This document shows positions 1 through 31,769 of a DNA stretch of 31,769 nt, in pieces. Source of the DNA: a virus. The notes beneath the pieces were generated by a model. It was not told where the DNA came from. It worked only from the letters and a program-made list of their open reading frames with translations, and did no database searches. The stretch spans positions 1 to 31,769 of IMG/VR virus record IMGVR_UViG_3300030099_004565. One strand, 5' to 3'. Numbering within the stretch: the stretch's first letter is position 1; each line of letters starts with the position of its first letter. Position numbers and translations under genes: made by a program.

Positions 1-100
1 CTTCTAGCAAGTGGGAAAAGGATAAGACTAGTAAGTATGTTGTCGCTGGTGTGTACCTGTCAGCTCATAAGCAAGCGGGCTATGGTTTGAACCTGTGCCC
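1..100. repeat. terminal direct repeat, left copy (contig closes on itself)
   Basis: These bases reappear at 31670-31769. Positions 3-100 are identical to 31672-31769; position 2 is t where 31671 is g. The repeat lies inside one open reading frame that reads through from the right end to the left end without a shift, so it most simply reflects assembly of a circular or circularly permuted molecule rather than a biological long terminal repeat. Confidence 0.95.
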
Positions 101-713
101 CTTTGCTACGTCTTGTCATAGGACTTGTCTCACGGAAACAGGTCGCATGCCCTTTCACGAAGAGAGCAGAAGAAGAAGGACGTTAGCGTTTAAAGCGTAT
201 CCTGATCAATGGATACAAGTTCTTATTATGGAGATACAAGTTCTTGCTTTCAAGGCTTCTCTACTTGGTAAGGAACTTTGGATTAGATTGAATGGTACGA
301 GTGATATTGCTTGGGAACACTTAATAAATATGGCCTGGCTGGTCCGGGATGTTCGAGGGCTTGGCGGTTTCTTTGATTATACCCGTTGGGCTATCGATGA
401 TCGGGCGGCTAGTTCTGATTATCGTCTCTGTTATTCCTATGATGAGGAAAATAGGGGGGCTTTTGATAATGCAGCTGCATACCTTCGATCGGGTCATGCC
501 GTTGCTATTGTTGTTAGTCCGGAGGATTACAAGGCTTATCAATATGACAGTAGATTTATTGATGGTGAAAAGAACGACTTTCGTTTCTTAGACTTTGGAA
601 AGATAGTCCTGTTAAGAGCAAAGAGACTATTTAAAGGCCGTTCGTATGATAGCGGTATCGTTCAACCTATTGAAAGAGCATTGGCTCTTTGTGAGGTGCT
701 CAATGGAAACTAG
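1..713 (+). CDS. gp88/DUF7227-like phage protein, 3' part (gene starts at 31582 across the junction)
   Basis: This is the 3' portion of a gene of about 266 residues whose start lies at 31582; the frame is set by codon TCT at position 3. Visible family hallmarks are an N-terminal Cys cluster (LCPFATSCHRTCL), the block RLNGTSDIAWE, then FFDYTR, and near the C terminus IDGEKNDFRFLDFG followed by LRAKRL and SGIV. This pattern recurs in a widespread phage family usually labelled 'gene product 88' or DUF7227; the label is from memory. The biochemical role is unknown to me; the clustered cysteines suggest metal binding. It sits upstream of the replication genes, and its last codons overlap the next gene by 11 bp, so it is translated as part of the rightward unit. 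Confidence 0.8.
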   Translation, partial: SSKWEKDKTSKYVVAGVYLSAHKQAGYGLNLCPFATSCHRTCLTETGRMPFHEESRRRRTLAFKAYPDQWIQVLIMEIQVLAFKASLLGKELWIRLNGTSDIAWEHLINMAWLVRDVRGLGGFFDYTRWAIDDRAASSDYRLCYSYDEENRGAFDNAAAYLRSGHAVAIVVSPEDYKAYQYDSRFIDGEKNDFRFLDFGKIVLLRAKRLFKGRSYDSGIVQPIERALALCEVLNGN

Positions 714-852
714 ATATTATTGTTTTAATTCAGAGTGTCCAGTTATTGAATTGTCTATGGATTCTGAAGCGGGTGATGAATGTCCTTGTTGTAGAGAGAC
801 TGCTGTCAATGCAGATGAACATGACAAAGAAGAGTATGAGGTGCTCAATGGA
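692..852 (+). repeat. 16-bp direct repeat carrying two translation start sites
   Basis: The sequence TGAGGTGCTCAATGGA occurs at 692-707 and again at 837-852. Each copy contains a Shine-Dalgarno core (GAGGTG), the spacer CTCA and an ATG, and initiates a gene (703 and 848). A shorter version (GGTGCTCAATG) starts the gene at 31370. Confidence 0.85.
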
Positions 853-855
853 TAA
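703..855 (+). CDS. small zinc-ribbon-like protein (50 aa)
   Basis: This short acidic protein starts at ATG 703, chosen because GAGGTG lies exactly four bases upstream, as in its neighbours. Two cysteine knuckles are visible: C-x4-C near residues 7-12 and C-P-C-C near residues 30-33. The spacing resembles a rubredoxin-like zinc ribbon. It overlaps the end of the gp88-like gene by 11 bp and the start of the next gene by 8 bp, so translational coupling is likely. Its C terminus (EVLNG) and that of the preceding protein (EVLNGN) are nearly the same because both encode the start signal of the next gene. Its function is unknown; an accessory role in replication or transcription is only a guess from position. 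Confidence 0.7.
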   Translation: METRYYCFNSECPVIELSMDSEAGDECPCCRETAVNADEHDKEEYEVLNG

Positions 856-1585
856 GAATAACAAATGTATTTCTTTGCCTCCTTGGTTGCTAGTCAACCA
901 AGGAGGCGATCCTTTTTCTACCGTTGAGGCGGCCTATCATTGGTCGCTTACTGGTGGCGGTATGACAGTTAAAGATTATGCAAAAGAGTGGAGCTGGTCT
1001 GTGTTCAATGCAACTCTTTTTTGTGACCAATTAAAGCATTGGCATGATAATTGCTTAACTATTAGTACTATTGTTGGTGTTGGTATTAATAATAAAAATT
1101 CTTTTAATAATACTGAAACAACAGCAACAAAAGAACAACAGAATAAAACAATTACAATTAACAATTGTGAGTATCCTGTAGAGGATTCTCTTTGTCCTGA
1201 GCTGTATGAAAAGATACAGTCATCAGAAGATGGCCGTGAATTGATTGGCTACTGGTTAGAGTTGTATACTGGAGCTGGGTATCAAGTTCAAACGATTGAC
1301 AGTAAAACGATTGGAGTTGCCAAGAGATTAGCAGCGACTGCCAACATTGCCATGGCTTATGATGTGCTCGGCTGGGCTTTTGATAGTGATCATTATCGGG
1401 CGCGGTGGCTCAGGAAACAAGGCATGATGTTTCTGTTTAATCTTTGTAACAAGCAAACGCTTGTTACCAATCATGGCTTCTATATGTCTACACTCAATCG
1501 CAAGGCAAAGAAGAGCAGTAGTCCTGCTTTACCTGTTGAGCCTCGTTATGATGAGTATGGGTACTTGATCGAAGGGGGTGAGTAA
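848..1585 (+). CDS. putative phage replication initiation protein with N-terminal helix-turn-helix
   Basis: The start at ATG 848 has GAGGTG four bases upstream and gives 245 residues. The N-terminal segment (residues about 7-70) opens with PPWLLVNQGGDPFSTVEAAY and contains MTVKDYAKEWSWS, which looks like the winged-helix start of phage replisome organiser proteins. A linker rich in Asn, Thr and Gln follows (about 75-115). The C-terminal part has a helical block around WLELYTGAGYQVQ and WAFDSDHYRARWLR that resembles the second domain of DnaD/O-type replication proteins. The next gene looks like a helicase loader, which is the usual partner of such an initiator. I infer that it binds the phage origin and recruits host helicase. 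No ATPase motif is seen, and the identification rests on layout and weak motif likeness. Confidence 0.6.
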   Translation: MDKNNKCISLPPWLLVNQGGDPFSTVEAAYHWSLTGGGMTVKDYAKEWSWSVFNATLFCDQLKHWHDNCLTISTIVGVGINNKNSFNNTETTATKEQQNKTITINNCEYPVEDSLCPELYEKIQSSEDGRELIGYWLELYTGAGYQVQTIDSKTIGVAKRLAATANIAMAYDVLGWAFDSDHYRARWLRKQGMMFLFNLCNKQTLVTNHGFYMSTLNRKAKKSSSPALPVEPRYDEYGYLIEGGE

Positions 1586-2427
1586 TGGCTAGTCCGAGTA
1601 CAGTTTTAAAATGTCTCAATGAGTTCAGCATGAACTTTAATCGAAAGAATGATTATGTTGATACAATGGCAGCTCGATGGTGTAAGGCCTTTGAAGCTAC
1701 ACCGGATAAGGCTTTGATCGCTGCCGTTCAGGCTGTCTGTGAAAGAACTTTTACCTATCCCCCTACTCTCGGTGATGTGGTAGGGGCTACAAAGAAGGCG
1801 GTCGCGGATATGCTTGGCCATCGTGATAGCGGTAAGGGTCTGAAGCGTTACCAGTTTTGTGATGAGTGTAGAGAACGCAAAGGCCTTGTGTCTACTGCTG
1901 CTCACTACATTTGGACCGCTCCCGATTGTGATGTAACAGGTAAGAAGCATGGCGAGTATTATGTTTCTTGCAAGGATAATCTTTGCGGCTGTCCTGACAG
2001 CAAAGAGTATCGCGGGGAAGATCTGCGCATCTGGTCTATTCGTCGTCAGAAGTTGCGTGATGATCCGCGGCTCGAGTTGATCACTTGGCAAGGCAAAGAA
2101 GGTTTCTTTTTTACCTGTTCAGAGCAGCCCTATTTGAAAGGGGTGGATCGTCAGGGCCGTTTCTTTGACTACACTTGTGATCTGAATGAGTTTACAGATA
2201 GACAAAATAGGATTGAAGCGCGGCGGCGTGGTGATCTTCCTTCTACTCCTTTCAGTAGAGCAGTAGACATAATGATCAGTGGTAACGTCCAAGCAATCTC
2301 TGCTCTTATGGATGGTGATGGCCGCTCTATACCTGTTGAAACCACCCGCCAGGTCGATAGATACGAGTATCGAGATCCTTATGAGGATGACTATGTAACC
2401 AGTGAAGATTTAGATTGGGGTGAATAA
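1585..2427 (+). CDS. putative helicase-loader-like protein with zinc-finger segment, no ATPase
   Basis: The 280-residue protein starts at ATG 1585, overlapping the previous stop (TAATG) with GGGGGTG four bases upstream. Residues 1-75 are helical and include the run FTYPPTLGDVV, the 'PPT' signature I associate with G39P/gp59-like helicase loader N-termini. Residues about 92-140 hold a cysteine cluster (FCDEC, then CKDNLCGC) suited to one zinc site. The C-terminal half is polar and ends in an acidic tail. There is no Walker A motif, so it is not a DnaC-type AAA+ loader; it would act as a non-ATPase loader or adaptor bringing host DnaB to the origin. That role is inferred from the N-terminal signature and from its place after the initiator-like gene. 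Confidence 0.55.
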   Translation: MASPSTVLKCLNEFSMNFNRKNDYVDTMAARWCKAFEATPDKALIAAVQAVCERTFTYPPTLGDVVGATKKAVADMLGHRDSGKGLKRYQFCDECRERKGLVSTAAHYIWTAPDCDVTGKKHGEYYVSCKDNLCGCPDSKEYRGEDLRIWSIRRQKLRDDPRLELITWQGKEGFFFTCSEQPYLKGVDRQGRFFDYTCDLNEFTDRQNRIEARRRGDLPSTPFSRAVDIMISGNVQAISALMDGDGRSIPVETTRQVDRYEYRDPYEDDYVTSEDLDWGE

Positions 2428-3011
2428 TGAAAGTGCTTGTAGCTTGTGAATATAGCGGTGTGGTCCGGTCGGCTTTTGCTGCCCGTGGCCATGATGCGTG
2501 GTCTTGTGACATCTTGCCTACTGAAATGGAAGGTAATCATTATCAAGGTGATGTTAGAGAGATACTTGATCAGGGTTGGGATCTGATGATCGCTCACCCG
2601 CCTTGTCGATACCTGTCTGTATCTGGTAATCGATGGATGGTTAATAATCCTGAGCGACAGAAGCATAGAGATCAGGCCCTTGATTTTGTGCGGCTACTAA
2701 TGTCAGCTCCGATTCAAAAAATATGTATTGAAAATCCTATATCAGTTATCTCGTCTCAGATAAGACGGCCTGATCAAACAATTCAGCCGTTCCACTTTGG
2801 ACACAATGCAAAGAAGACAACGTGTCTCTGGTTAAAAGGTTTGCCCTTGTTACAGCATACTCAAGTTGTTGATCGAGGTGAGATACACACCACCAAATCA
2901 GGTAAGAAGATACCGAAGTGGTATAACCTACCGCCGTCTCCTGACCGAAGCAAGATTAGATCACGGACGTTTGAAGGTATCGCGGCGGCGATGGCTGATC
3001 AATGGGGATAG
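2427..3011 (+). CDS. DNA (cytosine-5)-methyltransferase-like protein
   Basis: This 194-residue protein has a Rossmann-type start (VLVACEYSGVVRSAF, SAM-binding motif I), the catalytic loop HPPC with Cys at residue 60 (motif IV), and IENP at 101-104 where C5 methyltransferases usually have ENV (motif VI). A conserved tail (QPFHFGHNAKKTTCLWLKGL) matches a compact phage family annotated as site-specific cytosine methylases. It is about half the length of Dcm and has no obvious target-recognition domain. No restriction enzyme is adjacent, so it is an orphan methylase; protection of phage DNA against host restriction is the likely role. It is the last gene of the rightward unit, overlaps the previous stop by one base (TAATG) and is followed by a terminator. 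Confidence 0.75.
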   Translation: MKVLVACEYSGVVRSAFAARGHDAWSCDILPTEMEGNHYQGDVREILDQGWDLMIAHPPCRYLSVSGNRWMVNNPERQKHRDQALDFVRLLMSAPIQKICIENPISVISSQIRRPDQTIQPFHFGHNAKKTTCLWLKGLPLLQHTQVVDRGEIHTTKSGKKIPKWYNLPPSPDRSKIRSRTFEGIAAAMADQWG

Positions 3012-3021
3012 ATTAATATAG

Positions 3022-3073
3022 GCCTGTAAAGGCATTTTCTTTTCGTGGCGGGGTACTTACCCCGCCTTTTTTT
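3022..3073 (+). terminator. tandem intrinsic terminator ending the rightward unit
   Basis: The main hairpin is an 8-bp GC-rich stem, GGCGGGGT (3047-3054) with ACCCCGCC (3059-3066), a 4-base loop and seven T residues (3067-3073). A small hairpin, GCCT/AGGC at 3022-3033 followed by ATTTTCTTTT, precedes it and may help. It lies 10-60 bp after the methyltransferase stop. Confidence 0.92.
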
Positions 3074-3192
3074 GTGCGTCGATTTTTAGGGTATTCACGG
3101 CCCTGCAATCATATAGTCTAGGCTCTTGCATTGGGTAGCTGTTTACCTGTTTGATCTATTGCTGTTTGTACTGGTCAATAACTGTCCTCACT

Positions 3193-3227
3193 TGTCTATT
3201 GACAGACCAACAACAGCAAAGATAAAT
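3193..3227 (+). promoter_or_regulatory. promoter P2 with operator-like dyad, driving the 3262 cassette gene
   Basis: The -35 box is a perfect TTGACA (3199-3204), the spacer is 17 bp and the -10 is ATAAAT (3222-3227). The -35 forms the right half of the near-palindrome TGTCTATTGACA (3193-3204), which differs by one base from the perfect palindrome at the -35 of promoter P1. A strong ribosome site (AAGGAG, 3250-3255) and ATG follow. Confidence 0.65.
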
Positions 3228-3261
3228 TATTTATACCATCCATCACAGCAAGGAGCTGCAC

Positions 3262-3549
3262 ATGAGCAAGACACAAACAAACATTGGTATCATTTATCAC
3301 AAAAATTATAAATCCAGGTTGGGAGTAATTAAAAAAGGATTGTACGTTGTACCGACATACCATGGCAGAGAACTCAGGTTAGTTGGTACGTGCAAACTAG
3401 AACCATATGGGGCCTGCTTTGTTTATGACCAAGGTCAACACGGTCCTCACATAAATACCAGGAACGACAGCAAGACATTGAACTGGCACATCTATGTACC
3501 AATGGATCAAAAGCAAGACATCAAAATGTTGCACGAAAAAAGTGCTTGA
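3262..3549 (+). CDS. unknown 95-aa protein in a self-contained transcription cassette
   Basis: I do not recognise this protein. It is basic and rich in His, Lys and Tyr, with no membrane segment or signal peptide; the middle (LYVVPTYHGRELRLVGTCKL) looks like beta strands. The start is well supported by AAGGAG six bases upstream of the ATG. It stands alone between the terminator at 3047-3073 and the hairpin at 3602-3637, with its own sigma70-like promoter. That promoter-gene-terminator arrangement, placed where two convergent units meet, is the classic form of a phage 'moron' gene. Because its promoter shares an operator-like dyad with both main promoters, it may be co-regulated with them. A host-takeover, superinfection-immunity or anti-defence role would fit, but nothing in the sequence proves one. 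Confidence 0.7.
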   Translation: MSKTQTNIGIIYHKNYKSRLGVIKKGLYVVPTYHGRELRLVGTCKLEPYGACFVYDQGQHGPHINTRNDSKTLNWHIYVPMDQKQDIKMLHEKSA

Positions 3550-3601
3550 CTTTTAATTTCGAATACGTTCTATTACTATTGATAATAGTGAAACATGTCA
3601 T

Positions 3602-3641
3602 AAAGCCGAGGTACAAATTTAACAGTGCCTCGGCTTTTCCT
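3602..3641. terminator. bidirectional intrinsic terminator between converging units
   Basis: AAAGCCGAGG (3602-3611) pairs with CCTCGGCTTT (3628-3637), and TAC/GTG can extend the stem inward to 13 bp around a 10-base loop. A T-rich run (TTTTCCTTTT) follows on the + side, ending the 3262 gene. On the - side the stem's own TTT run could also stop the leftward unit, whose last gene ends at 3663. Confidence 0.82.
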
Positions 3642-3662
3642 TTTGGTCTATTGCTGCTGTTG

Positions 3663-4148
3663 TTATTTAATAAGTTTCAATGCGTCTTTTAAATCATCTA
3701 GATTTTCTGATCGCAGTTTCTCTTCTTGTGTCAATCGCTCGTAAATACGAGTGCAAACATACTTAGCTGCATTTACTCTTGCCATCTCACTAGCCTCAGG
3801 GTCAGCCAGTACATTATTCAATGCTTCAATGGCAGGGAGCAGAAGCTGAGCAAACCGTTTATCAACAGCTCCTAGATTAAAAGCATCCAGCTGGGCTAAC
3901 ACCAATGGTTTGCGCTCTCTGACTGTGTGTGAGTTTTGTACATTTCGAAATGCTACCAGTTTTTTGCGCCAGTTAAACAAAGTGTTTGTATGTACACCCA
4001 TTGCCTTAGCAACCTTTGCATAACTCAAACCTTGTGCAAGTAGCTGAGCAGCTTTGAGTTGAGTGTGTGTTAATCCAGTCGCCAGGTCTATAGCATTATC
4101 CATTTCTTTTCGTTGTAAGTTCTTTGGATTACTTTCTTTCTTAGACAT
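3663..4148 (-). CDS. putative terminase small subunit (HTH protein)
   Basis: The 161-residue protein has a helix-turn-helix near residues 26-62: LTHTQLKAAQLLAQGLSYAK, then VAKAMGVHTNTLFNWRKK. This is the pattern of phage small terminases ('AA.LLA.G.s...VA...gv...T...W'). The rest is helical, including a stretch (LPAIEALNNVLADPEASEMA) like the oligomerisation part of those proteins. The start has a clear GAGGAG five to seven bases upstream, and it overlaps the amidase gene by 8 bp. It would recognise the packaging site and cooperate with the large terminase. Oddly, it is the last gene of the leftward unit, more than 22 kb from the large subunit. A DNA-binding regulator is the main alternative. 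Confidence 0.6.
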   Translation of the reverse strand: MSKKESNPKNLQRKEMDNAIDLATGLTHTQLKAAQLLAQGLSYAKVAKAMGVHTNTLFNWRKKLVAFRNVQNSHTVRERKPLVLAQLDAFNLGAVDKRFAQLLLPAIEALNNVLADPEASEMARVNAAKYVCTRIYERLTQEEKLRSENLDDLKDALKLIK

Positions 4149-4578
4149 TTTGATCTCCTCTAAATTGATTTACTCGCCACTTGCACAACCAATCAAACAA
4201 ATGTTTTCCAGGACAAGCTGTTTCACCCAACTCTCGGTGTCCATAAACTTCATTGGCATCCAATCCAAACTGCGACAGCAATCCATTCAATACCATAACC
4301 AATGATTGCTCTTGTCCTGGTGTCATAGATAAATCATTTTCATAATTACCAACAACACATATACCAATAGAGTGTTGATTGTGACCACGGCAATGAGCAC
4401 CTACCCTATCAAAAGATCGACCCATCATTATACTACCATCAGCTACGATTACATAATGGTATCCAATCCCATTCCAGCCCCGGTCATTGTGCCAATCATT
4501 TATCATATCTCTGGTGGTGTTTTGCTGAGATGATGCACTGTGGTGCACAAAGATTTTATTAATACGTCTCATTACCAT
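4141..4578 (-). CDS. N-acetylmuramoyl-L-alanine amidase endolysin (T7-lysozyme type)
   Basis: The protein cuts the amide bond between MurNAc and L-Ala in peptidoglycan. The amidase_2 fold fills its 145 residues. Zinc ligands are visible as His12 in FVHHSAS, His114 in YGHRELG and Cys122 in ACPG, matching the His-His-Cys set of T7 lysozyme; GYHYVI (39-44) and IGICVVG (71-77) are further family blocks. There is no signal peptide or wall-binding domain, so it needs a holin to reach its substrate, as expected for a Gram-negative host. An alternative ATG at 4572 overlaps the previous stop (TAATG) and would shorten it by two residues. T7 lysozyme also inhibits T7 RNA polymerase, but no phage polymerase is encoded here. 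Confidence 0.9.
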   Translation of the reverse strand: MVMRRINKIFVHHSASSQQNTTRDMINDWHNDRGWNGIGYHYVIVADGSIMMGRSFDRVGAHCRGHNQHSIGICVVGNYENDLSMTPGQEQSLVMVLNGLLSQFGLDANEVYGHRELGETACPGKHLFDWLCKWRVNQFRGDQNV

Positions 4579-4847
4579 TTAACCTTGTTTGCCCAATACG
4601 CTGCACTCATTTTACCCTTCTTTATATTTTTTGCGTGGCGAGCTTTAAATGATTTTGCACGTTTTGTCATAGTCCGATCACCAGTTTTACCTTGCTGTCC
4701 AAATCGTATTAACTTTGTACGGTCACCATCTTTGGCCATTACAACATGACTTTTACTGCCGTGTCCAGGAGTGCGCTTCGGCTTATTAAATCCAGATAAA
4801 CCCAAACGTTTCATCGTTGCTTTAGCACGAGTATGTTTTCCCTTCAT
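4572..4847 (-). CDS. DUF6321-like small basic phage protein
   Basis: This 91-residue, strongly basic protein carries blocks I recognise from marine phages: GFNKPKRTPGHGSKSHVV, then LIRFGQQG, then FKARHAKNI and KGKMSAAYWANKVKW at the C terminus. The family is named DUF6321 from memory; its role is not established to my knowledge. It could bind DNA or another acidic partner, possibly in the virion. It starts with an ATGA overlap with the preceding DUF5872-like gene and is followed at once by the endolysin. It belongs to a run of five Lys/Arg-rich microproteins. Confidence 0.75.
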   Translation of the reverse strand: MKGKHTRAKATMKRLGLSGFNKPKRTPGHGSKSHVVMAKDGDRTKLIRFGQQGKTGDRTMTKRAKSFKARHAKNIKKGKMSAAYWANKVKW

Positions 4848-5086
4848 CGTTTCTTTCCTTTGTGTAAACCGTGACGAGCGTGTTGCTTACCCTTACGTGT
4901 AGCCTCTCGCTTCTTGCGATTTGCTGCGGCCAGTTTACGTCTACCAGCTGGAGTGCTTTTTAGCTTTTTAATCTGTGCTGATGGAGCATAAACTTCACCA
5001 GTTTTTTTCGATGGTTTGCCTGATGGAGTGCGCCACTTCTGACGCGTCCATTTTTTCAGGCTCTTCTGGCTTTTTTTCAATGGCAT
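4844..5086 (-). CDS. DUF5872-like small basic phage protein
   Basis: The 80-residue protein is about one-third Lys plus Arg. Its N-terminal block (SLKKWTRQKWRTPSGKPSKK) is the hallmark of a small phage/virus family that I place as DUF5872. A short middle part (YAPSAQIKKL) is followed by a Lys/Arg-rich tail (KKREATRKGKQHARHGLHKG). The start overlaps the preceding 37-aa gene by one base (TAATG). It has no membrane segment. Nucleic-acid binding is plausible from charge alone. Confidence 0.72.
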   Translation of the reverse strand: MPLKKSQKSLKKWTRQKWRTPSGKPSKKTGEVYAPSAQIKKLKSTPAGRRKLAAANRKKREATRKGKQHARHGLHKGKKR

Positions 5087-5199
5087 TATTTTTTCTTAAT
5101 GCGTATCATTTTTTTCTTTTTCGGCTTCATCATCGAGGTCTTCTTCTTTTTTGGTGGTCGTCCTTTTTTACTTCCGTATGTTCCTGGGCCTTTTGGCAT
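5086..5199 (-). CDS. 37-aa Lys-rich microprotein (GTYGSKKGRPP type)
   Basis: This tiny gene is below usual length cut-offs. It begins MPKGPGTYGSKKGRPPKKKK and ends in a second Lys run (KPKKKKMIRIKKK). The 'GTYG-K-GRPP-KKK' opening recurs at the N terminus of small proteins in many aquatic phages, which argues for a real gene. It has a good ribosome site (GGGAGA about four bases before the ATG) and sits tightly between genes: its stop overlaps the DUF5872-like start, and its start is one base after the previous stop. GRPP-type segments are AT-hook-like (R-G-R-P), so minor-groove DNA binding is possible; here the core reads KGRPP. Confidence 0.72.
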   Translation of the reverse strand: MPKGPGTYGSKKGRPPKKKKTSMMKPKKKKMIRIKKK

Positions 5200-5200
5200 T

Positions 5201-5332
5201 TTATCTCCCTTTCTTTTTTGATTTTTTATTGACTACTTTCTGTAAAGTTTTTGCTTGTGCAGCGTGTGATTTTGAAGCTTTCTTCAAACCCTTAATCACC
5301 TTTTTTATTTTATTTTTGTTCTGTTTTTTCAT
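5201..5332 (-). CDS. 43-aa Lys-rich microprotein (IKGLKKASKxHA type)
   Basis: This is another very short gene. The protein reads as a single basic helix with the core KKVIKGLKKASKSHAAQAKT, a block I have seen in small proteins beside lysis genes of aquatic phages. It starts with an ATGA overlap with the upstream 61-aa gene and has a GGTGG ribosome site seven bases before the ATG. Its C terminus is Lys-rich (KKSKKKGR). The tight spacing on both sides supports expression. Function unknown. Confidence 0.72.
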   Translation of the reverse strand: MKKQNKNKIKKVIKGLKKASKSHAAQAKTLQKVVNKKSKKKGR

Positions 5333-5514
5333 CGGTATCCACCGCCTTTAGCTTTGTATTGCTTGGCAAGCATCTGTGCTTTACGAGCTGACCACTGCCC
5401 AGGCTTTCCACCTTTGCTACCAGCCTTTATCTTTTCAAATAATCGCTTGCGCATTGTTGGTTTGGTATAGTTACCTGCTGCATTGACAGTGCTTTTCTTT
5501 TTTTTCTTTGGCAT
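5329..5514 (-). CDS. 61-aa basic protein (GQWSARKAQ type)
   Basis: The protein begins MPKKKKK and contains AGNYTKPTMRKRLF, then GSKGGKPGQWSARKAQML and a closing AKQYKAKGGGYR. This pattern is well conserved in small proteins of marine phages; I know no assigned function. It has no membrane segment and is strongly basic. It starts at a TAATG overlap with the holin-like gene and its stop overlaps the next microgene, so it is inside one translationally coupled string from lysis genes to terminase small subunit. Confidence 0.78.
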   Translation of the reverse strand: MPKKKKKSTVNAAGNYTKPTMRKRLFEKIKAGSKGGKPGQWSARKAQMLAKQYKAKGGGYR

Positions 5515-5843
5515 TATTTCTGTACATCCCTGGCTAAATCTTTTATCCGTAGCTCCTGCACCACTTGACTTATATTATCCACACTACCTACTAAAGCGTC
5601 AACCTTTTTTTCCAAGGCAACCAGTGCCTGAGATTGGTTTTTTTGTAAATCAGCTTTCTCTGCTTGTAGGTCAGCAATCACTTTGTCATACCGACCACGC
5701 AGCATATCCTCTCGCTCAACAGCTTTTTCATTTAGACCATCCATCCGCTTTTGCAGACCCTTGGTCTGAAAAACAAGATACGCTGCAAAACCAGCAAGAG
5801 GACTACTGTTAATCAATAGGTCAATCAGTGATGCCTCATCCAT
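5514..5843 (-). CDS. holin-like protein (BhlA/UviB type)
   Basis: Residues about 6-27 (LIDLLINSSPLAGFAAYLVF) form one hydrophobic membrane segment. The rest, about residues 29-109, is a charged coiled coil (KGLQKRMDGLNEKAVERED and beyond). One N-terminal membrane helix plus a long cytoplasmic coiled coil is the layout of BhlA/UviB-type putative holins. The start has TTGGAG seven bases upstream. It lies four genes plus the microgene cluster ahead of the endolysin in the same unit, which fits a role in releasing the amidase. No separate spanin pair is evident. Confidence 0.62.
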   Translation of the reverse strand: MDEASLIDLLINSSPLAGFAAYLVFQTKGLQKRMDGLNEKAVEREDMLRGRYDKVIADLQAEKADLQKNQSQALVALEKKVDALVGSVDNISQVVQELRIKDLARDVQK

Positions 5844-5845
5844 TG

Positions 5846-6058
5846 TTACTCCAATGTCTCCGCTATGGTTTCGATAAGCGATGGCAAAATCTGAAACGAT
5901 GCCTCTTCAGCAATCATCCATTTTTCTTTCTTTGTTATCCTAGTACCACCATCACTGGCCTCATCCTTGGCATCCTCTACTGCCTGCAATAGATTTAAAA
6001 TCAGGGGCATCATTCGGCGCACAATGGCAATGGTTAGTTTTAATGCATTGCGATTCAT
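5846..6058 (-). CDS. 70-aa protein of unknown function next to holin
   Basis: The N-terminal 26 residues form an amphipathic, fairly hydrophobic helix (LTIAIVRRMMPLILNLLQAV), followed by an acidic linker and a second helical segment ending in IETIAETLE. It has a strong AGGAG ribosome site. The protein could be a lysis accessory or a small virion component; the sequence does not decide. It sits between the tail fibre and the holin-like gene, two bases from the latter. Confidence 0.6.
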   Translation of the reverse strand: MNRNALKLTIAIVRRMMPLILNLLQAVEDAKDEASDGGTRITKKEKWMIAEEASFQILPSLIETIAETLE

Positions 6059-6066
6059 AATTTCTC

Positions 6067-7635
6067 CTAGTGTAATGCTGTCCAGGCACTACCATTATAC
6101 ACCATCAATTTATTGGTGCTGGTGTTGTATATCATTAAACCTGCTGCTGGAGATGATATTGCATTTTGTTGAGTAGTGTTGCATCGTGGTGGCAAAAACC
6201 CCTGAGTTGTAGATGTTACTTGCAACATTGCACTAGCATCACTCGGAAATCCACCAACACCAACACGATCATTTGCAGCATCCGTCCGAATTAAACTAGC
6301 ATTACCTGTGCCTCGGACCATAAAATCTATATCTGCCTGACCCAGATTTACCTGGAACGTTGCTGACGTATTCGCTGCTTGATCTTCTCCACCTATTCTA
6401 AAGAATTCAGTCATTGCTGATGTACCAGCATTACCACCAGTCATTGCACTAAATGTTATTTGCCCCATTTCATCGCCTGGATGTGTTACATCCGAGGCTT
6501 GAGCTACAATTTTTGCATATTCCGTTGGTTCATTGTTACTGTCGTCTGCAAAAAAACTAAACTTACCTATTTGCATATCATCAGAGACGTGCCCTACTTT
6601 ATTAAAACGTAGCATAGGTGGCTTGTCTGCACTATCATTACTATTAATAAGCTCAACCAATGGATTAACCTCTGCTGCTGTGCTTTCAATAACAACCGAG
6701 CTCTTTTCTGCAACAGCATCGTTTTTCATTTGCAAAAGTATTGTATTAACTGCTGCTGTATTATCATTGGTTATGTCAATTAATGATCGATCATCTGTTG
6801 TACTACTGTTACTAACAATCTTGGCTATTGCTCCTGTTGTCAATGCATTTGCCTCAATGTCCAGGACATCTGCTGTTGTATTGGCTGCAATAATCTCAAG
6901 AGCTTTTTGGTCTACATCATTTGAGTTGAGCTGAACCAATGGCACACCAGTTGCTCCTGCTGTAGCGTGGTTGGTTATCTCTAGTGTTGCTGCTGGTGCA
7001 TCAGTACTATCACCGATTGATACTCGATTGTTATCACCATCAACAAATAACATATGAGTTTCATCATCACTCTCAACACGGAAATCTACGTCACCTGAAA
7101 ATTCATTGACAACAACTTCATCTTGTGTGCCTTCACTGATACGCAGCATTTCCACACCGCCAGCCTCAAAAGCAATCAAATCACCAGCATCAAAAAATGC
7201 AATCCTGGTATCTGTGTCTCCACTATGCTGAAGGAACTTACCAAAGTTTACAGTGTTACCAAATGTTTTTGTACCAGTAAATGTTTGAGTATCACCCAAT
7301 GTAGCAGTAACCGATGTATCTACAGACAGTGTAACATCTCCAGTAGTACCACCACCAGACAATCCTGTACCAGCAGTAACACCTGTGATGTCTCCACCAC
7401 CACCACCACCAGCAGCATCCCATACAGCCTTTGCTCCATCCCATTTTAAAAACTGTCCTGAGCTCGGACTGTCCTGACCAATTTTTGTAACATTTCCACT
7501 AGTATCAAAAGAAAATACTGTAGTGCTACCCTCTAATAAATTACCACCATCACTAAATGTAATATCACCAGACCGTACCGTCAGTGCATTTATAGATGGA
7601 TTTCCAGATAGTGCGTATGGACTAACAACAGCCAT
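6067..7635 (-). CDS. tail fibre protein
   Basis: This 522-residue protein has the modular look of a phage fibre. Residues 1-75 are a short attachment region; a poly-Gly hinge at 76-81 leads into DITGVTAGTGLSGGGTTGDV, a block typical of fibre shafts. Next come many short beta-strand units rich in Asn, Asp, Thr and Ala (residues about 160-330), consistent with a trimeric beta structure. The C terminus (GFLPPRCNTTQQ, then PAAGLMIYNTSTNKLMVYNG) is the common fibre-tip ending. It probably binds the host surface. The ribosome site is strong (GGGAGG, four bases from the ATG), and the start overlaps the previous stop. Confidence 0.82.
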   Translation of the reverse strand: MAVVSPYALSGNPSINALTVRSGDITFSDGGNLLEGSTTVFSFDTSGNVTKIGQDSPSSGQFLKWDGAKAVWDAAGGGGGGDITGVTAGTGLSGGGTTGDVTLSVDTSVTATLGDTQTFTGTKTFGNTVNFGKFLQHSGDTDTRIAFFDAGDLIAFEAGGVEMLRISEGTQDEVVVNEFSGDVDFRVESDDETHMLFVDGDNNRVSIGDSTDAPAATLEITNHATAGATGVPLVQLNSNDVDQKALEIIAANTTADVLDIEANALTTGAIAKIVSNSSTTDDRSLIDITNDNTAAVNTILLQMKNDAVAEKSSVVIESTAAEVNPLVELINSNDSADKPPMLRFNKVGHVSDDMQIGKFSFFADDSNNEPTEYAKIVAQASDVTHPGDEMGQITFSAMTGGNAGTSAMTEFFRIGGEDQAANTSATFQVNLGQADIDFMVRGTGNASLIRTDAANDRVGVGGFPSDASAMLQVTSTTQGFLPPRCNTTQQNAISSPAAGLMIYNTSTNKLMVYNGSAWTALH

Positions 7636-8048
7636 TATTCCTCCCAGGTGATGATAACTTCATCAATTGTTACTGTGCCTGTATTGGTTTTGTAAAACAA
7701 ATATACAGTATCATTTGTTGGTACTGATTGTATAAATGAAAATACGTATGTCACACTACCATCTGTAGCAGTGGTTATACCTACATCTAAATCACCAGCC
7801 AATCCAGATAGCAATGTTTTGTCACCAGTAGAATCGCTGGTCATTCTAAATGATACCTGACTAGCTGATGATGCAATACTAGATACGTGTATTGTGACTG
7901 CTGAAATCTTTCCTATAAATCGACTTTCATCTGGAAAGCTACCCAGCTTTATTGTATGTTTTTTGCTGGCATCAAATGATGTACCAACAGATGTTAGTGA
8001 TGTATCATCTGATACACTATGAAAATAATGATTTACTCTTGTACCCAT
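7635..8048 (-). CDS. beta-rich virion protein of unknown function (137 aa)
   Basis: The sequence is rich in Ser and Thr with alternating hydrophobic residues (VTIHVSSIASSASQVSFRM, YVFSFIQSVPTNDTVYLFY), which suggests a beta sandwich. It lies between the giant internal protein and the tail fibre, so a fibre-associated, tail or adhesin role is likely. Translation starts after AAGGAAG. I recognise no family. Confidence 0.65.
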   Translation of the reverse strand: MGTRVNHYFHSVSDDTSLTSVGTSFDASKKHTIKLGSFPDESRFIGKISAVTIHVSSIASSASQVSFRMTSDSTGDKTLLSGLAGDLDVGITTATDGSVTYVFSFIQSVPTNDTVYLFYKTNTGTVTIDEVIITWEE

Positions 8049-8050
8049 TT

Positions 8051-11000
8051 TTATTTCTTCCTTTCTCGAGTGAGTTCATTAAAGATTTTTTGTATACGAA
8101 ATTCATTTCGCTTGATTAATTCTCGTTCATCAACTGAACGTAGACTTGTTTCTGCTCCCAACAAATACAACAAAACATTTGGTGATGCAAATCTACGCAG
8201 CTGTTGTTTGCGTAAACTTTCATCATCCTGGTCTTTAGCCATTAATGCTTTTGTATAATCTTTAGGTATTCTGTTAACACCCATCAATAATGTAGCTACT
8301 GAAAATGCTGCATATTTTCGAGCACCACTTTTGGTCATCTTATATTGTTGTTGTTGGTCAAATTCATTTGAAAACGTTGGGTCTTGTGGTCGTCTACGTT
8401 TTGGATCAATAGGTGATAGTTCAAAAAGCTCTTTGTAAAATGGCCACATTGCTGTGCCTTTTAAAAGATAAATGTCTTCTGGTGGTACTTTTTTACTGTA
8501 TCTATCCTGCACAACCTGTAATAAAAACTCAAACTCAGGTCGTAAATTTATACCACCTATTAATTTTTCTACAGCAACAGCTGTGGACGGTTCACCAATA
8601 CCCAACAGTCCTATTGTTCTTGTTCCTAACATTAATAAAGTTTCGTAACTTTCAACATACGGATTGCTAAATCCATATGTAAATAAAGGCAAGTTATCAA
8701 TCATACCTTTGTAAAAACTATACATTCGGCTTTTGGCTCTATCATCATTATACAACCAAGCTGCACTTTGTTGTTGTTGTCTCATCGATGCACGAGCAAC
8801 TTTTGCAACAAAGTTATGTCCCAGGTTTTGAGTAACTGCCTTGGCTGTTAGGTTAATTAACTCTGTTGTTATCTGTCTAGTAAAGCTCCAAAAGAAAACA
8901 TATTTTTCAAACAATGATCGTTCTTGTCTACCAATAGATCCATAATCCAACAAGCTACGTTTCGATATTGCAATGGCTTGTTCCAACGGTACATCATCTT
9001 GCAACGCTGTATAAAATGTAGCTCGTCTAAATGTTTGATCTTGATTGTCAGCCAACGTAGACCACAAGCCTCGTTGGTCTGGTCGTATCTTACTCCATAG
9101 CCAACTAGGAGTAGTCAATGGTTTACCTGATAAATCACGCCCAACATCAGTCATTGTTCTTGTTGCTGTACGTTCCTGGAGCTCTACTTTAAATCTACTT
9201 AATCCTAGATTGTATGTGCTTTCCAATTGACGTAGCTCAGCAGCAGTGTATTCTCTTCCACCTTTACTGGTAAATACAACAGCATCATCTGGGTATTTAG
9301 ATATTGCGATTGCTTTCATGTGCATTGGACTAGCTAATCCACCACGAAATGAACGTTCTGGACCCAAAGTACCAGCCATAATTATGTTGGCATTAAATAT
9401 ATTTTGTCCCAGGTATCTGGTAACTGGTACATAAATACCAGCCAGCAATCCACCAGTAGCAATACGTCTAAAAGCCTCTGTTGCAGAGCCAATTGTAGCA
9501 CCAATTAAAGCAAGTTTATCATCATCTTTAATACGCAATCGTTCTAAAGTTGTTCTCAGTTTTGTTGTTTTGGCTAGTGTTTCTAAATTATCAATAGTCT
9601 TTGCCATACCAGCACCATACATCATTGCTATATTTGTGCCTTGTATTTTAGTAAACATAGGTAGATTGCTATTTAAAGCACTGACTATATCATCACCAAC
9701 AGCAACACCATTAGCTTTAAAAAAGTCCTCTGTATTTCGTAAGACATCTTCCATCACACCCATTCCTGGATCTGCATAATACCTGCCATCAACAGGAAAA
9801 CCTTTAAAATATATATCCCATATTTTTTCTTTAACATCATTAACAATATTATTGCGTACATTTTGAGGTATACCCATTTCAGCTATTGGTTGAAATATAC
9901 GATCAAATAAATCATCAACAGTATTATTTACTGCTATGTATGGTTCTGCTAGTATTTGTTGTAATTGATCTCTTGCTGTTGTTAGGTCAGGTTTTAAAGT
10001 TCTTTGTCCTATATTTTGACCACCCCAAACACCTTGTACCCATTTTCGTAAATCATCACGAGTTTTAGTACCTATCTTTGACATTGTATTAAAATGTACA
10101 TCAGCTAATAAACTACCTGCATTTTGACGCTTTGCTTGTGCTGCAAACAATCCAGCTGGATCTCCTTCTTTACCACCAAATGCAGCTTGCGCAAACTCAT
10201 CTACAGCATCATCAATAATGTTGTCATAAACATTGGTTAATGGTTGTAGATTTAACTGCAAATCAGACCCTAAATAGTTTGGTATCATATCAACACCATA
10301 TTCAGGATTGGTTTGTATAAATGCTTTCATTTCATCGTTAACCACTTGTGATTGTCGTATACCTAAAATGTATTCCTGGATTGGTAAGCTCGTTGCTTCC
10401 TTACGATTTATGCCAGCCAACCCTACTGTCTTTAATCCTGTACCTTTAAAAAGTGGTTCTTGTTCTATTCGATTTATAACTTCTAAAAAGTTTGAATAGT
10501 TTATATCCAAAACAGTTGAACCTCTAGAAGCAAAAACTTCCAATCGTCGATCAGCTTCAGATACACCATACAGTTTCCGAATAAACTCAGTGTGAAATGG
10601 ATTTTCATCTATAGCAATTTTAACATAATCACTACCATAATAAGTAGACAACAAAGCTTTCCATTGATCTGATTTATTAAAATATAATCTGTATTCATAA
10701 ATTAAATCTTTTAATTCATCATCTGTAACATTTTTCATACCACCATATTCACGATCAATTAAACTTTTTATTTGATCTCGATATCGTTTTTCAACAAATG
10801 TATTTAAATATGCTTCCCAATCACCCTGGAAACCTCTTTCAACCAGCTCATCTGTAATACGTATCGTTTCTGCTTCAGTTACTTTCCAAGCTGTTTCAGT
10901 CATTTCATCCAAAGCATCTATTGGATTACCATATTCTTTTGATAATCGTTTTAACTCTGTATCAAATTGATCACTAACTTGATCTATTTTTGCCTCTACT

Positions 11001-13657
11001 CGTCGAGTTAAATTTAAAAACTGTGGAGGAGGAGTAACACCAACAACTGGTTTTATTGTTGGAGATGCAGACTGCTGTGCTTTAATAGCTTGTCGACTAA
11101 CTCTGATGTCTCTTATAAAATCTCCCATTGCTCCTTTTTTTAATTGCTTGGCAAACTCTCGTTCTTCACTAACAGCTAATATATCACCACGGAATTCACC
11201 TTGTGCTGCTCGACGGAACTGTTCTCCTCCTGCTCTCATCCGAAACCCATCTAAATGTTTTTCAGCACTGCGAGCAATAAATGCTTCCTGGATTATTTGA
11301 TGATACTTTTGATCGTATGTTCCAAACTGCAATTGAGATATTAAATCTTGATACACTTCAGACTTTCGTACTGTATCTACACCTGCATAATCAATAATGT
11401 GATCTAAGATTTCATTTACAACTTTCTTCTTCTCTTCATTTGATCCAGTTATATTCCACTTTTTATCAGATGGATCGTATTTTAAATTTGCATTCTTACC
11501 TTTTAAATCATTGTAAAACGCATTGTGTTTTTTTGCTTTTGTCCAGGACTTTCTTGGAACAACAACATCAGCACCAATAGCAATCAAATCTTCTGGTAAA
11601 AAGTTTAATAGATTATCAGCTACATCTCGACGTACATCTTTTTTAAATGCCTCATAAATGACATCCAAATCTTGATACGAATATACATCACCAACTATAT
11701 CTTCCAATGCTTTTTGCAGTTGTTGTCGGCCACTCTTTGTACCTGTTCGCAATGTATCAAATACTTGATTGTATAAATTTTTATCAGTAGCAAGAGACTT
11801 AGCCAATGCTGTTCGTACCAACTCTGACTGAAACTGAGTAGTTAATCGAGTAGTATTTAACTTTGGTACTTCTTCAAACCCATATGCCTTCTCTAGCATT
11901 TCACTGGTTTGTTTTTGTATTGCCTCACCTTTATTGTATATTCGAGCAAAATCACTATTGCCCCTTGCAGCATTTTCTAATTTTTTTGCTTCTCGAATTA
12001 AAATGTCATCCAATAAATCCTTAGTAACAACAGCAGCTGGGTCGTCTATTTTTATACCAGCCTCAAGAAGAATACCTTTTGTTGTTGGATTTTCAAGCAT
12101 AAACCCAAGGTTCTTTACAGCAATGTCTTGATTATCAACAATAGATCGTAGCATATTTACAGCAACAACTCGTTCTGCTACAGCTTCAGATGAGTTTTCT
12201 CGTATGGATCTGCGAGCTGCTGAACTATCAATCCAATCATTCCAACTTATTTTACCACTGTAAAATTCATCTTTTATTGCTGCTGATGTACCTTCTCCCA
12301 GGTAATCATCTACAACAGACATTAAACCTTTCATTTTGGTATATTCAATTGGAGCTGTTACTGCTGCTACTACTTCTCCTGTTCGTGGGCCAACTGCTCT
12401 TGCTGTTGCTCTTGCTGCTGCTGCTGTTGGTTTGTAAACAAATTTATATGCAGTAGGTATACCTGTTATTGGTACACCTATTTCTGACCCAAAACCAAAC
12501 ATCCACGCTGCATCTTCTCTGTCTCCAGTTACAAACTCAGCAACACCACCAATAGGTGTATTAGACAACGTTGTTTTTAAATATACATTGGCATCAAATA
12601 GTTGTGGTAGTCCTTGTCCCTTGGCTATATTTACCAGTATTTGATCTGCAACATCTGCACTGTCAGCCATACGATAATCATCAGTTTCAATCGTACCTGG
12701 CATCAATGGTTGTATTGCTGATGATATAACAGCAGGAGCTAAATTTAAACCACCACGCATAGTAGCTGCTAATGGAGTTTCATACACTACACCTGTCTCA
12801 GGTCTAGGTTTAACCAAAGCAAGTTGTGCTGCTCTACCTACATCTGATGCAATATCTTCTCTAAGTTCACCTGCTCTAATGTCAGCTTCAACCATAAATC
12901 TAGGTTTGGTCGTTCCAGGAGTAAGTATATACGATGGACTTTTAGCTCTTTCTTCACGAGCTTCTTTTCGTCTTTGTTCTCGTATTCTTTGTTCTAATAA
13001 TAGATTGGCTTGTTGTAATGTATAATCCTCAGACTTTCCTACAATCTGTCTTTTAAATGCTTCAGCAGCTAACTCAGGGTATGACCCCTCTCGTATTTCT
13101 CCTGTCTCTCTATCACGCAACAATCCTTTTTCGATGTCAACAATATTGCTTTCCATAAATTGAGGAGCATCATAAAACTCAGAAGTCGTTCCCTTCATAT
13201 ATTTATCAGCATCAGCACGAGCTTTTCGTTTTGCTTCTTCAGGACTGTTGCCATACGTTATCTGATACACTTGTTCCATTGTATTAATGTATTTATTACG
13301 AGCAGACAATGGATCTGCTTTTTCACCAAACCTATATGGCATGATACGTTCAACACGAGGAGCAACAACTTCTTCTCGATCTCTCATTAAACTAATTGCT
13401 GGTGCAGTTAGTTCTTCTGGCTCTTCTATTTCAACTGGTTCTTCTGGTCTACGCAAAGCACCGATCATTTCAGACATTGGCTTTTCCAGCTCAATCTCTA
13501 CATCTTCAACTTCTATTTCTACAGGCTCACCTAAATTTTGCTTTTGATTAATTACATCAATAGATTGACGATACTGTGTATAATCAATTGTTTTATTACG
13601 ATATGCTTCTCGTAATTGTTTTTTAGCTTCATCATAATCTAGAGTTGTAGTAGCCAT
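8051..13657 (-). CDS. giant internal virion / DNA-ejection protein (1868 aa)
   Basis: This is the largest gene of the window. The N terminus holds a short charged helix and an acidic Glu-Pro region (residues about 45-85); long charged helical stretches follow to about residue 1380. Near residues 1395-1425 is a hydrophobic part (GGLLAGIYVPVTRYLGQN). Residues about 1560-1610 contain LLDYGSIGRQERSLFEKY and FFWSFTRQITTELI, blocks I associate with very large structural proteins of podoviruses. No lytic transglycosylase or peptidase motif is evident. Its place after the 343- and 422-residue proteins mirrors T7 genes 14-15-16, so I infer a gp16-like role in carrying DNA across the envelope. A polyvalent protein injected into the host is the main alternative. 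Confidence 0.62.
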   Translation of the reverse strand: MATTTLDYDEAKKQLREAYRNKTIDYTQYRQSIDVINQKQNLGEPVEIEVEDVEIELEKPMSEMIGALRRPEEPVEIEEPEELTAPAISLMRDREEVVAPRVERIMPYRFGEKADPLSARNKYINTMEQVYQITYGNSPEEAKRKARADADKYMKGTTSEFYDAPQFMESNIVDIEKGLLRDRETGEIREGSYPELAAEAFKRQIVGKSEDYTLQQANLLLEQRIREQRRKEAREERAKSPSYILTPGTTKPRFMVEADIRAGELREDIASDVGRAAQLALVKPRPETGVVYETPLAATMRGGLNLAPAVISSAIQPLMPGTIETDDYRMADSADVADQILVNIAKGQGLPQLFDANVYLKTTLSNTPIGGVAEFVTGDREDAAWMFGFGSEIGVPITGIPTAYKFVYKPTAAAARATARAVGPRTGEVVAAVTAPIEYTKMKGLMSVVDDYLGEGTSAAIKDEFYSGKISWNDWIDSSAARRSIRENSSEAVAERVVAVNMLRSIVDNQDIAVKNLGFMLENPTTKGILLEAGIKIDDPAAVVTKDLLDDILIREAKKLENAARGNSDFARIYNKGEAIQKQTSEMLEKAYGFEEVPKLNTTRLTTQFQSELVRTALAKSLATDKNLYNQVFDTLRTGTKSGRQQLQKALEDIVGDVYSYQDLDVIYEAFKKDVRRDVADNLLNFLPEDLIAIGADVVVPRKSWTKAKKHNAFYNDLKGKNANLKYDPSDKKWNITGSNEEKKKVVNEILDHIIDYAGVDTVRKSEVYQDLISQLQFGTYDQKYHQIIQEAFIARSAEKHLDGFRMRAGGEQFRRAAQGEFRGDILAVSEEREFAKQLKKGAMGDFIRDIRVSRQAIKAQQSASPTIKPVVGVTPPPQFLNLTRRVEAKIDQVSDQFDTELKRLSKEYGNPIDALDEMTETAWKVTEAETIRITDELVERGFQGDWEAYLNTFVEKRYRDQIKSLIDREYGGMKNVTDDELKDLIYEYRLYFNKSDQWKALLSTYYGSDYVKIAIDENPFHTEFIRKLYGVSEADRRLEVFASRGSTVLDINYSNFLEVINRIEQEPLFKGTGLKTVGLAGINRKEATSLPIQEYILGIRQSQVVNDEMKAFIQTNPEYGVDMIPNYLGSDLQLNLQPLTNVYDNIIDDAVDEFAQAAFGGKEGDPAGLFAAQAKRQNAGSLLADVHFNTMSKIGTKTRDDLRKWVQGVWGGQNIGQRTLKPDLTTARDQLQQILAEPYIAVNNTVDDLFDRIFQPIAEMGIPQNVRNNIVNDVKEKIWDIYFKGFPVDGRYYADPGMGVMEDVLRNTEDFFKANGVAVGDDIVSALNSNLPMFTKIQGTNIAMMYGAGMAKTIDNLETLAKTTKLRTTLERLRIKDDDKLALIGATIGSATEAFRRIATGGLLAGIYVPVTRYLGQNIFNANIIMAGTLGPERSFRGGLASPMHMKAIAISKYPDDAVVFTSKGGREYTAAELRQLESTYNLGLSRFKVELQERTATRTMTDVGRDLSGKPLTTPSWLWSKIRPDQRGLWSTLADNQDQTFRRATFYTALQDDVPLEQAIAISKRSLLDYGSIGRQERSLFEKYVFFWSFTRQITTELINLTAKAVTQNLGHNFVAKVARASMRQQQQSAAWLYNDDRAKSRMYSFYKGMIDNLPLFTYGFSNPYVESYETLLMLGTRTIGLLGIGEPSTAVAVEKLIGGINLRPEFEFLLQVVQDRYSKKVPPEDIYLLKGTAMWPFYKELFELSPIDPKRRRPQDPTFSNEFDQQQQYKMTKSGARKYAAFSVATLLMGVNRIPKDYTKALMAKDQDDESLRKQQLRRFASPNVLLYLLGAETSLRSVDERELIKRNEFRIQKIFNELTRERKK

Positions 13658-13658
13658 C

Positions 13659-14927
13659 TTAAATCCTACTCACCATCAGTTCTTCCAGACTGGGTAGTTT
13701 TGTTTGTTCCTGGTTTTTACGATACAAATCTCTACCCAACATTACATACGCTGCTTCTTTTTGAGTATCATCTAAACTTTCATTTGTTTCAATCTTGCTC
13801 ATTGCAGTTTGATAATCATCTCCACTGCGCAACAATTGATTTCCATATTGAGCACCTACACCACCTTGTTTAATAGCAACAGCATCATCCAAATCTTTTA
13901 CTTGATCTACTTGTTTTGCTACACCAAATAACTTGCCAGCATATGTTGGTAGCTCACTAATTGCTGTTAACTCTACTTCTTCTTCTGTCGGTTTTGGTTC
14001 TGGTTTGGGTTCTCTAAACCCAACAACTTCTTGAAATCCTTCACTAGCAAATGGAGCATAGTATTGTGCTGCTCTTGCTCGAATTGTTTCTGGTGTAGGT
14101 AATGGTAAATCTTCTCGTTCTTCTACAACTTCAAACGTTTCATCAACATCATCAATGTCTCTTGGTGTTGTTGTTACTCTTTTAGCTGAAATTCTGTTAT
14201 TTATTTCATCAGCAGTAACACCAAGCATTGATCCTAAATTTTGCATTTGTGGTGTTAATCCTTGTTGATTGTCTTTAATAAAGTCATCAATGTATTTGTC
14301 TTTAAATTGTTGTCTTTCTTTCTCTGGAATATAAACACCACCTATTAATTCAGCTGCATACGATGGAGTTACACCAAGTTTACTTGCAATTTGAGGACCA
14401 TAAATACTTAGCATAGCATCTACTTTTCCTGGATCATTTGAAATTGCTACCCAAGTATCTCCAAATAAATCATTTTGTAATAAAGAATTTACTTCCAGCT
14501 GTACTGAAGCTCTAGTTCCTGAAAGCGAGGTTAAAGATTTATTTATCCATTCTTGTATTGTTGCTTTTTGTGCAGCAGTTAACTCATTTTCCTCAGCGTA
14601 TAATTTTTCAGCCTTTTTTTGTAAACCAGAATTAAAATCTTTTACATCACGAACAGCAGCTTCATAACCTTTTGTTGCTGTTATAAACTCTGACATTGAC
14701 ATACCAAAAATTTTATCTTTTCCTTCAGCTGCTGCCTTAGTTATTAGTTCAAGTTTTTTTGCTTGTATTTTTTCATCAAACTGTAGCTGTTCTTGTAATT
14801 GTTGACGAGCTATAGCAGCATCTTTGTACTCAAGCATTAAGTCACGATAGGCCATTGCCATTGCTTGTTCATAACGTTTTTGAGCTGACCCCAAGTATTC
14901 TTTTCTATAGTATTCAAAGTTAAGCAT
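13659..14927 (-). CDS. putative internal virion protein (422 aa, gp15-like position)
   Basis: The N-terminal 150 residues are predicted coiled coil (AYRDLMLEYKDAAIARQQLQ and following). A low-complexity acidic segment rich in Glu and Pro (EEREDLPLPTPE, PKPEPKPTEEEVE) lies around 270-325. I see no enzyme motif. It overlaps the upstream 343-residue gene by one base (TAATG) and is one base from the giant gene, so the three are made together. By position it corresponds to T7 gp15 in an ejection complex; sequence alone would only support 'internal or tail-associated protein'. Confidence 0.55.
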   Translation of the reverse strand: MLNFEYYRKEYLGSAQKRYEQAMAMAYRDLMLEYKDAAIARQQLQEQLQFDEKIQAKKLELITKAAAEGKDKIFGMSMSEFITATKGYEAAVRDVKDFNSGLQKKAEKLYAEENELTAAQKATIQEWINKSLTSLSGTRASVQLEVNSLLQNDLFGDTWVAISNDPGKVDAMLSIYGPQIASKLGVTPSYAAELIGGVYIPEKERQQFKDKYIDDFIKDNQQGLTPQMQNLGSMLGVTADEINNRISAKRVTTTPRDIDDVDETFEVVEEREDLPLPTPETIRARAAQYYAPFASEGFQEVVGFREPKPEPKPTEEEVELTAISELPTYAGKLFGVAKQVDQVKDLDDAVAIKQGGVGAQYGNQLLRSGDDYQTAMSKIETNESLDDTQKEAAYVMLGRDLYRKNQEQTKLPSLEELMVSRI

Positions 14928-15958
14928 TATGGTCTTCCTCTTGATCCTTCAAACAAATCAATAAAATGTATACTATGATCAGGATTATTTTTATTAAAAA
15001 TCAAACCAGGTTTACCAGCTGGATATGTACTATCAAACCATTGTATTTGTGTAGGATTACCATCTGGGCCAACTTCCAATACTTTATATCCATATGTGTC
15101 TCCAGTGTTTATTTGTTCTCCAATTATATATGGATTAGGTAACATTGGAGTTGTTGGTTCAACTACAGAAGTTGGAACTGCTGGAACAGTAGCCGGTAAT
15201 CCCAACCCTGACATTAACATAGGTAAAACATCTTGTACTGCTGGTGATATAACAGCAGGTGCTACTGATGGTTCTGATGGTGCTGATGGTGGTGTTGGTA
15301 ATGATGCAGGTTTGTTTAATGATTTAATGGCTTTTAAATAAGCTTCCATAAAATCTGGTGATGCTTCACCATCACTTGCTTTTTTCATTGCATCAAGTTG
15401 TTTTTGTTGAGCTTGTGTTAACAAAGAACTTTCATATGTATCAAGTTCTTTCTTTGCTGCTTTTACTTGTGCTCCCATTGCAGCACCACCAGCAAGAGAA
15501 CCAATAATGTCTGTTACTCCTTCCTTAGTAGTTTGTCTTTGTTTTTGTAATGCTCTCATTTCAGACAATTGTCTAGCTCTTGCCAACTCATCCATCTGTT
15601 CAATTTGTTGCTGTGCTCTTTGAGTAGCATCTATTGTGGCCTGTTGTAAAGCACCTTGCTGAGCTGCCTGCTGTCGAAATGCAGCCCCTTGTCCTACATC
15701 TCCTATCAACTGAGATTGCTGAGCTTGTTGTATTGCTTGTCTTCCAAGAGCCTGTACTGGTTGTAACTGTTGATTTAACATACGTTGTTGTGTAGCTTCA
15801 TCTATTCCAAGTAGCCCCAATGCCTGTTGACGCTCCAGTTCTTTTACTCTATTACGTTGTTCTGGAGATAATAAATTTATTTTGGGAACTCCACGACTAA
15901 CACCAGCAACAGTTTCTCCTGCTGCCTGTGCGATTAATGCTAGTATTCTCGGGTCCAT
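14927..15958 (-). CDS. putative internal virion protein (343 aa, Gln/Ala-rich, gp14-like position)
   Basis: The first 20 residues form an Ala-rich hydrophobic helix (LALIAQAAGETVAGV). Residues 40-150 are very rich in Gln and Ala (QQLQPVQALGRQAIQQAQQS), probably one long helical region, with a short Gly/Ala hydrophobic stretch (IIGSLAGGAAMGA) near 151-163. A Pro/Ser/Val-rich linker (about 215-270) leads to a small C-terminal domain (GDTYGYKVLEVGPDGNPTQI). Ala/Gln-rich helical proteins with a Gly-rich hydrophobic segment are typical of podoviral gp14/gp7-type ejection proteins. It has a good GAGGA ribosome site and is first of the three large internal-protein genes. Confidence 0.57.
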   Translation of the reverse strand: MDPRILALIAQAAGETVAGVSRGVPKINLLSPEQRNRVKELERQQALGLLGIDEATQQRMLNQQLQPVQALGRQAIQQAQQSQLIGDVGQGAAFRQQAAQQGALQQATIDATQRAQQQIEQMDELARARQLSEMRALQKQRQTTKEGVTDIIGSLAGGAAMGAQVKAAKKELDTYESSLLTQAQQKQLDAMKKASDGEASPDFMEAYLKAIKSLNKPASLPTPPSAPSEPSVAPAVISPAVQDVLPMLMSGLGLPATVPAVPTSVVEPTTPMLPNPYIIGEQINTGDTYGYKVLEVGPDGNPTQIQWFDSTYPAGKPGLIFNKNNPDHSIHFIDLFEGSRGRP

Positions 15959-15965
15959 ATTATCC

Positions 15966-16619
15966 TCACATATAAAAACATTCGATTGCTACACCCCAGG
16001 CAATCTGTTGGCATTTACCAGCAGTACAAAACCCAGACAACCCAATACCATAGTTTAATGTTCCAGTAGAAACATCTAATAAATTATGACCATTGGTAAT
16101 AAAGCTACCATCAATCAACATATTTTCTGTGCTGAGTTGTTCTGGTACATAGTGTTGTACACTGCTAACAGTAGTCAATGTATTCTCATAACAAAAGAAC
16201 CTGGTCTGTCCATCTGTTCCATCACCATCTTTGGGTGACTGATGATTAATCCACCACTGAAAAAGTAATGTTGCTGGTCGTACAATGTCTATTTGTATAC
16301 ACGTCATTGGTACTATTTTTGTTTGACCTGTACCTGAGTATGCAGCTGGTGACATCCATCGAGTAATGTACGATGTATTTTGAAATGTACCTCCATTATT
16401 TTTACCACCAAATACTCCAGATACATTTGACGTAATGTTGGTCACAGAGTTGTATCGACCTTGCATAATATGAGCAGTTGTTATCCAGGCACTCGATGTA
16501 TTTATGTCAGCAGCAGATAACTTTTGTGCTTTGTCTCTCATTGCATCTAAGTTGTCTTTTGTATCAGATGCCGTCAAGGTTTCACCAGTTGACCAGGTTT
16601 TTGGAAATGTAATAGCCAT
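15966..16619 (-). CDS. tail-associated or spike-like virion protein (217 aa)
   Basis: The N-terminal segment (WSTGETLTASDTKDNLDAMRDK) has the 'G-x-x-LTAsdxNxNxxAxxxx' form that often joins phage fibres and spikes to the tail. The remainder is beta-rich, with scattered Trp and Cys (FQWWINHQ, FCTAGKCQQIAWG), and ends in a hydrophobic C terminus. The two upstream genes (290 and 207 residues) have related openings, which suggests a set of paralogous appendages. The start overlaps the previous stop (TAATG). The partner and ligand are unknown. Confidence 0.6.
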   Translation of the reverse strand: MAITFPKTWSTGETLTASDTKDNLDAMRDKAQKLSAADINTSSAWITTAHIMQGRYNSVTNITSNVSGVFGGKNNGGTFQNTSYITRWMSPAAYSGTGQTKIVPMTCIQIDIVRPATLLFQWWINHQSPKDGDGTDGQTRFFCYENTLTTVSSVQHYVPEQLSTENMLIDGSFITNGHNLLDVSTGTLNYGIGLSGFCTAGKCQQIAWGVAIECFYM

Positions 16620-17485
16620 TACTCATTCCTCATCAAAAGATATGATATCTCAAGCTGTTGTATAACCAACCTATTATTGTATACCGCTGGAGATACTGGA
16701 GCATCAGCTTGTGTTATTCTCAAAGCATTTTTTTGTACAGTAGTAGGAGGATGACACGGTTCATACAAACCTCTACACATTAAACGTAACCCATAAATAG
16801 TTGTATCAGATGTAAACTTAAAATAATACTGGCCATAACCATTTCGTTCCCCAGGAAAAACCTGAAGCTCATTGCTTGCACCTGCACCAATATGATAATC
16901 CAATGAATGATAGGACAAAGCAGTTGCTTTTAAATCTTCCGTTGTTGAACCATATCCTCCAGCACTTGCACTTGCATCTAAGTTAGTTTCTAAATTACCT
17001 TGACCAGTAACCTGTGCCCAAGCACCACCAGAAGATAACTGCCATTCCAACCAAATAGCCCAACACAATCCACACTTTGCTGCATCATATGGAGCACTCT
17101 TTGCTGTTGTTGCTCCTGTATTAAAACGATACTGCCAATACACACGCAATATATCATTTTGTTTTGCAACAATAAATGCTGCACCACTGTTATTAATAAT
17201 ACCCAATTGTGTTGCAGCTACCATTGAGTTTACAGCATTTTCATTGGCATCTACATTTACAGGAGATGCTGTTGTTATTAAATCAGATGAGCCAGATTGT
17301 TTTAAAATAATACCTGACTTACCACTAGTAGCATTGAGATTAAAAGCTGGTTGGTCCAATGCTTCATTACGAAAGTTATCTGCATCCATTGTAAAGGCTG
17401 TATTGACAGCAGTAAACTCTGCATTAAGAGCAGTAGCTGTCAACTTATCACCACGTTTTACACCTGTATTTTTAATGACACTCAT
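16619..17485 (-). CDS. tail-associated or spike-like virion protein (288 aa)
   Basis: Start ATG 17485 is chosen because GGGAGG lies five bases upstream and it overlaps the previous stop (ATGA); an in-frame GTG six bases earlier is less likely. The N-terminal block (GDKLTATALNAEFTAVNTAF, then DADNFRNEALD) is the same type of attachment motif as in the neighbouring genes. The C-terminal two-thirds is beta-rich and includes DILRVYWQYRFNTG and YGQYYFKFTSDTTIYGLRL, compatible with a jelly-roll or adhesin fold. I infer a trimeric tail appendage. Confidence 0.6.
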   Translation of the reverse strand: MSVIKNTGVKRGDKLTATALNAEFTAVNTAFTMDADNFRNEALDQPAFNLNATSGKSGIILKQSGSSDLITTASPVNVDANENAVNSMVAATQLGIINNSGAAFIVAKQNDILRVYWQYRFNTGATTAKSAPYDAAKCGLCWAIWLEWQLSSGGAWAQVTGQGNLETNLDASASAGGYGSTTEDLKATALSYHSLDYHIGAGASNELQVFPGERNGYGQYYFKFTSDTTIYGLRLMCRGLYEPCHPPTTVQKNALRITQADAPVSPAVYNNRLVIQQLEISYLLMRNE

Positions 17486-18105
17486 CGCCACCTCCCAATA
17501 AATAGATGTCTAGGGCAAGTGATATTGAAGATGTTATCATTTACACCATCGTGAGCAACCAAACCTCTTGGTGCTGCTCTTACGTATACTCTGGCTGTAT
17601 GTGAACCACCTGTTGTCGGAAACGTACAAACCATTCTTGTTGTTGCTATTGGTTGTGTAATTTTGTAGCTTTCAAAAACTGTATTGTCATCCCACGTTAA
17701 TCGTACTTCCATAAATTTAGTAGCACCTTCTTTGGTATTTACAATAAAGTTAAAATAAATAAAACTGTATTCCCAGTGTACCATACCATCTTTGTATTTT
17801 GTTATGGCTACTTCATCAGCCAACACCCAACCACCATTATAAGTATTGTATGATGGCCCATCCCATTGTCCACCAGTACCTACTGAAGTATCATTAAACT
17901 TTGATAAATCAGAACTGTTAGTAATTTGTACCTGGTGAAATGCTCCTGCAACAACACTGTCTTCATCTAATAAATCATCAGGCATTGTTGTTCTGTCTAA
18001 GTCACCATTAAACGAACTTTTGTATGCGTTGTATCCAGCATTAAACTCTTTCAAGTCTACAATAGCACTACTACCTGGATGAGCTTCAGTCCATTTCTTA
18101 CTCAT
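17482..18105 (-). CDS. tail-associated or spike-like virion protein (207 aa)
   Basis: The opening reads EAHPGSSAIVDLKEFNAGYN and then FNGDLDRTTMPDDLL. The pairing 'N-x2-Y-N ... NG-x-LDR' is a familiar N-terminal anchor of phage fibre or spike proteins. A beta-rich domain follows (WEYSFIYFNFIVNTKEGATK, TARVYVRAAPRG). The start has AGAGG six bases upstream and overlaps the nozzle-like gene's stop (ATGA). It is first in a set of three similar genes between the nozzle and the internal proteins. Confidence 0.62.
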   Translation of the reverse strand: MSKKWTEAHPGSSAIVDLKEFNAGYNAYKSSFNGDLDRTTMPDDLLDEDSVVAGAFHQVQITNSSDLSKFNDTSVGTGGQWDGPSYNTYNGGWVLADEVAITKYKDGMVHWEYSFIYFNFIVNTKEGATKFMEVRLTWDDNTVFESYKITQPIATTRMVCTFPTTGGSHTARVYVRAAPRGLVAHDGVNDNIFNITCPRHLFIGRWR

Positions 18106-20186
18106 GACAACCTCTTTCCAGCAATAATACGAGTACCAGATGCAGTAAAGTCTATTGCATAACCAACAACAATAACATCAACAGTAGTTTCTATACGCCA
18201 TCGAAACCACGAACAGCTACCATTGTGCACATCAAATCGTATTGGCGTTACGATTGGTTCTTCCCAATACTTATCATTGTCTAATAATACTAGGTCATAA
18301 ACATTCTGGTCAGTAAAGTCAGCACGTTGTAGTTTGGTTGGACTTGTGCTGCTGCTGTTGTTGTAGTCATAATCTTTAAAGACATCCATTGTAATGGTTG
18401 TGTCTCCACCCGTGCGAATAAACAGATACACACCGTGTACCTTCTTCTTCAATGATGGATCACCCATATCAAGCCAGGCGGATGCCATTATACTTGTTGG
18501 TGGATCATCATCTACAATGTTTTCAGATACAATCTTTTGACCAAGAGAACGTCTTTTGGAAATAACAAATAGTCCAGCTGGATCGTCAGCAGTTGCTGCG
18601 CCACCATTTCGTCCAAAGATAATATCACCATCTGGATTTTTTACTAAGTTGTTTACCGGAAAGTCTTCTCGAACGGACCATACTTTTTTATCTGTGTGAT
18701 AAACAATACCCAGATTATTTATCGATGACCCATCCACACAAAAGTAACAATGCCATTCTCGATGCTTTTCACTGTATATTGCAGTTGCTTGAGCAATAGT
18801 AGTTACATTCATTCGAGCAATGGTATCTTGTATCTGATGTGAAATTTTTACTACATTGGTTGTATCAGAGTATTCTATGTTACCACCAAGAGCATACACA
18901 CCATCAACAGTTAAAAACAATACACCTAGTCCTGGCACCATTGTTATGGTATCCACAGCCTTTGTACCAATGTGTTGTTGAAATGGAGTAGCTATAAAGT
19001 TTGGATAGTCACCTTGAATAACATCAATACTATTCTCTCTAAATACAAGCAAGTATCCAAAGTATCCAAAGAAACCTGTTACACCACCACCCTGTCTATT
19101 GCCAACAGTGATAAAATCCAAGGCTGAAAATTGATCAGGTTTGGCTGGATTAGAAAAGTAGATTGTAGTATCATTGCTTCTTCCTCCATCAATAAACAAA
19201 CAGTCTTTGTATAAATCCATAAATCGACATGACATTGATGGAAAAACAATACTATCTCCATCTGCTGGAGCTTGAGTACCCAAGCCTATATCTGGTGCAT
19301 CATCAATGTAAAGCTGTTCAAAATTGTTTTCAATGTCAGTAACGTAATAATAAACATCACCACTATTACCACCATCATCTGAAAAGTTTTTGGTGCGGTA
19401 AATACGTCTAGCAATAACATCAGTATCACCTATAGGTATTTCAAGACCAACAGCAAAAGTATATTTGGTTGCTGGTGTTGTCCATTGTACAATTTCAGAT
19501 GGAGCACTCAATGGACTTTCAGAACCAGCATTGTTAATAAAACTAACTCTGTATCTAAATTTATTAATCTTATCTGCTTCAGGTATACCCAATCCTCTTT
19601 CAAGTATAGTATTAAACCAAACAGATATGGCATTGGCATTATCACTAACTTGTGAAGGGTCTACTTCTATGTCCCAGGTAACAGGTGTTCCTGGCAACTG
19701 GTGAAAGCCTAAGGGGTATAGAGCAGGTTTAAAAGCGTGTGAGCCTGAAACGTGTATGACAGGCCAAGCCAAATACTTTGTTGGTTTGTCATATCCATTT
19801 ACCAAACACAAAAATCTACCTATGGTTAAATACTGAGTAGATGGTTCGATTGTTCTTGGTATGGTTCTGTCTTCTTCTAGTATTTGTTTAGATGGTGTAC
19901 CGTGTTCAAACAGGTGATACAGTACTCCTCCAGCTTCAAAGATTATGCTATCCTGTGCACCCTGGTGTCGATTAAAATAAAACAAGCTGTCTACTTTAGC
20001 CATTGATGCAAACGGTATCCAGTCATTGCGATATGGAAAAAACATTTCATACCCCAGTTTACTAGACCAACCTCCTGTAATGTCATCGGTATGCCAATTA
20101 ACCAGTTCTGTTAAATGGTCTGGTAATTGAGGCTGCAGCTCATTGATACCACCTAAAACATTTATGATTTGTTGTTTGTTTTGCAT
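18102..20186 (-). CDS. tail nozzle-like / phage stabilisation protein (694 aa)
   Basis: The start (GGINELQPQLPDHLTELVNW) is typical of podoviral tail-tube B or stabilisation proteins: an opening describing what looks like bound 'LP..L......N'. It is followed by beta-rich repeats with FMDLYKDCLFIDGGRSNDT and YFSNPAKPDQFSALDF near the centre, then GYLLVFRENSIDVIQGDYP, compatible with a beta-propeller. It directly follows the adaptor, as gp12 follows gp11 in T7 and as gp10 follows gp4 in P22. I infer that it forms the distal tail tube that closes the DNA channel. No enzyme motif is seen. The ribosome site is weak, with only one base between the adaptor stop and this start. Confidence 0.68.
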   Translation of the reverse strand: MQNKQQIINVLGGINELQPQLPDHLTELVNWHTDDITGGWSSKLGYEMFFPYRNDWIPFASMAKVDSLFYFNRHQGAQDSIIFEAGGVLYHLFEHGTPSKQILEEDRTIPRTIEPSTQYLTIGRFLCLVNGYDKPTKYLAWPVIHVSGSHAFKPALYPLGFHQLPGTPVTWDIEVDPSQVSDNANAISVWFNTILERGLGIPEADKINKFRYRVSFINNAGSESPLSAPSEIVQWTTPATKYTFAVGLEIPIGDTDVIARRIYRTKNFSDDGGNSGDVYYYVTDIENNFEQLYIDDAPDIGLGTQAPADGDSIVFPSMSCRFMDLYKDCLFIDGGRSNDTTIYFSNPAKPDQFSALDFITVGNRQGGGVTGFFGYFGYLLVFRENSIDVIQGDYPNFIATPFQQHIGTKAVDTITMVPGLGVLFLTVDGVYALGGNIEYSDTTNVVKISHQIQDTIARMNVTTIAQATAIYSEKHREWHCYFCVDGSSINNLGIVYHTDKKVWSVREDFPVNNLVKNPDGDIIFGRNGGAATADDPAGLFVISKRRSLGQKIVSENIVDDDPPTSIMASAWLDMGDPSLKKKVHGVYLFIRTGGDTTITMDVFKDYDYNNSSSTSPTKLQRADFTDQNVYDLVLLDNDKYWEEPIVTPIRFDVHNGSCSWFRWRIETTVDVIVVGYAIDFTASGTRIIAGKRLS

Positions 20187-20187
20187 T

Positions 20188-21486
20188 TTAATTTCTAATC
20201 AATGGAGTATAAAGAGGGACAGGATCAGTTCGACTTCCTTCCATAAATTGTTTGATGTACCGTTTAGCAATACTGTTCAGATATCTTTGTTCGATCTTAA
20301 GCATTTCTTGTGCAACTTTTCTGTCGTATAAGACACCTTGTGCATCATTATCGTGCTTAATAAAAATATCTCGTAGTGACATATATGCTAGGACGTAGTG
20401 ATGTGCTGAGGGAAATTCAGGGGTGTCGGCATCATCAATCAATTGTTTGGGTCTGTACATATATCGTACAGTTAGTTCGTAATCCTGATCCTGTCGGGGA
20501 TACATTCGTATACGTTGTATGTTACCATCCACTCCAGTGTATGCTGTATATGTAAGCTCAAACACATCGCCAGCAGTAAAGGCACTTAGATTGGTTACAG
20601 TATCGTAGCTAAATGTACCTGTAGATGTAGGCAAAAACTCTGTTAATGCAGAGCCTGCTTCGGGTATATTGTAAAACTTATTTATACCTGCTGCTGTACA
20701 CCGTACATACACTCGTCGTTTTAATCCCGATGTATTTGGTAATGCAGCAATTGTGATCGATGGAAACTGGCCATCAGTTAATGTAACACTGGTTACAGGT
20801 GACAACGCACTCTCTCTACCAGCAAACACATATGACACAGCAAACTCTAACGTTCGTGCTCCACGTCCAGCACCACTGGTCGTTATTGTTATTGTTGGTG
20901 CTTTTGGTGGTACTAATGAATAATCATCAAAGGGGACCCAGTAGTTAGGTATGTTGACTTCATTCAGTGGTAAGTTCCAGTACTCATCTTCATATCGTGT
21001 TACCGGGACCATTCTACCAGGCTCTGCTGGTGTCATTTGCATTGAGCGTTTGAGAACCTGCATAATCTCAACACAGTCCTGTGGTAAATCTAAGTAGCGA
21101 TGTTTTACAGTAGCATCTGGTGTACCACTGGCAGCAAGATATACAGAGGTCAAATAAGCTGTTGTCGCAGAAGCAACCCAAGCTACTGTATATTCTACAT
21201 CAAGTATATCAATAACCTGGCCATCCATACTACCATCAGTAGGAAACTGCCCAGCTCCACCTGTTGTAATGGTAGCTGAGTTTTGAGTAACAGTAACTGA
21301 TGTTAAAGATAAATCTTTTTTTGCACTAATAAGTACTTGCTTTTGTGCAAAGGTAAATGGTTTTTCAGAAAACAATCGAAAGTAGTTTTCGTTAATAACA
21401 TCATTTAATTGGTTTTGATAAGACGTAATGTTTGGTTGGTAATCCAATATGTTGCCGATATATTCACGGATTTCAGATAGCTTCAT
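20188..21486 (-). CDS. head-to-tail adaptor (gp11/gp4-like) with inserted beta domain
   Basis: N-terminal helices (KLSEIREYIGNILDYQPN) and C-terminal helices (YVLAYMSLRDIFIKHDNDAQ, then KIEQRYL) match the ring-forming adaptor proteins that dock under the portal. Between them are beta-rich segments: residues about 60-130, and about 195-290, where PTITITTSGAG and AVSYVFAGRESALSPVTSVT look like a fibronectin-III or Ig-like module. The latter is not part of the basic adaptor fold. It has a good GAGGT ribosome site and stands between the decoration gene and the nozzle gene. The match is by architecture and position rather than by a signature motif. Confidence 0.65.
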   Translation of the reverse strand: MKLSEIREYIGNILDYQPNITSYQNQLNDVINENYFRLFSEKPFTFAQKQVLISAKKDLSLTSVTVTQNSATITTGGAGQFPTDGSMDGQVIDILDVEYTVAWVASATTAYLTSVYLAASGTPDATVKHRYLDLPQDCVEIMQVLKRSMQMTPAEPGRMVPVTRYEDEYWNLPLNEVNIPNYWVPFDDYSLVPPKAPTITITTSGAGRGARTLEFAVSYVFAGRESALSPVTSVTLTDGQFPSITIAALPNTSGLKRRVYVRCTAAGINKFYNIPEAGSALTEFLPTSTGTFSYDTVTNLSAFTAGDVFELTYTAYTGVDGNIQRIRMYPRQDQDYELTVRYMYRPKQLIDDADTPEFPSAHHYVLAYMSLRDIFIKHDNDAQGVLYDRKVAQEMLKIEQRYLNSIAKRYIKQFMEGSRTDPVPLYTPLIRN

Positions 21487-21514
21487 ACCAACCTCACATT
21501 ACTCTCAAATCAAA

Positions 21515-21538
21515 CTCCCTGGAAGCGGGGCCAGGGAG
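21515..21538 (-). terminator. hairpin, probable partial terminator after the capsid/decoration genes
   Basis: On the minus strand CTCCCTGG pairs with CCAGGGAG around an 8-base loop and is followed by TTTGATTTGAG. The T run is interrupted, so read-through into the adaptor gene is expected. This 66-bp gap is one of the few breaks in the leftward unit. Confidence 0.62.
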
Positions 21539-21552
21539 AACCCCATAGGTTT

Positions 21553-22011
21553 TTAAAACTGTTTCAAAACAAACACTGTTGCAACATTAGCTGTATCTGC
21601 TTCAACAGCAACAGCAACAATTGGAACAATGTCTGATGCTGTAACAACTTTTGCTTGTCCAGCAACTGAACTTATAATAAGTCTATCACCAGCAGCAGTT
21701 GATCCAACAACATTTGCACTTTCATGTATACCAGCAATAGTGACATCCACTTCATCGCCAGCAGCAGTAGCAGCATTTAAAGCAAAACCTATTGCAACTT
21801 GACTAATAAGAGAATCATTAGCCTTAATAATATACAAGGCTTTATCTCCATCAGCAGTCTTAGAAAAATCCAAGGCAACTAAATCATTAGCAGCAATTGC
21901 GGATGAAGCAATAAAACGTTCGACTTGTCTACGATTAGAAGGAGTAACACCCAAAGAAGTACCACTACCATCATCTGCTTGTAAGTATTGTAATAAAGTT
22001 GAAGTAGCCAT
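21553..22011 (-). CDS. capsid decoration/cement protein (DUF2190-like)
   Basis: The 152-residue protein has a small, beta-rich, Ala/Val-rich sequence with SSAIAANDLVALDFSKTADG, VAIGFALNAATAAGDEVDVT and AGDRLIISSVAGQAKVVTAS. The pattern 'G-x-A-x2-A-A-x-G-D-x-V-x-V' is that of DUF2190-type head decoration proteins. It follows the major capsid gene directly. A homotrimer bound at capsid three-fold points would be typical of the family. It ends before a hairpin, so it may be expressed at a level similar to the capsid protein. Confidence 0.68.
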   Translation of the reverse strand: MATSTLLQYLQADDGSGTSLGVTPSNRRQVERFIASSAIAANDLVALDFSKTADGDKALYIIKANDSLISQVAIGFALNAATAAGDEVDVTIAGIHESANVVGSTAAGDRLIISSVAGQAKVVTASDIVPIVAVAVEADTANVATVFVLKQF

Positions 22012-22013
22012 GA

Positions 22014-23063
22014 TTAATTCTCCGCATCTAAAAGTACACCAAGACCTGCAAGATGACTTGCAGCCAGCTGGGTACGAACCATAATATTAGAAGATGCAGC
22101 AGCATATCCAGAGATACGTTCCATATCACTCATTTCAAAGTGAGCATCTTTATCGAAATAAACTGAGAACAGTTTAGAGTTAAGGAAGTACATCGATACT
22201 GGTTTAGCTCCAGCAGCAGTAGTAAATCCAAGACCATTATCAATGTACATAGAAGCACCATTGTACATAAGAATTAGTTTACCTACAATGTCCTTAGTTT
22301 GTTCAGCAGATGTGTATCTTTCTTGCGCTGTCAGCTCATTACGATACAATTCGTAAGAAAGTGGAGAAGCAAGAATAATATCAATCTCACCTTCTGGAGC
22401 ATAAATCTGAGTATTAATCATAAGATTACTCATAGATTTCAAACCATTATTACCAAAATTATTACCTGCATCAGCAACTTGATTTTGCCAAGATGAAGTA
22501 AAGCTTGACTTAGAAATACCACCAACACTATTAGTTTGGCTACCAAATGCTTGTCTGTTTAAAAACCCATTTGTATTAGCAGCAGCAGCAGCACCCCAAG
22601 CACCAGCAGCATTAACCCCTTCACCGTTAAGTGTATTGAGTTCACTAAGTACTGTAGAGTTACCAGTTACAGTTTGCTTACACCATTCACGCTTCAACAT
22701 ACCCATAACAGACTTAAGACGAGCTTCAGCAATTCGGATGATTGCACGGCTACCTTTGTTACTTAGTTGTTCTTTTTCAGTAATAACAACAGGAGCAACA
22801 AAATCGCACCAGTCAAAAGACGCGGTACGAAGCGCATCTTTAACAGCCAGGTTTACACTTTCATAACCTGTGGCTAGTTGAGTAATGTTAGAATGTTCAG
22901 CAAGAATTACAGGATGATCAACCTTTTGACCACCATCAACCATTTCGACATTACCAGCTCGTTGAACAGCTTCGAGCAATGGAATAGTACGAAATGTATT
23001 GTCGACCTCTCGATCACGTAAGATACGTAGGGTCGACGCGAGTATATCATATTGGATACCCAT
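22014..23063 (-). CDS. major capsid protein (HK97-fold type)
   Basis: The protein is about 349 residues. The N-terminal part has NTFRTIPLLEAVQRAGNVE and HPVILAEHSNITQL; the middle has FVAPVVITEKEQLSNKG and many Asn/Ala-rich residues; the C-terminal half includes IDIILASPLSYELYRNELTA and ISGYAAASSNIMVRTQL. This matches phage capsid proteins annotated as HK97-fold heads of podoviruses. It is preceded by scaffold and followed by decoration protein, as expected. I chose ATG 23063 because GGTGA lies five bases upstream; the ATG at 23075 has no ribosome site and would add four residues. No protease gene or cleaved N-terminal domain is seen, so the separate scaffold gene does the assembly job. Confidence 0.85.
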   Translation of the reverse strand: MGIQYDILASTLRILRDREVDNTFRTIPLLEAVQRAGNVEMVDGGQKVDHPVILAEHSNITQLATGYESVNLAVKDALRTASFDWCDFVAPVVITEKEQLSNKGSRAIIRIAEARLKSVMGMLKREWCKQTVTGNSTVLSELNTLNGEGVNAAGAWGAAAAANTNGFLNRQAFGSQTNSVGGISKSSFTSSWQNQVADAGNNFGNNGLKSMSNLMINTQIYAPEGEIDIILASPLSYELYRNELTAQERYTSAEQTKDIVGKLILMYNGASMYIDNGLGFTTAAGAKPVSMYFLNSKLFSVYFDKDAHFEMSDMERISGYAAASSNIMVRTQLAASHLAGLGVLLDAEN

Positions 23064-23176
23064 ATCGTTCACCATAAATAAAAGTTATTTTTTCGTATTT
23101 CGCGTGTCCGTTTTCGGGGCGGTGCTGTCAGCGTATCCTGTAAAGGGTCTTCGAGCACATACAAAGAATAGCAAAT

Positions 23177-24058
23177 TTATTTCTTTTGTGCAAGGCTTTG
23201 TTTTTCTAAGTAGCTATAAATGTCAGCACCAGTCATCTCAGATACGTTTGGTGGAGCAGTCATTCCATTCTTTCTTCCATTACCAATCCGAGCTGCAACT
23301 TGTCTATTGATTTCTTTCTTTTGTTGCTGCTGTTGTATTTGTTGTTCTTGTTGGTGTTTAGAAAGTTTTCCTTTTACTATCCAATAAGCTTGTTCCAGGT
23401 TTAATCCTTCATTTTCTACCAACATATCTCGAACAGAAGACCGTATATTTTCATCTGTTCTTAACTCAGGATGAGCATCCATAAAATCATTAAGCTTTCG
23501 CTCATTGGCTGTTTTTTGTTGTTGTTCTGCCAATGGTTGTAATACAGCTTGTAATTGTTGAGTAACTTTTCTATCTACATACGATTGAAAACTCTTTGGA
23601 TCAAAAGGATCAAACTCTTCTCCACTCGCTGCTGCTTCTTGTGCAGCTACCTGTAAGGCTTTAAAAGCATCAGAAGTAGTAAGTGTTGCTTGTAAGTCTT
23701 CAAGCTCTCGACGTTGCTTGCTTAATGCTTGCATCTTTCGAGTATAGTCACCACGCAATGAACCTAATAAACGTTGTACTTCTGGTGTTTGTGCATCATA
23801 AATAGCATCAAAACTTTCACCTTCTTCCAAAGATATATTTTCATATGACCGAACTTTTTCTTCTTGTTCTTTTTCATTTATTTGTTTTTGATGTTTTTCG
23901 TTTTGTTCGTGATGTTTCAACAATGCTTCTACACGTTGTTGATACTCATCTACTATTGGAGGAGCACTAGACGTAGCCTCTACTCCTTCTTGTAATGTTG
24001 GTGCTTCTGTTTCTGCTGGTGCTTCTACTGTACCGCTATTTGTAGTTTCTTCAGCCAT
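23177..24058 (-). CDS. capsid scaffolding protein
   Basis: The 293-residue protein is highly charged and largely helical. It has a disordered acidic N terminus (residues 1-40), a long coiled coil (about 40-200, with EALLKHHEQNEKHQKQINEK), then a Gln-rich segment (HQQEQQIQQQQQKKEINRQ) and a short basic C terminus (IGNGRKNG) followed by PNVSEMTGADIYSYLEKQ. Coiled coil plus basic C terminus, directly upstream of the capsid gene, is the standard scaffold layout. It would fill the procapsid and be lost on packaging. The start overlaps the 155-aa gene by one base, with GGGAG nearby. Confidence 0.78.
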   Translation of the reverse strand: MAEETTNSGTVEAPAETEAPTLQEGVEATSSAPPIVDEYQQRVEALLKHHEQNEKHQKQINEKEQEEKVRSYENISLEEGESFDAIYDAQTPEVQRLLGSLRGDYTRKMQALSKQRRELEDLQATLTTSDAFKALQVAAQEAAASGEEFDPFDPKSFQSYVDRKVTQQLQAVLQPLAEQQQKTANERKLNDFMDAHPELRTDENIRSSVRDMLVENEGLNLEQAYWIVKGKLSKHQQEQQIQQQQQKKEINRQVAARIGNGRKNGMTAPPNVSEMTGADIYSYLEKQSLAQKK

Positions 24059-24525
24059 TACATTCTCCCTGCAAACATTTCATTTATATCAACTTCCATT
24101 ACTGGTTCTTCTTCTACAGTTTCTTCTTCTACTATTTCTTCTTCTACCATTGTGTTTTCCTGGAGAAACTTTTGTAGTGTTTTATCTTTGGCTAACTTTC
24201 GCAACTGACCTGCAACCATAGCCAAGTCTCGATCATCAGTTATTTCTTCCATATCAATTTCAAACTCAACACCAGCATCATCAGCAGCAGCAACAACCAT
24301 ATTTAATGACTGCACAAACTCTTGTGGAAAAATGGTAATGTCTTCCTCAAACTCAGGATATGTTTCACCAAACATTTCTAATACAACATTTAGTTCTTTT
24401 ACCAAACGATTTAAAGCTCCAGCTGAAAACTTACCTTGTGGTTGCATCAAAACAGCTTCTTCAATCATTTCTTCTTGCGCACCAATAGCACTGGCTTGTG
24501 CCATTAAATCTGTAGGAATACTCAT
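24058..24525 (-). CDS. acidic protein of unknown function in the head-assembly block (155 aa)
   Basis: This strongly acidic, helical protein ends in a Glu/Val-rich stretch (VEEEIVEEETVEEEPVMEVD) and the small tail INEMFAGRM. The middle holds a helical segment (LNRLVKELNVVLEMFGETYP). It lies between the zinc-ribbon gene and the scaffold and overlaps both (ATGA and TAATG). A portal- or scaffold-associated assembly factor is possible. I recognise no family. Confidence 0.6.
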   Translation of the reverse strand: MSIPTDLMAQASAIGAQEEMIEEAVLMQPQGKFSAGALNRLVKELNVVLEMFGETYPEFEEDITIFPQEFVQSLNMVVAAADDAGVEFEIDMEEITDDRDLAMVAGQLRKLAKDKTLQKFLQENTMVEEEIVEEETVEEEPVMEVDINEMFAGRM

Positions 24526-25007
24526 TCTTCTTCTCCAATTGAGGGTTTAACTTTTAAATTAGGTTTCCATTCTTTTTCAAAATCATATCTCCACTCTCGA
24601 TCTGTAGCATCTGGATCTGGATCTGGAGTAATAGCAGCAGCTGCTTTTGCAAAAGAACCTGTTTGTTCTTTTACTCGTTGGAATGTTTCTACAGTCTTTT
24701 TGTGTTCTCTATCTTCATTGTATACAGCTTGCTGATGATCATCGAGTTCTCTTTGTGAAACAGGTCGTAGGTTTTTTTCTTTCATTACTTTCTCTCTGTG
24801 CATCGAGTTTTCAATGTACATACCAAGGCCACGATCAAAATAGCCGTGACTGTCACCCCATCTTGCAGGCGTGTGCGCCCATAATGATAGTTGGCGATTA
24901 AGCGGTGCTTCACATACTTCGCATACCTGGTCATCTGCCTCATCAAAATCACAAATAATTTGTACATCAAGATCACAAGGTTTACAACGATAGTCATAAA
25001 TAGGCAT
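24522..25007 (-). CDS. FmdB-type zinc-ribbon protein (161 aa)
   Basis: The opening MPIYDYRCKPCDLDVQIICD is the FmdB/CxxC zinc-ribbon signature, with knuckles C8-x2-C11 and C29-x2-C32 visible. The zinc ribbon covers about 40 residues; the remaining 120 are polar, with a helical part (VMKEKNLRPVSQRELDDH) and an acidic end. Such proteins are found in bacterial genomes as putative regulators and are also common between portal and scaffold in aquatic phages. The role is not known. It starts 11 bp after the portal gene and overlaps the next gene by four bases. Confidence 0.78.
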   Translation of the reverse strand: MPIYDYRCKPCDLDVQIICDFDEADDQVCEVCEAPLNRQLSLWAHTPARWGDSHGYFDRGLGMYIENSMHREKVMKEKNLRPVSQRELDDHQQAVYNEDREHKKTVETFQRVKEQTGSFAKAAAAITPDPDPDATDREWRYDFEKEWKPNLKVKPSIGEEE

Positions 25008-25017
25008 AAACTTTCCA

Positions 25018-26688
25018 TTATGGGAGAAACTGTTGAATGTCTTGTGGCGATGGTTGACCCTGCATACCAGCAGATGTTTGCTGTTGTTCTTGTGCTGCTG
25101 CTGCTTGTTGTTGTTGAGGATTTTCCGATGCTCCTTCTATTGCAGAAATAAAAGTTTGTGGTAAATCCAACAAGCGAATTAAATGAGACAACACTTCAGC
25201 TGGAGGAGTACCTAGCTCCAATAGGGTAGGCATTACAGTTAAGAACTCTTGTTTCTTGACCGCCTCACTAACTGGTGTCGCTCCAGTATCATTAGCATAA
25301 TAAGTAAAGTCACCAGTAATGTCCTTTGATTTTATGACAGTAGGTTCGCCATCAATCAGGATAACATCACCATCATCCTGGATGTACAACCGTATCATTG
25401 AAATGTATATTTCTGCAATGTATTCGATAGCACTGTCTCTTTCTCTGGCAAGTCTACCAATCTCAGAAGAAGAATATGCAGCAAGTGCAGTAATCTCTGT
25501 TGCGGTTGCCCGTGAGGATTCTCCTCTAGTAAACGGAGCAAGTACCGAACCGCGTTCGAAATCATCTTGCACTTGTTGCACATAACGTTCTAGCTCCGCA
25601 GGCACAGGTGTATGAGGCACAGACATAATACTATTTCCAAGCTGTTGTCCCTGACTAAGCTCAACTTCAATAAACTCTCCATCAACCCCTTGTGATAGTT
25701 TGCTCATTGCTTCAGCATCAAAAACACCAGCCTCCACCACCCATTGACGAGCTGACCTACGCACCATCGAGGCCTGATAAGTGCGTAGGATATTCAACTC
25801 TTGTACTTGATCATACACTCGTCGAAGCGCAGAATAGCCTCGCATTGGAAGGTCTGGCTGTCTGCTAAAGAACAATGGAATGATAGGACTAATTGGATTG
25901 TCCGTAGCATCCCGAAACGGAATAGCAGAGTATTTCACTTCTCTGATATTGTCTTCCTCTCCCTCCGGCAGAACAATACCATCGTAAAGAAACTTCTCAC
26001 CATTCCTATAGTCTGGTGACCAGACATACAGTTTATCATTTACAAGATCATAAAACTCTAAAATTTCCACATATTGAAACTCTGGTTCTGTGTCTTCAAA
26101 TGTTTTATTATTGTATCCATCATCACCATTAACTCTATCTAAAAATCGAATTAATGAATGAGCACTAAACTTTTTTGGACCATATTTATCTCTGGCCTCT
26201 TTTAATGTCAGATGATACCGATGGCCAACAAACTTTTGATCAGACCAAGCAGCTGCATCCTCATCAACAATTACATCCCAGGGTGGAATGGCGCAAACGG
26301 AAACTCTTTTAAAAGGATCTTTGTGGTCATTGGGTAACAACTTTAAAAATGCACAAGGGTTAATTAGTGCGAGCCTACTGGCATCTTCAAGCTGTGACCG
26401 TATACCATCCAAAAAATTATTACACAAGGCTTGTACAATTTGTGGATTGCCATTACCTCTAACATCACCTTTTACCACTACTGATGGGCTACGTGCAAAC
26501 AATGAGGCAATGTATCCTTCTATAAATTCATAAGCTCTACTGGTTTCAATTACTACCTGTTGTGGAGCTTCTAATTTATTCCAGTACCGTGTCATATATG
26601 CTGATCGGAGTTGTCGTAGTTCTGGGCGTTGTTCGTCCCAATACTTTTCGTGATTGGCATAATAGGCTGCAATGGTAATCGGCTTCAT
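25018..26688 (-). CDS. portal protein
   Basis: The 556-residue protein lies directly after the large terminase. Blocks that fit a podoviral portal are the N-terminal helix (YYANHEKYWDEQRPELRQLR), a Trp/Asp-rich clip-wing region (CAIPPWDVIVDEDAAAWSDQ), ATEITALAAYSSSEIGRL in the stem helices near residue 400, and a Gln/Ala-rich C-terminal tail (QQQQAAAAQEQQQTSAGMQ). It would form the dodecameric ring through which DNA is packaged and leave the head. I chose ATG 26688 because it overlaps the terminase stop (ATGA); an in-frame GTG at 26703 is possible. Confidence 0.85.
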   Translation of the reverse strand: MKPITIAAYYANHEKYWDEQRPELRQLRSAYMTRYWNKLEAPQQVVIETSRAYEFIEGYIASLFARSPSVVVKGDVRGNGNPQIVQALCNNFLDGIRSQLEDASRLALINPCAFLKLLPNDHKDPFKRVSVCAIPPWDVIVDEDAAAWSDQKFVGHRYHLTLKEARDKYGPKKFSAHSLIRFLDRVNGDDGYNNKTFEDTEPEFQYVEILEFYDLVNDKLYVWSPDYRNGEKFLYDGIVLPEGEEDNIREVKYSAIPFRDATDNPISPIIPLFFSRQPDLPMRGYSALRRVYDQVQELNILRTYQASMVRRSARQWVVEAGVFDAEAMSKLSQGVDGEFIEVELSQGQQLGNSIMSVPHTPVPAELERYVQQVQDDFERGSVLAPFTRGESSRATATEITALAAYSSSEIGRLARERDSAIEYIAEIYISMIRLYIQDDGDVILIDGEPTVIKSKDITGDFTYYANDTGATPVSEAVKKQEFLTVMPTLLELGTPPAEVLSHLIRLLDLPQTFISAIEGASENPQQQQAAAAQEQQQTSAGMQGQPSPQDIQQFLP

Positions 26689-28205
26689 ACGTTCTTCTTC
26701 CACGGTATTGGTTGTTGTTTTATCTTCTTGGCTCTTGTTTCTGATATTAGCATATCCATTAAGTTTCGTCGAACCAACTTCAATTTTCGTCTAGGTATAT
26801 CTCTTAAACAACGATACGCCAATGCAATACTCATTGCAAGGTCATCGTGCATTCCTGTAGGTGCTTCCGGGGTAACTTTTAATACAACCAAACATCGGAG
26901 CTCGGCCAACACTTGTGCATCCATTTTCATAATCATACCCTCTGTAATGTACTCTCTTAGGGTTTCATAAGCATCCAGTTTGCTTTTGGTTGTTGTAGTC
27001 CAGTCTTTACCATCTACTGTACACCACAAGTTCTTGTATCCAAAGTGGCGCAAACGATACAATACAACGTGACCGTGATTGTTACTTTCACAGAGTACAC
27101 GGGCATCATTAAACCATTGTGCTATATCCATTACTTTGTCAGCAAATGCAGATGGACTTATTGTATTACTGCGGTAATGAAATACAGGCTGCAATGTTGC
27201 CATAGAAATAACAGATATAGCAGAATAATCCCTACCAACACCAGCAGCAACATCAACACCCATCGCATATACATCATCATCCCTGGGATCTTCATACAAT
27301 CGTTCCTCTCCATTAAAGTGTATCTCTTCAATGTCTCGTATATCATCCAAACTAAAGTATGCAGCAGAGGCATAATGAAACGCATCATCCAAACAACCAG
27401 GATACTCCCGGCGAAACTTTTCTAGACCAAGAGTAGCTATCTGATTGCGTCTCCAATAAAGCTGGTCAAAGTCTAGATTGTATTGCTTAATAAGCCATTG
27501 TTCTTCTTCGCTTGGTTCAAAGTCTTTGGGTGCTTCTTGTTTGTACTTCTGGTGTTCCCACCACCAATAAGTTACCAAGTGCCAACCATTTTCAGGAGCA
27601 CCCATAATCAAACGATGAAAAGTATCTGCTGGTTGGTCCGGAGTACTTTCAATAATAATCTGTCCAGTACCAACAGTAGCTACAATCTGTGCCAGCATTT
27701 CTTGTGGGTCATCATAGAAAGCAAACTCAGACAAGTGTACACTACTAAGCATAAACGATCGTGTACCACCCTTTGAACCAGCAGTAAAAGAAGACAACTC
27801 AGAGCCACTGTCAGCAAACGACATCGTTGTAGCATTATCAATAGACAGCTTACGTTGCAGTATTAATGGCAAGCTGTCATGCATTAGCTTGTCCATACGA
27901 CGTAGGTTCTTTGCTGAACGCTGGTGAAAACTAATTACACCAAACTTTAACGGGTCTTTTGTTGTATATGTTTGCCACAAAGCATAGGCTCTTAGTAATG
28001 TAGAGATACCAATCTGCCGAGGTTTGAGAATAATTATCTTTTGGTGTTGTTGTAGTTTTTTTATAAGTTCTTCTTGTTCACTATTCGGACTGAACCTGAC
28101 CAGTTTACCACTATATTTATCCTGTATTTTCAACAACTTAACAAACTTCAGTGGATCTTGTAATACCTTATTCAATTCTTCCTGGACATCATCAGGTAAC
28201 TTCAT
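26685..28205 (-). CDS. terminase large subunit (ATPase and nuclease)
   Basis: The 506-residue protein carries a deviant Walker A (KPRQIGIST, about 61-69), a Walker B-like block (VHLSEFAFYDD, about 156-166), a coupling motif (IIIESTP near 184-190), and an RNase-H-like nuclease with Asp318 in GVDVAAGVGRDYSA, Glu373 in CESNNHG and the Asp pair 454-455 in GMHDDLAMS. It powers DNA translocation and cuts concatemers. I prefer ATG 28205, six bases after GAGG; the in-frame TTG codons upstream are less likely. It overlaps the resolvase gene by 14 bp. The pairing with RusA and the circular map suggest headful cutting. Confidence 0.95.
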   Translation of the reverse strand: MKLPDDVQEELNKVLQDPLKFVKLLKIQDKYSGKLVRFSPNSEQEELIKKLQQHQKIIILKPRQIGISTLLRAYALWQTYTTKDPLKFGVISFHQRSAKNLRRMDKLMHDSLPLILQRKLSIDNATTMSFADSGSELSSFTAGSKGGTRSFMLSSVHLSEFAFYDDPQEMLAQIVATVGTGQIIIESTPDQPADTFHRLIMGAPENGWHLVTYWWWEHQKYKQEAPKDFEPSEEEQWLIKQYNLDFDQLYWRRNQIATLGLEKFRREYPGCLDDAFHYASAAYFSLDDIRDIEEIHFNGEERLYEDPRDDDVYAMGVDVAAGVGRDYSAISVISMATLQPVFHYRSNTISPSAFADKVMDIAQWFNDARVLCESNNHGHVVLYRLRHFGYKNLWCTVDGKDWTTTTKSKLDAYETLREYITEGMIMKMDAQVLAELRCLVVLKVTPEAPTGMHDDLAMSIALAYRCLRDIPRRKLKLVRRNLMDMLISETRAKKIKQQPIPWKKNV

Positions 28206-28566
28206 CAACAACCTCTATTTCCAAAATGAATGACCATTCACTTTTTACATACTTCTTCGATGCAACCAGCATTTCTATTTGAGCATCATCTTCATACACA
28301 ATCTTATTGAGTGCATCACACACAGAAGCAAAACAATTTTGTAAATCACGTCTTCGTCGATCACCAAATACTACATCAAGTGACAGCTTGACTGGTTTAT
28401 CTGTTATTACCCATCCTTGTTCTCGAACAGCAGCAGCAGCAGTCCAAGCCAACCACTTCTCAAAGTCTTTTACATCTTTGAGTTTGTATACCTGGTTACC
28501 ACGAACACGCATCATATTCTTTTTCATTGGGATTTTACGGTCACCCTTAATAATCAAACTACTCAT
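28192..28566 (-). CDS. rusA: RusA-family Holliday-junction resolvase, variant active site
   Basis: The protein is about 124 residues from ATG 28566, close to RusA length (about 120). The family core is clear: GDRRRRDLQNCFASVCDALN, then VYEDDAQIE and ASKKY. In E. coli RusA, from memory, Asp70, Asp72, Lys76 and Asp91 serve catalysis in 'RDLDN..K ... DD'. Here the first Asp and the DD pair remain, but the second Asp is Gln (RDLQN) and the Lys position reads Ala. It may resolve or trim branched replication intermediates before packaging, which its overlap with the terminase gene supports, or its activity may be reduced. Two upstream in-frame ATGs would extend it into the previous gene. Confidence 0.82.
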   Translation of the reverse strand: MSSLIIKGDRKIPMKKNMMRVRGNQVYKLKDVKDFEKWLAWTAAAAVREQGWVITDKPVKLSLDVVFGDRRRRDLQNCFASVCDALNKIVYEDDAQIEMLVASKKYVKSEWSFILEIEVVDEVT

Positions 28567-28894
28567 ACTTCTCATATTTCTCAAAAGCTTCATCTTCTAA
28601 AAACTGCTGATACAATCGATACCCTGTTCTAATACTCATTAATATACTATGGATCATAAATCGCTCCTGCAACAACTCTTTTAATCGAGCATCATCTCCA
28701 TCGTATGCCCAGCTGGGTACACCATCAATGTATACAAAATCTCCTTCTGTCCAAATGTCAATCTCATACTGTGACCCATACAAAACAATACCAGCTTCAC
28801 AACGCTGTAATGCGTTCTTGTATAGCTCCAATGATGTTTTAAAAATCACAGCTAACATTTCATCTTTCTCAAACATTTGAGTTCGTATACTCAT
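28559..28894 (-). CDS. unknown 111-aa protein
   Basis: I do not recognise it. It is acidic, helical at both ends, and has a central part (YGSQYEIDIWTEGDFVYIDG) that looks like beta strands. The start at ATG 28894 overlaps the previous stop (ATGA) just after AGGAG; an earlier in-frame start is less likely. It lies between the second regulator and the resolvase in an unbroken string of overlapping genes, so it is an early-to-middle gene of the leftward unit. Confidence 0.62.
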   Translation of the reverse strand: MSIRTQMFEKDEMLAVIFKTSLELYKNALQRCEAGIVLYGSQYEIDIWTEGDFVYIDGVPSWAYDGDDARLKELLQERFMIHSILMSIRTGYRLYQQFLEDEAFEKYEKYE

Positions 28895-29136
28895 TCTCCT
28901 ACCCCATAGCAATACCGACCAACATACAACAAAACACGCTCTTCTGATTTGCCTGTCTCTTCTGCCAATACCTTAATCGTTTTCATTAAAATCTTTGTCG
29001 ACACTTCTCGATCTTTATTCTTGTAATCTAAAAAAGCACTGTGAGAACAACCAACCTTTTTGGCCAGCCAGTTTACACTACGCTCACACTTCTCCAGTTC
29101 ATCATACACCCAATCACCAAATCTAATCTTCGTCAT
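28891..29136 (-). CDS. Cro/CI-type helix-turn-helix regulator 2 (81 aa)
   Basis: The start ATG 29136 follows GGAGAGG. A helix-turn-helix of the XRE family fits residues about 18-45 (ERSVNWLAKKVGCSHSAFLD), with a following helix (TKILMKTIKVLAEETGKSEE). The protein is a single DNA-binding domain, like Cro, with no cleavable C-terminal domain. It overlaps the upstream regulator gene by 14 bp. It is a candidate for binding the dyad at the three main promoters, together with or against its neighbour. Confidence 0.72.
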   Translation of the reverse strand: MTKIRFGDWVYDELEKCERSVNWLAKKVGCSHSAFLDYKNKDREVSTKILMKTIKVLAEETGKSEERVLLYVGRYCYGVGE

Positions 29137-29383
29137 ACATCCTCTCCAAAGCATATCGATACGCAGGTATACTACTCAACGCATCCTCAAACATTTCTAA
29201 CAATTCCATACCAGCTTCTTTGGCCAATACCTCACACGCCACCACCATCAAATCAATACCAACCGTTTGGCCCTTCTCCCAACGATTAATAGAACCATCA
29301 GATATACCACTCGCAAAATAAAACCAAGCTTGATTTACACCAAGCAAATGCAACCAACTACGTACCCATTGACCAAAGTTCAT
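29123..29383 (-). CDS. Cro/CI-type helix-turn-helix regulator 1 (86 aa)
   Basis: The XRE-type fold is seen in residues about 14-60: VNQAWFYFASGISDGSINRW followed by EKGQTVGIDLMVVACEVLAK. The recognition helix is in SDGSINRWEKG, the classic 'GvS.gsI.rWEkG' form. It is one domain, too short for a lambda CI-type protein. The start overlaps the previous stop (TAATG) with a weak ribosome site. Together with the next gene it makes a tandem regulator pair at the beginning of the late-type unit. Confidence 0.78.
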   Translation of the reverse strand: MNFGQWVRSWLHLLGVNQAWFYFASGISDGSINRWEKGQTVGIDLMVVACEVLAKEAGMELLEMFEDALSSIPAYRYALERMYDED

Positions 29384-29685
29384 TATAAACCATAGTAATA
29401 GGCTAAAATTTCAACCTCAACATGACCGTGCCATTCGTTCTTTTTCGAACCACCTATAGCCCATTCACTATCATAAAAAAATTCTACAATCTTATAATCG
29501 CATACTGAGACAACAACCTCAATACCAGCATCTATAAACCCTTCACAAATAAGATTTTCTAAATATTCGGTAGAAAGAGTTTTTTCAAAAAGAGAACGCG
29601 CTTCTTCTTTTCCAATAGATTTATCAATTGAAAAATCAATAACAACCATTAATTTCTTTTCTTCATACATACTGTGTAAGATCAT
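29383..29685 (-). CDS. unknown 100-aa protein
   Basis: I do not recognise it. It is acidic, with FSIDKSIGKEEARSLFEKTL as a helical N-terminal part and a beta-rich C-terminal half (AGIEVVVSVCDYKIVEFFYD, HVEVEILAYYYG). It starts with an ATGA overlap with the gene before it and a GGTG ribosome site, and runs into the first regulator by one base. It is part of the early string of small genes behind the leftward promoter. Confidence 0.6.
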   Translation of the reverse strand: MILHSMYEEKKLMVVIDFSIDKSIGKEEARSLFEKTLSTEYLENLICEGFIDAGIEVVVSVCDYKIVEFFYDSEWAIGGSKKNEWHGHVEVEILAYYYGL

Positions 29686-30032
29686 ACTACACCAGTATAA
29701 AAACTAATCGATTGAACCAACGACAAATGATACGTATGAAATGTTTGAGTATTTATCTTCCAGGAGCTTTTCTTCTTGCGCTTCTCTGGCCACATTATGG
29801 CACGGCTACCTGCTGAGTTGTGAGGATCTGAATAAGCTAACTTCTTCGTTATATGAACCAATATTAAACCTAGGTCTATTGTTGTTGTTGTTGGAAGTTC
29901 TATACCTTCAAAACTAAAATCATCTACATACGTTTTGTCATAACAATAAATATGATGATCTCTACCAAACCGACCACACAAATACTCCAGTTCCTCACTG
30001 TACATTCGCACTAACTTTTCACTACTCATCAT
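29682..30032 (-). CDS. unknown 116-aa protein
   Basis: Start ATG 30032 is preferred: GGAG lies four bases upstream and the ATG overlaps the previous stop (ATGA). Starts further upstream would run about 50 bp into the preceding gene. The sequence has a helical N terminus (LVRMYSEELEYLCGRF), a middle block (LPTTTTIDLGLILVHITKKL) and a basic patch (PEKRKKKSSWK). No family is recognised. Confidence 0.6.
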   Translation of the reverse strand: MMSSEKLVRMYSEELEYLCGRFGRDHHIYCYDKTYVDDFSFEGIELPTTTTIDLGLILVHITKKLAYSDPHNSAGSRAIMWPEKRKKKSSWKINTQTFHTYHLSLVQSISFYTGVV

Positions 30033-30325
30033 TTTCTCCATAACTTTAGCTGTACACTTTTTGGCAAAAACTTCTTCCACGTTTCTTTTCTTTTTACTTC
30101 TTCTCTGCTTTTAAAACCTAAACACACTGGTTTATTATTTATCAACTGTATCTCCTGGGGATACCCCTCTTCAGACGTGTCATAACACATCATATGCAAC
30201 AACAATAGACAACCACCCTTACTCGGATTGAGCGGCTGCTTTGTACAATGAGCACACCATTTTTCCTCAAACCATATACCTTCTGAACCTGAACCTGGTC
30301 TGTATAATGTTATCTTTTTATTCAT
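30029..30325 (-). CDS. Cys-rich putative zinc-binding protein, first gene of the leftward unit (98 aa)
   Basis: Four main cysteines are spaced as C24-x2-C27 (WCAHC), C39 (GGCLLL) and C68 (KPVC), with a further Cys at 47. The sequence between (YPQEIQLINNKPVC) recalls small Cys-rich phage proteins with the form 'W-x-C-x2-C ... G-C-x-I ... YP-x-E-x ... P-x-C'; function unknown. It has a strong AAGGAG ribosome site six bases before the ATG and is the first gene after promoter P3, whose transcript would have a leader of only about a dozen bases. Confidence 0.72.
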   Translation of the reverse strand: MNKKITLYRPGSGSEGIWFEEKWCAHCTKQPLNPSKGGCLLLLHMMCYDTSEEGYPQEIQLINNKPVCLGFKSREEVKRKETWKKFLPKSVQLKLWRK

Positions 30326-30342
30326 ATCTTACTCCTTGTCTA

Positions 30343-30371
30343 AACATAAACAATAACTGTCTATATGTCAA
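30343..30371 (-). promoter_or_regulatory. promoter P3 of the leftward unit with operator-like half-sites
   Basis: On the minus strand the -35 is TTGACA (30371-30366), the spacer 17 bp and the -10 TATGTT (30348-30343). The half-site TAGACA/TGTCTA occurs inside the spacer (30358-30363) and again right after the -10 (30337-30342), 21 bp apart. The 9-mer CTGTCTATA (30357-30365, + strand) is also present at promoter P1. The gene starts at 30325. Confidence 0.68.
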
Positions 30372-30510
30372 CAATAGAATAAAAGAATATACAAAACTAC
30401 AACTCCTGTATTCCTCTATACCCTACACTTAGAGCACTCTTTATACACATACACAACATTGTGTGGCCTCTAAAAAATTACCGCCAAATTTCTAGGGCGT
30501 ACTATGATAA

Positions 30511-30632
30511 GGGTTATATTACCGATCTTGGGGGGGGCCTATCTAGTAAATCATATTGAATAGGGTTCTCACTGAAAAGAGTACCTACAATAATCCCCGC
30601 TGGGTGGGAAGAAGACGCGGGGCTATATTACC
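30511..30632 (+). repeat. 13-bp direct repeat pair in the noncoding region
   Basis: GGGTTATATTACC at 30511-30523 and GGGCTATATTACC at 30620-30632 differ at one base and lie 109 bp apart. The second copy begins in the right arm of the hairpin CCCCGC/GCGGGG (30595-30600 with 30617-30622). They may be iteron-like protein-binding sites. Confidence 0.6.
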
Positions 30633-30835
30633 TAGCGAAAAAATTTCCCTGTTGAGGTCGGGGTGTTGGGGTCAAGGTTGGGATTTGTTGAGGTGTCCAG
30701 CTGGGCATGTGTACTGAAATTGATAGATGGTTTTGTGTGTTGCGCAATGTGTGATTAGGCTACAAATAAAATTAGTATTTTTTGATCTGTTGTTGTGGTC
30801 GGTTTGTCGGGTGTTATAGGTTTTCCAGGTATGTC

Positions 30836-30870
30836 TGTCTATAGACAACTGGTCTATATATTGTTATGAT
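30836..30870 (+). promoter_or_regulatory. promoter P1 of the rightward unit with palindromic operator
   Basis: The -35 is TAGACA (30842-30847), the spacer 17 bp and the -10 TATGAT (30865-30870). The -35 is the right half of the perfect 12-bp palindrome TGTCTATAGACA (30836-30847). A further TCTATA lies in the spacer. The same geometry is found at P2. A repressor bound at the palindrome would block polymerase directly. Confidence 0.7.
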
Positions 30871-30930
30871 TATCTTGTGGTTGGGAGTTGTTTCCAGCTG
30901 CGGTTTCACTATTTACATAAGGGGTCTTTT

Positions 30931-31086
30931 ATGACTTTGTTATCTTTTGTTAGAGCGGTTGCTTTGACAGTTATGGAGCGATATGAAGATATCGCTTTCT
31001 CTCTTGCTTTCATCTGTGCTAGCCTTTGGTTAGTTCGTTGCGTTTGTGGCGCTGTATATACTCTTCATGTCGGGGGTGTATTATGA
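30931..31086 (+). CDS. small membrane protein, first gene of the rightward unit (51 aa)
   Basis: The start ATG 30931 follows AAGGGG by six bases; an upstream in-frame GTG (30877) would sit at the expected transcript start and is rejected. One membrane helix is seen (IAFSLAFICASLWLVRCVCG, residues about 20-39), with a short charged N-terminal part (MERYEDI). As the first gene behind P1 it is expected early. A role at the host membrane is likely; the exact function is unknown. It overlaps the next gene (ATGA). Confidence 0.62.
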   Translation: MTLLSFVRAVALTVMERYEDIAFSLAFICASLWLVRCVCGAVYTLHVGGVL

Positions 31087-31373
31087 GTATCGTTTGTTCT
31101 CCAGCTGGAGGTCTTACTATGAGGTTTCCTTGTTGCTCTGTTTGTGCGTCTTTCCTCGTTGGTGATTATCCTGTCCTTTCTGAAGACCTTGATCATGCGA
31201 TACATCTATCTCATTGTTTAGAGGACCTCGAAAGTGTATGGGGTGATATGGTATCGTTTGAGGTTGTTAGCTCTGTAACCGTTCTATCCATATTGCATGC
31301 AAAGTGTACACTTTGCAAAGAAGAATATCCTTCTGTTGTTGCTGTTGTAGATTTTAAAGGGGGTGCTCAATGA
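31083..31373 (+). CDS. Cys-rich zinc-finger-like protein (96 aa)
   Basis: Start ATG 31083 has GGGGGTG four bases upstream and overlaps the previous stop. Two cysteine knuckles stand out: CCSVC near residues 17-21 and CTLC (after KC) near residues 75-78, with His residues between (DHAIHLSHCLEDL). A treble-clef or C2H2-like zinc site is plausible. It ends FKGGAQ because the last codons contain the next gene's ribosome site. Function is not known. Confidence 0.65.
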   Translation: MSIVCSPAGGLTMRFPCCSVCASFLVGDYPVLSEDLDHAIHLSHCLEDLESVWGDMVSFEVVSSVTVLSILHAKCTLCKEEYPSVVAVVDFKGGAQ

Positions 31374-31582
31374 TATCTATTACTTATATAGATAGTAGAG
31401 ACGGGCGCGTCTCTGAGGATAGATGGGTGATTAACTCATCTATGATAATACATATGTCAGAAGAAGATTTCAAAGGTCATTTCAATTGTACCCAGATTGT
31501 CTTATCTGGTGTACCCTATCCTATCCGTTGTTTAGAGCCGATTGATTTTATACTTGAAATCATTAAGTCAGGGGGTGAATGA
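31370..31582 (+). CDS. unknown 70-aa protein
   Basis: The start has GGGGGTG four bases upstream and an ATGA overlap with the previous gene. The sequence is acidic with beta-like segments (WVINSSMIIHMSEEDF, TQIVLSGVPYPIRC) and ends SGGE, again reflecting a ribosome site for the next gene. No family is recognised. Confidence 0.62.
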   Translation: MISITYIDSRDGRVSEDRWVINSSMIIHMSEEDFKGHFNCTQIVLSGVPYPIRCLEPIDFILEIIKSGGE

Positions 31583-31769
31583 TGAGTATTCAAATGATTA
31601 AAGCAGACTACCCTAGTTACTTGCACTGTATGACGCTTCCTAGTGGTCATCAGTTGTCTATTCTTTCAACGTCTAGCAAGTGGGAAAAGGATAAGACTAG
31701 TAAGTATGTTGTCGCTGGTGTGTACCTGTCAGCTCATAAGCAAGCGGGCTATGGTTTGAACCTGTGCCC
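31582..31769 (+). CDS. gp88/DUF7227-like phage protein, 5' part (continues at window start)
   Basis: ATG 31582 opens the frame MSIQMIKADYPSYLHC, which runs to the last base and continues in frame at position 3 of the window. GGGGGTG lies four bases upstream, and the ATG shares one base with the previous stop (TGATG). An ATG three bases earlier is possible but would be too near the ribosome site. The N-terminal part here contains SKYVVAGVYLSAHKQAGYGL leading into the Cys cluster. The rest of the gene is described in the entry at the window start. Confidence 0.8.
   Translation, partial: MSIQMIKADYPSYLHCMTLPSGHQLSILSTSSKWEKDKTSKYVVAGVYLSAHKQAGYGLNLC
31670..31769. repeat. terminal direct repeat, right copy
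   Basis: This matches 1-100 with one mismatch (g at 31671, t at position 2). The mismatch is at the third position of a Thr codon (ACG or ACT), so both versions encode the same protein. Confidence 0.95.

Follow-up and report, generated by a model that had tools for sequence, protein, structure and literature searches.

Two of the five tiny basic genes described here, A61 and D80, are best seen from their sequence relationships as the N- and C-terminal halves of one DUF5872 protein, and a third, E91, corresponds to a compact domain found in other phages as part of a portal fusion protein or a capsid protease. The chances appear about even that the five constitute a cassette, expressed late, of small basic proteins that associate with the head, face the DNA, and resemble the internal proteins of phage T4. 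The A61, D80, and E91 families turn up very often in aquatic viral sequences and had already been catalogued, without an assigned function. What is new is the split DUF5872 pair, the linked A61-D80-E91 set, and the connection of E91 to portal and capsid-protease proteins. An anonymous string of tiny genes becomes a testable hypothesis in head biology for many marine phages, one that also has a bearing on bacteria and perhaps on giant algal viruses.

Gene content and coding constraint

The window (i.e. the whole stretch of DNA that was analyzed) is an IMG/VR virus record of 31,769 bases. The five genes were lettered A to E in the order in which they are transcribed from the minus strand. All five open reading frames (ORFs) were found where the sequence-only reading had placed them (Table 1), and each gene either shares 1-4 bases with the next or is one base away from it, as it had also described. 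Lysine and arginine make up 30-46% of the residues of the five proteins, and the net charges are +18 (A61), +18 (B43), +17 (C37), +27 (D80), and +24 (E91). In each of the five families, at least 95% of the homologues have a net charge above +5.

Table 1. The five-gene string and its immediate neighbors in the window, in order of transcription.
Feature	Position	Strand	Observations
Holin-like ORF, 109 aa	5514..5843	-	One hydrophobic stretch and a coiled coil; directly upstream of A61
A61, 61-aa basic protein	5329..5514	-	phrog_17747; GQWSARKAQ block
B43, 43-aa basic protein	5201..5332	-	Recurrent segment KKVIKGLKKASKxHAxQAKxL
C37, 37-aa basic protein	5086..5199	-	MPxGxGTYGxxxGRPxKK and Lys-rich tail
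D80, 80-aa basic protein	4844..5086	-	phrog_14910; SLKKWTRQKW block
E91, 91-aa basic protein	4572..4847	-	phrog_7595; domain common to portal/capsid-protease fusions
Endolysin, N-acetylmuramoyl-L-alanine amidase	4141..4578	-	PF01510, E = 9e-22; phrog_822, E = 7e-41; directly downstream of the string
HTH protein like small terminase subunits	3663..4148	-	phrog_2538, E = 1.7e-9; last gene of the late unit

The nearest relative among the matches listed, L170, carries all five genes in identical order at about 90-92% DNA identity. Relative to L170, dN and dS were.021 and.352 for A61 (dN/dS 0.06), 0 and.299 for B43,.011 and.214 for C37 (dN/dS 0.05),.005 and.163 for D80 (dN/dS 0.03), and.019 and.318 for E91 (dN/dS 0.06). 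The five genes together showed 44 synonymous changes and 9 non-synonymous ones, and non-synonymous change ran at about 1/20 of synonymous change; the changes per gene are few, and their direction is identical in all five. Because the changes are overwhelmingly synonymous, the five ORFs are, as judged from this comparison, genuine, translated, and constrained genes under purifying selection. Low dN/dS values were found throughout, rather than the relaxed codon constraint (dN/dS near 1) that the sequence-only reading had named as evidence against itself.

Purine-rich stretches resembling Shine-Dalgarno sequences stand 5' of at least B43, C37, and E91 (GGGAG in the case of C37), and the start codon of D80 overlaps the stop codon of C37 (TAATG). 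No promoters or terminators internal to the cassette rose above shuffled expectation. It had been supposed that the 43- and 37-residue genes would normally be missed in annotation. This held only in part. Annotated isolates list genes of 29-37 residues in the equivalent slot (Lederberg_57, 29 aa; MEP402_gp51, 37 aa), whereas such an omission does affect the 91-residue family: Roseophage SIO1 (AF189021) has a clear E91 homologue at 24065-24277 that has no annotated gene.

Genomic context

The same-strand genes upstream of the string encode tail-fibre, head, portal, and terminase proteins. The placement of the string between a holin-like gene and the endolysin was borne out, the flanks being the 109-residue ORF and the PF01510 amidase; the holin-like ORF matched no holin family, and its label derives from sequence features. 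The five genes belong to a late structural, lysis, and packaging unit. This late-operon position disfavors a role in early takeover of the host, one of the three functions that had been proposed for the string.

Co-occurrence of the five families

Eighty loci were anchored on A61; D80 was present on the same strand in all 80 and E91 in 54. Around D80, A61 was found in 73 of 80 loci and E91 in 31, again on the same strand. The 80 loci anchored on B43 contained A61 in 18 cases, D80 in 24, and E91 in 16, and the 80 anchored on C37 contained them in 13, 15, and 20 cases, respectively. As a control, 74 viral loci were drawn by an arbitrary 16-mer; together they amount to a comparable 696 kb, and no member of any of the five families was present (0/74). 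Fisher p values ranged from 1e-4 to 1e-45 for the pairs among A61, D80, and E91 and for each of these with a B43 or C37 anchor; the loci include related phages, and the counts are not phylogenetically independent. B43 and C37 showed no significant association with each other in the Fisher tests.

A61 and D80 are near-obligate neighbors, E91 is their frequent companion, and the gathering is not due to chance; a lack of co-occurrence above the chance level was the other outcome that the sequence-only reading had named as evidence against itself. B43 and C37 are looser associates of these three, above the control level. The earlier description of the sequence blocks as occurring singly in other aquatic phages was thus incorrect, since A61 and D80 are nearly always together and E91 is often alongside. 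A joint task, which had been suggested for all five, gained support for A61, D80, and E91 from their same-strand co-occurrence (compared with 0/74 in the control) and from the fusions of A61 with D80 described below. The suggestion fared less well for B43 and C37, which exceed the control but are not associated mutually; the exact five-gene string was found, among the matches listed, only in the window and its close relative L170.

A61, D80, and E91 are repeatedly met as a same-strand set in the company of tail-fibre, terminase, and portal genes. In 253 IMG/VR loci with the A61-D80 module, genes for tail-fibre, TerL, portal, tail, and major head proteins are among the most frequent identifiable neighbors of the module. 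Comparable basic cassettes occupy the equivalent slot in the pelagiphages and Zobellviridae Lederberg EXVC029P, HTVC034P, and MEP402, where A61-D80 follows other small basic genes, including DUF6321. In MEP402, the genes for a 37-residue protein (+15), a DUF6321 protein (+24), A61, and D80 stand directly before TerL, and the strings in Lederberg and HTVC034P are like it. These cassettes differ from that of the window in having other extra members, and no E91 was present among the tblastn matches listed for them.

A61 and D80 as halves of DUF5872

Significant PHROG profile matches covered most of A61 (phrog_17747, E = 4e-37), D80 (phrog_14910, E = 4e-18), and E91 (phrog_7595, E = 8e-33); all three profiles are described as "unknown function". 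D80 also matched Pfam PF19197 (DUF5872) over profile positions 51-109 (E = 1.4e-4), at 22.9 bits compared to a Pfam gathering score of 27.5 bits, and A61 alone had no match to this profile. A homologue in which A61 and D80 are fused reached 26.2 bits, also below the gathering score, over profile positions 6-74, i.e. from the start of the profile. An Azospirillum homologue passed the gathering score (28.5 bits).

A61 and D80 form a single gene, with the halves collinear, in at least 69 relatives. Because of these fusions, and because the fused form matches DUF5872 from its start, A61 and D80 were assigned to the N- and C-terminal parts, respectively, of the family to which phrog_17747 and phrog_14910 would both belong. 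The window differs from the fused homologues, which are collinear with the DUF5872 profile, in having two genes; either half by itself scores below the cut-off. Separation of the pair is in itself frequent, with at most 20 bases between A61 and D80 in 48 of 80 A61 loci; peculiar to the window is the presence of B43 and C37 between the halves.

A61-D80 is strongly conserved across phages and bacteria. DUF5872 was also located in ordinary bacterial chromosomes and chromids, and no shared gene neighborhood was found there, the biggest neighbor family being present in 8 of 80 loci. For this reason, DUF5872 is not exclusively a head protein. The alphaproteobacterial DUF5872 proteins carry a C-terminal Rho_N-like nucleic-acid-binding domain that is absent from the pair in the window; this Rho_N-like end fits with nucleic-acid contact.

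The E91 domain in portal and protease proteins

The predicted structure of E91 (AF2) had a pLDDT of 89 and a pTM of 0.79. The profile used in the search for fusions was built only from the E91 of the window and its IMG/VR homologues. In CL131 gp012 (1393 aa), the E91 domain occupies residues 534-604, preceded by a portal domain (60-419; Phage_portal_3) and followed by InPase (631-752) and MuF (991-1103) domains. ICP1 Gp125, which is annotated as a capsid protease in the head operon, has its protease part first and then E91 at 175-261 (HMM E = 7e-16). The order is reversed in Aeromonas 4L372XY_107, in which E91 (66-150) precedes Peptidase_S78_2 (176-287), and this reversal indicates that the attachment of E91 is modular. 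PHROG scans agreed on the E91 domain in CL131 and 4L372XY, and the BFVD fold matches of E91 include XkdF, ICP1 ORF125, and a 1393-residue protein of the CL131 length. CL131 gp012 (ORF012) is among the proteins that LC-MS/MS detected in purified virus particles (PMC6293099), and ICP1 gp125 belongs to a capsid morphogenesis cluster with late transcription (PMC7567579).

E91 is a member of phrog_7595, a domain that is also found inside phrog_220 portal/minor head proteins and capsid proteases. The version in the window differs in standing alone and in being far more basic (+24, compared to +7 in CL131 and +1 in 4L372XY_107). Since the two fused versions measured range from +1 to +7, the strong charge has been elaborated in the phage forms that stand alone and does not define the domain.

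Two labels on E91 homologues were not adopted. "HVA1 family", on the CRP-901 homologue, was rejected; that protein matches phrog_7595 and no Pfam HVA1 model. Pfam did not reproduce the label "Peptidase_S78_2" on the GR11A homologue, which was therefore left out of the fusions. A subgroup of E91 homologues (L091, L096, L104, L155, and L161) has a conserved cysteine pair (RARHxC...YWSC) that is absent from the protein in the window. Distant E91 variants match DUF5754 of giant algal viruses weakly (E = 0.3-0.7), far below the cut-off; the BFVD fold matches of E91 include Tunisvirus, and the C. parva virus has both DUF5754 and DUF5872.

B43 and C37

B43 was fused to the N-terminus of A61 in at least 15 ORFs. 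Elsewhere it either stands by itself or is attached to further small basic domains, and its place in the protein may be N-terminal, internal, or C-terminal. Twelve columns are invariant in its alignment (A4). In L537, L545, L576, and other B43 loci, it is fused to a "YPSAYANA" domain, some versions of which contain cysteines; the example from L537 also matches the N-terminal half of DUF5872. A profile comparison of A61 with this B43-fused YPSAYA domain gave no decision; both match the N-terminal half of DUF5872 in Pfam. A 319-residue protein (L525:2173-3132) joins a YPSAYA domain to a B43 segment at its C-terminus through a middle part rich in Gly and Lys, which suggests that these modules can be linked into one chain.

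The motif M-P-x-G-x-G-T-Y-G-x3-G-R-P was invariant in 12 homologues of C37, and the Lys-rich tail was kept. Compared to the R-G-R-P core of the AT-hook, G-R-P is invariant in these 12 homologues, and the preceding residue is K, R, V, or T. C37 had no Pfam AT-hook match.

Searches for a DNA-binding fold

PDB sequence searches with E91 and the fused A61-D80 homologue returned nothing significant. Fold searches of the PDB with the predictions for both gave Foldseek E values above 0.6 and VIA-align Z scores of at most 2.2, with no convincing match, which does not make either fold new. DNA binding is therefore not supported by fold. Among Pfam matches up to E = 1, there was no HU, H-NS, HMG, or other DNA-binding family, and a search of NCBIfam gave no matches. 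The link to DNA is weaker than the link to the head.

Proposed function and alternatives

The head role is favored because the E91 domain is fused to portal and capsid-protease proteins. These fusions sustain the part of the earlier proposal that concerned the head and its DNA; DNA condensation as such is no more than a candidate role, the fused head versions carrying little positive charge, and the RNA-binding function that had also been proposed may be another. In the proposed mechanism, A61 and D80 would act jointly as one DNA-contacting unit, E91 would dock at the portal or the inner procapsid in the manner of its fused homologues, and B43 and C37, both short and rich in lysine, would play an accessory or adaptor part. 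The whole set would be incorporated with the incoming genome, with its Lys-rich surfaces touching DNA phosphate, and might be ejected together with the genome. No virion peptides of the five proteins or of stand-alone homologues were found in the literature, nor were virion proteomes of the carrier isolates. The presence of DUF5872 in bacterial chromosomes, where there is no head to fill, argues against a head-only reading.

About a thousand copies of the T4 internal proteins are packaged, with their lysines in contact with DNA phosphate (PMC3012670). The likeness to IPI, IPII, and IPIII lies in the small size, the basicity, the presence of several per genome, and the late/head context of the five proteins. 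B43 likewise recurs as a segment on different partners. The T4 proteins share a capsid targeting sequence at the N-terminus, which the prohead protease removes; B43 is not strictly N-terminal. By analogy, the cassette would work like the T4 internal proteins, and membership in that class is not claimed.

The proteins could instead be late factors that bind nucleic acid and remain in the cell, where they coat or protect new genomes or aid packaging by the terminase, and are not virion components. We regard this as somewhat unlikely. The DUF5872 relatives in bacteria stand alone and end in a Rho_N-like tail, the module is often close to terminase genes (in the window, it is near the small-terminase-like gene), and the high positive charge would suit such factors; against this stands the E91 domain as part of portal and capsid-protease proteins, one of which was found in virions. 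Packaging is retained in the reading that the proteins are ejected effectors acting mainly in the cell infected next, against restriction or defence in the manner of T4 IPI*, their charge serving packaging only. The T4 internal proteins are diverse defence proteins that have only the capsid targeting sequence in common (PMC3012670), and interchangeable small basic proteins with a recurrent B43 on varied domains resemble them. CL131 gp012 points in the same direction, as it combines portal, E91-like, InPase, and MuF domains, and architectures of its kind have been interpreted as injected polyvalent proteins (PMC5512222). However, the very low dN/dS and the strong conservation of A61-D80 are atypical of fast-evolving counter-defence proteins, and the N-terminal, internal, and C-terminal positions of B43 are unlike an N-terminal targeting sequence; we consider this reading quite improbable.

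The least likely rival, and a very improbable one, holds that the five are lysis helpers, i.e. cationic peptides acting on the envelope with the holin and endolysin. Their position exactly between those two genes in the window invites this reading, as does the E91 homologue of CRP-13, which directly follows the endolysin. In many relatives, however, the module adjoins tail-fibre, TerL, or portal genes and not lysis genes, the domains also occur in head proteins and bacterial proteins, and the sequences have no evident secretion signal or membrane segment.

A broader extension of the head-associated reading is that a modular "head chromatin" kit is common to aquatic phages and perhaps also to giant algal viruses, in which interchangeable small basic domains assemble together at the portal and organize the packaged genome; we hold it to be unlikely. 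Its parts, in the same speculative vein, would be the DUF5872 halves, phrog_7595, DUF6321, and short Lys-rich tags, present as separate genes or fused to portal or protease. If true, the kit would be a genome-organizing system not described for tailed phages.

Other features of the window

The small-terminase-like HTH gene that follows the endolysin lies about 22 kb from the large terminase gene (26685-28211). An inverted repeat, AAAGCCGAGG...CCTCGGCTTTT, was noted at 3602-3640, just past the last late gene and between convergent gene sets. By eye, it looks like a bidirectional terminator; its loop exceeds the length that the terminator scan covers. The structural region contains an ORF of 1868 residues (8051-13657) with no Pfam match, which probably encodes a very large virion protein. 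On the plus strand, opposite to the late unit, a protein encoded at 51-713 matches PF17338 ("Gene product 88"; E = 5e-21).

What the first reader, a model, noticed from the sequence alone, without database searches (positions are those of the whole stretch)
28891..29383. Two overlapping Cro/CI-type regulators at the head of a virion operon, with no integrase
Seen: two single-domain helix-turn-helix genes overlap and are transcribed in the same direction as terminase, portal and capsid genes. In lambdoid phages opposing repressors are usually divergent. No integrase, recombinase, partition gene or long repressor is visible. Inference: the pair may be a timing device for a lytic phage (early repression of both units, then release), or the control part of an episomal, non-integrating lysogen.
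Basis: partly seen in the sequence, partly recalled or inferred. Interest (0 to 1): 0.62.

Follow-up and report, generated by a model that had tools for sequence, protein, structure and literature searches.

The report
Phage Cro-like repressor and its operators
Two small, distantly related DNA-binding proteins sit in one operon of an uncultured phage without integrase; one of them very likely shuts off both of the phage's diverging main promoters through a matching palindrome that I found at each, which makes it an ordinary kind of phage regulator with an unusually clear, testable target.

Summary
The two genes are real and both encode single-domain XRE/Cro-fold proteins (models with pLDDT 91 and 95). 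They are homologous to each other. Their overlap is 14 nt (the start of the downstream gene, HTH1, is 29136), ordinary for this operon. The record closes on itself (98-bp identical ends), so the absence of an integrase, serine recombinase and ParA is meaningful; related records lack them too. The pair is not a conserved unit: relatives carry HTH1 alone, HTH2 alone or neither, in a variable slot between a conserved small gene and RusA-terminase. New here: a palindrome TGTCT-N6-RGACA occurs, exactly matched, at one place in the window and otherwise only in the three HTH1-carrying genomes among 112 loci. Each carrier has one copy on the early side of the divergent control region and one (1 mismatch) over the -10 of the TTGACA promoter that drives its own operon. 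None of 8 HTH1-less relatives has either. HTH1 is therefore most likely an autoregulating Cro/Aca-like brake on both divergent units. HTH2's target is unknown; a 33-fold enriched CCAGCTGG palindrome tracks HTH2 genomes but is unexplained.

The parts
28891..29136 (-). HTH1: 81-aa XRE/Cro-fold protein, predicted repressor
   Evidence: Model pLDDT 91.2; PDB 2ef8 C.EcoT38IS TM 0.72/0.71; orthologues L002, L003, L017 with identical HSAFLDY segment in helix 3; start set by GGAGAGG Shine-Dalgarno
29123..29383 (-). HTH2: 86-aa XRE/Cro-fold protein, accessory paralogue of HTH1
   Evidence: Model pLDDT 95.0; PDB profile hit 3bs3 E=7e-4; relatives L015, L016, L018; homologous to HTH1
30337..30352 (-). 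Proximal operator O1, TGTTTATGTTTAGACA (1 mismatch to TGTCT-N6-AGACA), over the -10
   Evidence: Same register in all four HTH1 carriers, absent from 8 HTH1-less relatives
30343..30371 (-). Sigma-70-like promoter of the virion-side operon, TTGACA-17-TATGTT
   Evidence: TTGACA-17-(-10) at the same place in L002, L003, L017
30832..30847 (.). Distal operator O2, TGTCTGTCTATAGACA, exact
   Evidence: Only exact place in the window, 0.16 matches expected; counterparts L002:3-18, L003:559-574, L017:326-341
30842..30870 (+). Possible promoter of the divergent early operon, TAGACA-17-TATGAT with TG, -35 inside O2
   Evidence: 10 of 12 matches; weak on its own (14 found, 12.2 expected)
30029..30325 (-). 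First small gene of the virion-side operon, unknown function
   Evidence: ORF; weak PHROG match of unknown function
29682..30080 (-). Small gene conserved upstream of RusA/TerL in most relatives; marks the start of the variable slot
   Evidence: 18 loci
29383..29685 (-). Small accessory gene of the variable slot
   Evidence: Homologues in L003 and L017
28559..28894 (-). Small accessory gene of the variable slot
   Evidence: Homologues in L003 and L017
28192..28593 (-). RusA-like Holliday junction resolvase
   Evidence: Pfam RusA E=3e-14
26685..28211 (-). Terminase large subunit
   Evidence: phrog_2 E=3e-37

Best explanation
HTH1 is a small dimeric XRE/Cro-type repressor. It binds a palindrome, consensus TGTCT-N6-RGACA, at two places in the divergent control region: over the -10 of the promoter of its own (virion-side) operon, so that it limits its own expression, and on the far side, at the start of the early operon, where it would block early transcription. 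During infection both promoters would fire with host RNA polymerase, HTH1 would accumulate, and both units would then be turned down: a Cro/Aca-like brake, not a lysogeny switch. HTH2 is a diverged relative gained or lost in the same accessory slot; it is probably also DNA-binding, but its target is not identified. Shown: fold, homology, operator pattern and its co-occurrence with HTH1, lack of integrase. Inferred: DNA binding by HTH1, repression, timing.
For: Folds. The exact pattern occurs at one place in the window and otherwise only in the 3 HTH1-bearing genomes among 112 loci. With up to 1 mismatch, the N6 spacing gives at least two sites in 4 of 4 HTH1 carriers and none in 8 HTH1-less relatives. 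Unbiased search over 1024 half-sites and 13 spacings: this is the top motif (an offset form of the same sites ties on minimum count), with at least two sites in each of three control regions; 0 of 200 shuffled sets reach that. L003 and L017 keep the half-sites of the distal site while its spacer has changed. The proximal site lies in the same register over the -10 of a TTGACA-17 promoter in all four. The helix-3 segment HSAFLDY is identical in all four proteins. Half-site spacing fits an XRE dimer of the 434 type (own knowledge).
Against: HTH1 carriers form one terminase clade, so co-occurrence is not many independent events. The motif was first spotted by eye before the unbiased test. The proximal sites have one mismatch each. 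The early-side promoter is a weak prediction, and L002's contig ends at its distal site. No binding or expression data. Repression at the proximal site would also dampen genes downstream, unless the virion genes have other promoters.
Confidence: 0.66

Rival explanations
1. The HTH genes are Aca-like autorepressors only: they cap transcription of a short operon of early accessory (counter-defence) genes placed before the virion genes, and do not control the early replication unit.
For: Small HTH gene inside an operon of small unknown genes next to virion genes, an inverted repeat within the core promoter, strong consensus promoter. Published Aca operons show one or two such repeats with IR1 always in the core promoter (PMC9410906).
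Against: The best-conserved, exact palindrome is the distal one, far from the operon's own promoter. No match to a named Aca family in NCBIfam or by PDB profile search. No known anti-CRISPR in the operon. In L003 HTH1 is the first gene, not downstream of an acr.
Confidence: 0.2
2. The pair is the immunity/maintenance module of a non-integrating (episomal or carrier-state) temperate phage.
For: Two repressor-fold proteins, palindromes at both divergent promoters, no integrase; a dispersed palindrome CCAGCTGG recalls stoperators.
Against: No ParA-type partition gene or serine resolvase, no long repressor, no relative of the capsid found in the genome collection, and most close relatives lack both genes, so the lifestyle cannot depend on them.
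Confidence: 0.05
3. The HTH proteins are controller (C) proteins of a phage methyltransferase or restriction-modification cassette.
For: Best PDB match of HTH1 is C.EcoT38IS, also among the best for HTH2; in L003, L015, L016 and L017 an HTH gene lies upstream of a C5-cytosine methyltransferase in the same slot.
Against: The window and L002 carry HTH1 with no methyltransferase in the slot; L012 has the methyltransferase with neither HTH gene; the exact operator lies only at the divergent control region, not before the methyltransferase genes. The fold match is shared by many XRE families.
Confidence: 0.06

Closest known systems
Cro of lambdoid phages
   Same: Small single-domain XRE-fold protein without a cleavage domain; palindromic sites on both divergent promoters including its own; acts to turn down early transcription (inferred).
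   Different: No opposing CI-type repressor, no integrase; encoded in the virion-side operon, not at the head of the early operon; no three-site operators found.
Anti-CRISPR-associated (Aca) autorepressors
   Same: Small HTH gene among small accessory genes next to virion genes; inverted repeat inside a strong core promoter of its own operon (PMC9410906).
   Different: Not in a known Aca family; no known acr; a second, better site on the divergent early side.
Controller (C) proteins of restriction-modification systems (C.EcoT38IS, C.BclI, C.AhdI)
   Same: Among the best structural matches, similar length; an orphan C5 methyltransferase is a neighbour in some relatives.
   Different: Window has no restriction-modification pair here; operator and linkage do not follow the methyltransferase.
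434 and P22 C2 repressor DNA-binding domains
   Same: Fold (TM about 0.5-0.7) and operator geometry (short half-sites about one helical turn apart; own knowledge).
   Different: Lack of the C-terminal oligomerisation and self-cleavage domain of the full repressors.

Membership tests
XRE/Cro/CI (HTH_3) superfamily | Four to five helix Cro/CI DNA-binding fold | tested here: met
   Models pLDDT 91 and 95; Foldseek top hits are XRE proteins, prob 1.00
XRE/Cro/CI (HTH_3) superfamily | Curated Pfam HTH_3 cut-off reached | tested here: not met
   HTH2 15.4 bits against a cut-off of 23; HTH1 no HTH_3 hit; placement in the superfamily rests on fold, so I claim the fold, not the Pfam family
Cro-type phage repressor | Single domain, no cleavage domain | tested here: met
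   81 and 86 aa, all within the fold
Cro-type phage repressor | Palindromic operators at divergent promoters including its own | tested here: met
   O1 and O2 in 4 of 4 HTH1 carriers; binding itself not tested; met for HTH1 only
Cro-type phage repressor | Partner CI-type repressor and integrase (temperate module) | tested here: not met
   None in a closed 31.7-kb genome; hence 'works like Cro', not 'is a lambdoid Cro'
Anti-CRISPR-associated (Aca) | Sequence match to a named Aca family | tested here: not met
   NCBIfam and PDB profile searches gave none
Anti-CRISPR-associated (Aca) | Inverted repeat within the core promoter of its own operon | tested here: met
   O1 over the -10 in four genomes, with one mismatch each
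Anti-CRISPR-associated (Aca) | Linked acr gene | tested here: inconclusive
   Small neighbours match no named family; acr proteins are often unrecognisable
Restriction-modification controller (C) protein | Linked restriction-modification genes | tested here: not met
   No methyltransferase or endonuclease of a restriction system in this slot of the window
Episomal prophage maintenance module | Partition genes | tested here: not met
   ParA-type PF13614 absent from the window and 18 relatives; other partition types not searched

The most novel reading that the evidence does not exclude
HTH2 recognises the dispersed palindrome YCCAGCTGGR (9 sites in the window, 10 in the related 33-kb record that carries HTH2) and silences transcription genome-wide in the manner of mycobacteriophage stoperators, while HTH1 holds the two divergent promoters: a two-repressor system for a non-integrating carrier state.
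Probability: 0.05. Interest if true: 0.65.

Novelty: new member of a known kind. Interest (0 to 1): 0.36.

Why it matters
It gives a regulator-operator pair, with coordinates and a consensus, for an uncultured phage lineage of about 31 kb that has no characterised close relative (best isolate capsid matches about 25% identity). That makes its transcription programme directly testable with two short DNA fragments and one 81-aa protein, and suggests that a Cro-like brake can sit in a lineage with no trace of a lysogeny module and be gained or lost as an accessory gene.

Tried and rejected
HTH1 and HTH2 searched singly against 50,697 phage records: no match for HTH1, one insignificant CI-like hit for HTH2. 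Single-sequence scan of viral contigs with HTH2 gave nothing; the two-sequence HTH1 alignment found only L002. AimR (arbitrium receptor) profile hits HTH1 at E=1.3e-4 but covers only its N-terminal HTH and scores 21 bits against a cut-off of 70: rejected. Shared inverted repeats for HTH2 carriers: only two weak candidates, within chance. Terminator-like and promoter-like scans over the window region are near chance as a whole, so I rely on the virion-side promoter only because all four relatives agree. Literature searches for Cro-like regulators in integrase-less lytic phages gave nothing closely relevant in the held library. A repeat finder failed because the strand was given as minus.

Full report
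What is there. The window is a whole virus record of 31,769 bases. Bases 3-100 are identical to bases 31672-31769, and the GP88-like ORF runs across that junction, so the genome is effectively complete and closed. This matters because the finding rests on absences. One unit on the plus strand starts near 30.9 kb and continues through the junction to 3.5 kb (GP88-like protein, unknown proteins, a DNA methyltransferase). A long minus-strand unit runs from 30,325 down to 3.7 kb: small genes, HTH2, HTH1, a small gene, RusA, terminase, portal, capsid, tail, amidase, terminase small subunit.

The two genes. HTH2 is 29123-29383. HTH1 is listed as 28891-29154, but a GGAGAGG sequence stands before ATG 29136, none before ATG 29154, and the relatives' proteins align from about that point, so I take 29136; the overlap is then 14 nt. 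Sequence profiles are weak for both, but the structure models are confident (pLDDT 91 and 95) and all helical. Their best PDB matches are XRE proteins: C.EcoT38IS, ClgR, C.BclI, SinR, P22 C2, 434. Profile-profile comparison links HTH1 and HTH2 to each other with probability 94%. They are diverged relatives, not an unrelated CI/Cro pair.

The pair is not a unit. Terminase and capsid alignments pulled about 100 related loci from viral contigs. In the terminase relatives whose upstream region is held, the stretch between a conserved small gene (29682-30080 in the window) and RusA/terminase is a variable slot. L002, L003 and L017 have HTH1 without HTH2. L015, L016 and L018 have HTH2 without HTH1. 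L004 to L010 and L012 have neither. Only the window has both. Other tenants include C5-cytosine methyltransferases (L003, L012, L015, L016, L017). In the terminase tree, HTH1 is confined to one clade, and HTH2 appears in the other clade and in the window. More distant single HTH genes of this family stand just before terminase in other phages (L103 to L112).

Lifestyle. Tyrosine integrase is absent from the window and 29 related records (some of them fragments), serine recombinase and ParA from the window and 18 related records, while controls ring. A scan of 84,980 prokaryote species genomes with two capsid peptide patterns found no relative; this is a limited but fitting negative. There is no evidence for an integrated or partitioned state.

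The operator. While comparing the control regions I saw repeated TTGTCT/AGACAA half-sites in the HTH1 carriers. I then tested this without choosing the motif. Over 1024 five-base half-sites and spacers of 0-12, TGTCT-N6-AGACA ranks first: with up to one mismatch it has at least two sites in each of the window, L002 and L003, and none in eight HTH1-less relatives; the runner-up, GTCTA-N4, is the same sites in offset form. None of 200 shuffled sets reached two sites in all three. The exact pattern TGTCT-N6-RGACA has one place in the window (30832-30847; 0.16 matches expected) and, among 112 loci, occurs only in L002 (and L099, the same contig), L003 and L017. L003 and L017 keep the half-sites of the distal palindrome while the spacer between them differs. 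The second site lies 27 to 43 nt before the first gene's start in all four carriers, and in all four the -10 hexamer begins at the last base of the left half-site: window TGTTTATGTTTAGACA, L002 TGTGTATCCTTAGACA, L003 TGACTATAATTAGACA, L017 TGACTATTCTTAGACA. Each has a perfect TTGACA 17 bases upstream of that -10. The distal site lies on the early side; in the window it overlaps the -35 of a possible plus-strand promoter. That promoter call is weak. L017 keeps part of a homologue of the window's early-side gene 31026-31373 beyond it, so the divergent arrangement is the same.

How it most likely works. HTH1 dimers bind both sites. Binding at the proximal site blocks the -10 and limits HTH1's own operon; binding at the distal site blocks the early unit. 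Because HTH1 is made from the operon it represses, the natural reading is a brake that follows a burst of expression from both promoters. That resembles Cro in function and Aca proteins in layout. Published Aca operons have one or two inverted repeats, the first always within the core promoter (PMC9410906). Binding, repression and timing are inferred.

Limits. HTH1 carriers are one clade, so the co-occurrence is not many independent events. The conservation of half-sites against diverged spacers and flanks is the stronger part. HTH2 has no convincing operator. The host is unknown.

Verdict. The regulatory inference is right in part, for HTH1. The paired device and the episomal lysogen are not supported. 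This is a new member of a known kind, with an unusually clear predicted target.

Noticed in passing
window 3887, 4944, 10152, 15015, 18574, 22064, 28709, 30697, 31101: The 8-bp palindrome CCAGCTGG occurs 9 times against 0.27 expected (33-fold; the most enriched palindromic 8-mer), also 10 times in record G004 and 3 in G005 (HTH2 carriers), but 0-1 times in G001-G003. Codon usage does not explain it (8 coding sites, 0.97 expected, 0 of 2000 shuffles). Contiguous half-sites do not suit an XRE dimer; unexplained.
   Followed up: partly
window 30460-30540: A non-coding element in the divergent control region (minus strand TAGTAC-CCCC-AAATT...GTAATTTTTTAGAGGCC) is recognisable in all close relatives aligned whether or not they carry the HTH genes; possibly a leader, origin or packaging signal.
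   Followed up: no
window 26685-30325 and L002 to L018: The stretch before RusA/terminase is a cargo slot: HTH genes, C5-cytosine methyltransferases, a methyltransferase like the window's 2427-3011 gene (L005) and several unknown small genes replace each other between relatives.
   Followed up: partly
window 3-100 and 31672-31769: 98-bp identical ends although the record is not marked as having end repeats, probably because the first two bases differ; the record is effectively a closed genome.
   Followed up: yes
L016 1-3200: This relative holds over-represented TAGAGTTA units (7 in the locus), some flanking long palindromes around CCAGCTGG such as GTACCCAGCTGGGTAC.
   Followed up: no
window 8051-13657: An 1868-aa ORF in the tail region matches no Pfam family; likely a large structural or injected virion protein.
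   Followed up: no
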